64,000 nucleotides of DNA from an uncultured Candidatus Entotheonella sp. (lineage in GTDB: Bacteria; Tectomicrobia; Entotheonellia; Entotheonellales; Entotheonellaceae), in NCBI GenBank assembly GCA_958295825.1, contig OY282375.1, positions 1,349,489 through 1,413,488 on the forward strand, read 5' to 3'. Below, one piece after another: positions 1 to 64,000 of the stretch. Under the pieces are notes generated by a model, which did no database searches, had not been told where the DNA came from, and saw nothing but the letters and a program-made list of their open reading frames with translations. Each line of letters starts with the position of its first letter. Positions within the stretch are counted from its first letter, which is position 1. The position numbers and the translations under genes were made by a program.

Positions 1-753
1 TGCCGCGAGAGTTTCGACATGAGTCGCTCGCACTTCGACCACCCCCTGGGTTCGCGCTTTGAGGAAATGGACGCCACGGTTTTCTTTGAAGACGTGTTCG
101 TGCCCTGGGAACGGGTGTTCTTGCTGGGCGACGCGGATTTGCTCAATGACATGCCGCGCGCCACCAACTCGTCGGTGCACACGGCCCATCAGGGGGCGAT
201 CAAGAACGTGGCGAAGAGCGAGTTCGTGCTAGGCGTGGCGCTGCTCATGGCACGCACGCTGGGCTCAGAGGAATTGCCACAGGTGAAGGAGCGTTTGGCC
301 GAGCTGATGACCTACACGGAGGTCATGAAAGCTTCCCTGCGCGCTGCCGAGGCGGATGCGCGGCGCGATCAGTGGGGGGTGATGTGTCCTGACGCGCTGC
401 CGCTGGAAGCCATCCGCGCGCTGTTTATGAGCGTCTATCCCCGTATGGTGGAAATTTTACAACTCCTGGGATCGAGTAGCTTCATGGCCCTGCCGTCAGA
501 AGCCGACTTCGACACCCCGCTGGCGGCGGAGATCGAGCGCTATCTGGCCACCGATACGGCCTCCGCTCGGCAGCGGGTGCAACTGTTCCACCTGGCGTGG
601 GACGTCGCCTGCAGCGCGTTCGGCGGCCGGCAGGTGCTCTACGAGCGTTTCTTTGCCGGCGACCCGCTGGCGCGCGCCGGTTTCCTGTACAGTCTGTATC
701 CGAAAGAGCCGTTGATGGAGCGTATCCGAGAGTTTCTCGATCAGGATGGGTAA
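1..753 (+). CDS. hpaB: 4-hydroxyphenylacetate 3-monooxygenase-type oxygenase (HpaB family), 5' truncated
   Basis: C-terminal part of a FADH2-dependent aromatic ortho-hydroxylase of the HpaB family. The reading frame is open to base 1, and the methionine at base 19 is internal, because the SHFDHPLGSRFEEMDA stretch followed by a FEDVFVPWERVFL-like segment belongs to the middle of these roughly 500-residue proteins. The remainder is the helical C-terminal domain. Known family role: hydroxylation of a phenol to a catechol using reduced flavin from a separate reductase, which is not in the window. The extradiol dioxygenase 1.2 kb downstream suggests that the catechol formed is ring-cleaved. The actual substrate is not decided by the sequence. 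Confidence 0.85.
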   Translation, partial: CRESFDMSRSHFDHPLGSRFEEMDATVFFEDVFVPWERVFLLGDADLLNDMPRATNSSVHTAHQGAIKNVAKSEFVLGVALLMARTLGSEELPQVKERLAELMTYTEVMKASLRAAEADARRDQWGVMCPDALPLEAIRALFMSVYPRMVEILQLLGSSSFMALPSEADFDTPLAAEIERYLATDTASARQRVQLFHLAWDVACSAFGGRQVLYERFFAGDPLARAGFLYSLYPKEPLMERIREFLDQDG

Positions 754-768
754 CGGAGAAATGAGATT

Positions 769-1974
769 ATGGACAACTACCGATTGCTATTGGAACAAGC
801 GGCACGGCTTTACGAAAAGTACGAGGCCGGACGTCCGCAACCCTTCAACATCTTTTCCGTTCTGCGCCGCGAGAACGACGAGGTAAACCTCCACTCGCGT
901 TTTCTTCACGCGCTGCTCGACTACAAGAAGCCGGGACATGAAACCAAGGAAAACCTGGCGGACTTCTTGCGGCATGTTGGCGTGGGGGACTTTGAACAAC
1001 ATGGTGTCAAGGTCGAGCGGGAAAGCGCCTACATCGACATCCTGATCACCAACGATGCCGGACAGGCAATTGCGATCGAGAACAAAATCGAGGCAAAGGA
1101 TCAACCGAAGCAACTTTGCAGGTATTACAATACGCTGAAGAATCGGGGATACAGCAACATTCATCTGCTGTACCTGACGCTCTATGGCGCTGATCCTTCG
1201 GAGGCTAGTTTCTGCGGTCCCAACTGCGAGGCGCGTTCTCACTACGAGGCTATTTCTTACAAGGATACACTTCCTGATTGGTTGGAACGCTGCCAACAGC
1301 GCGCCTGCGACGAACTCGGGTTGAGGGAGTCGGTCGCGCAGTATCGGCAACTCGTTCAAAAACTGACAGGCACCGATTTCGAAGGAGCATACATGAATGA
1401 GCTAACGGAGCTTGTTTTGGAGGGCGACAACCTTGTTCTTGTCCACGACCTGAATGAGGAGGCCATGATTCAAGCAAAGATTCATTTATTGCAGCAATTG
1501 TGGTGCGAAGTCGACATCGCGCTGAAGGAGGAAATTGCAGACCTTCCTCCCATCGGCGAAACAGACAAAACCATCGGACGGAATCATGCTTCCGAGGAAA
1601 GAATCAGACACTTCTTCACTGGTACAAAAAACCTTTATCACGGCCTATTTTACCCGTTTGGTAGCGAAGCTGCCTTGGCTGTTGAAGCCGGGCACGGCGA
1701 CGGCCTTATCTTCGGGGTCCATTGTTACAACCAAATGTACAACCAAATGCACGGCCAACTCAGGAACGCAACACTGAATATACAGGGTGGGCGATCAAAT
1801 GACTATTGGCCTTGGTATCGATATGCCGACGGTAATCTTAACCTAAAGACAGCCACCCGAGATGACCTCAGACGGCTGTCGAGCAATGCGGACAGGAAGG
1901 ATTATGCGCAAGGAATCGCACGAGACTTGAAGCCGGTTTGGGATACGATCAAAAAGGCCGGTCTCGCCAGCTAG
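769..1974 (+). CDS. PD-(D/E)XK nuclease superfamily protein
   Basis: 401-residue protein beginning 16 bases after the hpaB-type gene, with GGAG upstream of the ATG. Residues about 25-120 carry a PD-(D/E)XK nuclease core: a conserved NLHSRFLHALLD segment, an aspartate near residue 90 in YIDILI, then IENKI with E104 and K106, and a following glutamine-rich helix. This layout matches the PDDEXK_4 type of predicted nuclease often found in defence islands. The C-terminal 280 residues are not recognised. Its base composition looks visibly more AT-rich than its neighbours, and it splits two catabolic genes, so recent acquisition is likely. The biological target is unknown. Confidence 0.7.
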   Translation: MDNYRLLLEQAARLYEKYEAGRPQPFNIFSVLRRENDEVNLHSRFLHALLDYKKPGHETKENLADFLRHVGVGDFEQHGVKVERESAYIDILITNDAGQAIAIENKIEAKDQPKQLCRYYNTLKNRGYSNIHLLYLTLYGADPSEASFCGPNCEARSHYEAISYKDTLPDWLERCQQRACDELGLRESVAQYRQLVQKLTGTDFEGAYMNELTELVLEGDNLVLVHDLNEEAMIQAKIHLLQQLWCEVDIALKEEIADLPPIGETDKTIGRNHASEERIRHFFTGTKNLYHGLFYPFGSEAALAVEAGHGDGLIFGVHCYNQMYNQMHGQLRNATLNIQGGRSNDYWPWYRYADGNLNLKTATRDDLRRLSSNADRKDYAQGIARDLKPVWDTIKKAGLAS

Positions 1975-2001
1975 AATCCGTAACGCAACAAGGAGGCACA
2001 C

Positions 2002-2916
2002 ATGGAACGCGTGACCCAACTTGGGTATCTGGGCATCGGGGTAAGTGACGTTGGCACTTGGGAACGCTTTGCCACCCAAACGCTCGGTCTTCAAACGCAC
2101 GAGCCGGACGCCGATGGCGCCTTGTTTCTGAAAATGGACGAGTACCATCACCGCTTCGCCCTGCGGGCCAACGGACACGACGACGTCGACTACGTGGGCT
2201 GGGAAGTCGCCGACGAGCATGCCCTCAAGGCAATGCAGGCGCAATTGGAAGCCGCGGGGGTCGAGGTAATGGCCGGCGCCGCAGACCTGGCGACGCAGCG
2301 GCGGGTTGTGGACCTTATTGCCTTCAACGACCCGGACGGCGTGCGCACGGAAATCTTCTACGGGCCGCTGGTGAACTACGACCAACCGTTCGCCTCGCCG
2401 CGCGCCATCTCCGGTTTTGAGACCGGCACGCAGGGCTTGGGGCACATCGTGCTGGTGGTGGAGAACGTGGAGCGGAGCATTCACTTCTATCGTGACGTGC
2501 TCGGCATGCGCATCAGCGATTTCGTGCAGACGTCCAGAATGGCCCCGGCCGGGAGCGCCTCGCCCCGCATGGCCTTTTTCCATTGCAACCCGCGCCACCA
2601 CTCGGTCGCGTTTCTGGCGGCGTCGATCAAGCCCCGCCTGCGGCACTTCATGCTGCAGACGCAATCGCTCGACGACGTGGGCTCGACGTACACGCTGTGC
2701 CAGGACCAGGGGGTGCCGATCAACCGCACCCTTGGGCGGCACACCAACGACCACATGGTGTCGTTCTACATGGCGTCGCCGTCGGGCTTTGAGGTCGAAT
2801 ACGGCTGGGGGGCGCGCACCGTGGACGACAACATCTGGCAGGTGCAGCAGCACACGACGGGCAGCATCTGGGGGCATCGCGCCCTGGCGGAGCAGCCGGT
2901 GGCCGCTCAGGGTTAA
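2002..2916 (+). CDS. Type I extradiol ring-cleavage dioxygenase (BphC-like, VOC superfamily)
   Basis: 304 residues, the usual size for two-domain type I extradiol dioxygenases, which cleave a catechol next to its hydroxyls using Fe(II) or Mn(II). The C-terminal catalytic domain shows the expected ligands: H148 in GLGHIVL, H215 in RLRHFML and E266 in EVEYGWG. The active-site region RHTNDHMVSFY is also present. The N-terminal domain (about 1-130) is the non-catalytic copy of the fold. A GGAGG ribosome site precedes the ATG. With the HpaB-type hydroxylase upstream it forms a hydroxylate-then-cleave pair; biphenyl, steroid and other catechols are all possible substrates. Confidence 0.9.
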   Translation: MERVTQLGYLGIGVSDVGTWERFATQTLGLQTHEPDADGALFLKMDEYHHRFALRANGHDDVDYVGWEVADEHALKAMQAQLEAAGVEVMAGAADLATQRRVVDLIAFNDPDGVRTEIFYGPLVNYDQPFASPRAISGFETGTQGLGHIVLVVENVERSIHFYRDVLGMRISDFVQTSRMAPAGSASPRMAFFHCNPRHHSVAFLAASIKPRLRHFMLQTQSLDDVGSTYTLCQDQGVPINRTLGRHTNDHMVSFYMASPSGFEVEYGWGARTVDDNIWQVQQHTTGSIWGHRALAEQPVAAQG

Positions 2917-2958
2917 TCCAGGCAGGCTAGGGATGCAAACGGCGAGGAGTAAGGATTC

Positions 2959-3399
2959 ATGGCAACGATGACTGAGGAACGGGTAGCCACCGTCCGCATG
3001 GTGAGCGAGGACGAGGCAAGCGGCAAGGCGGCGGCGATATTCGACGACATCAAGGCCACCAAGGGCCTGTCGTTCGTGCCCAATTTCTGGCGCGTTCTGG
3101 CGACGAACCCCGACCACCTGGAACTGGTGTGGACGAACCTGAAAACCCTCATGCACCCGGAGACCGTCGGGCGCCAGTCGAAGCTCGACCCGCTGACACG
3201 GGAAATCATCGCCCTGGCCGTGTCGGCGACCAACGGCTGCGCATATTGCACCAATTCTCACACGGCCGCAGTGCGCAAGCTGGGGCTGGATACCGAGGCG
3301 CTGGGGGAGGTGCTGGCGATTGTCGGCTTGTTCAACACGACTAACACCTTGGCCGACGGCTACCAAGTCGAACCCGACGTGCTGCCACCGCTGGATTAA
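2959..3399 (+). CDS. AhpD-like / carboxymuconolactone decarboxylase family protein
   Basis: 146-residue all-helical protein with the AhpD redox signature: E82, then C94 and C97 in GCAYCTNSH with H101 after them. Members with this CxxC are thiol-disulfide reductases or peroxidase partners rather than true decarboxylases. It lies 42 bases after the extradiol dioxygenase on the same strand, so it probably belongs to the same transcript and may protect the oxygen-sensitive iron enzyme. That role is inference. It ends 9 bases before the end of the convergent ogt gene. Confidence 0.85.
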   Translation: MATMTEERVATVRMVSEDEASGKAAAIFDDIKATKGLSFVPNFWRVLATNPDHLELVWTNLKTLMHPETVGRQSKLDPLTREIIALAVSATNGCAYCTNSHTAAVRKLGLDTEALGEVLAIVGLFNTTNTLADGYQVEPDVLPPLD

Positions 3400-3408
3400 C
3401 GGCTGGGG

Positions 3409-3912
3409 CTACACGAGCAGGGCGCCTTCGTGTTGCAGCAGGCGCCGCTTGACCGCTATGCCGCCGGCATAGCCGGTCAGCCGGCCGTTGGCGCCCACCA
3501 CCCGGTGGCACGGAATGACGATAGCCACCGGGTTGCGCCCATTGGCATGACCCACGGCCCGCACCGCGGCCGGTTGCCCGAGCCGCTCGGCGATCTCCCG
3601 GTACGTGGTCGTCGTGCCCCACGGAATCTCCTGAAGTTCCCGCCATACCCGCTGCTGAAACGGCGTGCCCTCCGGCGCTACCGGTAACGTGAAGCGCTGC
3701 CGCCGCCCCTCGAAATACGCCTGCAACTGCTGTCGCGCCTCGTCAAGAACCCCCTGGTCTTCCTGCCAATCCGGCTCCGGCCGCACCGGACGCTCGCCGT
3801 CCTGAAATTCGACGTGGGTTAGTCCCTGTGTGGTGCCGGCGATGCACAAGGCGCCAAAGGGAGTATCGAGGATGGTGTACCACACAGGCTCGGCAGGACG
3901 TGCGGCAGACAT
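3409..3912 (-). CDS. ogt: Methylated-DNA--protein-cysteine methyltransferase
   Basis: 167 residues. Suicide DNA repair enzyme that transfers the methyl group of O6-methylguanine to its own cysteine. The hallmark IPCHRVV is present with acceptor C135. It is preceded by the winged-helix segment TTYREIAERLGQPAAVRAVG and followed by LTGYAGGIAVKRRLLQHE, both typical of the family. There is no AdaA-type regulatory domain, so it is the stand-alone Ogt form. Convergent with the upstream aromatic cluster. Confidence 0.95.
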   Translation of the reverse strand: MSAARPAEPVWYTILDTPFGALCIAGTTQGLTHVEFQDGERPVRPEPDWQEDQGVLDEARQQLQAYFEGRRQRFTLPVAPEGTPFQQRVWRELQEIPWGTTTTYREIAERLGQPAAVRAVGHANGRNPVAIVIPCHRVVGANGRLTGYAGGIAVKRRLLQHEGALLV

Positions 3913-4034
3913 GGGCGTCTCCTGTTTCGTAAAGGTTTGGGTTGTTCAACTCTGCTTGGCGGTTGACATTCCGCAGGCGGCCATCTACTTTCTGCCCGAA
4001 GGCGAGCGAGCATCCTGCCGTGAGGTCTCAAGCG

Positions 4035-4745
4035 ATGACAAGGCCGCAACCCGTGACGAACACCTTGCCCCGTTACCAGTGGAGCGCCAACGAATATCAA
4101 GGCATGATCAAGGCCGGGGGGTTCGACGAGGTCAGACTGCTGGATGGCGACGTTGTCATTATGGGCGCCGCTTGTGAGCCGTACCGCTGGACGCTCGATG
4201 ATTATGAAAAACTCGTCGCCCTAGGGCTGCTTGAAGACAAGCACGTCGAGCTCGTGCAAGGAGAGATTCTTGTCATGTCGCCCATGGGTGAACCCCACGC
4301 TCTGACCATCATACAGTTGAACGAGATTCTGAGCCCGCACTTCAACTCCCGAACGGGGTATCGCCTCCGCATTCAGATGCCCCTTGCCCTGCCTTCCCTG
4401 CTCTCCGAACCCGAACCGGACCTGGCCGTCGTGGCCCTGAACGCACCCACCAGCGCGGCCGGTCGCCCTACCAGCGCCGATCTCGTGATTGAGGTTGCCG
4501 AATCGTCCCTGGACTACGACCGCGGCCACAAGGGCTCACTCTACGCCGCTGCCGGCATCCGCGACTTCTGGCTTGCCAATCTCCCCGAACGCCGCCTCGA
4601 CGTTTACCGGCGTCCCGTCCCCGACCCCCAATCCTTCAGCGCTTGGCGCTACCAGGATTGCCAGGTCCTGCAAGCCGGCGAGCGGGTTTCCCCCTTGGTG
4701 GCGCCTGAGATCATCGTACCGGTTACGGCGGTGTTTCCAGCCTGA
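4035..4745 (+). CDS. Uma2 family (DUF820) PD-(D/E)XK endonuclease-like protein
   Basis: 236 residues when started at the ATG at 4035; an in-frame ATG at 3942 would add 31 residues that do not resemble the family. Uma2 features are clear: ELVQGEILVMSPMGEPHA, the EPEPDLAVV strand, LVIEVAESS, and the DFWLANLPERRLDVYR end. These map onto the D..E.K core of restriction-type folds. Biological function is not established for the family, which is expanded in some environmental bacteria. This is the first of three Uma2 genes in the window. The left end of the IS1595-type transposon begins 48 bases after its stop codon. Confidence 0.85.
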   Translation: MTRPQPVTNTLPRYQWSANEYQGMIKAGGFDEVRLLDGDVVIMGAACEPYRWTLDDYEKLVALGLLEDKHVELVQGEILVMSPMGEPHALTIIQLNEILSPHFNSRTGYRLRIQMPLALPSLLSEPEPDLAVVALNAPTSAAGRPTSADLVIEVAESSLDYDRGHKGSLYAAAGIRDFWLANLPERRLDVYRRPVPDPQSFSAWRYQDCQVLQAGERVSPLVAPEIIVPVTAVFPA

Positions 4746-4784
4746 GAGAACCCTGTGCTCCAGTGTTTCATTGTGCAACAAATG

Positions 4785-4792
4785 GCGATCGG
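4785..4792. repeat. Probable target-site duplication, left copy
   Basis: GCGATCGG here matches GCGATCGT at 8191-8198 in seven of eight positions, in direct orientation, immediately outside the inverted repeats. Eight bases is the duplication length known for IS1595-family elements. The core is palindromic, so the exact boundary is uncertain by one or two bases. Confidence 0.55.
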
Positions 4793-4811
4793 AATTACAA
4801 GTTACAGGCTT
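4793..4811 (+). repeat. Terminal inverted repeat, left end of the IS1595-type transposon
   Basis: Contains TACAAGTTACAGGCTT, which reappears as its exact reverse complement at 8172-8187. The stop codon of the passenger methyltransferase (4802-4804) falls inside it. Confidence 0.85.
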
Positions 4812-5848
4812 AATAGCACGCCCTGCCCTGTGCCGCGCGCAACCATGCCCGGCACGTCGAATCCCTTGCCATTCAGAATGTCTTCAACCGTCCGTAGCTG
4901 CATACGGGGGTATGGCCGCGCAAACGTGGACTGGGTATCCCCTGCCTCAGCCATGAAGCGATGGAAGTTACGTTCCTTCGTTACGCCCAATGGCTCCAGG
5001 ATAATCAGGCCGACCCTCAGCGCCGCGTCGTTCTCCAACACGCCTCGCAGGGCGCGTAGCGTGGCAATACCGACATTCTTGCCGCCCTTCACCTCCATCG
5101 CCATGCTTTGCAGGTCGTCCACGTTCGGCATAGCGAAGTACAAGCGTCCGTCGATGCCGCCGTCTGCCGGGCGCCGCGTTGTCACGAAGCCGTCCACGGT
5201 TTCGACAGCCCATTTCTGGAAGTGGCAGGGATCACGCTTCCACAGGTCGCGGGCGCCTTCCAGGGTGCGCGGCACGCCGTCAACTTCAAAGTCCTTGCCC
5301 GCCACCAATCGCAGGCGGTCTTGCAGGCGCACCTTCGCCACGCGCTTGACGGCGTGAATGGCGATGTCGATACCGACCCAGCGCCGCCCCAGTCTGTGGG
5401 CAGCCTCCAGCGTGGTGGCGCAACCGCAGAACGGGTCGAATACCACGTCGCCTTCGTTGCTGCTGGTCTTGATGATGCGCTCAAGCAGCGCCAAGGGCTT
5501 TTGCGTCGCGTAGCCCATGCGTTCACGGGTGCGGCCAGACAAGTTGTCAATATCGTTCCACAAATTCGTTGCAGGTCGCCCGCCAGAGAGATAGGTCTTG
5601 CGATCAGGGCGCCCCGTGCCAGACCATGTCGCCCCTCTCTGTCCAACGCCCACAACTTGGCGGGCTTCATACGCCACCCCCATCTTGGGACATATCCCTT
5701 GTATTCATACACAAGGTTCGGCCTTTCTCCCATTGATGCCGTGCGTATGATTTCGTGAAGTCTGTATCTGCCCTTCTCGTCTTCAGGTCTGTAAAAGTCG
5801 GACACCTATTTCTCATCATGAGGCACATACACCGGATTCCACGTCCTA

Positions 5849-6695
5849 GGCTCAGGACTCATAACCAGAAACTAACCGTGGCAGCTATGCAGATGGCACT
5901 GAAGAACGTATGCGCACAGCGGTCGTACCGAGTGGCGATGCGGCGCCAATCCTTCAGCCTGCCAAACAGGCGTTCGATGAGGTTACGGCTCTTGTACAAC
6001 TCGGTGTCGTAGATGATGGGCTCTTTGCGCTTGGCGCGGCCCGGAATGCAGGACTTGATGCCACGTTCGGCAAGGGCCTTGCGCAACCTGTCGCTGTCAT
6101 AACCCTTGTCGGCTATCAGGACAGCGGCTTTCGGTAGGGCCTCAAGTACCGTATCAGCCCCGCAGTAGTCGCTGACCTGCCCCGCCGTCAACCGCAGCAC
6201 GACGGGCTTGCCATCGCCGTCGCAGACGGCGTGGAGCTTCGAGTTCAGCCCGCCCCGGGTGCGTCCGATGCAGCGCGAAAGCCCCCCCCCTTGAGCAGGC
6301 TGGCGGCGGTGCGATGCGCTTTGAGATGGGTGCTATCGATCATGACCGTCTTGGTGGCGGTGCTTTCGGCAGCCAGGGCTTGGAAGATGCGGTCGAAGAC
6401 CGCGGCCCTGCTCCAGCGCACGAAGCGATTGTAGAGTGTCTTGTGGGGTCCGTAACAGGCGGGCGCGTCGCGCCATATTAGCCCATAGCGGATGACGTGG
6501 ATGATACCGCTGATGACCTTTCGGTCATCGCCGCGTGGGACGCCGCGCACCTTGTTGGGTGACAGGGGTTTGAGTTCGGTCAAACGGGTCGTCGGGCAGC
6601 CAGAAGTGGTGCTCGGACATGATCGCTCTCCTAATGGCGTCAGCGTGTTGACTCTCATCACAGGCCCCATGATACCCTTTTATAGGTCCTGAGCC
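5849..6695 (-). mobile_element. IS5-family element (IS427-like) inserted in the methyltransferase gene
   Basis: 847 bp with imperfect terminal inverted repeats: GGCTCAGGACTCATAA at the left and its partner ending TATAGGTCCTGAGCC at the right. It is flanked by TA on both sides (5847-5848, 6696-6697), the usual duplication for this group. Removing the element and one TA restores the methyltransferase frame across the junction (codons for KTSARTWNPVY), which proves insertion into a pre-existing gene. Confidence 0.85.
5859..6620 (-). pseudogene. IS5-family transposase, frameshifted
   Basis: Starts at the ATG at 6620 (MSEHHFWLPDDPF). The frame shifts near 6590 into RLTELKPLSPNK and continues through DDRKVISGIIHVIRYGLIWRDAP and MIDSTHLKAHRTAASLLKGG. 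It shifts again at a run of nine G (plus strand 6282-6290) into GGLNSKLHAVCDGDGK and the terminal DDE-type half with ADKGYDSDRLR and NLIERLFGRLKDWRRIATRYD. The G run could be a slippage site, but the additional upstream shift makes the gene a probable pseudogene. Confidence 0.8.
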
Positions 6696-7250
6696 TAGCA
6701 GATGTCTTGGAATAGGACAGGATGATGTCTCTCACCTGCCCAAAGCCTTTGGAATCGTTATGAGAACTTGTGCGTCGCCAGGTAATCTCGCTTCTGAAGT
6801 TCTCATGCCCGAAGATGGCGTCCATCATCACTTTGAGGTAGTGGCTGGCAGTCGGACCACAATGCAGGTAGATGGAGCCAGTCGGCTTCAAGATGGGCTT
6901 CATTGGCAGCAAGCGCTCTACCATGTAGGACAGATACGCCAGCAAGCGCGGCTGCGTGCCGCGCAAGGCATTCACCCAAAGACGCCAGAACTCAGCCACC
7001 TTGTCATCGATGCCGCGTTCGCGCATGAGCACCGGCATGACGCGGATGGCGCGTTCGCGCTCCTCGTCCAATGTCCACAGGTCGCAGAAGGCTTCAATCT
7101 GGTCAGGCAGCAGGCGGCCGGTGGCATCCCTGTAAATGGCGTTGTATTCCTGATTCGAGTTGAAGGGCGGGTCCAGGTAAATCAGGTCCACGCTGCCCAG
7201 GTTCACGTGATCTCGCATGATCGTGAGGCAGTCGCCGTAGTAGAGCCGGT

Positions 7251-8125
7251 TCACGCGAAGCATCCCCGGAGGAAGGTGCTGAATGGATCGACATTCTTGC
7301 GTTCGTTGTACTTCCAGCAGGCTTCGGCGACGTACAGCAGGGTATACGGTACGCCGTAGTGGTGATGCGAGCCGTACCAGGCGCGCTTGAGCAAAGACCA
7401 GAAGCCCTCAATCGTGTTGGTGTGAACCGAGCCTTCGGCATAGGCCGTGCTGTGGTTGATAACGGCGTGCTGCTGAAGTTCTTGACGCCGCCATAGCCCT
7501 TCCATTCGTCCGTCATCAGCAGCGAGCCGGCGGGTTCCACGTTGTCCTTGATGAACTTGAGCAGGGTCTTGCCGCGGACCTTGGCGGCAGTGCGGGCCGT
7601 TACGCGGCCGCCGCGTTCGACGGCGCCGACGATCAGGCGCTTGGCCGTGCCGCGTCCTTTCTTGGCGGGCTTGTCGTCTTCGCGCCGATTGCCGTTACGC
7701 GGCTTGCCGCCCAGATAGGTTTCGTCGGCTTCGATGATGCCTTGGAGCAGGTGACGCTCGCGGTTCACCATCGCAACCCGAATGCGGGTTTGCATGTACC
7801 CTACGGTTTGTTGCCTCACGTCCAGATCACGGGCAAGCTGGCAGCTCGACAGGCGTTTCTTGGCGTTCGCCATCAAGCCGATTGCCAGGAACCACTTTTG
7901 CAAAGGGACTTTGGTCTTTTGCATGATCGTGCCGGACAGGACGTTGAAGCTGGACTTGCAAGCGTGGCAATTCCAACGGCCCACCTTGTCCAGTTCGTTC
8001 TTGCGGGCCACCTTGTCGCTCCTGCAATGCGGGCAGGTCGGATTATCCCCCCAACGGACGGTTTCAAGGTGTTCAAGGCAGGATTCTTGCGTCGGATACT
8101 TGCTGAAAATACTGATCAGGTTCAT
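7251..8125 (-). pseudogene. IS1595/ISXO2-type transposase, single frameshift
   Basis: A perfect AGGAGGTGA ribosome site precedes the ATG at 8125. The N-terminus has a zinc ribbon (CPHCRSDKV, CHACKSSF), followed by the DDE-type IS1595 domain: EADETYLGGKPRNGNR, the MTDEWKGYGGV strand, then, after a frameshift near 7475, HAVINHSTAYAEGSVHTNTIEGFWSLLKR. The last block completes the catalytic core, with an N-T-I-E-G-F-W signature. The single shift is the only lesion seen. Confidence 0.85.
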
Positions 8126-8171
8126 GGCGTCACCTCCTAAAGAGAAGGGACTACCCTATGCCTGAATTGTC

Positions 8172-8190
8172 AAGCCTGTAACTTGTAGTT
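8172..8190 (-). repeat. Terminal inverted repeat, right end of the IS1595-type transposon
   Basis: Reverse complement matches 4793-4811 at 18 of 19 positions. It lies 46 bases upstream of the transposase start codon. The direct 8-bp partner of the target duplication follows at 8191-8198. Confidence 0.85.
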
Positions 8191-8198
8191 GCGATCGT

Positions 8199-8846
8199 AT
8201 AAACTATCTGTTCAAGAATATTCTCAATCCTCAATTCTTCGTAGCAGCGAAAATAGTTTCTTAAATTCAATTGTGGCTCGTACTCTCGACTATTTCGCCA
8301 AACTATAGCACTTAGTGGTATAATTACAAGAGAAAATGCCGAAACGATATAACTGGGCTATGAGAATGACAGTCATTTCACCCCCCCCTCCCTACACCCG
8401 TTGCAAAACGGTCTTAACCACGTTCATCTTCGGCGCAATCTGCGTGTCGTGCATCGCGGTGGACACCCGCCGCGGCGTTCGGCTGCCTGGGATGGGCCGG
8501 CGGCCGGCGTGGATGACGTCTGGCCAGGCGCCCAAGATCCGGTGGCGCCGGTGGGCGGAGCGGAGAACGGGTCCGCGGAAGCGGCGGATGGGCAGGAAGC
8601 CTGATGGGTCGTCTGGCTGGAACGGCTGTGGCGGCCTTGGCGCTGGTCGTGGCCTGAGCGTCGTCGTCTAAGCGCTTGATTGCCGGGTTTCAGGCAGTCC
8701 CACAGGGCTTTGCCGAAGCTGGTGTGGCCGGGGGCTGAGGACCCTGCCGTGTCGGGTGTGGCTGAGGCTGCAGGGGCGACCGGAGAGTCGTCTGCCGGCG
8801 GGTCGGATGAGAAGCAGGACGGATTGATCGGCTTTCAGAGCGCAGT
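8199..8846. other. No supported gene; AT-rich then GC-rich noncoding stretch
   Basis: The first 130 bases are AT-rich, with a perfect 10-base palindrome AGAATATTCT at 8215-8224 and a perfect TATAAT at 8319-8324 lacking a convincing -35 box. Open frames beyond it have low-complexity, compositionally driven translations and no recognisable motif. I see no gene that I can support. Confidence 0.5.
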
Positions 8847-9161
8847 TCAGGGTGCGTCCGCGGTTTGTAACTGCTGTCTGATGACGTCGATCTCGCCTTC
8901 ATTGCGGGAAACTCGGTCGCTGAGGGCATGGAGTTTCGCCACGTCGTCTTCCAGTCGTCCGAGGCGTTGCTCCACGGCGTCAAAACGTTGATTGATGTAC
9001 TTGTCCTGGTCGTCAAAGCGCTGGTCCATATTTCTTTCCATGGCGTCGAAACGCCGGTTCATGGGACCGACGACGAACACTTGCTGGACAGCGACGAAGG
9101 CGGCAATCGTTCCAGCGACGGCGCCGATGACGTTCGCCCTGTCTTTCAGCCAGGATAACAT
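8847..9161 (-). CDS. Small membrane-anchored coiled-coil protein
   Basis: 104 residues from the ATG at 9161, preceded by GGAGG. Residues about 8-30 (VIGAVAGTIAAFVAVQQVFVV) form one membrane segment. The rest is a charged coiled coil with repeated RFDAMERNMDQRFDDQ-type heptads, ending in a second coil (GRLEDDVAKLHALSDRV). The same design, one N-terminal helix plus a repeated RFD/RLD coil, recurs at 17217-17462 and 17676-17996. Function unknown. It could be a membrane scaffold or a partner of a mobile-element gene. Confidence 0.65.
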   Translation of the reverse strand: MLSWLKDRANVIGAVAGTIAAFVAVQQVFVVGPMNRRFDAMERNMDQRFDDQDKYINQRFDAVEQRLGRLEDDVAKLHALSDRVSRNEGEIDVIRQQLQTADAP

Positions 9162-9553
9162 TGTCGGCCATCCTCCTTTTCGGGAGTTGAGTCTTGCTTG
9201 ATTGTGCCACACGCGGGGCAGTTTTTCATCTCTGGTGTCAGAGTCCTGCTTTATGCAGCCGGCAGTAGAGTTGACTTCGACCGTAGACGTGGATTGCAGC
9301 CAGGTCGGTGGCTCTGTTCGGATCCTGGTCGAGCGTTGCGTTCGTCCACAGGTCGGCTGGCACGTTCTGGACATGGGTCGTGGAACGGGGTTGCGCGCGC
9401 TACTTGCCGGATTCTGTCACTTACGTTGGGGTTGAGGTGGACGTGGCGCCGGCCTTCGGCGTTCTCCATCATCTGGACGACGAGGCGGCGGACGTACTGG
9501 TGCGGCCGGCGCAGTCACTGCTGCGGACTGGTGGACGTCTGGTGGCGCTTGTT
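9162..9553. other. No supported gene
   Basis: About 390 bases between two minus-strand genes. Both strands have open frames, but their translations overlap one another, lack ribosome sites and show no family features. Confidence 0.4.
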
Positions 9554-10144
9554 CTATGCCGGGCGCAGGGCGCCTTGCTTCCGGCAAGGCGGATGCTGAC
9601 TGTCACGTGCGGACGCGGCGGCGGCTTCGCGCTCGTGAGCCTTGATGCGGTCGGCGACGCCTGACCAGTGGCGTGCGATGTCCTGGGTCGTGATGCGGGC
9701 TGCCGAGCGAGGTTTGCCGGTGAAGGCAATCTTGGCGTCGAACATGCGGTTGCCGTACTTGTTGCCCCACAGGTCGGGGTTATTGGCGGCCCACTGTCGC
9801 AGGCGGTCGTGCAGGGCGCGTTTGAGGCCGGTTTCGTTTCGTATCCGTTGGCAGAGCGTTTCCAGGTCGTCGGGCGGGCCGGAAAACAGGAAGGCGGACA
9901 GCAGGGCGCTGCCGTTCGCGAAGGGGATGCGTTGTCCGTTTATGAGCAGGGTGGATTCGGTTTCATTTTCCTCTATCCATGTCCATGACGGTTTGTCTTG
10001 GGAGAGGATGCTGATAGCGGTCCAGGCGCCATGGCAGGCAACGGTTTTGCAGCGCTCGCGCCATACCCGGAGCAGATTCATGTTGACGTCGGCGCCGCCG
10101 GTTTCTTTGGTGAGCCGTGAAGCAGTGTCTTCGATGTAACTCAC
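9554..10144 (-). CDS. Hypothetical protein, unrecognised
   Basis: 196 residues from a GTG at 10144 with only a weak AGGCA site. The composition is protein-like ([20 protein letters not shown], then [24 protein letters not shown]), with no known motif. It is transcribed away from the integrase relic that begins 129 bases upstream, and lies in a zone full of mobile-element debris. It may be a plasmid or phage gene, possibly decayed at the C-terminus. Confidence 0.4.
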
Positions 10145-10272
10145 TGCCTGGCGGATTTTGCAGGGTCGGGATGTTGTCGCATGGTGGTTCCTTGTCGGTT
10201 GTCAGGGGTTGGCGCGCAGTCTGCGCAGATGGGGACGTTGTTCTTTTTTCTGGAAAGGACGCGTTGAACGTG

Positions 10273-11000
10273 ATGACTGACGAGATGGTGCCGAATAACG
10301 CGGCCGGTGCCTGTCGAGACCGTGTTGTGGGCTGCGCTGGAAGCCGGGCAGGCGTCGGAAACCCGTCGCGCCGTCGGCCCTGGCGGCGTTTCTGGCGGCG
10401 CGTCATGCCGCCGGACAGTCGCCGGCGTCGCTTGCCCGGGCGCACCTGGAGGCTGGCGAGGCCGATCCGACGAAACATGCCGGGGTTCGGTCGGTTCTCA
10501 AAGGTCTGGGTCGCCTGGCGGTGCTCAGGGCTGCGAAGCCGGTACGCCGCAGGAAGGCGCTGGGCGGTCTGGAAACGTGGGATGAAGCGATGCAGCGCCA
10601 GGCTTTCGACATGGCCTTGGCGCACGTTCTGTCGGACGCCGGTCTGCGGCGCTCGGAGGCCGCGGGCTTGGTGTGGCAGGACATTGAACGGGTTGCCGAC
10701 GGCAGCGGCCGCCTGCTGGTGCGGCGGTCGAAGATGGACCCCATGGGGGAAGGCCGGACCGTGGCGCTGACGCCGGTGACGGTGTGTTTGCTCGGGCGCT
10801 GCGCGGCTCTTCGCGGCGTGCGGCAGGACGGCCTGGTGTTTGGGTTGAGTGGAGGGTAGTTGTCGGCGCGGCTGGCCCGGCTGTGCGAAGAGGTGGGTCT
10901 GGGGCCGGGCTTCAGTGGTCATTCCGGGCGTGTCGGCCTGGCCCGGCGTATGGTGGCGCGGTACGCTCGCAGGGAAGATGCGGCGTCGACGCTCAGGTGA
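10273..11000 (+). pseudogene. Tyrosine recombinase/integrase relic
   Basis: Starts at an ATG ([11 protein letters not shown]), then switches frame through [15 protein letters not shown] to [20 protein letters not shown], consistent with frameshift or internal deletion. The catalytic domain then reads well: [18 protein letters not shown] (first catalytic Arg), VRRSKMD (Lys), a TAG stop at 10856-10858, then [15 protein letters not shown] (the H-x-x-R motif). It stops at 10998-11000 before any catalytic tyrosine. Hence an inactive site-specific recombinase of the XerC/phage type. Confidence 0.75.
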
Positions 11001-11289
11001 TTGTAGTGTGGGGTTGGGGTTCTTTGGCAGCGGCTGGACCGGGCACTGGCGCAGGTTGCCATTGGCGTGGCACGGACGCCACTTCGAGTTCATGGATTCC
11101 CAGTACAGGCCCATTGGCGCCGTAGTGGCGGCACGTCTTGTTGGCCGTGCTGGGTCGGTCTCCGCGGTGGCTCCATCCGGGGGCGGTATGCCTGCCGGCA
11201 TTGCCGGCAGGCAATCGGGTCGATGTCCTTCTTTGTTATTTCTGCCGGCAGGAATGGCAGCTCCACATGACGTCTTGTGGCAACAGGTT

Positions 11290-11690
11290 TCTTTTATAAA
11301 GGTGGGTTTGAGCGGTGGCAACGGTGCAAGCGTTTCCTCGAAGTCCTTTGCGAGCCGACGATTGCGGTTCAGCCAGGCCAGAGTTCGTTCAACTACCCAG
11401 CGCCTCGGCAAGACTTCAAAGGTGTGGCGGTAGCCGGTCGCTTGACAATCTTCACGCGCCAGCGGCCAAGCGGTTTGAGCACCGCCGCCAATTTGGGGCC
11501 TGAACAGGCCTGATCGGCGAAGACATGGCGCATCCTCGGAAACGCGCGGCGCACAGAGGCCAACACGACAGGCGCGCCGTCACGGTCTTGGACATTGGCG
11601 CCATGGACCTGCACGGTGACCAGCAGGCCGCCAGTATCGGTGAAGAGATGACGCTTGTCCCCGCAACTGAACACGAGAGACTTGATGGAA
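11290..11690 (-). pseudogene. IS5-family transposase remnant
   Basis: Only the C-terminal half is left. From about 11670 it reads [28 protein letters not shown], then [15 protein letters not shown]. After a frameshift near 11400 it continues as [25 protein letters not shown], the signature end of IS5/ISL2-type transposases. No start codon region or inverted repeats are visible. It is a different IS5 lineage from the element at 5849-6695. Confidence 0.75.
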
Positions 11691-11698
11691 AACATGAT

Positions 11699-11716
11699 GT
11701 TCACTATAGTGTGAAC
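11699..11716. promoter_or_regulatory. Palindromic operator-like site upstream of the Xre-type antitoxin
   Basis: GTTCACTATAGTGTGAAC has a perfect 10-base palindrome CACTATAGTG in its middle and lies 39 bases before the antitoxin start codon. Antitoxins of this class usually repress their own promoter, so this is a reasonable operator candidate. No binding is shown. Confidence 0.35.
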
Positions 11717-11754
11717 TGACTTGAGTATCATGTCTCTTCAGGAAGGATCGCCTT

Positions 11755-12411
11755 GTGGCTGAGACCTTGCCCCTCATCAACCTGACGCCCGACGAGATTG
11801 AGAAGCTGCCCGCCAAGCTCCGCGACAAGATCAGCGCAACCGATGTCATTGGCGTTTGGCTCGTGGGCGGCACAACGGAGCGAATCGCACAACGGATCGC
11901 TCGAGTGGTTGAACTGTTTCCTCGGGCCGCGGCCAAGCACAATGAACAATTGAGCGACGCCAATATCGAGAAAATGCTCGACGTGTTTCTCTCCGACACG
12001 CCGCGCCCGCCGGTCGAGACTGAACTCGACATCGACAATGCCAGACTGCGTGCCGACTACCTCCAGGAAACGCCTTGTCTGACAGCGGCACAGGTGCACG
12101 CCGCCTCGGGTCTCAATCCAAGAAACAGGAGCGAACCCGCCTCCCGCTGGAAACGAGAGGGCAGACTGTTTGCCGTGCGCCGCTCGGGCATTGACCTCTA
12201 CCCGGCCTTTCAGTTTGAGGACGGAGTTCCGCGGCCTGTCATCAAGAAGATCCTCGCCGCACTGCCGAAAGACATGACCGGTTGGCAGATCGCCCTATGG
12301 TTCGCCTCCGGCAACGGCTGGCTCGGTGGCGACGAGCCGCAGGAGCGCTTGGTTGACCCGGACGCCGTAATCGACGCGGCTCTGAAACTCGCCGACCCCG
12401 CGGTCGGGTGA
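11755..12411 (+). CDS. Antitoxin of the Xre/MbcA/ParS (DUF2384) type
   Basis: 218 residues from a GTG with AGGA upstream. The C-terminal part (MTGWQIALWFASGNGWLGGDEPQERLVDP) matches the toxin-binding DUF2384 domain that partners RES toxins. The middle (SRWKREGRLFAVRRSGIDLYPAFQFEDG) resembles the DNA-reading extension of larger antitoxins. It is longer than the usual 130-160 residues because of about 90 N-terminal residues. Its stop codon overlaps a possible GTG start of the next gene, so the pair is translationally coupled or nearly so. Intact, unlike most of the surrounding genes. Confidence 0.8.
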   Translation: MAETLPLINLTPDEIEKLPAKLRDKISATDVIGVWLVGGTTERIAQRIARVVELFPRAAAKHNEQLSDANIEKMLDVFLSDTPRPPVETELDIDNARLRADYLQETPCLTAAQVHAASGLNPRNRSEPASRWKREGRLFAVRRSGIDLYPAFQFEDGVPRPVIKKILAALPKDMTGWQIALWFASGNGWLGGDEPQERLVDPDAVIDAALKLADPAVG

Positions 12412-12425
12412 GGGTCGTCCGCCAC

Positions 12426-13061
12426 ATGTCCATCCGAAGGCCGCCGGCAAGACTCGCCGGTCCCAACATCGTCATCCTCCCTGCCGACGCGCTGGTACAC
12501 CGGGTGCACGCCCGCAATTACGGCGCCGACCACTTCAATCCCTGCCAAGGGGCTCCCACACGCTTCGCGCCCGTTCACGACGCCGAAGGAAACTGCGTTC
12601 CGTCTCTGTATGCAGCGGACACGCTGAAGGCGGCGGTCTACGAGACGATCTTCCACGACATTCCGGTTACGGCCAGACGCAGGACCGTTCCCAGAACGCT
12701 CGTTCAGAGCCGCGCCCACGGCCAGTTGCAGATCCGGCGCGGTCTGCAACTGGCCTCGCTACGCGGTCCCGACCTGCGGCAGTGGCGTATCAGCCGGAAT
12801 TCGCTGATCACCACATCGCCGTCTCTCTATCGGGACACCGCCCTTTGGGCAGCGGCCATCCATCACCAATTCCCGGATGTCGAAGGGCTGCTCTGGACCT
12901 CTAACCAGTGTGACCCGGACACGGCCTACCTGTTTTTCGGGGACCGGGTGGCCGCGGAGGATTTCAACCTCGTGCAGGCCCGTGACGGCATGGTGGATCC
13001 GTCGTTTCTGGCAGACGTGCGCCAAACGGGTCGAAGGAGCGGGATCAGTATCACGGTCTAG
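12426..13061 (+). CDS. RES-domain toxin
   Basis: 211 residues from the ATG at 12426; an upstream GTG at 12408 is an alternative. RES toxins are ADP-ribosyltransferase-like enzymes that deplete NAD+ in the cell. The family residues are visible: arginine in GAPTRFAPV, tyrosine in SLYAADTLKAAVYETIFHD and the following glutamate, and the LLWTSNQCDPDTAYLFFGDRV strand near the C-terminus. Paired with the antitoxin directly upstream. The pair probably served addiction of the plasmid whose partition and replication genes follow. Confidence 0.85.
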   Translation: MSIRRPPARLAGPNIVILPADALVHRVHARNYGADHFNPCQGAPTRFAPVHDAEGNCVPSLYAADTLKAAVYETIFHDIPVTARRRTVPRTLVQSRAHGQLQIRRGLQLASLRGPDLRQWRISRNSLITTSPSLYRDTALWAAAIHHQFPDVEGLLWTSNQCDPDTAYLFFGDRVAAEDFNLVQARDGMVDPSFLADVRQTGRRSGISITV

Positions 13062-13144
13062 CCGCAGACGGGCCTGCGTCAACGTGATAATCAGTGGTCA
13101 GACGGGCAAATTCACATATTGTTGCGATATTAAATAAATATGTT

Positions 13145-13158
13145 ATCATACGTATGAT
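13145..13158. promoter_or_regulatory. 14-base perfect palindrome upstream of parA
   Basis: ATCATACGTATGAT is self-complementary and lies in a very AT-rich segment 33 bases before the parA start codon. The half-site TATCATA recurs at about 14042-14048 at the end of the partition operon. It fits an autoregulatory operator or a centromere-like site of a small plasmid partition system. Inference only. Confidence 0.4.
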
Positions 13159-13190
13159 GTTAACATTTTATTGTGACAAGAGATTAAGCC

Positions 13191-13793
13191 GTGAAAACAG
13201 CCAGCGTGTGGAATCCCAAGGGTGGACAGGGCAAGAGCATGGTGGCGACCAACCTGGCAGCCGCGGCCGTTGAACTTGGGCTCAAGCCCGTGGTAATCGA
13301 CCGCGATGAGCAGGGTACCTCCATGTTGTACCACCAAGCCGGCAACCTGCCGTTCGAGGTACTGCCCGATTACCCCCGGTCGGCACCCAATGTGGATCTG
13401 GTATTGGTCGACCATATGGCGAACGACAGGGTGGTCCCCCGCCCGCCGCTTCTCGTTATGCCCGTGATCCCGAAGCGGTCACAGTACGCCGCCTACGTCG
13501 AGGCCCTGAAACAGGCTGAGGACGCGGGCAAACGCATCATCACCGTAGTAACGAACGGGGACCTGCGGCGTGAGCAGGAGCGCGCCGTCGTGCTGGCGAT
13601 CAAACAAAGGGGTGCCTTCGAGATTCGCGCCAGCGGCATTTTCAGCCGCGCCGACAACGACTACCGGACGATCTATGACCCCGCGATCAATGGGGCCTAC
13701 GGCGTCCGCGACCGCCGCCACGAATTTTCCGCCATTCTCGCGTCAGTGCTGCAAAACCAACAGGGAAAGGATTTGAACCATGCCGAAGCGTAA
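13191..13793 (+). CDS. parA: ParA-type plasmid partition ATPase
   Basis: 200 residues from a GTG. It has a deviant Walker A motif KGGQGKS at residues 10-16, a VVIDRDEQ strand, VLVDHM as Walker B, and the short C-terminal half typical of small plasmid ParA proteins without a DNA-binding N-terminus. Its end overlaps the next gene by 14 bases. Known role: ATP-dependent movement of plasmid copies along the nucleoid with a centromere-binding partner. Intact although repA downstream is broken. Confidence 0.85.
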   Translation: MKTASVWNPKGGQGKSMVATNLAAAAVELGLKPVVIDRDEQGTSMLYHQAGNLPFEVLPDYPRSAPNVDLVLVDHMANDRVVPRPPLLVMPVIPKRSQYAAYVEALKQAEDAGKRIITVVTNGDLRREQERAVVLAIKQRGAFEIRASGIFSRADNDYRTIYDPAINGAYGVRDRRHEFSAILASVLQNQQGKDLNHAEA

Positions 13794-14049
13794 CAACGGC
13801 GAGCCCGACTGGCTCAACGGCGAAGCCGAGCGCGCCACCCACCTTCACGACAGTGGCAAGAAAGTGAACAACCCCTCGGCCAGCAAGATGCCACCACGCA
13901 CCCTGAAGGGGTTTCGTATTCGTCAGGACTATCAGCAGCGTTATGACGTCCTGGCGGCAACCGTGAAGCATACGGAGGGAAAGAAGGGACCGGAGTTAAT
14001 CGAGGAGGCCCTGGAGATGTTATTCCAGAAATATGACAAGGTATCATAA
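13780..14049 (+). CDS. Small ParB-like partition partner
   Basis: 89 residues, start codon overlapping the end of parA. The N-terminus is basic and polar. The C-terminal half (KGFRIRQDYQQRYDVLAATVKHTEGKKGPELIEEALEMLF) looks like a ribbon-helix-helix fold, as in small centromere-binding proteins of type Ib partition systems. The position right after a short ParA supports this. No experimentally known homologue is recognised. Confidence 0.65.
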   Translation: MPKRNNGEPDWLNGEAERATHLHDSGKKVNNPSASKMPPRTLKGFRIRQDYQQRYDVLAATVKHTEGKKGPELIEEALEMLFQKYDKVS

Positions 14050-14104
14050 TGTCAATATGTAGACACGTTGATTAGTTAACAATTTAATATATTTACTCAT
14101 TATC

Positions 14105-15054
14105 ATGACCAGCAGCGAAAACACAAACGTCGCGCGATTTCATCTGACCCCGAAACAGGAACGCATTGTTGTGGGAGCGGGGCGTTTGGTCGAGGACGGA
14201 AGCGAAACGGATTACCTACAGCCATTCGGTCCTCTGTCAGACCTCGCTACCGTTCAAGGACCAATCAGCCACCAGAGAATGGAAAAACCAAAACGGGCGA
14301 TCGGTTGTCCTGATCGAAGCGGGAGCAGGTCTACGACCCGAACAAGACCGATATGGTCAAGCTCGGGTTGCCCTACGGCACAAAGCCGCGCCTGATCCTT
14401 CTGGACTGGAACAGACAAGCGATTTTGACCCGCAGTCCTGAGATTAAGGTGGAGGACACGCTTTACGCTTTCCTGCATCGTCTGAAGCTTCCCACAGAAG
14501 GCCGCGTGTACAGCATGATCAAGAAACAGCTGGCCGCGCTCGCAGCCTGTCAAATGACCATAGGCTGGACAGAGGGGAATGGGAGCGGTTCGACGGGATA
14601 CGGCCGCATTGTCAGCAACATGAATGTGCTGTTTTCGAAGAACGAAAAGCAGCGGATCTTGTGGCCGAACACGGTCACGCTATCAATTGATTACTTCAAC
14701 AGCCTCATGCACCACGCCGTGCCGCTGGACGATGGCGCATTGTACCTGCTGCGGGACAGCGCAGTGGAACTGGACCTGTACGCGATGCTCTCCGAACGGT
14801 TACACCGGATCCCTCATAACAAGCCGCAGTTCATTTCGTGGACAACCCTTCACGATCAATACGGAGAAGGCTACAAACGCATACGAGACTTCAGAGCTCG
14901 GTTCCTGAGACACCTTGCAGATGTGCAGGTGGTCTATCCCGATGCACGCATAGACGAAATCAAGACTGATAGCGGCCGCAGCAGAGGACTGCTGCTCCGT
15001 CACAGCAAACCTCCGGTGCGCAAACTCGCTGTACAAAACCCTGTGAAAAGCTGA
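14105..15054 (+). pseudogene. repA: Plasmid replication initiator RepA (RepA_C type), two frameshifts
   Basis: Three frames must be joined. From the ATG at 14105 it reads MTSSENTNVARFHLTPKQER to DYLQPF. Near 14225 it shifts to TSLPFKDQSATREWKNQNG and VVLIEAG. Near 14320 it shifts to EQVYDPNKTDMVKLGLPYG, then runs intact to 15054 through KPRLILLDWNRQAI, SPEIKVEDTLYAFLHRL and ISWTTLHDQYGEG. The order of these blocks is that of plasmid RepA proteins. With two shifts in about 100 bases the initiator is probably dead, so this is a stranded plasmid. Confidence 0.75.
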
Positions 15055-15351
15055 AGTTCTCCATGTGTAATCGGTCGCACAAACCTATATTAATCTATAT
15101 ATAAGACAACCTGTATTAGACAAGTATCTTTAGTGAATAATAGGACAAGACACCCTTTGTCAAAACAAGAACCGCTTGCTACGCGGTTCCACACGCCTGC
15201 GGCCACACCGTGTTTTTGGCGTAGCACTTCGGCGACGGTTTGGTGCGCTGCGCACAAAAATCTGATCGAAATCAGGTAGTGATCTAGTTTGAAAAGGGAA
15301 TGGAAAAACGCCCAGTACAATCAAGGAAAAATGAGAGGAAAGGGACCCATC
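15055..15351. other. Noncoding stretch after repA, with a 7-bp hairpin
   Basis: AT-rich at first. Bases 15169-15175 (GAACCGC) pair with 15183-15189 around a 7-base loop. On the minus strand this hairpin is followed by a T-rich run, so it could be a weak terminator or part of the old plasmid origin. No iterons were found by eye. Confidence 0.35.
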
Positions 15352-15663
15352 ATGTCCAGCCCCCCACAGTTTTATTACCCCTTGTGTCTGTTACCCGAGG
15401 ATTACGGCTACCCCGTCTACGTCCGCCAAGCCGCGGGCGACGTCCGAGTCGACGGCTTCGTCGCCGACGCCTGGCCCCTAGGCACCCCCTACCTCGCCGA
15501 CAACGAGCAGAAAGCCCTGACGGCCCTCGGCCTCATGGCCAAGGACGGCACCTGGACGCCGCCGGCCGAGCAATACGGCGCCTACCCGACGCCGGAGCAA
15601 AAAGCGACGGCTATTCCCAGCCCGGCATGCGTCGTCGAGCCGCCGTCCCTCCAGAGCCCGTAG
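15352..15663 (+). CDS. Hypothetical protein, unrecognised
   Basis: 103 residues from the ATG at 15352, with an AG-rich stretch upstream. Starts MSSPPQFYYPLCLLPEDYGYPVY and contains no known motif, membrane segment or signal peptide. Its last 82 bases overlap the end of the convergent lipoprotein gene, an unusual amount. Either this ORF or the annotated lipoprotein C-terminus may be longer than in the real gene. Confidence 0.35.
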   Translation: MSSPPQFYYPLCLLPEDYGYPVYVRQAAGDVRVDGFVADAWPLGTPYLADNEQKALTALGLMAKDGTWTPPAEQYGAYPTPEQKATAIPSPACVVEPPSLQSP

Positions 15664-16235
15664 CTTGTTGCGGTCGGGGCGACGGTAACTGCCACTCCGC
15701 AGCCTCCGTTGCCGCACTGGTCCGGGATACTGCCCGAAATATCGAAGACACCCATGGTGCGTACGGTGTCGAATCCGCTGCGTGATTCGAGGTCCACTTC
15801 ACTCAGGTCGATATCAGCAGAGGGGTTGATCAAGTCTTGTAAGCTGATCACGGTTCTCTGGTCCCGGTAGCTGTTCACGGGTTTGTCATCCACGACGCAA
15901 CGCACGCCAGCACAGGACACACTCAGGTAGTCCCTGACCGTTTCGCCTTGAAGGATCAGGGGATTGCCACCCGAAAAAATATAGGGCTCCTCTTCGGTAG
16001 AGATGATGTAGCGAAGGTGGAAACCGGGGAGGAGCAGGGTATCGGATCGTTCGACAATTTTCTCGAGCTGGAGCACTCTTGAGTCTACTCTCAGCTGGTT
16101 GAGCTCAGCGTCGGGGAGTCTGGGAGATTCAGTGCCTCCACTGCCGCAAGCAGTGAGAATCAACGTGGCGGCGATAGCCACTGTAACCGTTACGACTTGT
16201 CCTGCTCGTATTTTTCGTGCCGCTCCCTGCATCAT
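15582..16235 (-). CDS. Putative lipoprotein
   Basis: 217 residues from the double ATG at 16235, preceded by GGAAGGTG. The N-terminus is a lipoprotein signal: basic residues, a hydrophobic run, then LILTAC with the modified cysteine at residue 30, followed by GSGG. The mature part is not recognised. It holds paired cysteines (SVSCAGVRCVV and DQCGNGGCG) that could form disulfides. The C-terminus TSYGLWRDGGSTTHAGLGIAVAF is aromatic and glycine-rich, like an outer-membrane-associated strand. Surface or periplasmic function inferred only from the signal. Confidence 0.65.
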   Translation of the reverse strand: MMQGAARKIRAGQVVTVTVAIAATLILTACGSGGTESPRLPDAELNQLRVDSRVLQLEKIVERSDTLLLPGFHLRYIISTEEEPYIFSGGNPLILQGETVRDYLSVSCAGVRCVVDDKPVNSYRDQRTVISLQDLINPSADIDLSEVDLESRSGFDTVRTMGVFDISGSIPDQCGNGGCGVAVTVAPTATSYGLWRDGGSTTHAGLGIAVAFCSGVG

Positions 16236-16282
16236 CGCTATCACCTTCCGATAAGGGCGATTATGTCGCCAGACGCAAAAAG

Positions 16283-16308
16283 CCCCTCCGGGACATTCCC
16301 CGGAGGGG
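16283..16308 (-). terminator. Rho-independent terminator (minus strand)
   Basis: A perfect 10-bp stem (CCCCTCCGGG at 16283-16292 with 16299-16308) and a 6-base loop. On the minus strand it is followed by a run of five T. It insulates the lipoprotein gene from minus-strand transcription arriving from above. Confidence 0.7.
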
Positions 16309-16399
16309 GTGGCCGGCAGGTTCGGACAACCCCGCTTATGTTACCGTTGCGCGGATCAAGTACACCTGACCGGCGGTGACACGCCTTCAAGGAGGCAAT

Positions 16400-17008
16400 A
16401 TGGAGATGTCTGAAAACCTCAGAATCATGCGCGCCATTCGGGATGGTCTAAAACCGCCAAAGACTATTCACACTGAGTTCCTAGAAAAGGATGGGACGAG
16501 TATCAAGAATGCGACGAGTGTCATCATGCCCAAACTGTGCGAGATTGGTCATCAATTTGGCTGCAAGGTAGGCATCGAAGCTCGCAAATTTGGTGCCGAC
16601 TGTGTTGAATTTCTCTACGACGTTACCTGGCGCAGATACAACGGCGACCACCTAATTGACGTGCCCCTGGTCGGGGAGTGCGAGTGGAGCAAATCTAAGA
16701 ATTATGACGCCGTCAAATATGACTTCCACAAGCTGCTCCTGGCGCGAGCGGGCGTCCGTCTGATGATCTATTCCTACTACGCCCTTGATGGGCTTGATGG
16801 GGGACTCATCCATGGGCCAGGTTGTCAGAAGCAGGACGACAGAAAGAAGGCTGCTCGAGAAATCGCCGAACGACTTGCTGGGAGCGTCAAGGCGTTCAAA
16901 TACCGCCAAGAGGACGATGCCTGGCTGTTGATAGGCGGTGTATGGCACGAAGACCCTTGGTGCCTTTGCTTCACGATTGATCAAAACGGCAAAGTCGACG
17001 ACTTCTGA
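16400..17008 (+). CDS. Hypothetical protein with a possible nuclease-like core
   Basis: 202 residues from the ATG at 16400, with AAGGAGG five bases upstream. The centre reads ADCVEFLYDVTW, then VPLVGECEWSKS: an aspartate followed by E-x-E-x-S-K, reminiscent of a PD-(D/E)XK arrangement. LLLARAGVRLMIYSYY then forms a strand. The rest is unrecognised. AT-richer than neighbours, so probably acquired. The nuclease suggestion is weak. Confidence 0.55.
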   Translation: MEMSENLRIMRAIRDGLKPPKTIHTEFLEKDGTSIKNATSVIMPKLCEIGHQFGCKVGIEARKFGADCVEFLYDVTWRRYNGDHLIDVPLVGECEWSKSKNYDAVKYDFHKLLLARAGVRLMIYSYYALDGLDGGLIHGPGCQKQDDRKKAAREIAERLAGSVKAFKYRQEDDAWLLIGGVWHEDPWCLCFTIDQNGKVDDF

Positions 17009-17216
17009 TAATCTTTCATTATGTAAAACTTCGATCCGCGCGGCTGCTGGACCAAACGCGCCTCGGGGGAATGCCCCACCACCGCTTTTACCATCTTCAA
17101 CAACCGCGCGGACCTTCGCCGGGCGTGGTGGGGCAGGGCGGTCCTTGAGAGGCCGCACCACACCCGGAAGTGGGGCGGCGGTGGGGGCTTTTCACGCCCG
17201 TCGCCACCGCGATTCC

Positions 17217-17462
17217 CTATGCAGACGGGGCTGTTTCTTCACGAAAGCGCCCGGCGATCCAGTCTTCGATGCGCGACAGGCGTTCCTTGACGCTCGTCAG
17301 ATCCGCTTCAAGACGGTCCAAGCGCGCCTCAATGCGGTCCATACGCGCCTCGATGCGATCCATACGGGCGTTCAGACTGGCGTTCAGGCTGGCGTACATA
17401 CGCCACTGCAAACCCGCCAATGCCACGCCGACGCCGATAATCGCCCAGAATTCCGCGCTCAT
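17217..17462 (-). CDS. Small membrane-anchored coiled-coil protein
   Basis: 81 residues from the ATG at 17462 with GGAGGG upstream. One N-terminal membrane helix (FWAIIGVGVALAGLQW), then repeated 7-residue units (MDRIEAR twice, LDRLEAD) forming a coiled coil, and a short acidic tail. Same design as the proteins at 8847-9161 and 17676-17996. Function unknown. Confidence 0.65.
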   Translation of the reverse strand: MSAEFWAIIGVGVALAGLQWRMYASLNASLNARMDRIEARMDRIEARLDRLEADLTSVKERLSRIEDWIAGRFREETAPSA

Positions 17463-17675
17463 GCGTCCCTCCTTCGCTCGTTTTACCCCTACCCTCCAGC
17501 CTTTCCTACTCGGATTCCGATAGTAATGGAACAATTTTGGTTGTTAAGGAATCCTGCCGCCCGCCCCCCGCAACGGTCGTAGTCCCTTGCGCCCACGTCA
17601 TCGGGCCGCAGCGGATCGGAGCCAGGTGCAGGCGCTTTCGGGACGCCCCCCCGACACACCGGGACAAAAACCCGG

Positions 17676-17996
17676 CTATTCGGCGTTTTCGGGGCCGATA
17701 CCGGCTTTTTCCTCAAGGCGCGTAATGCGCCCCTCGAAAACGCGCAGCACGTCCTTGATCTCGTCATGCTGACGCTGGTTCTCCGCCTGCATGGTGTCGA
17801 AACGCCGGTTCATTTCCGCCTGCACGGTGTCGAAACGCCGGTTCATCTCCGTCTGCACGGTGTCGATGCGTTCGTTCACGGTGTCAAAACGTTTGTTCAT
17901 GGCGTCCAGCCGTCCGTTGACCTGGTTGAACATGGTCACCATGGCAACGAACAAGCCTGCCAACAGCACGTTGTTACTGATCGTTTTCCAGTCCAA
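17676..17996 (-). CDS. Small membrane-anchored coiled-coil protein
   Basis: 106 residues with GAGAGGAGA upstream of the ATG at 17996. N-terminal hydrophobic helix (NVLLAGLFVAMVTMF), then four near-identical units of the type RFDTVQAEMNRRFDT, and a C-terminal coil (RVFEGRITRLEEKAG). The DNA of these units is itself repetitive (about 33 bp), so copy number may vary between strains. Oriented like the gene at 17217-17462. Confidence 0.65.
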   Translation of the reverse strand: MDWKTISNNVLLAGLFVAMVTMFNQVNGRLDAMNKRFDTVNERIDTVQTEMNRRFDTVQAEMNRRFDTMQAENQRQHDEIKDVLRVFEGRITRLEEKAGIGPENAE

Positions 17997-18195
17997 GGTT
18001 CTCTCCTCTCAATCGCGCCCGAAGCCTCTCGGTGGATCCAGGGCGCCGAAGTCGTATTCGCAGATCGCCTCCAGGCGCTCGGCGAGTGTCGACGCCTGGA
18101 GACTATCTGGAGATTATGATGAACGAGTGAAGGGCTTTTTTCGTGCCTGAAATCCGGTTACACTCCATCCCATCTAAGCATACAGACTTTATCCA

Positions 18196-18433
18196 ATGTC
18201 CAAAGTCGATACTGCGAAACTCAAGGAGGGGTACGAGAAAATCCATTCCCAAAAATAAGGATGATGCAGCGCGTAAACTGGCTATCGGTAAAATGGTCCT
18301 ATCGCTTGTGGAAAACGGCGATATGACGCGCGACAGTTTGATAGCCCGCATGGATTCCTTTCTCACCGGCAGCAAGCGCCGCGCTCTGTTCGATTTACCG
18401 CCCTTGAATGAGTCGCAAAATGTCGCTTGCTAA
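18196..18433 (+). pseudogene. Small protein split by a frameshift
   Basis: From the ATG at 18196 the frame reads MSKVDTAKLKEGYEKIHSQK and stops. Shifting by one base at the A5 run near 18250 continues as NKDDAARKLAIGKMVLSLVENG and SLIARMDSFLTGSKRRALFDLPPL to 18433. The joined product would be a basic helical protein of about 78 residues. Not recognised. It may be decay or a sequencing error at the homopolymer. Confidence 0.45.
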
Positions 18434-18579
18434 TCATTCCTTACCTGCCCTCTGTCTGAAAGATGAGACGACAAAGCCGTTCCTACCATTACTTCGATCA
18501 GGAGGGATAGCACGTCAATGAAGCAGGATGTGCTTCGCGGCGGCACCCGATAGCGGCGGCCTGCTCAAACAAGACACGA

Positions 18580-19461
18580 CTACATGCGCCGCGCCAGCTT
18601 GGGATCCAACGTGTCGCGCAGGCCGTCGCCGAGCAGGTTGATGGCCAGGACCGTGAGCGCCAGGAACAGGCCGGGGAAGAGAATGATCCAGAAGGCAATC
18701 TGCACGTACGTCCGGCCCTCCGCCATGATGTTGCCCCAGCTCGGAATGTTCGGCGGCGTGCCGGCGCCGAGGAAGCTGAGGTAAGCCTCGAAAATGACCG
18801 CCGAGGCGCAGATGTAGGTGCCCTGCACGATGAGCGGCGCGATGGTATTGGGTGTGATGTGCCGCAGCAACACCCGCCACATGCCCGCCCCCACGGCGCG
18901 CGACGCCTCCACGAACGCCTGCTCTCGAAGGCTGAGCACCAAGGCGCGAACGAGGCGCACGACGCGCGGAATTTCGGGGATGGTGAGGGCGATGATGACG
19001 TTCTGCGCGCTGGCGTTCATCAACGCCATCAGGGCGATGGCCAGCAGAATGGCCGGAATGGCCATGAGGCCGTCCATGATCCGCATGACCACGGTATCGA
19101 CGTGCCGCAGATAGCCGCTCAGCAGCCCGATCGCCAGCCCGACCGTCAGGCTCAGCGCCGCCACGCACAGCCCGACCAGAAGCGAGATGCGGCTGCCGTA
19201 CACCGTGCGGCTGTACAGGTCGCGGCCCAGCATGTCGGTGCCGAACCAGTGCGACAGCGACGGGCCGCGCAGCCGGTCAATGGGGTTCAATTCTTCGGGG
19301 TCGATGGCGCCGAACCAGGGCGCCCCCAACGCCGCCACCAGCATGACGAGCAGGAAACAGGCGCCGCCCACCAGGGTGGGATTGCGCCGGAGCTTGCGCA
19401 GCAGGGGCGCGGGGCGCGGTTGGTCTCCGACGACGTGGGTTGGCGCGGTTGCGGTTACCAT
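18580..19461 (-). CDS. ABC transporter permease, DppC/OppC type
   Basis: 293 residues. It has an N-terminal OppC-like extension, six predicted membrane helices and the permease signature EASRAVGAGMWRVLLRHITPNTIAPLIV that contacts the ATPase. GAIDPEELNPIDRLRGPSLSHWFGTDMLGRDLYSRTVYGSR is the usual periplasmic segment, cited here in part. Third gene of the importer 22256-18580 (binding protein, permease B, permease C). No DppD or DppF ATPase gene follows, which is unusual for this family. Confidence 0.9.
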   Translation of the reverse strand: MVTATAPTHVVGDQPRPAPLLRKLRRNPTLVGGACFLLVMLVAALGAPWFGAIDPEELNPIDRLRGPSLSHWFGTDMLGRDLYSRTVYGSRISLLVGLCVAALSLTVGLAIGLLSGYLRHVDTVVMRIMDGLMAIPAILLAIALMALMNASAQNVIIALTIPEIPRVVRLVRALVLSLREQAFVEASRAVGAGMWRVLLRHITPNTIAPLIVQGTYICASAVIFEAYLSFLGAGTPPNIPSWGNIMAEGRTYVQIAFWIILFPGLFLALTVLAINLLGDGLRDTLDPKLARRM

Positions 19462-19601
19462 AAGAGGCCCATGTTTCCCATATTCCCCTCACCCTAGCCC
19501 TCTACCATCCAGGGAGAGGAGCAACAAGGGGGCGTATGTTGTCGTTAGCGGGTGTGTGATTCTGCACCGCTTTGACCGGTCTCACCGCCGCAGTCTCCAT
19601 G

Positions 19602-19666
19602 CCTGGGAGCGCGGGCCGCCAGCCCACAAAGAGGAACCCTGCGGGCAAGATGCCCGCGCTCCCAGG
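19602..19666. repeat. REP-like inverted repeat between the two permease genes
   Basis: CCTGGGAGCGCGGGC at 19602-19616 and its exact reverse complement at 19652-19666 flank a 35-base loop, itself GC-rich with a GCGGGCAAGATGCCCGC sub-palindrome next to the right arm. This looks like a dispersed intergenic palindrome rather than a terminator, as no T run follows. Confidence 0.6.
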
Positions 19667-19691
19667 AACGTCACTATTCACAAGCCCCCTC

Positions 19692-20633
19692 TTAGTACCG
19701 AATACGGGGGTCGAGGACTGTGTACAGGAGATCCACGAACAGGTTAATCAGCACGTAGATGCCGGAAAAAATCAGAATGATCCCCTGGATGACGGGATAA
19801 TCGCGGTGCAGGATGGCGTCGACCGTAAGGCGTCCGAGGCCCGGTATGGCGAAGACACTCTCGGTCACCACGACGCCGCCGATGAGCAGCGCAACGCCGA
19901 CGCCGACGACCGTGACGATCGGCAGGGAGGCGTTTTTCAGGGCGTGCCACAGCAGCACGACGTGCGGCCTCAGCCCCTTGGCGTGGGCGGTGCGAATATA
20001 GTCTTCGCGCAGTACCTCCAGCATGCTGGCGCGGGTCATGCGGGCGATCAGGGCCATGTACACCATGCCGAGGGTCAGACTCGGCAGCACCAGGTGCCGC
20101 AGGCAGGGCCACAGCCCCTCGCGCAGGCTGACGTAGCCCTGAACGGGCAGTATCTGAAGCTGGAGGGCAAAGCCAAAGATGAACAGGAAGCCCAGCCAGA
20201 AGACCGGCAGGGAAAAGCCCAGCACGGCAAACACCATCACCGCGCGGTCGATCCAGGTGCCCGCCTGCCAGGCTGCCACCACCCCCATCGGCACCGCCAG
20301 GAGCACCGCAAATATCATGGTGCAGGCGGTAAGCGTCAGCGTCGGCTCCAGACGCTGGCCGATGAGCTTGGAGACCGGCAGGTTGGAGAAAATCGACGTG
20401 CCCAGGTCGCCCCGCACCACCTGCCACAGCCAGATGGCCAGCTGTTGGTGCAGCGGCGCGTCCAGCCCGAGCTTGTGGCGGATGCGTTCGATGTCTTCCG
20501 GCGAGGCGTAGTCCCCGGCGATCACCGCGGCGGGGTCTCCGGGGCTGAGGTGCAGCAAGGCGAAGACGAACAGCGCGACCACCAGCATCACCGGAATCGT
20601 GGCGAGCAGGCGTCGCAGCAGGTAGGCGATCAT
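19692..20633 (-). CDS. ABC transporter permease, DppB/OppB type
   Basis: 313 residues, ATG 18 bases after the substrate-binding gene. Classic features: MIAYLLRRLLATIPVMLVV at the N-terminus, LGLDAPLHQQLAIWL, MTRASMLEVLREDYIRTAHAKGLRP (the EAA-type loop), GGVVVTESVFAIPGLGRLTVDAI, and the LVDLLYTVLDPRIRY end with minor changes. Inner-membrane channel half that pairs with the DppC-type subunit. A 230-base gap with an inverted repeat separates the two. Confidence 0.92.
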   Translation of the reverse strand: MIAYLLRRLLATIPVMLVVALFVFALLHLSPGDPAAVIAGDYASPEDIERIRHKLGLDAPLHQQLAIWLWQVVRGDLGTSIFSNLPVSKLIGQRLEPTLTLTACTMIFAVLLAVPMGVVAAWQAGTWIDRAVMVFAVLGFSLPVFWLGFLFIFGFALQLQILPVQGYVSLREGLWPCLRHLVLPSLTLGMVYMALIARMTRASMLEVLREDYIRTAHAKGLRPHVVLLWHALKNASLPIVTVVGVGVALLIGGVVVTESVFAIPGLGRLTVDAILHRDYPVIQGIILIFSGIYVLINLFVDLLYTVLDPRIRY

Positions 20634-20651
20634 AGCGTGGTCACCGTTTGA

Positions 20652-22256
20652 TCACCCCTGCTCAGCTATGACGATGTTCCAGAAGAACGGCACCGGCGAG
20701 ACGATGACGCCCTGGAGCGATTTACGGTACACGGTCGGCAGGAACCACTGGCCGTAATTGACGTACGGCACGTTGTCGTAGGCCGCGCGCTGCAGCGCCT
20801 CGGCAATAGCTTTTTGTTGCTCGGCGTCGGTGGCTCGCGCCCAGTCGTCGCGCAGCGTTTCGAGCCGCTCGTCGCACGGCCAGCCGAACCAGGCTTTCGC
20901 CTCGCAGCCGCCCGACAGGCCGATGTTGTTGACCGGCGAGGCCACGTCGGCGCCCGTCGCCCAGGTGTGGAACAGGTGCCAGCCGCCTTCCGAGGGGGCT
21001 TTTTTCTCGACCCGCCGCGACGTCAGGGTGCTCCAGTCCATCGCCTGCACCTGCACGTTGACGCCGATTTTCTTCAGCATCTGCGCCGTGACCAGCGAGG
21101 CGCCGTGGAGCAGTGGAATGTCCGTCGGGTCCATGAGCACGATCGTTTCACCCGCGTAGCCGGCCGCCTGCATCAATTGCCTGGCCTTGTCCAGGTCCTG
21201 TTGCACGAGCGCCTCGGAGGCCGCGTCGGTCTCCAGCGACGTGCCGCACATGAAGTACGAGCCGCAGGTGCGCCAAAACTTCGGATCCCCGACGATCACC
21301 CGCAGGTAATCTTCCTGGTTGACCATCCACAGCAGCGCCTGGCGCGCCTCCTTGCGGTTGAATGGCGGGTGCAAGTGATTGGGGCGCAACCAGCCTTGGG
21401 TGCCGAGCGGGTCGATCACCGCCACGGTGAGGCCGGGGTCGCGCTCCATCAGGGGCAGCAGGTCGACCGGCGGGCGTTCGTAATAGTCCACCTCTCCCGC
21501 TGCCAGGGCCGCCTGCGCGGTCGCCGGGTGGGGGATGTATAACCATTCCACCCGTTCGACATGCACCCGCTTGCCCCCGGCAGCAAAACTCGGCGGCTCC
21601 GGGCGCGGCACGTAATCGGGATTGCGGACGTAGACGACCTTGCTGCCTGGTATCCACTCGTCCTTCACGAACACGAACGGCCCTGAGCCGATGGGCTCGC
21701 TGATCTGGGTGAAGGCGTCGGTTGTCGCCAGGCGCTCCGGCATCATGAACGGCACGTTGCTGCTCAGCTTGCCCAGGGATTCCAGCACCAGTCCGTACGG
21801 CTCCGTAAGCGTCAGCGTGAAGGTGCGGTCATCCGCCACGGCGAGGGATCGGGTGAATTCCAGCAGCTTCTGGCCCATGCCGTCGCGTTTGCCCCAACGC
21901 TGGACCGACGCCACACAATCCGCCGCCCGCACCGGCGCGCCGTCGTGCCACCGCAACCCGTCGCGCAGGGTGAACGTGTAGATCAGGCCGTCGTCACTGA
22001 CGGTCCAGGTGTCCACCATCTGCGGCTGCGGCTGAAGATTGGCGTCCAGCGAGAACAGCGTGTCGTAAATCATGTAGCCGTGGTTGCGGGTGATGTAGGC
22101 GGTGGTCCAGATCGGATCGATATTTTTCAGGTCGGCGTGCGGGATAATTTTCAGCGTCCCCCCGGCTGCCATCACCGAGTTGCAGCAGACCAGCAACAGG
22201 CACGCCGACAACAGCCATTTCCATCCGTATCGTTGAGGTTGCGCGACTGTGGTCAT
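20652..22256 (-). CDS. ABC transporter substrate-binding protein, family 5 (peptide/nickel type)
   Basis: 534 residues with a Sec signal peptide (basic start, then WLLSACLLLVCCNSVMAA). LKIIPHADLKNIDPIWTTAYITRNHG and the VDTWTVSDDGLIYTFTLRDGLRWHDGAPV region are characteristic of the DppA/OppA family. The cysteine run in the signal does not form a good lipobox. Ligand could be a peptide or another small compound. First gene of the importer; a 276-base gap separates it from the divergent HlyD-type gene and probably holds both promoters. Confidence 0.9.
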   Translation of the reverse strand: MTTVAQPQRYGWKWLLSACLLLVCCNSVMAAGGTLKIIPHADLKNIDPIWTTAYITRNHGYMIYDTLFSLDANLQPQPQMVDTWTVSDDGLIYTFTLRDGLRWHDGAPVRAADCVASVQRWGKRDGMGQKLLEFTRSLAVADDRTFTLTLTEPYGLVLESLGKLSSNVPFMMPERLATTDAFTQISEPIGSGPFVFVKDEWIPGSKVVYVRNPDYVPRPEPPSFAAGGKRVHVERVEWLYIPHPATAQAALAAGEVDYYERPPVDLLPLMERDPGLTVAVIDPLGTQGWLRPNHLHPPFNRKEARQALLWMVNQEDYLRVIVGDPKFWRTCGSYFMCGTSLETDAASEALVQQDLDKARQLMQAAGYAGETIVLMDPTDIPLLHGASLVTAQMLKKIGVNVQVQAMDWSTLTSRRVEKKAPSEGGWHLFHTWATGADVASPVNNIGLSGGCEAKAWFGWPCDERLETLRDDWARATDAEQQKAIAEALQRAAYDNVPYVNYGQWFLPTVYRKSLQGVIVSPVPFFWNIVIAEQG

Positions 22257-22532
22257 GATCTGCCTCCTGACGGCGGGAGTGATTGGAATGGTGACGGGGT
22301 GTTATTGTTTGGACTTCCCGTCAAAAGTCAATAGGGGCCGAGACGGTGACCGCGGTTTGCAATCCCGTCCGCATCCAGAATACTATTCGCCCGCACGCCG
22401 GGAGCTCGCGGCTGGTACAATTCAAGATTCAATCCTGGACAAGAGCACTTTATCTGCGATTGCCCGCCAACGCTGGCGCGCACAAAATCGCGTCCCTAAG
22501 AAACCGGGGACGCCCCTCATGGAGTCGACACA

Positions 22533-23909
22533 ATGGCCGAAGAAAGCCGCGGCGCCCAACCGGGCGGCGCGCACGCTTCCGACCCCCCTCCACCACAGGA
22601 CGTGAATGAGGAGCCCACCGACGCACCCCGGCTAGCCGGCAGCCGCCCCGTGTGGTTGCGCAAGAGAGTCCTTGGGCCTCTGTTATGCCTCGTCCTCATT
22701 GCTGTCGGCACGCCATACGGACTGCAATTGTGGCGCTACTACCAAACGCACGAAACCACCGATGACGCCTACGTGATTGGCGACATCGTGCCCATCAGCG
22801 CGCGCGTTGGCGGCACCGTCATGGCCGTTCACGCCTCCAAACACCAACAGGTGGAAAGCGGCCAGTTGCTGGCCGAGCTCGACCCCGACGATTTCGCTGC
22901 CCGGGTTGTCCAGGCGGAAGCCATGGTCGCGGTAGCGGCAGCACGCCTGCGGCACGCCGAACTGCAAGTGCAATTGACACAGGACAGCACCAGCAACGAC
23001 ACGGTGCGCACCGGCGCCACCCTGCTGGCCGCCCAGAGCGCCCTGCGCGAGGCGCAGCACGGCGCCGAGAAGGCAGCGGCGCATTTGCGCACCTGGGAAG
23101 CCGCGGTGGCCGCTGCCGAAGCCGACGTGGACACCCAGGACGTGCACCTCGTCATGGCCCAGACCGGTTTCGAGCGCGTGCAAAACCTCTTGAACGACGG
23201 CGTGGTGGCGCAGCAACAATTCGATCAGGCGAACAGTGCGCTGCAGGCGGCGAAGGCTGAGAAACGCGCCAAGGAAGAGCATCTGCGGCAAGCCCGCAGC
23301 GAGTTGGAACGCGCCGAGGTCGACCTGCGTCGGCAACAGGAGACGGTGCAGGGGGAGGCGGCTTTGGTGGCGGCAGCGGAGGCCCTGCTGGAGGGCTCGC
23401 AAGCGCAGCACCAGAACGTGGCCATCCAGGAGGCGGAGGTCAAAGTCGCGCAGGCCCTTCTGCAGCAGGCCGAGGCGGACCTTGCCTACGCCAGGCTGCA
23501 ATTGCAGTACACCACGCTGAAGGCCCCCGTTGCCGGTGTGGTCGCCAAGAAAAATCTGGAGGTGGGACAGGTCGTGCAGCCAGGCCGGCCGCTGCTGGCG
23601 ATGGTGCCGCTGCAAGAAGTATGGGTGGAGGCCAATTTCAAGGAAACCCAATTGCAACACATGCGTCCCGGACAGCGCGCCACTCTGCGGGTGGATGCCT
23701 ACCCCGAGGAGGTCTTCTCCGGCGCCGTAGAGAGCCTCAGCCCCGGAACGGGCTCCATCTTCAGCCTGTTGCCGCCCGAAAACGCCACCGGCAACTTCGT
23801 CAAGGTCGTGCAGCGCGTGCCGGTCAAAATCCGCATCGAGCCGTCAGCGTCGCCCGGCGTGATGCTGCGCCCGGGCATGTCGGTCATTGCGACGGTCAAC
23901 ACTCAGTAA
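22533..23909 (+). CDS. HlyD/EmrA-family membrane fusion protein
   Basis: 458 residues. Cytoplasmic N-terminus of about 50 residues, one membrane helix (VLGPLLCLVLIAVGTPYGL), a biotinyl-lipoyl-like half (TVMAVHASKHQQVESGQLLAELDP), a long coiled-coil hairpin of about 200 residues, the second lipoyl half (YTTLKAPVAGVVAKKNLEVGQVV) and the beta-barrel end (RVPVKIRIEP). It bridges an inner-membrane exporter to an outer-membrane channel. No EmrB, ABC exporter or TolC-like gene lies nearby, so the partner is encoded elsewhere. Confidence 0.9.
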   Translation: MAEESRGAQPGGAHASDPPPPQDVNEEPTDAPRLAGSRPVWLRKRVLGPLLCLVLIAVGTPYGLQLWRYYQTHETTDDAYVIGDIVPISARVGGTVMAVHASKHQQVESGQLLAELDPDDFAARVVQAEAMVAVAAARLRHAELQVQLTQDSTSNDTVRTGATLLAAQSALREAQHGAEKAAAHLRTWEAAVAAAEADVDTQDVHLVMAQTGFERVQNLLNDGVVAQQQFDQANSALQAAKAEKRAKEEHLRQARSELERAEVDLRRQQETVQGEAALVAAAEALLEGSQAQHQNVAIQEAEVKVAQALLQQAEADLAYARLQLQYTTLKAPVAGVVAKKNLEVGQVVQPGRPLLAMVPLQEVWVEANFKETQLQHMRPGQRATLRVDAYPEEVFSGAVESLSPGTGSIFSLLPPENATGNFVKVVQRVPVKIRIEPSASPGVMLRPGMSVIATVNTQ

Positions 23910-23954
23910 GCATCGAGAAACCGGACGCCGCCTTGCCAACTGCACACTCTCCCC

Positions 23955-24860
23955 TCATCGCCAGGCTTCCAGCAGTTCCTGAAACGCGACCATCTGGCCG
24001 CCCTTGGTGGACGAGGGCACGACGATGGGCGTATTGATGCCCGCGTCGTGCCAGGCTTCCACGCCCTCGCGCACCTCGGCGGCGCTGCCGTAAAGGGTGA
24101 CTTGCTGCAGCCAGCGGTCGGACATGAGTTCCGGAATCCTATCGTCCTCGCCGTTGGCGATGGCCTGCCGAATCGCCGTCATCTCCTCTTCAAACCCGGC
24201 TTCAATCCAGTAATTCTGATAGTTCGGCAAGCGCACGTAGCCGGTGAGGGTTCGCCGGTTCACAGCTGCGGCAGCGGCTTTGTCGGCGTCGATGCAGATC
24301 GGAATCATGTTGCCCAGAAAGAAATTCGGGTCCTGGCGGGCTGACGGCGACAGGTGGCCGAGCGACGTGGACACGTGCGACCGGGCGGCATTGGCCCACA
24401 CCGCACCCTGAGCGATTTCCGACGCCAATTGCACCATCTTGCGGCGCAGGGTGGCCAGCACGATGGGCGGCAGATCGCCGTTGCGCTGGGCGCCGGTTTG
24501 CAAGTCCGACACAAATTGTCGAATGTCGCCCAATGGCTTGCCGACCTGCACCCGCAGACGGGAGTGCGCCGGCGCGTGGCTGACACCGATGCCGAATCGG
24601 AAGCGTCCGCCGGACAGCTCGTGGATGAGCGTCGCGCTCAAGGCATAGTCATAGGCATGGCGCGTGTAGATGTTGGCGATACTGGTGCCGAACGGAATCT
24701 CCTTGGTCACCAGGGCCAGGGCTTCGCAGAGCCCCATGCCGTCGCCAAAGCTCGGACAATAGAGGCCGCTGAATCCTTCCTGTTCGAGACGCTGGGCGAG
24801 TTCCAAGGTGGCCTGGCGGCGCCCGGCAACGGCGGCCAGGCTGACGGCGGGTTTGCGCAT
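23955..24860 (-). CDS. Luciferase-like (LLM class) flavin-dependent oxidoreductase
   Basis: 301 residues from the ATG at 24860, which has GGAGGAG upstream. Upstream in-frame starts to 25037 add 59 residues unlike the family. TIM-barrel features include GFSGLYCPSFGDGMGLCEALALVTK, FGTSIANIYTRHAYDYA, and GGRFRFGIGVSHAPAH, the usual flavin-binding region. Could use FMN or F420; the sequence does not decide. Stands alone between convergent and divergent neighbours. Confidence 0.85.
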   Translation of the reverse strand: MRKPAVSLAAVAGRRQATLELAQRLEQEGFSGLYCPSFGDGMGLCEALALVTKEIPFGTSIANIYTRHAYDYALSATLIHELSGGRFRFGIGVSHAPAHSRLRVQVGKPLGDIRQFVSDLQTGAQRNGDLPPIVLATLRRKMVQLASEIAQGAVWANAARSHVSTSLGHLSPSARQDPNFFLGNMIPICIDADKAAAAAVNRRTLTGYVRLPNYQNYWIEAGFEEEMTAIRQAIANGEDDRIPELMSDRWLQQVTLYGSAAEVREGVEAWHDAGINTPIVVPSSTKGGQMVAFQELLEAWR

Positions 24861-25067
24861 GGCGTTTCTCCTCCTGATCTGGTGATGCGGGGGTTTCGTG
24901 CGCCCGCAGCAAGCGAAGCGCAAAATTGAGCGTATACGATAGGGTAACACGAGCGCCAGCGAGCAATACCCGACAGCCGGGGGGCTTTCCAGACGCGGTG
25001 CTTCGGCCTTGCTCGCAACGGTCATGCCCTCTAACATAAACGCCGGATTCGAGAGGAGATACAGGCT

Positions 25068-25817
25068 ATGGTAGACGATTTACGGCGCGCCCTGGGACTT
25101 CTGACGGTTTACCGATTGCGAGCAACGGATACGTGGTCGCCGGAGCTGTTCGGGAGCGCCATGGCGTATTACCCGCTCGTCGGCGCCGGCATCGGCTGCG
25201 CGTTATGGAGCCTCTACCTGCTGCTCGCGTACGTTTTTCCGCCGCCGGTCGTGGCCGCCCTGCTCCTGGCCGGCCTCTGCCTGGTAACCGGCGGCGTGCA
25301 CATCAGCGGCCTCGCCGCCACCATGGACGGCCTGAGCGGCGGTCACGACCGCCAGACGACCCTCCGCATCTTCAAGGAACAGCACCTCGGCACCATGGGC
25401 GCCATGAGCGTGGCGCTGGGGCTGCTGATCAAGTTCGCCTGCCTCAGCGTCGTGCCCGACGAGGGCATGCTGATGACGTTGGTGCTGCTGGGCGCCCTGA
25501 GCCGCTACGCGATGGTTCAGGTAGCCTGCTTCTCCGCCTACGCGCGTCCGGGCGGCGGCTTCGGCGAGCCATTCGTGCGCGGCGCCCGGCGGCGCGACCA
25601 TTTCACCGCCACCCTCCCCTGGTCGCTCATCATCGTCGTGTGCTTCGGCGGCATAGGCGGGGTGCTGATCGGCACCCTGGTCAGCCTGGCGACGTTCGGC
25701 CTGCAAACCTACTTCCGCAAACGCCTGGGCGGTATCACCGCGGACGTGCTGGGCGCGACGAACGAAATGGGCGAGACGTTGGTGCTGGCCTTGGCAGCGA
25801 TGATGTATCACGCCTGA
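25068..25817 (+). CDS. cobS: Adenosylcobinamide-GDP ribazoletransferase-like protein (CobS), divergent
   Basis: 249 residues with several membrane helices. The family block TGGVHISGLAATMDGLSGG followed by LRIFKEQHLGTMGAM aligns with CobS, the membrane enzyme that joins the lower ligand of cobalamin to adenosylcobinamide-GDP. In typical CobS this block reads H-x-D-G-L-A-D-x-x-D-G. Here S80 and A84 replace the first two aspartates, and only D87 remains. The C-terminus TADVLGATNEMGETLVLALAA fits. No other cobalamin gene or cobalamin riboswitch was seen nearby, so activity is uncertain. Confidence 0.75.
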   Translation: MVDDLRRALGLLTVYRLRATDTWSPELFGSAMAYYPLVGAGIGCALWSLYLLLAYVFPPPVVAALLLAGLCLVTGGVHISGLAATMDGLSGGHDRQTTLRIFKEQHLGTMGAMSVALGLLIKFACLSVVPDEGMLMTLVLLGALSRYAMVQVACFSAYARPGGGFGEPFVRGARRRDHFTATLPWSLIIVVCFGGIGGVLIGTLVSLATFGLQTYFRKRLGGITADVLGATNEMGETLVLALAAMMYHA

Positions 25818-25951
25818 CCATGCGCTTCATTGAGCACAGGATCACAGCGGGATCACGAACGACAGGAACTGTAAGGCAGGCTTCGTATGAATGGACGCTG
25901 CCGACATGAGGGCATATTCCACTCTGACGCCAATCAGGAAAGGGCTGTCAC

Positions 25952-26656
25952 ATGGCACGCGCTGCCGTCACTTCCGAAACCATCGACTACCCGGATTCGG
26001 ACGGGCTGCCCATGGCTGAACACGAATCCCAATTCTGGCCAATTCTCTATGCCGGCTCCGTCCTGGACTGGCATTTCCGGGGACATGATGACGTGTACGT
26101 CGTCGGCAACTTGCTGCTGTATTACCAGGAAGGCGATGCCAGCAAGTCGGTATCGCCGGACCTCATGGTGGTGCTTGGCGCGCCGAAACGGATTCGCTCG
26201 TCCTATCGATTGTGGGAAGAGCCGAAGGCGCCGGACTTTGTCCTGGAAATCGCTGCCGGAAGCACGTGCCGGATCGACCAAGGCGAAAAACGCGACGTCT
26301 ATGCGAGCCTGGGGGTGGCGGAATACTGGCAGTGCGACCCGGCGGGGGACTACCTCAACCCGCTCCTGCAGAGCTTCCGACTCGTCGAGGGCCAATATGA
26401 GCCGATACCCGCTACGGCACGGGAAGACGGCACCCTGACGGCCCGCAGCGAGGCCCTGCGCCTGGAGTTGCATCTGACACCGGGGGAGCCGGTGCGGGAG
26501 GCGCTGCATTTTTATGATCCCATGCGCCAAGCGTACCTTCTGAGTTACCGGGAATCCGAACAGGCACGCGAAAAAGCCGAAGCCCGCTTGCAGGAAGAAC
26601 AGGTAGCCCGGCAAGCTCTGGAGGCTCAACTACGGGACCTGCGACGGACGACGTAG
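25952..26656 (+). CDS. Uma2 family (DUF820) protein with C-terminal coiled coil
   Basis: 234 residues. The Uma2 core spans about 10-180: SVSPDLMVVLGAPKR, PDFVLEIAAGST, KRDVYASLGVAEYWQCDP. The last 45 residues (REKAEARLQEEQVARQALEAQL) form a coiled coil, as in the third Uma2 gene at 48071-48862. Presumed PD-(D/E)XK fold with D, E and K residues in place. Biological role unknown. It lies upstream of the CRISPR operon but has its own ribosome site. Confidence 0.85.
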   Translation: MARAAVTSETIDYPDSDGLPMAEHESQFWPILYAGSVLDWHFRGHDDVYVVGNLLLYYQEGDASKSVSPDLMVVLGAPKRIRSSYRLWEEPKAPDFVLEIAAGSTCRIDQGEKRDVYASLGVAEYWQCDPAGDYLNPLLQSFRLVEGQYEPIPATAREDGTLTARSEALRLELHLTPGEPVREALHFYDPMRQAYLLSYRESEQAREKAEARLQEEQVARQALEAQLRDLRRTT

Positions 26657-26679
26657 ACGTGGGGTAAGGGAGAACGGCT

Positions 26680-26784
26680 ATGGCTCTCTTGAATGAATTG
26701 CGAAAGCTGGCGGCCAAGATCGAACGTCAACGCCAGCCTGTCGAGTCTGAAGAGGCGACGAAGGTGACAAGCCAATATCGCTAA
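26680..26784 (+). CDS. Possible small protein, 34 residues
   Basis: ATG with AAGGGAGAA upstream, encoding a helical peptide MALLNELRKLAAKIERQR that is mixed-charge and then acidic. It lies between Uma2 and cas6 on the same strand. It could be a leader peptide, a truncated gene or chance. Confidence 0.25.
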   Translation: MALLNELRKLAAKIERQRQPVESEEATKVTSQYR

Positions 26785-26894
26785 CGACAAACTCAACGGC
26801 AACCACCATACAACCAGCTTTACCGCTACTTCTTCGTCACTCGACAGCCAGCAACCTGAAGTACACACGTGAAATCGAATTGAGAGGCGGGAGA

Positions 26895-27968
26895 ATGGAT
26901 GGTTTGCCCATGGACGCCACCCGGTCCGACGATCTAGCGGCACTGCAACTGCTTCCACTCCGATTTACCCTGCGCGCCCGGACGCCTTTGCAACTGCCCC
27001 GCTACAAAGGCTCTACGTTGCGCGGCGGCTTTGGAACCGCCTTCAAACAAGCCGTCTGCGTGATCGAACATCGGGACTGTGGCCGCTGCCTGCTGCGTAC
27101 AACCTGCGCCTATCCCTACGTATTCGATACGCCAGTACCCCGCGATGCCGCGCGGATGCGCAAGTACACGGCGGCGCCGCACCCTTTTGTCCTGCTCCCA
27201 CCTCTGGAGCAGAAAGAGCGCTATGAGCCGGGGGAATGCCTGCACGTCGGCTGGACACTGGTCGGCAAGGGCGCACATTACCTGCCGTACTTTATCTACG
27301 CGTTTGAGCGTTTGGGCGCGCAACAGGGCTTGGGCAAGGGGCGGGGGCGTTTCGTCCTGGAAAAGGTGAGCTGGCTTCCCCCGAATGCGGGGCCAGTGGT
27401 GATTTATCGGGGTGAGGAGCAGACCTTGCAGCATAGGTTCCGATTGCTTGACGTCCGCGACCTCACCACGCCGTCCGACTCGGAGGCGAGAAACCGGCTG
27501 ACGTTACGGTTTCTTACCCCCACTCGTTTGGTGTATGGCGGTTCGCTCACGGACACGCCAGCGTTTCACGTCATCCTGCGCACGCTGCTGCGGCGCTTGT
27601 CGAGTCTGGCCTATTTCCACTGCGGCGCAGTTCTACAGTTGGATTTTCGTCGTCTGATCGACCTGGCAAAAGACGTGACGTTAGTAACCCGGCGGTTGCA
27701 CTGGTACGATTGGGAACGGTATTCGGCGCGGCAGCAGGTTCGTATGCAAATGGGCGGTTTCGTGGGGCGCGTCACGTACGCTGGCGATCTGGCGCCCTTT
27801 CTTCCGTTTCTGCGCCTTGGCGCCATGGTGCACGTTGGCAAAGGCGTCACGTTTGGTCTGGGTAAATACGAAATCGTAGCGGAAGACCGTCAAGAAGACA
27901 GGCATGTCGACAACCGCCCTGGGCATTGCGCAGTTGTCTCCAGAAGTCCCACAAGGGAGGGACCATGA
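26895..27968 (+). CDS. cas6: CRISPR pre-crRNA endoribonuclease Cas6
   Basis: 357 residues from the ATG at 26895 (GGCGGGAGA upstream). RAMP protein with an N-terminal ferredoxin-like fold (KGSTLRGGFGTAFKQAVC), a zinc-ribbon-like CGRCLLRTTCAYPYVF, and the C-terminal Cas6 domain ending HVGKGVTFGLGKYEIV, the glycine-rich loop of the family. Cuts the repeat in the precursor transcript to release crRNAs with an 8-base 5' tag, which here would be ATTGAAAC. Its stop codon overlaps the cas10 start (ATGA), so it begins the cas operon. Confidence 0.88.
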   Translation: MDGLPMDATRSDDLAALQLLPLRFTLRARTPLQLPRYKGSTLRGGFGTAFKQAVCVIEHRDCGRCLLRTTCAYPYVFDTPVPRDAARMRKYTAAPHPFVLLPPLEQKERYEPGECLHVGWTLVGKGAHYLPYFIYAFERLGAQQGLGKGRGRFVLEKVSWLPPNAGPVVIYRGEEQTLQHRFRLLDVRDLTTPSDSEARNRLTLRFLTPTRLVYGGSLTDTPAFHVILRTLLRRLSSLAYFHCGAVLQLDFRRLIDLAKDVTLVTRRLHWYDWERYSARQQVRMQMGGFVGRVTYAGDLAPFLPFLRLGAMVHVGKGVTFGLGKYEIVAEDRQEDRHVDNRPGHCAVVSRSPTREGP

Positions 27969-30514
27969 TGGCACAATTCGGCCTCGATCCGCGAGTTTTG
28001 GGCGCGCTGCTCCATGACATCGGCAAGTTCAGGGAACGCACCTCCGAACCGTTGCCTTCATGGGCCGAGCACTATCCGCGCGCGGCCAAGTACAGCCACG
28101 AGCCGTTCAGCGCCCTGTTCGTGGAAGACTATTTGGGCCGTTGGTCTGCAGACCGCCACGCCCTCAGTCGGGTGGTGCTCAAACATCACAATCCATCCTT
28201 GCCCGACGAGCAGGTGGTCAGTCTGGCGGACCGGCTCTCGGCCAATGAGCGCGCTGAAGCAGAAGACGACATACCAGGCGCCCGCGGCCGGGCCGACAGC
28301 ACCTTGCACGCGGCGCTGTCTCGCGTGACGCTCGATAACCGCGCGTGCGACCAGCCGATGTATTACCGGCTCGGCGAGTTGTCCTTCAGCCGCGACGCCT
28401 TGTTCCCGACGCCGGAGGCTTCAGGTTCGGTGGCGGCCTATCGGACGCTGTGGCAGAAATTTTCGGATGACGTGACGCGCAGCCCCACGGACGACCTCAC
28501 GACCCTGCTGGCCTTGCTGCGCAAGTACACCTGGGCCATCCCCTCCGATACGCGCCACAACATCGTGCCGGACGTTTCCCTGTACCACCATTTGAAGACC
28601 ACCGCGGCCATCGCGGCCTGTCTGGTGCGGGAAGGTCTGACGGAGCAGGAGGTGCAAACGCTGCTGACGGCCCTGGGTCGGCTGTACAAAAAAAGCCTCA
28701 AATTAACCTCCGCAGAGGAGGACATGACACAACGCCCTCTCTGCGCTCTCGTCAAAGGCGACGTTTCCGGCACGCAGGAGTTTCTCTACCTGCTGACCAG
28801 TAGCGGCGCGACCCGAGGCTTACGAGGTCGGTCGTTTTATTTGCAGCTGCTTACCGAGGTGATAGCGGATTGGGTGTTGCGGCGCCTGCAACTGCCGCCC
28901 ACCAATACGCTATTTGTCGGCGGCGGCCATTTTTACGTGCTGCTTCCTTACCATGAGACCGTGCGACACCTCGACGCGCTGCGGCAAGACATCGCCGGCA
29001 AACTCTGGCGGCTGCATGAGGGCGATTTATCGCTCACGATGGACTTCACCCCTGTGAACGCCCTGGATTTCCTGGAGCAGGAAGCCGGCGGGAACGCCTT
29101 TGCCAGCAAGTGGGGAGCGGTATCGCAACAGGTGAACCAACGTAAACAGCACAAGTGGCGTGATTTGGGCGACGCCGACATGATGCGTCACCTGTTTACC
29201 GCGCAGCAGCGCGGCGCCACTGCTGAGGAGATGTGTCAGGTCTGCCACAACGAGTGGCGCGCCGGGGTGGACGTTCTGGATGATGACGTCCGCAAATGCC
29301 GGCGCTGTGCCGGGTTCGAAGAGTTGGGGCGCCAGCTGCGCGCTCCCACCCATCTGGTGCTCTTCACCGTTCCGGAATCTCAGCCGCCTGAAAATGCCGC
29401 CTGGGATCACGCCCTGCGCGCTTTTGGTGTCGAGGCGCGGCTCATCCACGCAGATAACGATGACGTACCGCCCAAACCCGCCGGCGCCACCGCGGCGACG
29501 GTTTACACGCTGGACAGCACGAATTTTCTTACCGACTCGGTGCAACAGTGCTTCCGCTGGGACGACCTGCCGGTCAGCTACGACTTTCGCCCCTTGCCGG
29601 ACGCTACGCCTGAGAAGTTTGATGAGAAAGGCGATAGAGCCATCGCCGATTTCAGCGATCTGGCCAAGGCTTCAGAGGGGGTGAAATGGCTGGGGGTGTT
29701 GCGGATGGACGTGGATAGCCTGGGCGAGGTGTTTCGAGCCGGCCTGGGTGGATGGGCAACGCTCTCGAGTGTCAGCACCTTGAGTGAATCGCTACGTCTC
29801 TTTTTCGAAGCCTGGGTCCCTCAGGTGTGCCGGCGCTACCATCGCCTGGAACAGCAGGGAAAGGGCAGCGTATACCTGATCTATGCCGGCGGCGATGACC
29901 TCTTCGTGGTCGGGGCCTGGAGCATCTTGCCGGAGCTGGCGCAAGACATCCAGAGGGATTTCCGGGACTTCGTGGGCGGGACGCACGTCACCCTGTCGGG
30001 CGGCATCGCCATCGAGCATCAGAAATACCCCCTGTACCAGCTCGCCAATGATGCCAAAGGCGCTCTTGACGATCAGGCCAAAACCTTGCCGCGCAAGAAT
30101 GCCTTGAGCTTTTTGCGAACCCCTGTGGAATGGGAACGCTTCACCGACGTGGCCACGTGGCAGAGAGACCTTCTCTACATGCTCAATCCCACCACAGAAG
30201 GGGTTCCCGCATTGCCGCGCGGCTTTCTGTCGCGTCTGACGGAAATCCACGCGCTGTATGATGAGAACGCCAAACGGGAGAAGAAACTGCAGCGGCAGGA
30301 AAAACGCGGCATGGCGGACATAGAGGAGATGATTCGTTATGACAAATGGCGCTGGCGCTTGACCTATCAACTCAGCCGCTTCGCCGAGCGCTACACAGCG
30401 CATCAGGCGAAAATCAATGATCTGCAGCGGGCCATTCTGCGTGAGCCGGACGGGCTTATCGACGTTTTGCACATGCTGGCAAGATGGACCGCTCTATTGA
30501 CGAGGGAGGAATAG
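27965..30514 (+). CDS. cas10: Type III-A CRISPR Cas10/Csm1
   Basis: 849 residues from the ATG at 27965 (or 27968). Domain order: N-terminal HD nuclease (LLHDIGKFRE, cleaves ssDNA), first palm with GTQEFLYLLTSSGATRG, zinc ribbon (CQVCHNEW, CRRCAGFEEL), second palm with YAGGDDLFVVG (GGDD at residues 642-645, cyclic oligoadenylate synthesis), and a helical end. Both active sites look intact, so target RNA binding should trigger second-messenger production. That is consistent with the CARF-domain gene at 38480. GGGAGGG precedes the start. Confidence 0.95.
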   Translation: MMAQFGLDPRVLGALLHDIGKFRERTSEPLPSWAEHYPRAAKYSHEPFSALFVEDYLGRWSADRHALSRVVLKHHNPSLPDEQVVSLADRLSANERAEAEDDIPGARGRADSTLHAALSRVTLDNRACDQPMYYRLGELSFSRDALFPTPEASGSVAAYRTLWQKFSDDVTRSPTDDLTTLLALLRKYTWAIPSDTRHNIVPDVSLYHHLKTTAAIAACLVREGLTEQEVQTLLTALGRLYKKSLKLTSAEEDMTQRPLCALVKGDVSGTQEFLYLLTSSGATRGLRGRSFYLQLLTEVIADWVLRRLQLPPTNTLFVGGGHFYVLLPYHETVRHLDALRQDIAGKLWRLHEGDLSLTMDFTPVNALDFLEQEAGGNAFASKWGAVSQQVNQRKQHKWRDLGDADMMRHLFTAQQRGATAEEMCQVCHNEWRAGVDVLDDDVRKCRRCAGFEELGRQLRAPTHLVLFTVPESQPPENAAWDHALRAFGVEARLIHADNDDVPPKPAGATAATVYTLDSTNFLTDSVQQCFRWDDLPVSYDFRPLPDATPEKFDEKGDRAIADFSDLAKASEGVKWLGVLRMDVDSLGEVFRAGLGGWATLSSVSTLSESLRLFFEAWVPQVCRRYHRLEQQGKGSVYLIYAGGDDLFVVGAWSILPELAQDIQRDFRDFVGGTHVTLSGGIAIEHQKYPLYQLANDAKGALDDQAKTLPRKNALSFLRTPVEWERFTDVATWQRDLLYMLNPTTEGVPALPRGFLSRLTEIHALYDENAKREKKLQRQEKRGMADIEEMIRYDKWRWRLTYQLSRFAERYTAHQAKINDLQRAILREPDGLIDVLHMLARWTALLTREE

Positions 30515-30517
30515 ACC

Positions 30518-30925
30518 ATGGCAGCGAAGGGACCTCCGAGCCGGCAACGTGGGCAGGGGCACGATTTACAAAACCAGGGGCGCCGGGCGATTCGGGAGGG
30601 CGGCAAAAGCCTCGTGGAGATAGCTGAAAAATTAGGTCCTGAATTGAACAGAGGACGGCTCACGACCAGCCAGATACGGAACGTTTTTGGCGCGGTCAAG
30701 ACGATGGAAATGGGCCAGTTCAATTCCCATCAACTCGTTCTCCTCAAGCCCAAACTCGCCTATGCGGCAGCGCGAGCGAGTGGTCAAGGCGCGCGACAGT
30801 TAAAGGAGGTCTTGTCAGGGGCTATCGATGAGGTCGGAAGTGATGAAACGAAATTCGCGCGTTTCGTCGACTTTTTCGAGGCCATCCTCGCTTATCATAA
30901 AGCCGATGGTGGCAGGAACTCTTAG
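30518..30925 (+). CDS. csm2: Type III-A small subunit Csm2
   Basis: 135-residue helical protein, starting 3 bases after the cas10 stop. NRGRLTTSQIRNVFGAVKTME and the LVLLKPKLAYAAARA helix are Csm2 hallmarks. Forms the inner filament of the Csm complex between the backbone and Cas10. A basic N-terminus of about 40 residues is longer than in compact homologues. Confidence 0.9.
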   Translation: MAAKGPPSRQRGQGHDLQNQGRRAIREGGKSLVEIAEKLGPELNRGRLTTSQIRNVFGAVKTMEMGQFNSHQLVLLKPKLAYAAARASGQGARQLKEVLSGAIDEVGSDETKFARFVDFFEAILAYHKADGGRNS

Positions 30926-30943
30926 CTCACGGGAGACTCGCGG

Positions 30944-31768
30944 ATGGCACACCTTGCATTGACAGGCAAAGTCCTCATCACAGGCGACATCGAAACCGTT
31001 ACCGGGCTTCATATCGGCGGTGCTTCCGCCGGCCTGGACATTGGCGGCATCGATAACCCGATGATTCGCCATCCAGTAAGCCGAGAGCCTTATATTCCAG
31101 GCTCATCCCTGCGCGGCAAGATGCGCGCCCTGCTGGACAGACACCTTGGTAAAGAAGCCAATACGCCCATTCGACGCCAACCACCAGAAGTCCGGGTTCA
31201 TGTCTGCCAGGACGAAGCGGAGTACGCCGCTTGCGCGGTTTGTCAGGTGTTTGGCGTCACGCCGGGCGATCAACGTCGAGAGTGGACAAGCCTCAAACCG
31301 GGGCGGCTCATCGTGCGCGACGTACAGCTGGCGAACGAGTCTGCCGAAAAACTCCGTCTTGCCAAAACCGACATGCCATTTGCCGAAGTCAAGTGGGAGG
31401 CGGTCATTGACCGCATTACCTCCGCCGCGGTGCCGCGTCAGAATGAACGGGTGCCGGCGGGCGCGGTATTCGCGCCCTTCGAGTTCGTCTACAGCCTCTA
31501 TGATCTGGACGGCGCCGGCTGTCAGGCGGATATCGATTGGCTGCGCAGCGTTTTCCAGGCCATGGAGATGCTTGAAGACGACTATCTGGGGGGTTATGGC
31601 TCTCGCGGGGCTGGCAAAATCAGGTTCTGTAACCTCGTCGTGACGTTCAAGCCCAAGGCTTATTACGAGGGCAAGGCAGATCTCGTCCCCTTGGCGGGGC
31701 GCGTCAGCATGGCAGAGTTGCGTCCAGATGAATATGCCGACCGAATCAAGGCGTCATTAGAAGGCTGA
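30944..31768 (+). CDS. csm3: Type III-A backbone subunit and target-RNA nuclease Csm3
   Basis: 274 residues. RAMP fold with THETA-like TGLHIGGASAGLDIGGIDNP. D37 matches the catalytic aspartate of Csm3 that cuts target RNA every six bases. YIPGSSLRGKMRALLDR is the conserved glycine-rich segment that binds crRNA. The insertion HVCQDEAEYAACAVCQVFG has three cysteines and may bind zinc. Spaced 18 bases from csm2. Confidence 0.93.
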   Translation: MAHLALTGKVLITGDIETVTGLHIGGASAGLDIGGIDNPMIRHPVSREPYIPGSSLRGKMRALLDRHLGKEANTPIRRQPPEVRVHVCQDEAEYAACAVCQVFGVTPGDQRREWTSLKPGRLIVRDVQLANESAEKLRLAKTDMPFAEVKWEAVIDRITSAAVPRQNERVPAGAVFAPFEFVYSLYDLDGAGCQADIDWLRSVFQAMEMLEDDYLGGYGSRGAGKIRFCNLVVTFKPKAYYEGKADLVPLAGRVSMAELRPDEYADRIKASLEG

Positions 31769-31773
31769 CGGGC

Positions 31774-32886
31774 ATGCCAACCTTTCCCACCTATCGCCTC
31801 GTCTTCCGTTCCCCGCTGCATATCGGCGAACGGGGAGTTGGCCTGGAAGCGGCGCAAATTCACGTCCCGGCGGATACGCTGTTCGGCGCTATCTGCTCGG
31901 TCTGGCGAGAAGTTTATGGCGTCGCCGGGCTTCTCAACGACGTGCTGGACCGGTTTGGCGAAGCCGAAGCGGGCAGCGAGCCGTTTTTTCTCACCTCGGC
32001 CTTTCCGTTTGCCGGCTCGGTGCGTTTCTTCCCCAAGCCGCTGGCCCGTCTGGCTAACGTGACGATTGCCCCGGATGACGAAAAGGCGTTCAAACGCATA
32101 CGATTCGTCTCCGAAGCCGTCTTTGCGGCGCTCGTTGAGGGCCAGGCGTTGACCTTTGAAAACGCTAAATGCAACTGCGTCAACAAATGCAACTGCGTCA
32201 ACAGATGCAACTGCGTCAACAGATGCAACTGCGTCAACGGCCAAACGGTCTGGGTCACAAAAGCCGAGCGTCAGACGCTCTCGAAATGGACGTCTGACGA
32301 AACGGGCGACATCGTCCTGTGGCAAAAAGACATCGTTCCGCGAGTGACCCTGGACCGGATGACTTCCGCCTCGGAACTGTGGCACTTGGGCGAAACACGG
32401 TTTGCAGCCGATGCGGGTCTGTGGTTCGCCGTGGCCTTCAACCCCGAGCACGGCGACGCCTTGCGGCGCCGTTTCACGACCTGTCTGCGCGTCTTGGGCG
32501 ACACCGGCCTGGGCGGTGAACGCGGCGCCGGACGCGGGCTCTTCGACGTCGATGCAGCACAGGACCAATCCCTGCCCGAACTCGACGCGGCCGGGCGCTT
32601 TGTTACGCTCTCGCCCTGCTGCCCGCGCGGGGAAGACCAATTGGCTCGATTAACCGCTGACGATGCGGCGTACGAGATCATTCCCCGGCGTGGTTGGGTC
32701 ACCTCGCCCGAGGCCGGCAACCTGCGCCGCAAAACGGTGTGGATGTTTGCCGAGGGTTCCGTGCTGACAGGCGAACCCGCGGCACGACCGCGACCGGGCC
32801 GACTCGTTAACGTCAAACCCGATGCCTGTCCGCACGACGTGTGGCGCTATGGTTTTGCTTTTCCCGTGGGGATGACGACGCCATGA
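31774..32886 (+). CDS. csm4: Type III-A subunit Csm4 with a cysteine-rich repeat insertion
   Basis: 370 residues, about 60 longer than usual Csm4. The N-terminal RAMP segment (FRSPLHIGERGVGLEAAQIHVPADTLFGAICSVW) and the GDTGLGGERGAGRGLFDVD loop identify the subunit that caps the 5' tag of crRNA next to Cas10. Residues 132-155 are four 6-residue units, K/R-C-N-C-V-N, encoded by an 18-bp tandem repeat at 32167-32238. This insertion adds eight cysteines, is not part of the family fold and keeps the frame. Ends with ATGA overlap into csm5. Confidence 0.9.
   Translation: MPTFPTYRLVFRSPLHIGERGVGLEAAQIHVPADTLFGAICSVWREVYGVAGLLNDVLDRFGEAEAGSEPFFLTSAFPFAGSVRFFPKPLARLANVTIAPDDEKAFKRIRFVSEAVFAALVEGQALTFENAKCNCVNKCNCVNRCNCVNRCNCVNGQTVWVTKAERQTLSKWTSDETGDIVLWQKDIVPRVTLDRMTSASELWHLGETRFAADAGLWFAVAFNPEHGDALRRRFTTCLRVLGDTGLGGERGAGRGLFDVDAAQDQSLPELDAAGRFVTLSPCCPRGEDQLARLTADDAAYEIIPRRGWVTSPEAGNLRRKTVWMFAEGSVLTGEPAARPRPGRLVNVKPDACPHDVWRYGFAFPVGMTTP
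32167..32238 (+). repeat. Four-copy 18-bp tandem repeat inside csm4
   Basis: Each unit is (A/G)-containing AAATGC or AGATGC followed by AACTGCGTCAAC. Copies 1-2 differ from copies 3-4 only at one base (AAA versus AGA). The unit length is a multiple of three, so expansion or loss keeps csm4 in frame and changes the number of C-N-C-V-N units. Confidence 0.95.
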
Positions 32887-34010
32887 CAACCACCCGTTAC
32901 ACCCTGACCTGCCTGAGTCCCGTGCACGTGGGTTCCGGCAATCAATTGAGCAAATTCGACGGCGTCTATCGTGACCGGCAATGGTTCGCCATCGACCTCG
33001 ACGCCGTTCTCGCCCATCCGGGTGTCGATGCAAACGCGCTGGCGCGCGACATGAGCGCCCGGCATTTTTCCTGGGACGTCTGGTTGGAGCAACACGGCCT
33101 CGCCGCTTCTGACGTGGCGCTTTACGCCCTGCCTTGTCCACAAGACCCCGAAGCCGTGGCCATTCGTGAAGCCATGAAGAATCACTTGCGCCGGCCCTAT
33201 CTTCCCGGCACTTCCGTAAAGGGCGCCCTGCGTACCGCGGTGCTGACGCAGCTGCTGACCGACGACCACAAAGCTGGAACCCAGGGGTGGCGTAACATCC
33301 AGCAAAAGCTGGGTGCGTTGGAAGGAAACCCGCGATGGCTGGGACAACCCATCGAACGCGCCGTGCTCGGCCGCAACCCCAATCATGACCTGATGCGCGC
33401 CGTGCAGGTGGTTGACAGCCATCCGGCGGCAAGCGAACGCCTCGCGGTCGGCCTGGTCTGGACGTATACCCTGCGCGGCGAACGGCTGGTGGAAAAACGC
33501 GAGGCGAACGGGGACTACAAGAGCTTTGTCGAGTGGCTCCTTCCCGGCGCCTCGCTGCGCCTGGCCATTCGCCTCGACGAGTATCTTTTCGGCGACGTGG
33601 CCAGGAGGGAGCTACGTTTCAGGAACGCCCAAGAACAGGCTGTGCGTGGCCTGGCGCGCACGTGTAATGCCCAGGCGCAGACCCTCATGGCAACCGAAAA
33701 GGCATTTTTCTCGACCTATGGTCCAGCTGTTCTGCACGAGTTTTACCAAGAGCTCGAAGTAACGTTGCGGGATTTACCCGAAGGCGCCTTCCTGCTGAAC
33801 GTCGGCTGGGGCGGCGGTTGGGAAGCAAAAACCTTGGGGGATCTGCTTCGCACGGCGCTGGGACAGGAGGGCTTCCAGAAGTTGCGGCAGCAACATCGCC
33901 TGGGGCGTAATCCCGCGGCGCCTTTTCCCAAAACCCGGCGCCTTGCATACGAAGGAGGGGCGGCGCAATGGCCGATGGGGTGGGTGAAACTAACGCCCGG
34001 CGAGGGGTAA
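32883..34010 (+). CDS. csm5: Type III-A subunit Csm5
   Basis: 375 residues from the ATG at 32883 that overlaps the csm4 stop codon. RAMP features: LTCLSPVHVGSGNQLSKFD at the N-terminus, RRPYLPGTSVKGALRTAVLTQLL, and ARDMSARHFSWDVWL between. Csm5 sits at the 3' end of the crRNA and helps its maturation. Completes the set Cas10-Csm2-3-4-5. A 52-base gap precedes cas1. Confidence 0.9.
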   Translation: MTTTRYTLTCLSPVHVGSGNQLSKFDGVYRDRQWFAIDLDAVLAHPGVDANALARDMSARHFSWDVWLEQHGLAASDVALYALPCPQDPEAVAIREAMKNHLRRPYLPGTSVKGALRTAVLTQLLTDDHKAGTQGWRNIQQKLGALEGNPRWLGQPIERAVLGRNPNHDLMRAVQVVDSHPAASERLAVGLVWTYTLRGERLVEKREANGDYKSFVEWLLPGASLRLAIRLDEYLFGDVARRELRFRNAQEQAVRGLARTCNAQAQTLMATEKAFFSTYGPAVLHEFYQELEVTLRDLPEGAFLLNVGWGGGWEAKTLGDLLRTALGQEGFQKLRQQHRLGRNPAAPFPKTRRLAYEGGAAQWPMGWVKLTPGEG

Positions 34011-34062
34011 TCGCCCTTACGCCGATAGCTCACGTTATCCCGACACGCATGGGTACATCCTG

Positions 34063-35064
34063 ATGGCGACACTTTACCTGACGGAACAGGGCGCCGTGCT
34101 GCGTAAAACCGGCGAGCGACTCATCGTCGAGAAAGATAAACAGGAACTCCTGGAGATCGAGTGCTTCAAGGTGGACACGGTCTTTGCCTTTGGCAACGTG
34201 CACGTGACCACCCCGGCGCTGACCACGTTGCTCCATCATGGGATCGAGTTGGCCTTTTTAAGCCAGAACGGTCGGCTCAAGGGGCAACTGACGCCGCCGA
34301 AGGCGAAAAACGTCCTGTTACGCGTGGCGCAGTACCAGAAGCACCAGGATACGCCGTTTGCCCTTGACCTGGCGCGCCGGTTCGTTCACGGCAAGGTGCG
34401 CAACGCGGCCTCTCTGCTGACGCGGCAGCACCGGAATTATCCCGAGCGCGGTTTTGGCGCCTGCCGTCGGGAACTCGGTCGTCTCTTGCGCCGGGTCGAG
34501 GAAGCCCCGACGCTCGATTCGCTGCGCGGGCTCGAAGGCAGCGCAGCGCGCACCTATTTCCAGGGCTTTGCCCTGGCATGCCGGACCGGACTCGGTTTTC
34601 CCGGGCGCCGTCGCCGGCCGCCTACCGACCCCATCAACGCCCTGCTGTCGTTCGGCTATACGTTGATCAACGCCGAGTTGAACAGCCTCCTCGACGCGAT
34701 GGGCTACGATCCCTACATCGGCTTCTTCCACCAGCTCGATTATGGCCGCCCGTCACTGGCTCTGGACCTGCTCGAGGAATTTCGAGTTCCCGCGGTGGAC
34801 CGCCTGGTATTGAATCTCGTCAACCGGCGGACGTTGAAACAGGAAGATTTCGTGCCGCACGAAGAGAGCGGTGGCCTGCGCCTGAGCCGTGAGGCCCTGA
34901 AGAAATTCTTTCGCAGCTATGAGGCGCACCTGAACCGGGACTTTACGGACCCTGTTTCGGGTCAAACGACCACCCTGCGAAAAAGTTTTCGGCGTCAGGC
35001 AGAGCGCCTGGCAGCCCATTTGACGCGGGGCGACGAGTATGTTCCGTTGCTCGTCACCTGGTAA
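34063..35064 (+). CDS. cas1: CRISPR integrase Cas1
   Basis: 333 residues. The N-terminal beta domain reads MATLYLTEQGAVLRKTGERL. The C-terminal helical domain holds the catalytic residues: E158 in GLEGSAARTYFQG, H223 in YDPYIGFFHQLDYG and an acidic residue in LDLLEEF (235-239). Inserts new spacers together with Cas2. Not fused to a reverse transcriptase or Cas6. Located in the operon directly before cas2 and the array, so the system should be able to acquire spacers. Confidence 0.95.
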   Translation: MATLYLTEQGAVLRKTGERLIVEKDKQELLEIECFKVDTVFAFGNVHVTTPALTTLLHHGIELAFLSQNGRLKGQLTPPKAKNVLLRVAQYQKHQDTPFALDLARRFVHGKVRNAASLLTRQHRNYPERGFGACRRELGRLLRRVEEAPTLDSLRGLEGSAARTYFQGFALACRTGLGFPGRRRRPPTDPINALLSFGYTLINAELNSLLDAMGYDPYIGFFHQLDYGRPSLALDLLEEFRVPAVDRLVLNLVNRRTLKQEDFVPHEESGGLRLSREALKKFFRSYEAHLNRDFTDPVSGQTTTLRKSFRRQAERLAAHLTRGDEYVPLLVTW

Positions 35065-35078
35065 CAGGAGGGGAAAGC

Positions 35079-35357
35079 ATGTTTTACGTCGTCGCCTATG
35101 ACATTTGTGATGATCGACGTCGAAACCGGGTAGCCAGGATTCTCGAGGATTTCGGCGACCGGGCGCAGAACAGCGTATTTGAGATGGAACTGGCTCGCTC
35201 TGAGCAGATCGACACCCTGCATCAACGTCTGAAAGACGCGATTGAACCATCCGAGGACGACGTGCGGTCTTACTTTCTCTGCCGGGACTGTCGCAAAAAA
35301 GCGACCGCTCTGGGGCAGGGCCGCCTGTACAGCGATGACGACGTGTACGTCGTCTGA
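35079..35357 (+). CDS. cas2: CRISPR adaptation protein Cas2
   Basis: 92 residues, the family's normal size. Ferredoxin-like start FYVVAYDICDDRRRNRVARIL with the conserved aspartate, then QNSVFEMELARSEQ and the C-terminal YSDDDVYVV. Structural dimer that holds the spacer for Cas1. AGGAGGGG ribosome site 14 bases after the cas1 stop. Last gene before the CRISPR leader. Confidence 0.95.
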   Translation: MFYVVAYDICDDRRRNRVARILEDFGDRAQNSVFEMELARSEQIDTLHQRLKDAIEPSEDDVRSYFLCRDCRKKATALGQGRLYSDDDVYVV

Positions 35358-35555
35358 GCACGATGCTAACGTTTCACCCTCTGGAAATGGCGGGGAGGTT
35401 AGTCGACGTGGCTAAGTATTTGAGGAAGAACGCCGATTCCTGTACCATGAGTACCTTGGCGAGGCGCAAGGGTGCCTGACCCACGCCCCGTGATGAGGAG
35501 GTTAGACATTTTGCCTCCTTGGCACCAGTCGCCAAGCCGCTTTGGGGAGACAGGA
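35358..35555 (+). promoter_or_regulatory. CRISPR leader region
   Basis: 198 bases without a gene between cas2 and the first repeat. The degenerate terminal repeat lies at the far end (38419), so this side is the leader. It should hold the array promoter and Cas1-Cas2 anchoring sequence. I cannot point to a clear -10/-35 pair. Confidence 0.6.
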
Positions 35556-36891
35556 GTCTGAAGTACTGCCCTGATGAAGAAGGGATTGAAACTGATAAAT
35601 ATAACACGGGTTCACTCGACTACTAGCTATGTCTGAAGTACTGCCCTGATGAAGAAGGGATTGAAACCATATTTGCATGCTCATTCCCCTTCTACCATAT
35701 CAGCATTGTCTGAAGTACTGCCCTGATGAAGAAGGGATTGAAACCTTTTGACGATGGCATCAAAAAGCTCTTGATTTTCCATGTCTGAAGTACTGCCCTG
35801 ATGAAGAAGGGATTGAAACGCGAGGAATTCCCGCCAGGCGTCCTCGGGTATGGATCGGGGTCTGAAGTACTGCCCTGATGAAGAAGGGATTGAAACCGTG
35901 CCAGCGTAGGGCTGTAAAGCACGCTCGGATTGGTTGGCTGTCTGAAGTACTGCCCTGATGAAGAAGGGATTGAAACTGGCTGTCTTCGGCAGCCGATTTA
36001 ATTGTTTGCAATACCGTCTGAAGTACTGCCCTGATGAAGAAGGGATTGAAACGACCTGGCGTCGGGGCAGACGCCGACGAGCGTTTACTCGCGTCTGAAG
36101 TACTGCCCTGATGAAGAAGGGATTGAAACTATTCGAGTCTGTCATCATCCTGGACAGACCTATAGTCTGAAGTACTGCCCTGATGAAGAAGGGATTGAAA
36201 CTCATATATTGCTTCGATTCTTTTAAGCTCATTAGTATCTCTTGTCTGAAGTACTGCCCTGATGAAGAAGGGATTGAAACTTCAGCGGCGTTAGCTGTTC
36301 GCCGCCAAAAAAAGAACCGAAAGGTCTGAAGTACTGCCCTGATGAAGAAGGGATTGAAACGAGGATAGGCAAGAGAGCGGAGCGAAACATTTGGCTCTGT
36401 CTGAAGTACTGCCCTGATGAAGAAGGGATTGAAACTTCTTATCAGGCTGGCCTGGGAGCCTCCCTCCTCCACAGAGTCTGAAGTACTGCCCTGATGAAGA
36501 AGGGATTGAAACCGGCCTTCAACGCCTCGCCCAAAGCCGCCGCGCCCTTGTCTGAAGTACTGCCCTGATGAAGAAGGGATTGAAACTTTTATACGTATCT
36601 CCAGCAGGAGTCGTCGGGGATTTCGGTCTGAAGTACTGCCCTGATGAAGAAGGGATTGAAACTTCTTATCAACACCTACGTCGTTCGGTTCCCCGAGCCA
36701 TATCCGTCTGAAGTACTGCCCTGATGAAGAAGGGATTGAAACGACGACCACAATCCACTTCGTGCCGTAACGTTTCACTGTCTGAAGTACTGCCCTGATG
36801 AAGAAGGGATTGAAACTTGATGGTGTAAACCATGGGTTGGTCGTACCTCTTGTAGTCTGAAGTACTGCCCTGATGAAGAAGGGATTGAAAC
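35556..36891 (+). CRISPR. CRISPR array, 18 repeats and 17 spacers
   Basis: Eighteen copies of one 37-base repeat, beginning GTCTGAAGTACTGCCC and ending GGGATTGAAAC, with spacers of 35-43 bases. By eye all 18 copies are identical. The 3' ATTGAAAC is the typical 8-base tag of type III crRNAs. Repeats start at 35556, 35631, 35708, 35783, 35860, 35940, 36016, 36093, 36165, 36244, 36324, 36399, 36476, 36550, 36626, 36706, 36780 and 36855. Orientation is set by the leader, the cas operon and the degenerate distal repeat. The array is interrupted after repeat 18 by a gene and resumes at 38342. Confidence 0.98.
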
Positions 36892-36910
36892 GGTCATCGC
36901 AATTCCTCCC

Positions 36911-36940
36911 TTGGCAATGTATTAAGAAAGGACCTACATA
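36911..36940 (+). promoter_or_regulatory. Possible promoter of the array-embedded gene
   Basis: TTGGCA at 36911-36916 and TACATA at 36935-36940, 18 bases apart, followed by a AGGAG ribosome site and a GTG at 36975. The -10 match is poor. If wrong, the gene depends on transcription from the CRISPR leader. Confidence 0.25.
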
Positions 36941-36974
36941 CTTGACAATCCTTCTCCCAGGAGACAACCGACCC

Positions 36975-38285
36975 GTGTACAGGCAGCAACTCATCGCCCA
37001 AGCTGCCGAGGCCGGCGACCTCGACCCGCGCAAGATCGAAGGCATGACCGAAGCCGCCGCCGCCCCCCAAGTCCTGCGATACGCCCAGACCGGCGCCCTG
37101 CAGTTCTGGGTCGCCGGCAACCTCATGAACGAATGGGTCCGCCAGCTCGACTACCAAGAGCTCCTGAAGAACGCGCTCGCGGCCTCCGTCGCCGGGCACG
37201 CCGCCAGCGGCTGGCTGCAGAACCTCGACTTCAACGCGCTGCCCAAAGACCTCCTGAGCTACTACCAGCGGGCCGGCGTCACCTACCGGGACTTGGACGC
37301 CGCAAGGGCCATATGGGAAACAATTCCCGCCCCCGTGAGGATGGGCGGCGAAGACGCCCTGCGGAAGTTCCACGCCGAACGCGACTGGAGCCACATCGTT
37401 CCGCGGAGCTTGGGCGGCGGCAACAGCGCCAGCGAAGGCATTTTCGAGAACGCCTCGCTCAACCGCGTCCGCGGCAACGCCACAATGACCGGGGCCGAGC
37501 TCGACGCGGCGCGCCAAGCCCTCGGCATGGAAGCCCTGCGCCACGCCGTCACGCAGGCGGCGCAAGTCGCCGTCGTCAGCGGCCTGACGGCCGCCGTCGT
37601 CGAAGGCGTCTTCGCCACCATGGAAGAAGGGCTGCTCTACTTCGACGGCGAAATCGACAAGCGGGAATTCTACTCGCGCGTGCTGAAGCGGATGGGCACT
37701 TCCGTTGCCCACGCCGTCGTCATTTCCGGGCTCATCGTCGGCCTCGTAACGCTCTGTCCCGTCCTCATCCCGGTCCTCGAGCTCCTGGCGCTGCCCCTGG
37801 CGATCGCCAGCTTCACGCTGCTGGGAATCAGGTTCTACCACCTGAACAGAGAATGGTGGCAACGCGTCAGCCTCGACCCCAGCCTACCGGCCGAGCTGCT
37901 GCCCGACTGGTTCCGGAACTGGACCTGGAAACCCGTCAAGAGCCTCCCCGGACAAGCCCTCGAAGCCGGGAACAAGGCGCGGGAAGGCATGCTGAACGCT
38001 TGGAACGCGAAGGACAAAGCCTGGGAAGACATCCAGAACGCGAAAGACAATGCCTGGGAAGGCGTCCAAAACGCTTGGAGACGAGTCTCCGGCGCTGCGA
38101 AAGACGCCTCCCGCGCTACGAAAGACGCCTCCGAATGGGCCGGCGAGTGGTTCGGCGGAAGGATCTGGGAAGCGCAGGATGCCGCCGAAAACCGGAAACT
38201 GACGCTAGAATCGCTGCGAAACTCGATCGGCGGCTTCCTTTTCAGATCCGGAGCCAAGCCCGAAACGCCGCTGCTTTCCGAATGA
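36975..38285 (+). CDS. HNH-like, membrane-spanning protein encoded inside the CRISPR array
   Basis: 436 residues from a GTG at 36975, which has AGGAG 11 bases upstream; the frame is open back to an ATG inside repeat 18 (36873). Residues 1-130 are helical and unrecognised. At about 137-167 lies DWSHIVPRSLGGGNSASEG, then a SLNRVRGNATMT segment, resembling an HNH nuclease core (His140, Asn150 and the later Asn-Arg). Residues 245-288 are strongly hydrophobic (HAVVISGLIVGLVTLC and on), giving one or two membrane helices. The last 130 residues are charged, amphipathic and repetitive (KAWEDIQNAKDNAWEG). No CARF or SAVED domain is seen. Flanked on both sides by identical repeats and followed by a CARF gene, so a type III effector role is plausible but unproven. 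Confidence 0.7.
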   Translation: MYRQQLIAQAAEAGDLDPRKIEGMTEAAAAPQVLRYAQTGALQFWVAGNLMNEWVRQLDYQELLKNALAASVAGHAASGWLQNLDFNALPKDLLSYYQRAGVTYRDLDAARAIWETIPAPVRMGGEDALRKFHAERDWSHIVPRSLGGGNSASEGIFENASLNRVRGNATMTGAELDAARQALGMEALRHAVTQAAQVAVVSGLTAAVVEGVFATMEEGLLYFDGEIDKREFYSRVLKRMGTSVAHAVVISGLIVGLVTLCPVLIPVLELLALPLAIASFTLLGIRFYHLNREWWQRVSLDPSLPAELLPDWFRNWTWKPVKSLPGQALEAGNKAREGMLNAWNAKDKAWEDIQNAKDNAWEGVQNAWRRVSGAAKDASRATKDASEWAGEWFGGRIWEAQDAAENRKLTLESLRNSIGGFLFRSGAKPETPLLSE

Positions 38286-38341
38286 CGGGAAAGCAGCGCC
38301 TCCAACTGGCAGAATAACCCTCATGGACCTCAAAGAATACC

Positions 38342-38455
38342 GTCTGAAGTACTGCCCTGATGAAGAAGGGATTGAAACTCATTGTCATAAATGACAACAT
38401 ATATCCCTTGCTCACTGCGTCTGAAGTACTGTCCTGATGAAGAAGGGATTGAAAC
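38342..38455 (+). CRISPR. Distal CRISPR segment: two repeats and one 40-base spacer
   Basis: Repeat 38342-38378 is identical to the main array. Spacer 38379-38418. The last repeat 38419-38455 has one change (GTCC for GCCC at its 14th base), as expected for the oldest, trailer-end copy. Same strand and repeat as the array at 35556-36891, so this is the rest of one array split by the 1.45-kb insert. The CARF gene starts 24 bases downstream. Confidence 0.97.
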
Positions 38456-38479
38456 CAGTCAATCATTGAGAGGTATCCC

Positions 38480-39643
38480 ATGCCCAAATCGCGACCTCAC
38501 ACGCTTCTCTGCACCGTCGGGACCAGTCTGTTTTATCCCAATCTGTCCGGTCTCACCCGCGAATCGCAATCCGACCCGGCCCTTGCCGCCTTGGCCCAGG
38601 CTTATGCCGCAAAGAACTGGCGGGAGGTAGCAGACCGACTGCATCACGTGACGCCCACCGAGCGGCTTTGCGGCGCGGAGATCAACTCGGTAACGGAGTT
38701 GCTCACGGATGGATTGATCGAGAAGGCCCGCCTCCATCTGCTGTTTTCCGACACGGATGACGGGCGGGCAATTGCCCAGGTCTTGCAGGCTTATTTCGAG
38801 ACCGATGGCTGGCAGGTGCAGACGCACTGCGTGGCGGATTTGCGCGACAACGACCCCCAGGCATTCCGTACCCGGGGGCTGCGCAATTTGGCAAAAGTCC
38901 TGGGTGAACGGATGTATGAGGCGGGTGGGAAGGCTGACTTCTGTGCGATTAATGCGACCGGCGGCTATAAGGCTCAGATCGCCATTGCCGTTCTCATGGG
39001 TCAGGCGCTCGGCATTCCGGTGTATTACAAGCACGAGCGCTTTGACGCCATCATCCCCTTTCCCCCCATGCCGGTATCCCTGGATTCCTCCCTCTGGGAG
39101 GGCGCCAGCGGCATGTTCATGGTGCTCGGCAAGGTCGACGCCTGCGAGCCGTACGAACGGTTTCGTGAGGAGTGGGATGAACGCTTTGAGACGCTGATCG
39201 ATCGGGTGCAGATCGATGGCGAGGATTATCTGGAGCTTTCGACGACCGGCCAGATTTTTCACGAGACCTTCCGGGCTCGTTTCCGAAAGATCAAGGATAC
39301 CCGCCTGCCACGTCCGGCAACACAGCGCGAGAAGCAGCAGTCCAATCTGGCCAAACACGGCTATGGACAAGCCGAAGCGCCCATTTCGCACTTTATGCAG
39401 AAGCTTACCGACGAACGGCCTTATGTCCGCTTCTGTCACACAACGTATTGGAATCCAGACCTGCCTGAATCAACCCGGTTTCGGCTGTCGAGTGACGGCG
39501 TCCAAGGCATCTACTCGAACGGTTCCTGGTGTGTGAAGTTTGCGGTGCTCACGACAACCGATGATCGGAACGAATTACCAGGTGTCGTGGCCGACCTCAA
39601 TGACTGGCTCCATGACTGGCTACTGAGTACGCCCCGTATTTAA
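38480..39643 (+). CDS. CARF-domain protein (APE2256-like), probable cyclic-oligoadenylate-activated effector
   Basis: 387 residues. N-terminal CARF domain to about residue 205: strand with TVGTSLFYPN (12-21), LHLLFSDTDDG, and the ligand loop INATGGYKAQIAIAVLMGQ (157-175), then VYYKHERFDAIIPFPP. This is the pattern of the APE2256-type CARF family. The C-terminal 170 residues are different from HEPN of Csm6/Csx1 (no R-x4-6-H motif) and end in TRFRLSSDGVQGIYSNGSWC with a following strand. A RelE-like ribonuclease, as in Cami1, is one possibility but not certain. GAGAGG precedes the ATG. Its 5' region is the last CRISPR repeat. Confidence 0.8.
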   Translation: MPKSRPHTLLCTVGTSLFYPNLSGLTRESQSDPALAALAQAYAAKNWREVADRLHHVTPTERLCGAEINSVTELLTDGLIEKARLHLLFSDTDDGRAIAQVLQAYFETDGWQVQTHCVADLRDNDPQAFRTRGLRNLAKVLGERMYEAGGKADFCAINATGGYKAQIAIAVLMGQALGIPVYYKHERFDAIIPFPPMPVSLDSSLWEGASGMFMVLGKVDACEPYERFREEWDERFETLIDRVQIDGEDYLELSTTGQIFHETFRARFRKIKDTRLPRPATQREKQQSNLAKHGYGQAEAPISHFMQKLTDERPYVRFCHTTYWNPDLPESTRFRLSSDGVQGIYSNGSWCVKFAVLTTTDDRNELPGVVADLNDWLHDWLLSTPRI

Positions 39644-41080
39644 GGCCTGCAGCGGAAAGTCACACCCTTGGCAATCCCCCTCATCGTTGCCGCAGTAATC
39701 GGTCAGCACCTGCAGCAGGCCCTGCTGCTGGCGAGCCCCCGTAACCAGGGACACCAGCGAGGCGTCATCCCCCAGCAGGCGACGCGCCATGTAGCGCAGC
39801 GCGTGGTTGTCCGGCAGACGCGGCGCCGCTTCGTAACAGGCCAGGAGCGTGTCGCGCAGGGACGTATCGGCGTGATGCTGGGCATGGAGGAGCAGCACGG
39901 GCAAGAGGGCGTCCACGACAACCGTGAGCGCCCGTCCGGCACCGATGAGGTGTTGCGAGCGTCCCTGGCGGCTTCCGAAACGCGCCCGACGGGTCCAGTA
40001 CGAGGGCTCGCCGCAGGTCAACAGAGCGGCCAGGGCGTCGCAAATCTCGCGGGGCCTGGCGTTGTCGGCTGCCGAACTGCTGCACAGCGACGCGCTGACA
40101 GCGATCAACGTCGTGCCGTGGCAGGCGTCCAGCAGGCAGGCCATTCCCGCCAGACGGCGTTCGGGACTGTTGGCGGGGCGTACGTTGGGTTGACGCCAGT
40201 TGACCGTGTGCCAGGCACGTTGCCGGACGGCGGCGGGGAAGCCGAGCCAATACCCATGCAGGTCTTCGACGTAGCGCTGGGTGGCGTCGTCAAAACGGTC
40301 GGCCTGATCGTGGTCGGGAAGCAGTCCCGCCACGCCGAGAAGCAGCGCCTCGGCGGCCAGTCGGCGCGCTGATGCCGGCACGTCGCCCAGGCAGGCCTGC
40401 GCTTCCCGCCAGGAAACGGTGCGGGCCAGTTCCTGGAAGTGCTGCCGGTGTCCGGTCGAGCCCAGGCCTCGCAGCACCGCCTCGTACGCCGCTTGTTCCA
40501 GACCCGCTTCCGACACCCGCGGCGCCCATCGCCACATGCGCTGCCGCAGCCGCACGTCGCCGGCGCGGTCCAGAAAGGCACGCACCTCCCCAGGCTCCAG
40601 GCGCCGCAAGACCTCGTAGCAGCGACCGGGAAACGGCACGTTCTTGCGCGGGTAGTCTTCCAGGACAACATCGGCGCGGTACGTTAGCAGGGGGCGCGGC
40701 AGGCAGTTTTCCAGGGCGACCTGGGGGATGGGCTGGCCGTCGGCCCGCACGACCCCCTGATCCTTGCGGTCATTCCACAGAAATACGTGCAGCATCACGT
40801 TGTTGTAACGCGGGTCGCTGTGATGCCGGTGGGCTGTCCAGCCGGAGGCGTAACGGTGGATTTCCACGTCGCCGCGGCGACGTTCGCCATCGCCGAAGGT
40901 GATCGTGGCCTCCTGAAAGTCGGGGCCGGGGTGAACGTTCCAGCGTCCGGGGGAGTGCACGATGACGGGTTGGCCATCCAGGGTGCGCAAGGCGGTGGGA
41001 CGCCAGCGGGGGTCAAACCAGAGACAGTGCAGCAATTTTTCCGGGATCAGTCGTTGCCAGTCGAGCGGCGCTTCAGCCAC
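39620..41080 (-). CDS. DUF2851 family protein
   Basis: About 486 residues from a GTG at 41080 (VAEAPLDWQRLIPEKLLHCLWFD). The frame is open further upstream, but those residues overlap the next gene's promoter and look non-native, so the start is uncertain. The block VHSPGRWNVHPGPDFQEATITFGDGERRRGDVEIHRYASGW is characteristic of DUF2851, as is the cysteine-containing end (CGNDEGDCQGCDF). Function is unknown for the family. Its last 24 bases overlap the end of the convergent CARF gene. Confidence 0.8.
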   Translation of the reverse strand: MAEAPLDWQRLIPEKLLHCLWFDPRWRPTALRTLDGQPVIVHSPGRWNVHPGPDFQEATITFGDGERRRGDVEIHRYASGWTAHRHHSDPRYNNVMLHVFLWNDRKDQGVVRADGQPIPQVALENCLPRPLLTYRADVVLEDYPRKNVPFPGRCYEVLRRLEPGEVRAFLDRAGDVRLRQRMWRWAPRVSEAGLEQAAYEAVLRGLGSTGHRQHFQELARTVSWREAQACLGDVPASARRLAAEALLLGVAGLLPDHDQADRFDDATQRYVEDLHGYWLGFPAAVRQRAWHTVNWRQPNVRPANSPERRLAGMACLLDACHGTTLIAVSASLCSSSAADNARPREICDALAALLTCGEPSYWTRRARFGSRQGRSQHLIGAGRALTVVVDALLPVLLLHAQHHADTSLRDTLLACYEAAPRLPDNHALRYMARRLLGDDASLVSLVTGARQQQGLLQVLTDYCGNDEGDCQGCDFPLQALNTGRTQ

Positions 41081-41221
41081 CCCACCGTCGTTCGGCTCCC
41101 AGCCGCTCGCCGCAGGCCGTCCGTAGAGATCCCCACGCTTGACTTGCGCTGCGGAACCCCCTAGGTTTGGAGCCTTTGGCGTCTCCAATGACTCATCCCC
41201 GCATCCATAGGAAACCTGACG

Positions 41222-41533
41222 ATGGACCCAAACGCCCTGCCGGAATGGATTGCCGGCCTGCAGCAGCGCGCCCCGGAATTCAGTGACACGTACCTTGCCC
41301 AGCGGCAGCGGATACTGGCGGATGGGGCCATCCCGGCCAAGTACAAAATCCTCATGACCATGCTCGTCGACGCCCTGATGGCGCATCCGGAAGGAGTCGC
41401 CGCCATCGCCGACCGCGCCCGGGCGGCCGGGGCTTCTGAGGCGGAAATAACGGAAACGGTGGAAGTGGCCTATCTGTTCGGCGGGACGCCAGCCCTGGTT
41501 ACCGCGACCAACGCTTTTCGGACTTCAGCTTGA
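41222..41533 (+). CDS. Carboxymuconolactone decarboxylase family protein without the redox CxxC
   Basis: 103 helical residues. AIPAKYKILMTMLVDALMAHPEGV then AGASEAEITETVEVAYLFGG match the CMD fold, but the AhpD CxxC is absent (replaced near ALMAHPEG), so a thiol peroxidase partner role is unlikely. Could be a true lactone-processing or structural member. Upstream of a convergent Fur-type gene. Confidence 0.75.
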   Translation: MDPNALPEWIAGLQQRAPEFSDTYLAQRQRILADGAIPAKYKILMTMLVDALMAHPEGVAAIADRARAAGASEAEITETVEVAYLFGGTPALVTATNAFRTSA

Positions 41534-41553
41534 GATGGCCGCCGACCCTGGCC

Positions 41554-41931
41554 TTACGCAATCTCGGCGCAGTCGGTACAGAGGCCGTAAAGCACGACGT
41601 CATGGCCTTCGAGGCAGAAACCACGCGGGGTAAGTTGCACCAGATTCGTAGAACAGCCGTCGATCTCGAAGACGCGATCGCAGGTGCGGCAGCGGAAGTG
41701 ATGGTGGTGCCGCTTGCCCGCCACCTCGTAGCGCGGCGGTTCACCGGGCAGGGCGACCGACTCCAGCCAGCCATCGGCGACCAATGCTTTGAGGTTGCGG
41801 TACACCGTGGCGATACCCAATCCCGGCGCGTAAGATTGGGCGGCCGGAAGCACTTCTTGGGGGCTCAGAGGACGGTCGGCTTCTTGAAAAATTCTGCGTA
41901 TCGCTTGGCGTTGTCGGGTGTTACGGTCCAT
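41554..41931 (-). CDS. Fur-family transcriptional regulator
   Basis: 125 residues from the ATG at 41931 (MDRNTRQRQAIRRIFQEA). Winged helix with LSPQEVLPAAQSYAPGLGIATVYRNLKAL, the regulatory metal site KRHHHHFRCRTCDRVFEID, and a C-terminal CTDC. CxxC pairs suggest a structural zinc. Whether it senses iron, zinc or peroxide cannot be told. It points away from the exoD-like gene. Confidence 0.88.
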   Translation of the reverse strand: MDRNTRQRQAIRRIFQEADRPLSPQEVLPAAQSYAPGLGIATVYRNLKALVADGWLESVALPGEPPRYEVAGKRHHHHFRCRTCDRVFEIDGCSTNLVQLTPRGFCLEGHDVVLYGLCTDCAEIA

Positions 41932-42034
41932 GCGCGGACTATACACGAAGCGCCCAAACGCGGCAAACGCCCCGGCCATGCAGCGCCCGCCTTACAACAC
42001 TCGATTCTCGTTCAGTCATCAACAGGACCGTGAC

Positions 42035-42652
42035 GTGAAACCAGCGCTCTCCAACATCATCGAGTCCGTCTTCGACCCCAACCGAGACCCCATCACCTGC
42101 GGCGAACTGGTCGAGGAGCTCGACCGCCACGGCATGGCCGTCATCCTGATCCTGTTCTCCGTCCCGGCGGCGTTGCCCGTGCCGGCCGCCGGGTACTCTA
42201 CGCTGCTGTCGGTCCCACTCCTGATCATCGGCCTGCGCCTGCTGGCGGGGTACGACAATCTCTGGCTGCCCGCCAGGCTGCGGCAAAGGACCTTCAACAC
42301 CGCCGGCTTCAACCGCCGCGTGGTGGACGCCATGCTGCGTCTCGTGCAGGTCGTCGAGCGGTTTTCCAGGCCGCGCCTCATCGGGCTGGTGCGGGCGCCG
42401 GCCATGCGCGTCGTCATCGGCCTCATCATCTGCGCGCTGGCGTGCGCCATGCTGCTGCCGATTCCGGGAACCAACACGGCACCGGCGTTCGGCATTTTTC
42501 TCATCGGTTTCTCGCTGCTGGAAGACGACGGCGTGCTGCTGCTCGCCGGGATTTTGTGCAGCCTGCTGGCGCTCTTCATTTCCCTGCTGATCATCTTCTT
42601 CGGGTACAAAAGCTACGTGTGGCTGAAGGAGGCCGTGCGGGATTTTTTCTGA
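42035..42652 (+). CDS. ExoD-family membrane protein
   Basis: 205 residues from a GTG at 42035 (VKPALSNIIESVFDP); an in-frame ATG at 41918 or 41978 would overlap the Fur promoter. Several membrane helices with the ExoD signature ELVEELDRHGMAVILILFSVPAALPVP, a mid-protein LLPIPGTNTAPAFGIFLIGFSLLEDDG, and a final helix pair. Named for exopolysaccharide synthesis in rhizobia, but the molecular function is unknown. Confidence 0.82.
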   Translation: MKPALSNIIESVFDPNRDPITCGELVEELDRHGMAVILILFSVPAALPVPAAGYSTLLSVPLLIIGLRLLAGYDNLWLPARLRQRTFNTAGFNRRVVDAMLRLVQVVERFSRPRLIGLVRAPAMRVVIGLIICALACAMLLPIPGTNTAPAFGIFLIGFSLLEDDGVLLLAGILCSLLALFISLLIIFFGYKSYVWLKEAVRDFF

Positions 42653-42778
42653 TGCCCGCGCGAGCCCCCTGCAACCCGGCGCCAGGCTGTTGCCGCGTCA
42701 GGGGCGCCCTGTTACACTGCCCGCACGTTACCCCCACACGACTCTTGTTCCTCACGACACTTCAGGAAGGGCCCACGC

Positions 42779-43828
42779 ATGCCGACTTTGCAGGCGGAAG
42801 AACTCGAAGCAACGAGCAAACGTATTTTCCAGGGCGCCGGCTCCTCGGACGAGGAAGCGGGCCTGATCAGCCGTTATCTGGTGACGGCCAATCTGATGGG
42901 GCACGACTCTCACGGGGTCATCCGCATCCCGCAGTATCTGAGCGACGTCAAGAAGGGTAACTGCGTGCCCGGGGCCGCCTTGGACGTGGTACAGGAAACG
43001 CCTGCGACGGTGGTGCTGAACGCCAATTGGGGCTACGGCCAGACGGCCGGGACGCGAGCCATGGAAATGGCAATCGACAAGGCCGGGAATCAGGCGGTGA
43101 GTTCGGTGGGGATTCACAACTGCAATCACATCGGACGCCTGGGCGAGTATCCCGCCATGGCGGCGGCGCGCGGCATGGTCGGCATCACCATGGTGAACGG
43201 TCACGGCGCCGGCGCCATCGTCGCGCCCTTTGGCGGCGCCGAGGGCCGCATGGTGACGAATCCCATCTCCGTTGGCATTCCCACCGGACAGGGCGGGCCG
43301 ATCGTGCTCGACATTGCCACCAGCGTGGCGGCGGAAGGCAAGGTGCGGGTGAAGCGCAACCAGGGACTGCCGACGCCCGCGGGCTGGCTGGTCAACAACC
43401 AGGGCGTCCCGACCACGGATCCGAATGATCTCTACACCACGCCGCGCGGCGCCATTTTGCCGCTCGGCGGCCTGAGCGAGGGGCACAAAGGCTACGGCCT
43501 GGCACTCGTCATCGAAATTCTCAGCGGTGCGTTGACGCGCGCCGGCTGCGCTCACCCCAACCCGACGCGCAGCGGTAACGGCGTGTTCATGCTGGTGCTC
43601 AACATCTCGGCATTCACCCCGCTGGAAGATTTCATCCACGAGGTGGACAACTTCACGGCATACGTCAAGAGCGCCAAGCCGATGGAAGGATTCAGCGAAA
43701 TCCTGCTGCCCGGCGAGATCGAAAGCCGCCAGGAACAGGCCCGCCGCGCCAACGGTATTGTGGTTGACGACGAGACCTGGAGCCAGATCGAGTCATCGGC
43801 GGCCGAGTACGGGGTCACGGTCAATTGA
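42779..43828 (+). CDS. Malate/L-lactate dehydrogenase family protein (Ldh2/MdhB type)
   Basis: 349 residues. NAD(P)-dependent oxidoreductase family unrelated to classical LDH. NLMGHDSHGVIRIPQYLSDVKKG at the N-terminus includes the conserved D-S-H-G, then SVGIHNCNHIGRLGEYP, VNGHGAGAIVAPFGG and the NPISVGIPTGQGGPIVLDIATSVAAEGKV block typical of the family. Substrate could be malate, lactate, ureidoglycolate or another 2-hydroxyacid. Confidence 0.9.
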   Translation: MPTLQAEELEATSKRIFQGAGSSDEEAGLISRYLVTANLMGHDSHGVIRIPQYLSDVKKGNCVPGAALDVVQETPATVVLNANWGYGQTAGTRAMEMAIDKAGNQAVSSVGIHNCNHIGRLGEYPAMAAARGMVGITMVNGHGAGAIVAPFGGAEGRMVTNPISVGIPTGQGGPIVLDIATSVAAEGKVRVKRNQGLPTPAGWLVNNQGVPTTDPNDLYTTPRGAILPLGGLSEGHKGYGLALVIEILSGALTRAGCAHPNPTRSGNGVFMLVLNISAFTPLEDFIHEVDNFTAYVKSAKPMEGFSEILLPGEIESRQEQARRANGIVVDDETWSQIESSAAEYGVTVN

Positions 43829-43861
43829 CGCCGTCTGACGACAACCGTGAGGAGTGACGCG

Positions 43862-44203
43862 ATGCGCTGGTTGCGGAGCCTGTTTGCACGGTCCCCACGA
43901 CAGGAAGCGGACAACGCCTTGTGGCTGCATCTGACCTGTGACCGCTGCGGCGAAGTCATCCGCGTGCGCGCCGACCGCCGCTACGACGTGGCCAGCAACC
44001 TTCTCGACCCCGGCGAGGCAGGGCCCGCTTACACCGTGCACAAAGACGTGGTCGGCGACCGCTGCTTCCAGCGTATCAGTGTCACCTTAGGATTCGACCG
44101 CCGCATGCAAATCGTCGAGCGCCAAATCCGCGGCGGACGCCTCCAAACCGAGGCGGAATTCGAGGCCGCCGGGAGGCCGCAACCACCGCGGGCCAGCGAT
44201 TGA
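43862..44203 (+). CDS. Hypothetical protein with a single CxxC
   Basis: 113 residues from the ATG at 43862 with GAGGAG upstream. WLHLTCDRCGEVIRVRADRRYDV gives one CxxC, the rest is arginine-rich (GFDRRMQIVERQIRGGR). May bind zinc with another cysteine (DRCFQR). No known family is recognised. It lies between the dehydrogenase and the ABC importer on the same strand. Confidence 0.6.
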   Translation: MRWLRSLFARSPRQEADNALWLHLTCDRCGEVIRVRADRRYDVASNLLDPGEAGPAYTVHKDVVGDRCFQRISVTLGFDRRMQIVERQIRGGRLQTEAEFEAAGRPQPPRASD

Positions 44204-44279
44204 CACGCCAAAGTCGCCATGCTATAGAAACAGGATTCCCCTCATCGAGCCAACATCCTCAAACTTGTGGAGAAGTCGT

Positions 44280-45620
44280 ATGGTAACGCCCTACGAGATG
44301 ACGACCCGTTTGACCGGTCCCGCCTCTCGGCGCAGCTTCCTGCGTTCATCGATGGCAACCTCTGCCGGAGTCGCCGGCATGCTGCTCGCCAAGACGCCTC
44401 CGGCCATCGGGCAGGACCGCGAGCTCCGATTGATCACGTTCTCGCACTTCGTTCCCACCTCCGACGCGGAGCTCAAACGGCAACTCGAAGAGTTCGGCCA
44501 GATGGCCGGCGTCAAAGTGCGCATGGACCGCGTGGCGCACTTGCAACTCCCGGCGGTGTTGGCCAGTGAGGTGCAGGGACAAAAGGGACACGACCTCACC
44601 GCCCTGTGGGTCGGCATGCCGGACCTGTACAAGAAGCACCTGATCAACCTCGACGATCTGGTCGAAAAGGTGGGGCGGCGCTCTGGCGGAATGACGGACG
44701 ACATCGTCGGACGCGACGGTGAGGGTCACTATCGGGCGATGCCGTGGTTCTTCATTTCCTTCCCCATCGCCGTGCGCACCGACCTCATCGCCGAGATTGG
44801 CGAGACGCTGCCGAACACCTGGGAAGATGTCCGCCGCATCGGCATGCAGCTCAAGGCCAAGGGACACCCCATCGGCATCCAGTTGAGCCACTCGGAAGAC
44901 GCCAACCACATCCTGCGTGGGATCATCTGGAGTTGGGGCGGCAAACTGGTGGAAGAGGACGGCAAGACCGTGGCGATCAACTCGCCGGAGACGGTCGAGG
45001 CGTACGAATTCATCAAAGCCCTGTTCAACGACGCCATGGAACAGGAAGTGCTGGCCTGGGACGACCGCAACAACAACGTGTGCCTCAATTCCGGCAAGTG
45101 CAGCATGATCCTCAACCCGATCAGCGCCTACAACTCGGCGCGCACCGATAATGCCCTGCTACCCGGCACCGAGCGCCCGGTCCATCAGGTCATCAATCAC
45201 ATCATGCCGCCAGCCGGACCTGCCGGACGCCACATGTCGGCGGCCTATAACACGATCGGCGTCTGGAAGTTCTCCAAAAACCAGGAACTCGCCAAGGAGT
45301 TTCTGGACTTCCACTTCCAGAAGGAGCAGCAGGAGAAGCACCTGACCGCCAGCGAGGGCTACAACCAGCCGCTGATGCGCACCTTCTCCATGCACCCGAT
45401 CTACGCGTCGAATTCCAAGTACTACTTCGCCCCATATATCGGCTGGTACACGCACGCCCCGGGTTGGCCGGGCACCCCGAATGCCGCCTCTGAGACCGTG
45501 TGGCGGCAGTTCATCATCCCAGACACCGCGGCAGCCTGCGCCACGGACCGGATGACGGCGAAGCAAGCGGTGAAGAAGGCGGAAATGCAGATGAAACGGC
45601 TCTATCGGCGGCATAGCTAA
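44280..45620 (+). CDS. Extracellular solute-binding protein, family 1 (sugar-type ABC importer)
   Basis: 446 residues from the ATG at 44280 (GGAGA upstream). Twin-arginine signal SRRSFLRSSMATSAGVAGMLLAK. Family 1 features: LRLITFSHFVPTSDAELKRQLEEFG, then KGHDLTALWVGMPDLYKK, and aromatic residues of a sugar pocket in the C-lobe (YFAPYIGWYTHAPGWPG). Exported folded and binds the ligand for the two permeases that follow. Ligand unknown. Confidence 0.88.
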   Translation: MVTPYEMTTRLTGPASRRSFLRSSMATSAGVAGMLLAKTPPAIGQDRELRLITFSHFVPTSDAELKRQLEEFGQMAGVKVRMDRVAHLQLPAVLASEVQGQKGHDLTALWVGMPDLYKKHLINLDDLVEKVGRRSGGMTDDIVGRDGEGHYRAMPWFFISFPIAVRTDLIAEIGETLPNTWEDVRRIGMQLKAKGHPIGIQLSHSEDANHILRGIIWSWGGKLVEEDGKTVAINSPETVEAYEFIKALFNDAMEQEVLAWDDRNNNVCLNSGKCSMILNPISAYNSARTDNALLPGTERPVHQVINHIMPPAGPAGRHMSAAYNTIGVWKFSKNQELAKEFLDFHFQKEQQEKHLTASEGYNQPLMRTFSMHPIYASNSKYYFAPYIGWYTHAPGWPGTPNAASETVWRQFIIPDTAAACATDRMTAKQAVKKAEMQMKRLYRRHS

Positions 45621-45645
45621 GCCGACGGGCCGCGTCGCGATTTGC

Positions 45646-45676
45646 GGGCGCCGGTGGTCGATCGCCGCCGGCGCCC
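45646..45676 (+). promoter_or_regulatory. Stable intergenic hairpin after the binding-protein gene
   Basis: GGGCGCCGG pairs with CCGGCGCCC around a 13-base loop. There is no T run, so it more likely shields the 3' end of the binding-protein mRNA and keeps its level above that of the permeases than terminates fully. Confidence 0.55.
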
Positions 45677-45731
45677 ACAAATTTCCCCTGCCTGAAGCAG
45701 CTCTTCAGTTCCTCAAAAGAGAGGTCAAAGG

Positions 45732-46769
45732 ATGGCGATCTCCAACACAAGAGAACAGGTTCTTGTCGGTCGAGACTTGACGGCGGCGAATCGACAACGC
45801 TGGCGCCGTTCGTTGGGCCCTGACCTTGACGGCTATGGTTTTGTCCTGCCCGCCGTCATCATCATGGCCTGCCTGGTCGTATACCCCTTCTTTCTGGCTA
45901 TCTGGTTCAGCCTGAGCGACGCCGTGATTGGCGAACCGGGCCAGTGGGTCGGCCTGGAAAATTTCATGTACCTCTTTGGCATCATGTACGAGGGCGAGGA
46001 CCTCCCTTGGTATCTCAAGTTCAGAGGCTTTTCCTGGGACCTGTCGCTTGCCGATGACATCTTCCTGATGACGCTGCGCAACACCCTCTTGTTCGCCATC
46101 TTTTCCGTCGTGCTGAAAGGCGTTTTCGGGCTCGGGGCAGCGCTGTTGATGCAACGGGCAACCAAGATGAAGCGCTTCATTCGCGGCTCGATCCTGGTGC
46201 CGTTCGTGGCGCCCACCGTGCTTACGACGCTGGGCTGGTGGCTGATCTTGGACCCGACCTACAGCCACATCAACTGGTTGCTGGCGAACGCCTGGCCGCT
46301 CAATCTCCTCGGCCTGGGCCCCTACCAATGGCTGGGCAATCCCAACCTGGCCCTCAGTTCGGTCATCTTCGTGAATTTCTGGCGCGGCATGCCGTTCTTT
46401 GCCGTCACCATCTTTGCGGGCCTGGTGGCCATTCCGGAGCAGCTCTACGAAGCGGCGGAAACGGACGGCGCCTCCACGCTGCGCAAGTTCTGGCACGTGA
46501 CGCTGCCGCTGTTGCGGCCGGTCATGGCCGTGGTCATTCTCTTCTCCACCATTTTCACCCTGGCCGACTTCGGCATCGTGTACGTGCTGACGCGCGGCGG
46601 ACCGATGAACTACACCCATCTGTTCGCCACCTACTCGTTCACGGTCGGCATTCTCAACCAGGAGATCGGCCTCGGCGCGGCCATATCTCTGTTCTTGTTC
46701 CCCATCCTGCTGCTGGTGGTGATCCTCCAGCTCAAGATGGTACGAAAGGAGACGGGCTATGGCGTCTAG
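45732..46769 (+). CDS. ABC transporter permease, MalF/UgpA type
   Basis: 345 residues, AGAGAGG upstream. Six membrane helices and the ATPase-contact loop EQLYEAAETDGASTLRKFWHVTLPLL. An insertion after the first helix (residues 70-110) is periplasmic. Its end overlaps the next permease by 11 bases. No MsmX/UgpC-type ATPase gene lies in the window. Confidence 0.92.
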   Translation: MAISNTREQVLVGRDLTAANRQRWRRSLGPDLDGYGFVLPAVIIMACLVVYPFFLAIWFSLSDAVIGEPGQWVGLENFMYLFGIMYEGEDLPWYLKFRGFSWDLSLADDIFLMTLRNTLLFAIFSVVLKGVFGLGAALLMQRATKMKRFIRGSILVPFVAPTVLTTLGWWLILDPTYSHINWLLANAWPLNLLGLGPYQWLGNPNLALSSVIFVNFWRGMPFFAVTIFAGLVAIPEQLYEAAETDGASTLRKFWHVTLPLLRPVMAVVILFSTIFTLADFGIVYVLTRGGPMNYTHLFATYSFTVGILNQEIGLGAAISLFLFPILLLVVILQLKMVRKETGYGV

Positions 46770-47658
46770 CGCGATCAGCACGGTGGGATTGGGGGCGCGA
46801 GCCAAAACGCCCATGTGGCGCATCCGTAAGGAGATCGTGACGTATGCCAGTCTCATCCCTTACCTCGCCTTTTCCCTCTTCCCCTTGTACATCATGTTCA
46901 TCACCTCCCTGAAGTCGAAGCAGGAGATCAACAACCTCGGCGCGTCGCCGTTCTGGGCTACCGGCATCACGCTGGACAATTACGTCTACCTGGCCGAGAA
47001 CACCCACTTCTTCGACTACTGGCTGCTGAACACCTTCATCGTCACCGTGGTCTCGACGCTCATCTCCGTGGCGGTGGGCATCCTGGCGGCCTACGCCCTC
47101 GCCCGGCTGCGCTTCCGGGGCGTCGAGGCCTTCGGGGTGGCGGTGTTCATCACCTACCTGGTGCCCCAGGCCCTGCTGTTCCTGCCGCTCATCAACGTGA
47201 TCAATTTCATCGACGACTTCATACCCATCCGCGACACGTACTGGTCGTTGATCCTCACCTACCCGACGTTCCTGATCCCGTTCGTCACCTGGCTGTTGAT
47301 GGGCTACTTCCGCACCGTGCCGTTCGAGGTCGAGGAGTGCGCCTACATCGACGGTGCCAGCCGCATGCGCACCCTGGTCACCATCGTCCTGCCGATGGCC
47401 CTGCCGGGGGTGGCCTGCGCCGTGCTGTTCTCGTTCACCCTGTGCTGGAACGAGTTTCTATACACCCTCGTGTTCATCCAGGACGAGATCCAGAAGACCC
47501 TGTCGGTCGGCGTGCTCACGGAACTGGTGCGTGGCGACATCTACTTCTGGGGCTCGCTGATGGCCGCCTGCCTGGTGGGTTCCATACCCGTCATCGTGAT
47601 CTACGCCTTCTTCATGGATTACTACGTCTCCGGCCTGACGGCGGGGGCGATCAAGTAA
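46759..47658 (+). CDS. ABC transporter permease, MalG/UgpE type
   Basis: 299 residues. IPYLAFSLFPLYIMFITSLKSKQEI at the N-terminus, membrane helices, and the contact loop EVEECAYIDGASRMRTLVTIVLPMALPGVA. Pairs with the preceding permease. The operon seems to end here, as the next gene is on the other strand 412 bases away. Confidence 0.92.
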   Translation: MASSAISTVGLGARAKTPMWRIRKEIVTYASLIPYLAFSLFPLYIMFITSLKSKQEINNLGASPFWATGITLDNYVYLAENTHFFDYWLLNTFIVTVVSTLISVAVGILAAYALARLRFRGVEAFGVAVFITYLVPQALLFLPLINVINFIDDFIPIRDTYWSLILTYPTFLIPFVTWLLMGYFRTVPFEVEECAYIDGASRMRTLVTIVLPMALPGVACAVLFSFTLCWNEFLYTLVFIQDEIQKTLSVGVLTELVRGDIYFWGSLMAACLVGSIPVIVIYAFFMDYYVSGLTAGAIK

Positions 47659-48070
47659 GCAGCCGGAAATTCAGGGGGCGTGACGGCTACACGCCGGTAG
47701 CGCCCCGTTCCCGTCGCCCGTTGCATCCCCGGTTTCACTCGCCGAGTCGATTGGTGTGAGCAGAGATGATGAGTGAGGCAGTAGCATAGGCCTACGCCCG
47801 AAGGAGCAGGGCGATTTACGCATATGACGCATGGAAATGAAGATATGAGCCAACGCGCACCATGCGCCGACTGTAATCCCCCCGTTCCCACGCCCGGCCA
47901 TCACGCGGCGCAGCACCCTCATAACTGTAGTAGTCCCAACAGTCCTGAACCCACTAGCAGGTCAACACCATGAGACCCAATACCGTGACCACGGTTTTCA
48001 TACGTCTGCACTCCTTTCCAGAAAATGTTGCCCCGGCAAACCCGTGATTCAAGGACCAGATTGCGTCCGG
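47659..48070. other. No gene seen
   Basis: 412 bases between the permease and the end of the convergent Uma2 gene. No ORF with a ribosome site or motif, no clear terminator and no obvious repeat were found. Confidence 0.5.
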
Positions 48071-48862
48071 TCAGTCCGGCTGTCCCGGCGGCGCCTGCTG
48101 CAAGGCTCGCAGGCGGGCCTCCAGTTCGGCCACCCGATCTTCGGCTGCCTGTCTGGCCTGTTCCGATTCCTGAAGGCGGGCCTCCGCTTCCCGCCGTGCC
48201 CGGACTTCCGCCCGACGCGCGGCGGCTTCCGTCGAGCGCGCCTGGGCTTCCATCTGCCGCGCCCGGTTTTCTTCCAGATGCGTCAGAAGGTATTCGTCCC
48301 GGCGCGGGTCGTGGAACCGCAGCACCCCCTCATCAAGACGAAGGTTCAGATCCAACACCGGGCTGTACGCGCTCCAGACCCCATCCGCCCAGTCCAAGGC
48401 AATCGCCGCGCTATACCGTCCCCCCGACAGCACCAAGCCCTGCAAGGGCGGAGCGAGATAATCACCCGTCGGGTCGTACTGCCAGTATTCCGACACCCCC
48501 AGGCGCGCGTATAACTCGCGTTTGTGACCCTGATCGACCTGCCGGGTGCTCCGTGAGGTCACCTCCAAAACCCAATCCGGCGCCTTGCCCTCGCGCCACA
48601 ACAAGTAGGTGCGACGCACGTGGTTGGGGACGCCGAATACCACGAAGACATCCGGGGCGACCGCGGCCGACGGGTTGTCCGCTTCGTAATACAGCAGCAG
48701 GTCGCCGACGACGTAGACATCCTCACGGTCCTGGAAATGATTTCGGAGCGCGCCGACGGCATAGATGAGGGGGTTGAACTGGAACTCGCTTTCGGCCACA
48801 GGCAGACCATCCGAATCCGGGTAATCGAGATCATCAAGCGTCGCAATCGTAGAGCGTGGCAT
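48071..48862 (-). CDS. Uma2 family (DUF820) protein with C-terminal coiled coil
   Basis: 263 residues. Core motifs: VAPDVFVVFGVPNHVRRTYLLW, PDWVLEVTSRSTRQVDQG, KRELYARLGVSEYWQYDP. The last 80 residues are an arginine-alanine-glutamate coiled coil. It closely resembles the protein at 25952-26656 in its start (LDYPDSDGLP) and in layout, so the two are paralogues, while the copy at 4035-4745 is more distant and lacks the coil. Confidence 0.87.
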   Translation of the reverse strand: MPRSTIATLDDLDYPDSDGLPVAESEFQFNPLIYAVGALRNHFQDREDVYVVGDLLLYYEADNPSAAVAPDVFVVFGVPNHVRRTYLLWREGKAPDWVLEVTSRSTRQVDQGHKRELYARLGVSEYWQYDPTGDYLAPPLQGLVLSGGRYSAAIALDWADGVWSAYSPVLDLNLRLDEGVLRFHDPRRDEYLLTHLEENRARQMEAQARSTEAAARRAEVRARREAEARLQESEQARQAAEDRVAELEARLRALQQAPPGQPD

Positions 48863-49076
48863 CGCAGACCCTTTCGCAGAAGACTACCCAACGGCGTCAC
48901 CGCCGACTGACACGGAGCCGGCAACGCCGAGGCGGTATCATACACGACATGAATCCGCGGGACATGGGCGGCGCCTTGACCGTCGTCGGAATCAGACGTA
49001 GCATACGGCTTTCCGACACCCTGACTGCCAATGCGCGACACGCGATTTACTGACCTCAGCAGAGGAAAACCACCCC

Positions 49077-50144
49077 ATGCTCCAGCGGACGGACGATCTT
49101 CGAATCGCCAATCTACGGCCTCTCATCCCACCGGCGGTGCTGATCGAGGAAGAGTTGCCCATCACGGAAAAGGCATCGGAGACGGTGGCGAAGGCTCGCC
49201 GCGAGGCCGCCGCCATCGTGACCGGCCAAGACGAACGGCTCCTGGCCATTGTTGGCCCCTGCTCCATCCATGACACCGAAGCGGCCGTTGAATACGCCGG
49301 CCTGTTGTCCAAATGCGCCGATCGCCTGAGCGACGATCTGTGCGTGATCATGCGGGTCTACTTCGAGAAACCCCGCACCACGGTGGGCTGGAAAGGCCTG
49401 ATCAACGATCCGAACCTCAACGGCAGCTTCGCCATCAACCAAGGGCTGCGCAAAGCCCGGCGACTGCTGCTCGACCTCGGCAACATGGGCGTGCCGGCGG
49501 GTTCGGAATTCCTTGATACCATCTCCCCGCAGTTCACCGCCGACCTCATTTCCTGGGGCGCCATTGGCGCCCGCACCACCGAAAGCCAGGTGCACCGGGA
49601 ACTGGCCTCCGGGTTGTCCATGCCGGTCGGCTTCAAGAACGGCACGGACGGCAACATCCAGATCGCCATCGACGCGATCGGCGCCGCCCAGCGCCCGCAT
49701 CACTTCCTCGGCGTTAGCAAGCAAGGCGTCGCAGCCATCGTCGAGACCGGCGGCAACAATTGCTGCCACGTGATTCTGCGCGGCTCCAACGCCGGCACCA
49801 ACTTCGACTGCGAGAACGTCGAAAGCGTGGCGGAAAAGCTTCATGCGGCCGGCTTGGCAGGCCGCGTCATGGTCGATTGCAGCCACGGCAACAGCCGCAA
49901 GAAGCACGCCAATCAACCTGCTGTCGTGGAGTCCCTCGCCGAGCAAGTCGGTTCCGGGTCCTCCCACGTCTTCGGCGTCATGATGGAAAGCCACTTGGTC
50001 GAGGGCAATCAGCCTCTTGGCGACGACGTGCAGGCGTTGACCTACGGACAGAGCATCACCGACGCCTGTATGTCTTGGGACACGACGGAACCGATGCTGG
50101 AGAATCTGGCCCAGGCTTCCCGCCAACGCCGTCGGAAGAAATAG
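49077..50144 (+). CDS. aroG: 3-deoxy-7-phosphoheptulonate synthase (DAHP synthase, class I)
   Basis: 355 residues. First step of aromatic amino-acid synthesis from phosphoenolpyruvate and erythrose 4-phosphate. Class I signatures: [60 protein letters not shown], and the metal site [13 protein letters not shown]. Which of the AroF/G/H feedback types it is cannot be told. Gap of 47 bases to acnA. Confidence 0.93.
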
Positions 50145-50191
50145 GTTCCGGGAAACGCCGGAACATTGGTAACGCCAGAGAGGTTAACCCC

Positions 50192-53008
<2,817 letters not shown>

Positions 53009-53027
53009 GCCTGACGGCCCCGCTGGC

Positions 53028-54071
53028 CTACCCCACAACCCAGGTATCTCCCTGGTTGAACAAGGCGTCCAAATCGCCCGTACCGTGGCGCTGCTGAGCT
53101 TGTGCCTCCTGTTCCTCCAAGAGGCCGTCATACGTCGGACGCTGCACGTCCCGAAGCACCCCGACCGGCACCGGAAATTCGGGATAATCCAGACGGCTCA
53201 GCAGATACGCCAAGGTCCCTTCCGGCCTGTGCTCATCGTGCCGCAGCAAATCCTCCTCGCTGATGCCATCCTCACCAATCGTCACCACTTCCGGATCCAA
53301 GCCGCGTAACCGGATACCGCGCTGGTGCTCCTTGCCAAAGCGCATCGGTTCGCCGTGCTGCAGGTACAGCGTACGGTCATCGCGCACACTGCGTTCCGTC
53401 ATGTAGGCAAAGGCACGGTCGTTATATATGTTGCAATTCTGATAGACCTCGACAAAGGCCGTGCCTTTGTGCGCCGCGGCGCGTTCCAGCGTCGCGACCA
53501 GATGTTTGGTGTCCGTATCGACCGTGCGGGCGACGAACGTCGCTTCGGCGCCGATGGCAACCGACAGGGGCGAAAGCGGCGCGTCGGGCACCCCCATGGG
53601 AGCCGACTTGACCTTCTTGCCGAGTTCCGACGTGGGCGAGTATTGGCCCTTGGTCAGGCCGTAGATGCGGTTGTTGAACAGCACGATCTTGACGTCGACG
53701 TTGCGCCGCAGCACGTGCAGGATGTGGTTGCCGCCAATGCTCAGGGCGTCACCGTCTCCGGTAATCACCCACACCATCAGGTCGGGCCGGCTGGCTTTCA
53801 GGCCCGTGGCAATGGCCGGCGCGCGGCCGTGGATGGTGTGGAACCCATACGTCTGCATGTAATAGGGAAACCGGCTCGAGCAACCGATGCCGGACACAAA
53901 AACGATTTTCTCGCGCGGCACACCCAGGTCCGGCATGACCTTCTGGGTCTGCGCCAAAATCGAATAGTCACCGCATCCCGGGCACCACCGCACCTCCTGG
54001 TCGGAGGTGAAGTCCTTGCGTGTCAAAACCGCCGCCGCACTGTTCACTTTGCCGTTCGTCGCTTCACTCAT
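53028..54071 (-). CDS. korB: 2-oxoacid:ferredoxin oxidoreductase beta subunit (KorB type)
   Basis: 347 residues. Thiamine diphosphate and iron-sulfur subunit: WCPGCGDYS (C30, C33), GIGCSSR (C64), the TPP motif GDGDALSIGGNH with NNRIYGLTKGQYSPT, and a later cysteine in YQNCNIYND. Together with the alpha subunit it converts 2-oxoglutarate to succinyl-CoA, reducing ferredoxin. Start follows the alpha stop by 12 bases. Confidence 0.92.
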   Translation of the reverse strand: MSEATNGKVNSAAAVLTRKDFTSDQEVRWCPGCGDYSILAQTQKVMPDLGVPREKIVFVSGIGCSSRFPYYMQTYGFHTIHGRAPAIATGLKASRPDLMVWVITGDGDALSIGGNHILHVLRRNVDVKIVLFNNRIYGLTKGQYSPTSELGKKVKSAPMGVPDAPLSPLSVAIGAEATFVARTVDTDTKHLVATLERAAAHKGTAFVEVYQNCNIYNDRAFAYMTERSVRDDRTLYLQHGEPMRFGKEHQRGIRLRGLDPEVVTIGEDGISEEDLLRHDEHRPEGTLAYLLSRLDYPEFPVPVGVLRDVQRPTYDGLLEEQEAQAQQRHGTGDLDALFNQGDTWVVG

Positions 54072-54083
54072 GCCATGTAGTCC

Positions 54084-55934
54084 TTAGCCAAGAAGTTCTT
54101 CACATTTTTCAATGATTTCGGACACCTTGAATGGCAGCCCCTGAACCTTGGGAAAGCCAACAGCGTCGATCAAGAAGCGCGCCCGGATCAACAGGCGAAG
54201 CTGGCCCAGATTGAGTTCCGGAATCAACACGGTGTCGAAGCGCTGCAGAATGTCCTCGAGGTTTTTCGGCAGCGGGTTGAGATAGCGCAGGTGAGCGTGC
54301 GACACCGATTCGCCCTGCTCGCGCAGCTTGTCCACCGCGGAAATCACCGCGCCGTAGGTGCTGCCCCAGCTCAGCACCAGAAGCTTGCCTTCCGGGTCGC
54401 CGTAAACCTCTTGCAGCGGGATGTCGTTGGCGATGCGCTCAATCTTCTCGTTGCGCAGCTTGGTCATTAGTTCGTGGTTGCGGGGATCGTAGCTGACGTT
54501 GCCGGTGATGTCGGCCTTTTCCAGTCCGCCGATGCGGTGTTCCAGACCGGGGGTACCAGGAACCGCCCAAGGCCGCGCCAAAGTCTCGGGGTCACGACGG
54601 TACGCCGCGAAGTCATCGGGGTCGGTGGGGTGCACAACACCGTAGCGCTCCAGGTCGCTCGCCGACGGAACGCGCCACGGCTCGGCGCCGTTGCCGAGGT
54701 AGCCGTCCGACAGGAAAAAGACCGGCGTCATGAATTTCACCGCCAGCCGAAACGTCTCAATCGCCATGTAGAAACAGTCGCCGGGCGTCGCCGGTGCGAT
54801 GATCGCGCAGGCCGAGTCGCTGTTGCGCCCGAACATACATTGCAACAGATCACCCTGCTCGGTTTTGGTGGGCATGCCGGTGCTCGGCCCGGCGCGCTGA
54901 ATGTCGGCAATCACCAGGGGCAATTCGACCATGTGCGCGAGGTTGATCGCTTCGCTCTTCAAGGCCACGCCCGGCCCGCTGGTGCAGGTAAGCCCCAGGT
55001 TGCCGCCGAAGGATGCGCCAATGGCGGCGGACACCGCGGCAATCTCGTCTTCCGCCTGGAAGGTTTTGACCCCGAAGTGCTTGTAGTGGACGATCTCGTG
55101 CAGAACTTCGCTGGCCGGGGTGATGGGATAAGCCGTGTAAAAAATCGATTTGCGATGCAAGCGCGCGCCCGTCACGAAGCCCATGGCGGTCGCCTCGGCT
55201 CCGGTCATGTTGCGATAGGTGCCGTCTGGCAGATGCGCTTTGCGCACCCGGTACGCGGTGGTAAAAATCTCGGTGGTGTCGCCGTAGTTGTAACCGGCGC
55301 GGAGGGCCCGCTTGTTGGCCTCGTAGACAGTGGGGTTTGATTCCTTAAAGCGTTCTTCAAGAAAGCGCAGGCTGGCTTCCAGGGGCCGGTTGTACAGCCA
55401 GTAGAGCAGCCCCAGCGCCCAGAAATTCTTGCTGCGGTCGGTTTGCCTCTGCGTCATGTCGAGGCCGTCAAGGGCCTTGGCGTTGAGGGAGGTGATGGGA
55501 ACCTTGAAGGCGCGGTATTTGGAGAGGGTGCCGTCTCCGAGGGGGTTGTTGGTGTAGCCGGCTTTATGGAGGTTTGTCTTGCTGAAGGCATCGGTGTTGA
55601 CGACGAGAATACCGCCGTCTTCCAGATCGTCGAGATGCACCTTCAAGGCCGCCGGGTTCATGGCGACCAGCACGTTTGGCGCATCCCCTGGCGTAAAGAT
55701 GTCGTGGCTGCTGAAATTTAACTGGAAGGAACTGACGCCCGGCAATGAGCCCGCCGGGGCGCGGATTTCCGCCGGAAAGTCGGGCAGGGTGCTGATGTCG
55801 TTTCCGAACAGGGCCGTTGTACGGGTGAATTGCCCGCCCGTAAGCTGCATGCCGTCACCAGAGTCTCCAGCGAGGCGAATCACGACGGATTCGAGTTCTT
55901 CCACCGGCTTGTCGAGCGTATCTTGTGATGTCAT
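54084..55934 (-). CDS. korA: 2-oxoacid:ferredoxin oxidoreductase alpha subunit with fused gamma domain (KorA type)
   Basis: 616 residues. Residues 10-200 are the gamma domain (VVIRLAGDSGDGMQLTGGQF, then AEIRAPAGSLPGVSSFQL). The alpha part follows with YTAYPITPASEVLHEI, QAEDEIAAVSAAIGASFGG, CTSGPGVALKSEAI, then PTKTEQGDLLQCMFGRNSD. The arrangement is that of two-subunit KorAB-type enzymes using 2-oxoglutarate. First gene of the korAB pair. With aconitase it places a ferredoxin-linked TCA step here. Confidence 0.92.
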   Translation of the reverse strand: MTSQDTLDKPVEELESVVIRLAGDSGDGMQLTGGQFTRTTALFGNDISTLPDFPAEIRAPAGSLPGVSSFQLNFSSHDIFTPGDAPNVLVAMNPAALKVHLDDLEDGGILVVNTDAFSKTNLHKAGYTNNPLGDGTLSKYRAFKVPITSLNAKALDGLDMTQRQTDRSKNFWALGLLYWLYNRPLEASLRFLEERFKESNPTVYEANKRALRAGYNYGDTTEIFTTAYRVRKAHLPDGTYRNMTGAEATAMGFVTGARLHRKSIFYTAYPITPASEVLHEIVHYKHFGVKTFQAEDEIAAVSAAIGASFGGNLGLTCTSGPGVALKSEAINLAHMVELPLVIADIQRAGPSTGMPTKTEQGDLLQCMFGRNSDSACAIIAPATPGDCFYMAIETFRLAVKFMTPVFFLSDGYLGNGAEPWRVPSASDLERYGVVHPTDPDDFAAYRRDPETLARPWAVPGTPGLEHRIGGLEKADITGNVSYDPRNHELMTKLRNEKIERIANDIPLQEVYGDPEGKLLVLSWGSTYGAVISAVDKLREQGESVSHAHLRYLNPLPKNLEDILQRFDTVLIPELNLGQLRLLIRARFLIDAVGFPKVQGLPFKVSEIIEKCEELLG

Positions 55935-56057
55935 GCTAGGGCGTCCTGTTCAGGAGGATGGCTATATATGCGTGGGATTGTTGGGTAACTGAAGCCTATT
56001 GTAACGCCTACGCCTGTTTCCGTAAAGCCGAGAACCGGCCCGCTTCGGGGAACGCTC

Positions 56058-56801
56058 ATGTGCATTCTAATGGTCATCCACCGGGTATTGCCGGACTACC
56101 CGATCATCGTCGCGGCGAACCGTGACGAGTATTACGATCGCCCGACGCAAGGTCCCATCCTGCTGGCTCACGCCCCCAGGGTTTGGGGCGGGCGCGACGA
56201 GCGCGCCGGCGGCACGTGGATGGGCGTCAACGAACACGGGGTGGTCGTCGGGTTAACCAATCGACGCCTGTATGCGGAACAGGAAGCTGACCCCGACCGG
56301 CGTTCACGGGGTCTGGCGTGCCTGGAGGCTCTGCAAGGCCAGACCGTCGCCGAGGCGGTGGAATCCCTTGTGACCCAACCGCCGCAGCGCTATAACCCGT
56401 TCAATCTGCTTGTCATGGACCACGGCAATCTGGTATGGGTGGCGTACGACGACGAGCCAGTCATCCAACCTCTACAGCCAGGACTGCACATTCTTGCCAA
56501 TGGCGAACTGAACGATTTTGAGACTGCCCGCCTGCGCCGCGCCCAACAACTCCTGCGGGCCACCGAACGGACCGACCTCTTCACCCTGCTACCCTTCCTC
56601 GAACAGGTGTGCCGCGACCACGAGCCCGGCGTGCAGAATCGGGAAACCATCTGTATGCACCGCGACGCGGACAATTACGGCACGGTTTCGTCCACCATCC
56701 TCGCACTGTCCGCCGGCGGCCAAAAACCGGTGTACCGCTACGCCGCCGGTCATCCCTGCCAAACGCCTTACACAGCGGTTCCGTCCGTCGAGTTCATTTG
56801 A
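56058..56801 (+). CDS. NRDE family protein (TANGO2-like)
   Basis: 247 residues. MCILMVIHRVLPDYPIIVAANRDEYYDRPT carries the conserved N-terminal cysteine and the NRDE motif. WGGRDERAGGTWMGVNEHGVVVGLTNR and the TICMHRDADNYGTVSSTILAL block are family features. Members are linked to heme trafficking or to N-terminal nucleophile-type hydrolysis; the role here is unknown. Last 8 bases overlap the next, convergent gene. Confidence 0.88.
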   Translation: MCILMVIHRVLPDYPIIVAANRDEYYDRPTQGPILLAHAPRVWGGRDERAGGTWMGVNEHGVVVGLTNRRLYAEQEADPDRRSRGLACLEALQGQTVAEAVESLVTQPPQRYNPFNLLVMDHGNLVWVAYDDEPVIQPLQPGLHILANGELNDFETARLRRAQQLLRATERTDLFTLLPFLEQVCRDHEPGVQNRETICMHRDADNYGTVSSTILALSAGGQKPVYRYAAGHPCQTPYTAVPSVEFI

Positions 56802-57849
56802 AGGCCGGCATCACGTCGTGCGTCAGGATGCGCAGGCTTTCTTGCACCCGATCCGCCGACAGCAACCCACCGGCGTTCAGCTCGGCAACGACGCCGTCTA
56901 AACCCAATTCCTCCTGTAACTGCTGCAGCCGATCTTGCAGGCCTTGCGCGCTGCCGAACGCCACCTTGGTGGCCAGAATCTCCTCATACGACAGAGAAGC
57001 CAGGCGCTCTGCAGTGCTTTGCTGCGAGCGCGCGCCCGCGTCGCTTGGCCGGCGCCTCGCGGCATCCTGGGCCACGATGCTACTCTGGCGGGAGATGTAA
57101 TACGTGATGCTTTCGCGGGGCTCGTCAATCGCCGCGCGCTCCGAGGCGGCCGCGTAGATGGGAATACGCAAATACACGTCCCCGTCACCAGCGTGACCGG
57201 CCTCGCGCCAAGCCTTGCGGTATGCCTGCAAGTGGGTCCGCAATTCCGCAATGTCCATGCCGCGCAGGCCGACGAAAACCGGATACCCCAGACGCCCCAC
57301 CTCGGGGAAGGTTGCCGCCGTCGTGGCGGCCATGCGCAGCGGCGGGTGCGGCAGTTGGTAGGGGCGTGGCGATACGGTAGCGTCTTCCACCGTGAAGTAT
57401 TCGCCGTGGTAAGAGAACGTCTCGCCCTTCCAGGCTTGCAAAATGATCGCCAAGCCCTCGCGGAAACGGCCCTGGCTCTCGCTGTACGGGGTGCGGTAGA
57501 TGTCGTAGGAACGCACAAAGCCGCTGCGCCCAACGCCGAAATCGAAGCGGCCCTTGCTGATGTGGTCCACGGTCGCCACTTCCTCGGCGACCCGCAGCGG
57601 GTTGTTCAGCGGCAAAACGTAGACGGCCATGCCGACGCGCAAGCGGGTGGTGCGAGAAGCAATGGCGCCCGCGACGACAATCGGCGAGGACAGCACGGAA
57701 CGCACCGGATTGAAATGGAATTCTGCCAGCCACACGCCGTCGAGGCCCCACGATTCGGCCGCCGCTACAAAATCGAATCCCTCGCGGAACGTGTCGGTCT
57801 GGCTGCTGCCCTGGCGGCTGCCAAACTCCATAAAGGCGCCAAAATCCAA
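56794..57849 (-). CDS. Luciferase-like (LLM class) flavin-dependent oxidoreductase
   Basis: 351 residues from a TTG at 57849 with GGAGAG six bases upstream. A GTG at 57879 would sit in a hairpin stem and is less likely. Bacterial-luciferase fold: LDFGAFMEFGSRQG, LDGVWLAEFHFNPVRSVLSSP, NNPLRVAEEVATVDHISKGRFDFGVGRSGF. FVRSYDIYRTPYSESQGRFREGL is a usual substrate loop. Co-directional with the intradiol dioxygenase upstream, so possibly a monooxygenase of the same aromatic pathway. Confidence 0.85.
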   Translation of the reverse strand: MDFGAFMEFGSRQGSSQTDTFREGFDFVAAAESWGLDGVWLAEFHFNPVRSVLSSPIVVAGAIASRTTRLRVGMAVYVLPLNNPLRVAEEVATVDHISKGRFDFGVGRSGFVRSYDIYRTPYSESQGRFREGLAIILQAWKGETFSYHGEYFTVEDATVSPRPYQLPHPPLRMAATTAATFPEVGRLGYPVFVGLRGMDIAELRTHLQAYRKAWREAGHAGDGDVYLRIPIYAAASERAAIDEPRESITYYISRQSSIVAQDAARRRPSDAGARSQQSTAERLASLSYEEILATKVAFGSAQGLQDRLQQLQEELGLDGVVAELNAGGLLSADRVQESLRILTHDVMPAFK

Positions 57850-57873
57850 GGATGCTCTCCTACCCCGAAACAG

Positions 57874-57913
57874 GTGCACGCGGCGAGCATCGTCGGATGC
57901 TCGCCGCGTGCAC
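57874..57913 (-). terminator. 18-bp perfect hairpin between two minus-strand genes
   Basis: Bases 57874-57891 pair perfectly with 57896-57913 around a GTCG loop. Very stable but without a following T run. It may be an intrinsic-like terminator or an mRNA-protecting hairpin that lowers expression of the flavin enzyme below that of the dioxygenase. Confidence 0.5.
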
Positions 57914-57927
57914 GCATGACACCCTCC

Positions 57928-58626
57928 CTAGCCGTCGCGCTGCAGGGAGAAACCGAACGAGCCGATGGTCAGATCGAACGCATAGTAATTCTCTTCCCCG
58001 TAACTACCGGGGCGAGTGGAGGGCTCAACGACCAGCCGCTTCTGTTCGGCCTTGGCGACGTGGCCCAGCAGGATGTCTTTGTCGTTCAGCGGCTCGCCCG
58101 CAAAGTACATCTGTGTGGTGAGGACCGGATTGAGGGCGACGACCCTGAAATGGATGTGCGGCGTGCGCATCATGCCGCCAGGAATGGGGTAGGGGCCCGG
58201 CCGGATGGTCTTGAAGGAATAGCGACCCTCCTCATCGGTGAGGAACTCGCCGGAATAGCGGAAATAGGGGTCTATCGGCGCCGGATTGGGGTCGCGGAGG
58301 TGAGCGTACCGGCCCGTGACGCAGGATTGCCAGATTTCGACGGTGGCGCCTTTCACGGGCTTGCATTCGATGTCCGTCACCTGCCCGCCGAGATAGATCA
58401 CCTCGCCGTCCGCGGCTCGCTCCGCGCCGGGGATCTGCGTCAGGTCGTTATTGTTCACCATCGGCGCCTTGCGGTCGTAGTCGTTCATGTAGAAGGGACC
58501 TTCGACCTGCTTCGGCGTGACGTCGCACACGGCGCCGCGCACGATATTGGGCGCCGCAAACACCGCGCCGGCGGCGAGGGCGTTGCGGAGCATGGTACGG
58601 CGCGACAGTTGACCACGATGAAACAT
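57928..58626 (-). CDS. Intradiol ring-cleavage dioxygenase (protocatechuate 3,4-dioxygenase type)
   Basis: 232 residues from the ATG at 58626, AAGGAGG upstream. A twin-arginine-like signal (LSRRTMLRNALAAGAVFAAPN) suggests export. Fe(III) ligands are Y107 (GRYAHL), Y146 (PGPYPIPG), H157 and H159 (PHIHF). VEGPFYMNDYDRKAP and KPVKGATVEIWQSC are family segments. Cleaves a catechol between its hydroxyls. Divergent from a dienelactone hydrolase, which acts later in the ortho pathway. Confidence 0.9.
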   Translation of the reverse strand: MFHRGQLSRRTMLRNALAAGAVFAAPNIVRGAVCDVTPKQVEGPFYMNDYDRKAPMVNNNDLTQIPGAERAADGEVIYLGGQVTDIECKPVKGATVEIWQSCVTGRYAHLRDPNPAPIDPYFRYSGEFLTDEEGRYSFKTIRPGPYPIPGGMMRTPHIHFRVVALNPVLTTQMYFAGEPLNDKDILLGHVAKAEQKRLVVEPSTRPGSYGEENYYAFDLTIGSFGFSLQRDG

Positions 58627-58821
58627 GAGAACCTCCTTGCGATTGGGAAATTCACGTTCTGAACGCAGCGCATTCGTGCCTGAATGGAACGTTAAAATAG
58701 CACACTTAGATGTTCCCACAAAGGACTTCGGCACCCTTGACCCCCGCGCCCCGTCGATGCTAGCCTGCCGCCTTGAAATACCGTCACTTATTGGCCATTT
58801 CAACCGCGAAGGAGCGCAGCC

Positions 58822-59562
58822 GTGTATCCACCCGACATCCAATCCGAAATGCTTCAGTTTTCCAGTCAGGACGGCACCCCGATCAACGCCTATTTCAGCC
58901 GCCCCGCCGAAGCCGGAACCTACCCCGGCGTCGTCGTCATCATGGAAGCCTTTGGCCTCATCGACCATATCAAGGACATCGCCCGCCGTTTCGCCGAGCA
59001 AGGCTACTTGGCCGTCGCCCCCGACATGTACACCCGCGAAGGTTCACCCGATCCCACCGTGATGGACCAGGTCTTCAAGACGATGTTCGCCGTGCCCGAC
59101 GACCAGGCCATGGCCGATCTGGAAGGCGCCATTGCGTTTCTCAAGGGCCAGTCCGACAGCAACGGCAAAGTCGGCGCCATCGGTTTTTGCTCCGGCGGCC
59201 GCTACACCCTGATGCTGGGTTGCAAGAGCACCAACCTGGACGCCGCCGTCGATTCCGCCGGGGGGTTCATCATCCAGGACGAACACACGCCTCAACGCCC
59301 CGTCTCCCCCATCGACATGCTGTCCACCCTCTCCTGCCCCCTCATGGCCCTGTTCGGCGAGGAAGACCCCAATCCCTCACCCGAGCATGCCGCCCGCATG
59401 AAAGAGGAACTCGACAAGCACGGCAAAATCTACACCTTCCACCTGTACCGCGATGCCGGCCACGCCTTCTTCGCCGATTATCGGCCCAGCTACCGCGCCG
59501 CCGCCGCTCAGGACATGTGGCACCGCGTCATGCTGTTTTACGACGAGCACCTCAGGGTATAG
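58822..59562 (+). CDS. Dienelactone hydrolase family protein
   Basis: 246 residues. Alpha/beta hydrolase with the DLH-type triad: C123 in GFCSGG, D182 in GEEDPN and H214 in DAGHAFF; E42 in VVIMEAFGL matches the helper glutamate. In the ortho pathway it opens the dienelactone to maleylacetate. Divergent from the intradiol dioxygenase with about 195 bases between, likely a shared regulatory region. A terminator follows at 59646. Confidence 0.92.
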   Translation: MYPPDIQSEMLQFSSQDGTPINAYFSRPAEAGTYPGVVVIMEAFGLIDHIKDIARRFAEQGYLAVAPDMYTREGSPDPTVMDQVFKTMFAVPDDQAMADLEGAIAFLKGQSDSNGKVGAIGFCSGGRYTLMLGCKSTNLDAAVDSAGGFIIQDEHTPQRPVSPIDMLSTLSCPLMALFGEEDPNPSPEHAARMKEELDKHGKIYTFHLYRDAGHAFFADYRPSYRAAAAQDMWHRVMLFYDEHLRV

Positions 59563-59645
59563 CTCGTGTTGGACGAATGCAGGAATCAGGCAGCCGGCAA
59601 AACCGGCCAGGTACCCCGCGCATAGCGGCGCTCAGAGCAAAATGC

Positions 59646-59672
59646 CCTTGCTTGCAGCTGCAAGGCTTTTTT
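59646..59672 (+). terminator. Rho-independent terminator after the dienelactone hydrolase gene
   Basis: CCTTGC at 59646-59651 pairs with GCAAGG at 59660-59665, followed by C and six T. It separates the hydrolase from the HNH protein gene that starts 24 bases later. Confidence 0.65.
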
Positions 59673-59695
59673 CGGGGACTGAGAGGAGTGACAAA

Positions 59696-60733
59696 ATGGA
59701 AGGAATCTCGATTCTAGTGGGACTGGGCATTATTGGCGCGATTCTCTTCTGGAAGTTGAGCGCCTCCGAATCGGCTGAGGAAAGGATGGCCAGGCTGGAT
59801 CGGCTGGATCGCGGCTACGCCGGTGGCGAGGAGCAAGAACTGCAGGCAGAGAGGGGGCTGGAGGAGCGTAGAAAAAGGGAGAAACAGGAGCAAGAACGCA
59901 CCACCAGGAAGTCCATGCTGGCCAGGCACTTCGAGCAAGAACTGCAGAAGGCCCGCGAGGAGCAAGAACTGAAGGCCCACGAAAAGATGAAGCGAATGGA
60001 AGCAGAGAGGAGGCTAGCAACAGAACAGCGAATGGAAGCAGAGAGGAGGTTGGTAAAGGAAGCAGAGAGGAGGCTGGCAGAGGAGCTAGCAACAGAACAG
60101 CGAATGGAAGCAGAGAGGAGGTTGGCAAAGGAAGCAGAGAGGAGGCTGGCAGAGGAGCTAGCAACAGAACACCGGAGAAAGGAAGAACTGAGAGAGCAAT
60201 TTCCCCGCATCATTGAGACGGCTTTCTTGGTCAAGAGTTGCCCACGTTGCCATGAGAACCAGATGGGCTTGGTCTCTATCAGCCCGAACGCAAAGTCCAT
60301 CCAGTACAGGTGCGAAATCTGCGGAAAGGTGCAACGTGCCGCTGCAGGCAGTCCGGAGGCTCTGAAGATCAAGGAACTTGTGGGAGAATACGACCTCCAG
60401 GTTGAGAGGCTCGCCGCGCATGCTAGGCTCCAGGAAAGCCTGCAAAGGCCAAGGCGGGGTGCGCAGCGAGTCCGAGTCAAAGCTGAACTGCCCCTTTATT
60501 TCGTAGTACCAGAGGCCATGATGCCTTACGAGAAGACCACAAGGGAGACGATCACCAAGGCGATGCGAACGGAAGTTTATCGGCGGGACAACGGCCAGTG
60601 CGTGGAATGTGGGAGCAAGGAGCAGCTGCATTTTGACCACATCCTGCCGGTGGCCAAAGGTGGGACTACGGCCGTTTGCAACCTCCAGTTGCTTTGCCAG
60701 TCGTGCAACTTGGCGAAGGGCGCGAGGATTTAG
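59696..60733 (+). CDS. Membrane-anchored coiled-coil protein with zinc ribbon and HNH endonuclease domain
   Basis: 345 residues from the ATG at 59696 (GAGAGGAG upstream). One N-terminal membrane helix (ISILVGLGIIGAILFWKL), then about 150 residues of charged coiled coil with a duplicated segment (see 60014-60171). A zinc ribbon follows (CPRCHENQ, CEICGK), then a C-terminal HNH domain (NGQCVECGSKEQLHFDHILPV, then LLCQSCNLAKGARI). The catalytic histidines and zinc cysteines are all present, so a nuclease is likely. A membrane-tethered HNH nuclease has the look of a defence protein, but none is known by name here. Confidence 0.75.
   Translation: MEGISILVGLGIIGAILFWKLSASESAEERMARLDRLDRGYAGGEEQELQAERGLEERRKREKQEQERTTRKSMLARHFEQELQKAREEQELKAHEKMKRMEAERRLATEQRMEAERRLVKEAERRLAEELATEQRMEAERRLAKEAERRLAEELATEHRRKEELREQFPRIIETAFLVKSCPRCHENQMGLVSISPNAKSIQYRCEICGKVQRAAAGSPEALKIKELVGEYDLQVERLAAHARLQESLQRPRRGAQRVRVKAELPLYFVVPEAMMPYEKTTRETITKAMRTEVYRRDNGQCVECGSKEQLHFDHILPVAKGGTTAVCNLQLLCQSCNLAKGARI
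60014..60171 (+). repeat. 72-bp tandem duplication in the coiled-coil region
   Basis: Units 60014-60085 and 60086-60157 differ at one base, and a third begins at 60158 but diverges after 14 bases. Each unit adds 24 residues of coiled coil (AERRL-type heptads) and keeps the frame, so the length of the stalk may vary. Confidence 0.9.
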
Positions 60734-60823
60734 TGGTTACTTTGGCAAATGATTCCCCTATTCTTCCCGGAGTGGTCCAGGGACGCCTGACGAGGGCCAT
60801 GCAGGACGTGTGCACAAGTCGCA

Positions 60824-62401
60824 TCAGGAACTGTACTTCGTCCCCAAGGCTTCTTCCCAGCGCAGGTAGTGCATCATATCTGCGAAGTTCCGATCGGGGC
60901 CGGACAGAACCACGTCTGTGGGCGCACTCATGACGCCGGCAAGGCCCCGCTCAACCGGCAAGGCCGCGTGCTGCCAGACGGCCATACCGCCGTCCAGCAC
61001 GGTAACGGTCTGGTAGCCCAGGTCCGTCAACGTGGCGCCCGCAAGCGTGGCTTGGCGCCCATCGTTGCAGGTTACGGCGATGGGCGTCTCGTATGAGGGA
61101 GCAAGGGAGCCGATCTGAAGCTCCAGCCAGCCACGCGGCACCCAGTTGGCGCCGGGTACGTGAGCGCCGGCAAAGTCCTGGCTGGTGTCAACGAAAATGA
61201 CCACCGGCGGCAAGTCGGCGTGCAGTTCCTGGGGCGTCACGAGACGCACCTTGTCTCGCGCCGCCGCAAGGCCGACTGGCGCTGCATCTTCCCTCCCTTG
61301 CTCCAGGGCCAAACCGCTGTCGTTCCAGGCTGTCGTTCCGCCGTCCACGACGTAGACTTCTGCAAACCCCATCTGCCGGTACCAGGAAGCGGTGCAGGTG
61401 GCGCGGGCTTTGCGGTCACAGGTAAAGACGACGGGGCAAGGTTTCACCACCGCCACGTCGTCGGCGCGCTGGACGGCTTGGCCGCCGGGGAACCACCGAA
61501 ACCCGGGGATGTGGCCGCCGGCGTACTCGGCTGTGGTCCGCACGTCGATGAAATAAAGAGGTTCCCGCTCCCGCCTGGCCATCATGGTCTGCAGCGCCGG
61601 GATATCCAGGAAACGCACGCCATCTTCGTCGGCCAATCGGGCTGCATACGCTTCCGCGGCGGCAAGCCCATCGGGCGACGGCTCGGGCAGTTCTAGCCGG
61701 TCGGCGCCGGTTTCCAGTTGATAACCGGCCAGAAGCCATCCTGCCGTGCCGTTTTTCAGGCCGTACACGTTGGACAGACCCATGCGCTGCAGCAGGCGCG
61801 TCCCAATAATGCTGCGGGTGCGTCCGGCGCAGTTCACAATGACCGTGGTACCCGCCTCCAACTGTTCGACGATGTCGGTGATGCGCAGGGGCAATTCTCC
61901 CCCAGGAACACTGCGTCCCCCAGGAATACAGAAGCGCTGGAACTCTTCAGGCGTTCGGGTGTCGAGAATCTCCAGCTTGTCCCCTCGCGCCATACGAGCC
62001 TGCAGGTCGGTTGCCTCGATTTCCGGCACGTGATGCACCACCTCCACCTTTTCCCCAAAGTCCTTGCTGGGCACGTTAGTGCCCCACTCGGTGGGGTGAC
62101 GCTCGCTCACCCAGCGGTTGATACCCCCTTGCAGGACAGCCATGTGGCTGTAACCCATGCTTTCCAGCGTCGCCGCGGCCAGCGCCGCACGGCGCCCATC
62201 ATCGTCACACACCACCACTCGAGTGCCCAGGAAGGGCACCGCGAGGGGCATGTGAAATTCGAGTTGCCGGCGCGGCAGCAGGCTCACCCCAGGAAGATGC
62301 GAGCTGTTGTACTCGCCAGGCTCTCTGACGTCAATGCAGGCGCAAGGCGTGTCACTTGCCAAAAGGTCGAGCAGGCTTGCAGGGCTGATCAGGTCTGCCA
62401 T
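60824..62401 (-). CDS. Sulfurtransferase with four rhodanese domains
   Basis: 525 residues. Four rhodanese modules, each with a cysteine in the active loop: C65 (VVCDDDGRR), C191 (VNCAGRTRS), C328 (TCDRKARAT) and C445 (TCNDGRQAT). Domains are at about 1-105, 130-235, 265-370 and 385-490. Transfers sulfane sulfur between thiol carriers. Starts 28 bases after the MoaD/ThiS-like carrier gene on the same strand, which suggests that it loads that carrier. Confidence 0.92.
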   Translation of the reverse strand: MADLISPASLLDLLASDTPCACIDVREPGEYNSSHLPGVSLLPRRQLEFHMPLAVPFLGTRVVVCDDDGRRAALAAATLESMGYSHMAVLQGGINRWVSERHPTEWGTNVPSKDFGEKVEVVHHVPEIEATDLQARMARGDKLEILDTRTPEEFQRFCIPGGRSVPGGELPLRITDIVEQLEAGTTVIVNCAGRTRSIIGTRLLQRMGLSNVYGLKNGTAGWLLAGYQLETGADRLELPEPSPDGLAAAEAYAARLADEDGVRFLDIPALQTMMARREREPLYFIDVRTTAEYAGGHIPGFRWFPGGQAVQRADDVAVVKPCPVVFTCDRKARATCTASWYRQMGFAEVYVVDGGTTAWNDSGLALEQGREDAAPVGLAAARDKVRLVTPQELHADLPPVVIFVDTSQDFAGAHVPGANWVPRGWLELQIGSLAPSYETPIAVTCNDGRQATLAGATLTDLGYQTVTVLDGGMAVWQHAALPVERGLAGVMSAPTDVVLSGPDRNFADMMHYLRWEEALGTKYSS

Positions 62402-62429
62402 GAGCGGCGACTCCTGTGGCTAAACGGTT

Positions 62430-62774
62430 TCATCCCCCGAGGTACTGGCCGATGAGGGCGATTTTGTCGGACGGTTCAATGGGGCTGTCGAGGTTGTGGG
62501 TGAGGTCGAGAACGGCGTCGTTGATGAGCACCTCGACGTGTTCGGCGAGGTCGCCGGTCATCGGGTCCCAGAGGGCTTTGTGGAGTTGCGGAAAGCGGCC
62601 GCTGAGACGGCGAAGGGCCTTGCGGACGGTGTCGTCCGTCCGCAGGGGCAGGTGGAAAACCTTACGGGTGCTGCCGTCGCCGCCGACGAATTTGGTAATC
62701 CAGGCGACGACTTCGATCTCCAACTCACCGGCGTTAACGGTAGCGACATTGCGGGGAGCATCAGGTGCCGGCAT
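62430..62774 (-). CDS. MoaD/ThiS-like ubiquitin-fold sulfur carrier
   Basis: 114 residues from the ATG at 62774. Beta-grasp pattern VVAWITKFVGGDGSTRKVFHLPLR, a VRKALRRLSGRFPQL helix, and the C-terminal SPIEPSDKIALIGQYLGG, whose final Gly-Gly is the thiocarboxylate attachment site. About 30 residues longer than classical MoaD. Start overlaps the end of the AOR-family gene by 14 bases. Probably delivers sulfur for the pterin cofactor of that enzyme; inference from order. Confidence 0.82.
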   Translation of the reverse strand: MPAPDAPRNVATVNAGELEIEVVAWITKFVGGDGSTRKVFHLPLRTDDTVRKALRRLSGRFPQLHKALWDPMTGDLAEHVEVLINDAVLDLTHNLDSPIEPSDKIALIGQYLGG

Positions 62775-64000
62775 GGGTGGCCTCCCGGGCGTCCCAGAGG
62801 TCGGCAAGGATATGCGACAGACCCAGGTCTTCCAGCGTGGCCGGGAGCGGTTTACCGGTCTGGCGGTCGTAGCCGACCATGTCGTACCAGACGTCGAGCA
62901 GGTGTTCCCAGTGCGCGCCGATGTCCTGGCCCTGGGCCGGCCCGTCGACGGGCACGGAGCCGTATCGCTTGGACGGCCTTTCCAGATCGGGCGTGATGCC
63001 GCAGCGGATGTTGAACGCTCGCATCAGCGCGGCGGTGCGTCGGCCAAACAGAAGCGCCTCGTCCTTGGTGAAATCCCAGCCGGTGGCGGCGCTCAGGGTT
63101 CGGCACAATATGGACAGCAGGGTGCGGGTCGTAAAAATGCACGTCCCCAAAGAATCCTCGAACTGTCGCCGGCCCCGCGTGCCGCCGACCATACGCGCCA
63201 CGGCGTCTGGGTCGAACGGATTGATGCGTGCCGGCTGTCCCATCTCGGTTGGCAACACCGGCGGACCGCTATCCAGGGTGCCGCCGCTGCCCGTGCAGGT
63301 ATCGAGCATTTCTTCCCAACGCGCCCGGTGATCGTGGCCGCGCGGGGTGTTGCCCGTCATCGCATAAATGGCGCACTCGGCAGCCGGGCCGCCGACCGTT
63401 TCGGATGCCCGCTTGACGCCCTCGGCCAGCACGTCGCCGAACCCTTCGCGGCGAATGATCATTTGCAGCAGCGCGTTCGCCGCCTCGGCATCGCCCCAGG
63501 TAATGGTAAGTCCGCCGAGTTGCTCCTTGGTGACGTAGCCCTTCTCCTGGCATTCGACCACCCAGCCCATGAGCCAGCCGAACTCGTTCACGTCCACGCA
63601 TGCACGGTCCACCTGCGTGTTGAGCCACGACGTCGCCACCGGATCGGTACACCCGAAAGCCCAGCCGGCCCCGGACCAGCCCTCGTATTCCGGCTCGTCG
63701 ACGATAGCGCCCTGGTGCGGTCCCGACGGCAACACCTGCGCGTGGCAGTGGTGCATGCCGCATGAATTGCACTGGTGGCCGCGATGGTCGAATCCCTCGC
63801 GCAGGCCCTGCGCCGTCCATTGGCTCATGTCCACGCCTTCGGGAACGACGTTGGTGGTGTAATTCTTGATCGGCAGCGCGCCGAGCCGCGACAGGCCGGA
63901 CACGCCGGGCAGCGTGCCGTATTCGTACAGCGACCGCGTTGACGGGTCGTATTGCAGGTCCTCGGCGATCTCCTGCGCGGCCATCCACAACCCGCGCGGG
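62761..64000 (-). CDS. Aldehyde ferredoxin oxidoreductase family protein, 5' truncated
   Basis: At least 413 residues; the frame is open to the window edge, so roughly 200 N-terminal residues are missing. Family segments: GLSRLGALPIKNYTTNVVPEG, CNSCGMHHCHAQVLPSG with iron-sulfur cysteines, GWSGAGWAFGCTDPVATSWLN, RACVDVNEFGWLMGWVVE and LAEGVKRASETVGG. These enzymes oxidise aldehydes to acids with a tungsten-bis-pterin cofactor and ferredoxin. It heads an operon with a sulfur carrier and a rhodanese. Confidence 0.87.
   Translation of the reverse strand, partial: PRGLWMAAQEIAEDLQYDPSTRSLYEYGTLPGVSGLSRLGALPIKNYTTNVVPEGVDMSQWTAQGLREGFDHRGHQCNSCGMHHCHAQVLPSGPHQGAIVDEPEYEGWSGAGWAFGCTDPVATSWLNTQVDRACVDVNEFGWLMGWVVECQEKGYVTKEQLGGLTITWGDAEAANALLQMIIRREGFGDVLAEGVKRASETVGGPAAECAIYAMTGNTPRGHDHRARWEEMLDTCTGSGGTLDSGPPVLPTEMGQPARINPFDPDAVARMVGGTRGRRQFEDSLGTCIFTTRTLLSILCRTLSAATGWDFTKDEALLFGRRTAALMRAFNIRCGITPDLERPSKRYGSVPVDGPAQGQDIGAHWEHLLDVWYDMVGYDRQTGKPLPATLEDLGLSHILADLWDAREATHAGT

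What the first reader, a model, noticed from the sequence alone, without database searches (positions are those of the whole stretch)
32167..32238. Cysteine-rich 18-bp tandem repeat within csm4
Four units of K/R-C-N-C-V-N add eight cysteines to the subunit that lies beside Cas10 and the crRNA tag. The units are nearly identical in DNA, so the expansion is recent and could change copy number without breaking the frame. Possible consequences: a metal-binding loop, a redox switch on the Csm complex, or simply slippage that is tolerated in a surface loop.
Basis: partly seen in the sequence, partly recalled or inferred. Interest (0 to 1): 0.75.

Follow-up and report, generated by a model that had tools for sequence, protein, structure and literature searches.

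The report
Recent in-frame repeat in csm4 loop
A short stretch of a CRISPR immunity gene (csm4) has recently been copied four times in a row without breaking the reading frame, most likely a tolerated copying slip that adds a floppy cysteine-rich bulge to one surface loop, in a genome where such in-frame repeats are common.

Summary
Window 32167-32238 is four 18-bp units (98% match), in frame in an intact csm4 (31774-32886) of an apparently complete type III-A locus; it encodes KCNCVN-KCNCVN-RCNCVN-RCNCVN. Codon shuffles of csm4 never approach its repeat score. It is not a mobile microsatellite: the unit occurs nowhere else in the genome, and the doubled Cys motif is absent from 385 other genomes and from IMG/VR.

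Six related Csm4s have the same loop with a single Cys (C-[I/L]-N-G-like). The last unit is therefore the ancestral hairpin and the rest is a recent insertion of about 20 residues. AlphaFold2 keeps that hairpin at high confidence and gives the inserted units the lowest confidence of the protein. The insertion lies in a length-variable part of Csm4 before the thumb; a distant Csm4 has its own insertion there. The genome carries many in-frame tandem arrays, including an unrelated near-perfect 18-bp one.

Best reading: replication slippage of a local sequence, tolerated in a flexible surface loop. Seven new cysteines make metal or redox behaviour possible, but nothing here favours it. Known kind of event, unusual amino-acid content and location. 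Copy-number variation and raw reads could not be tested.

The parts
31774..32886 (+). csm4 (Cas5-family subunit of the type III-A Csm complex), 370 aa, intact
   Evidence: TIGR01903 E=5.6e-64 over 7-366 and Pfam Csm4_C PF17953; AlphaFold2 model matches solved Csm4 chains at Foldseek E down to 3.7e-22
32167..32238 (+). 18-bp tandem array, 4 units, encoding (K/R)CNCVN x4 (residues 132-155)
   Evidence: TRF period 18, 4.0 copies, 98% match; codon-shuffle control
32161..32220 (+). part inserted relative to relatives (N-A plus three units; exact boundaries are arbitrary within a repeat); lowest-confidence stretch of the model
   Evidence: alignments; pLDDT below 50 for residues 136-140 and 142-149
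32221..32253 (+). last unit and following codons: ancestral beta-hairpin motif, CNCVNGQTVW here (residues 150-160), shared with relatives
   Evidence: relatives KQNCINGGIAW, KKHCLNGGTVW, PKSCINGGVAW and others; modelled with pLDDT about 90 here and 93-97 in the single-unit relative L033
26880..27968 (+). cas6
   Evidence: PF10040 E=5.5e-22
27968..30514 (+). cas10/csm1 (exact start not determined; the listed ORF opens at 27926), with HD and GGDD motifs in the translation
   Evidence: TIGR02578 E=1.8e-172; motifs read in the translation
30518..30925 (+). csm2
   Evidence: PF03750 E=3.2e-28
30944..31768 (+). csm3
   Evidence: TIGR02582 E=8.4e-64
32883..34010 (+). csm5, overlapping the end of csm4 by 4 bases
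   Evidence: TIGR01899 E=2.5e-32
34063..35064 (+). cas1
   Evidence: PF01867 E=1.4e-94

Best explanation
The array is a recent tandem expansion of an 18-bp stretch that was already part of csm4 and codes for a small surface beta-hairpin with one cysteine. Replication slippage or unequal recombination copied the unit in frame to four copies. The last copy still forms the original hairpin; the other three, with two further residues about 20 in all, bulge out as a flexible loop just before it. Because 18 bp is six codons and the site is a length-variable loop, the Csm complex probably still assembles, so the change is neutral or nearly so. Shown: the array, the frame, the single-unit state in relatives, the low model confidence, and comparable arrays elsewhere in the genome. 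Inferred: slippage as the mechanism, surface exposure, tolerance and near-neutrality.
For: Array and frame. Relatives have one Cys unit at the same place. The inserted units are the lowest-confidence stretch of the model while the last unit's hairpin stays at pLDDT about 90; the single-unit relative models the same hairpin at 93-97. The segment before the thumb ranges from 29 to 71 aa across the sampled Csm4s, and L038 has an independent insertion there. In 864 kb of this genome (40 spaced stretches of 20 kb plus the window) TRF lists 87 rows, 23 with at least 90% match, most with periods divisible by three, among them an unrelated 18-bp, 3.3-copy, 97% array inside another reading frame and two perfect 2-copy 18-bp arrays. 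The unit is unique to this place, so it arose locally. Neighbouring cas genes are intact.
Against: Cysteine is strongly under-represented in prokaryotic low-complexity segments and is argued to be poorly tolerated in clusters (PMC6821194), so a purely neutral 8-Cys stretch is somewhat surprising. In the sampled genome no other array codes for three or more Cys. No population data show that the copy number varies or that the expanded allele works.
Confidence: 0.78

Rival explanations
1. The repeated CxC units form a metal-binding (Zn, Cu or Fe) or disulfide-forming loop that stabilises or redox-tunes the Csm complex, and the expansion was selected for that.
For: Eight Cys in 24 residues as regularly spaced CNC pairs; the highest Cys count in any 24 residues among 595 sampled reading frames of at least 300 codons was 6. 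Cas10 and Csm6 of the M. tuberculosis CRISPR system are reported as S-sulfenylated (PMC10101118), so thiol chemistry on such systems is not unthinkable.
Against: No Pfam or PDB sequence match for the peptide. The model gives it no confident structure (AlphaFold2 does not model metals, so this is weak). Absent from every relative examined. Units too alike for a long-selected element. Other recent in-frame arrays in the genome have few or no Cys.
Confidence: 0.1
2. The array is a contingency-type VNTR: copy number changes often and tunes the strength of the CRISPR response in subpopulations.
For: Near-identical in-frame units, which slippage could change by whole units without frameshift.
Against: Whole-codon units cannot switch the gene off; only one allele is known; no second isolate or reads were available.
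Confidence: 0.07
3. Assembly artefact: the true gene has fewer or more units.
For: Tandem repeats are known to be mis-assembled (PMC6868369). Reads not available.
Against: 72 bp is shorter than ordinary read lengths; two unit types in the order A, A, G, G and no frame break; single-contig genome.
Confidence: 0.05

Closest known systems
Csm4 (TIGR01903 / PF17953), Cas5-family subunit of type III-A complexes
   Same: Whole-length family match, C-terminal domain, fold of solved Csm4 chains, operon context cas6-cas10-csm2-csm3-csm4-csm5-cas1
   Different: About 20 extra residues with seven extra Cys in the loop before the thumb; no other Csm4 examined has this
Intragenic in-frame tandem repeats (minisatellites/VNTRs) of prokaryotic genes
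   Same: Head-to-tail near-identical units, length a multiple of three, inside an intact reading frame, arisen from a local sequence
   Different: Cys-rich, whereas Cys is strongly under-represented in prokaryotic low-complexity segments (PMC6821194); lies in a CRISPR effector subunit; variation in copy number not shown
Metallothionein-type CxC clusters
   Same: Repeated C-x-C pairs (resemblance from general knowledge)
   Different: No family match; embedded in a globular RNA-binding subunit; metal binding untested

Membership tests
Csm4 (type III-A Cas5) | Whole-protein match to curated Csm4 models above cut-off | tested here: met
   TIGR01903 216.4 bits, cut-off 55; PF17953 62.2 bits, cut-off 25.9
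Csm4 (type III-A Cas5) | Fold of solved Csm4 | tested here: met
   Model pLDDT 85.6, pTM 0.88; the top 35 PDB matches are chains of Csm complexes or subcomplexes, target TM-scores 0.73-0.85
Csm4 (type III-A Cas5) | Located between csm3 and csm5 in a type III-A operon | tested here: met
In-frame intragenic tandem repeat | Tandem near-identical units, multiple of three, open frame | tested here: met
In-frame intragenic tandem repeat | Arisen from a local single unit | tested here: met
   Six relatives hold a single unit with one Cys at the same place
In-frame intragenic tandem repeat (VNTR sense) | Copy number differs among strains or reads | not testable with these tools
   One assembly only; no reads; the one held genome of the same genus has no Csm4 match
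Mobile or genome-wide microsatellite | Same unit at many loci | tested here: not met
   Only the four copies at this site match exactly in 4.29 Mb; near matches are no more frequent than for the reversed control pattern; 201-bp blastn gives one place
Metallothionein-like metal-binding loop | Match to a known Cys-cluster family | tested here: not met
   No Pfam match up to E=10 and no PDB sequence match for the peptide
Metallothionein-like metal-binding loop | Binds metal | not testable with these tools
   Needs purified protein

The most novel reading that the evidence does not exclude
A freshly evolved cysteine-cluster loop on Csm4 binds metal or forms disulfides and makes the type III-A complex responsive to metal or redox state, with copy number as the adjustable parameter.
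Probability: 0.06. Interest if true: 0.75.

Novelty: new member of a known kind. Interest (0 to 1): 0.27.

Why it matters
If neutral, it is a clean snapshot of how new loops arise in a CRISPR effector subunit: the single-unit state is preserved in relatives, the duplicated unit is recognisable, and the original structural element survives as the last copy. If the cysteines work, it would be a case of redox or metal control of a type III complex; no precedent turned up in the limited full-text searches made here.

Tried and rejected
Mobile microsatellite: rejected by the whole-genome pattern and blastn searches and by 386 genomes plus IMG/VR. Ancient conserved multi-Cys metal site: rejected, since relatives have one Cys or none at this place. 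Known Cys-rich domain: no Pfam or PDB match for the peptide. Second Csm4 in the genome: none. Csm4 relatives on plasmids: only two partial matches, 34-35% identical, not informative. Literature searches for redox or zinc in Csm/Cas10, for tandem repeats in cas genes and for bacterial CxC metallothionein repeats gave nothing direct. The whole genome was not available as a file, so the background of tandem repeats was measured on 40 spaced 20-kb stretches (800 kb). Twelve of the Csm4 loci were not recovered by my ORF filter and are missing from the length statistics.

Full report
Observation. Tandem Repeats Finder places an array at 32167-32238 with period 18, 4.0 copies and 98% match. It lies in frame in a 370-aa ORF, 31774-32886, which is Csm4 by TIGR01903 (E=5.6e-64) and Pfam Csm4_C. 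The units read AAATGCAACTGCGTCAAC twice and AGATGCAACTGCGTCAAC twice: one substitution type, Lys to Arg, and no synonymous difference, hence recent. 500 codon-order shuffles of csm4 give a best repeat score of 63 against 130, and the gene on either side of the array shows nothing above 24.

Context. The gene sits in an apparently complete type III-A locus: cas6, cas10 (HD and GGDD motifs in the translation), csm2, csm3, csm4, csm5, cas1, a cas2-like ORF at 35079-35357 (assigned by size, sequence and position, no HMM run on it), a CRISPR array with 18 repeats plus two more further on, and a CARF-family protein at 38480-39643.

Not a mobile repeat. The 15-base core occurs exactly only at the four places of this array; with up to two mismatches the number of places (20 in all) is no more than for the reversed control pattern (25). 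A 201-bp query around the array has one match in the genome. The doubled motif TGY-AAY-TGY-GTN-AAY, with one mismatch allowed, is in none of 385 other genomes and, exactly, in no viral contig.

Ancestral state. Relatives L031, L032 and L033 (66-67% identical overall) and L050, L035 and L037 have at this point FQKQNCINGGIAWV, FRRTSCITGETVWV, FEKKHCLNGGTVWV, FSPKSCINGGVAWV, LKTQHCLSEGTVWV and FDSHECLNKGGLWA, against FENA(KCNCVN)(KCNCVN)(RCNCVN)(RCNCVN)GQTVWV in the window. The second Cys of the last unit is thus the old one; the other seven are new. Against these relatives the window is about 20 residues longer, which three extra units plus two residues explain. The segment between the helix before this point and the thumb is 29-71 aa across about 30 Csm4s; the window and L038 are the longest, L038 by an unrelated insertion at the same place plus one further on.

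Structure. The AlphaFold2 model of the window protein (12-sequence alignment, mean pLDDT 85.6) matches Csm4 chains of solved Csm complexes. Apart from residues 20-24, its least confident stretches are 136-140 and 142-149, the extra units; residues 151-160, holding the last unit and GQTVW, average about 90. In the single-unit relative L033 the corresponding C-L / V-W hairpin is modelled at 93-97. So the old hairpin is kept and the new residues bulge out before it. By sequence alignment the PRVTLDR motif that follows (189-195) aligns with ToCsm4 130-136, and R136 of ToCsm4 is a thumb residue that steadies the flipped -1 nucleotide (PMC10289348). The insertion therefore precedes the thumb. Solved Csm4s are shorter here, and I could not measure the distance from the loop to Cas10 or the crRNA tag; that paper notes that helices alpha3 and alpha4 of Csm4 contact Cas10 differently in different species, but I did not establish which elements flank this loop in that numbering.

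Background. In 864 kb of this genome (40 spaced stretches of 20 kb and the window) TRF at score 50 finds 87 rows, overlapping ones included, 23 of them with at least 90% match, and the commonest periods are 21, 18 and 33, all multiples of three. One is an unrelated 18-bp array, 3.3 copies, 97%, in a 760-aa ORF (GNLAWRGNLAWRWNLAWRWN), and two are perfect 18-bp doublets. In-frame duplication of this size is therefore ordinary in this genome. The Cys content is not: no other array codes for three or more Cys, and the highest Cys count in any 24 residues of 595 sampled frames of at least 300 codons (many of them probably not genes) is 6, against 8 here. Prokaryotic low-complexity segments are depleted in Cys (PMC6821194).

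Mechanism and verdict. Local slippage (or unequal recombination) of an in-gene unit, tolerated in a flexible surface loop, accounts for the observations with no added assumption (0.78). Metal or redox function is possible but has no positive evidence beyond the residues themselves; the peptide matches no Pfam family and no PDB sequence. Whole-codon units cannot switch the gene off, so a contingency-locus role is unlikely. Assembly error is unlikely for 72 bp but cannot be excluded without reads. Category: new member of a known kind, in an unusual place and with unusual composition.

Noticed in passing
window 36892-38341: The CRISPR array (18 repeats from 35556) is interrupted by about 1.45 kb holding an ORF (36873-38285, 470 aa) whose listed start lies inside the last repeat before the gap; two more repeats follow at 38342 and 38419. 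The protein has an HNH-like stretch (DWSHIVPRSLGG, by eye), possible membrane segments (by eye) and short internal repeats; no Pfam or PADLOC match and no match in 59 other genomes; a 42%-identical partial copy with two stops lies elsewhere in the genome.
   Followed up: partly
window 38480-39643: CARF-family protein best matching PADLOC 'CARF7--CARF_DUF2103' (E=1.1e-119), beside the type III-A locus: probably the cyclic-oligoadenylate-responsive partner.
   Followed up: no
L092 10989-11047: A second recent 18-bp in-frame array (3.3 copies, 97%) in a 760-aa ORF that looks like a transposase fragment joined to a sugar-dehydrogenase-like protein (by eye).
   Followed up: partly
L105 16152-20000 and L113 1-2250: Long arrays of 345-369-bp units with up to 99% match in very large open frames (6666 codons in L105 by the script), Calx-beta-like by eye.
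   Followed up: no
L090 16170-16433, L098 9789-10040, L104 14899-15043: DQRFD-type repeats with periods of 21-75 bp in several unrelated places of the genome, probably coiled coils.
   Followed up: no
window 60006-60171: 72-bp repeat, 2.3 copies, 97%, in a 443-codon frame of Glu/Arg-rich coiled-coil type.
   Followed up: no
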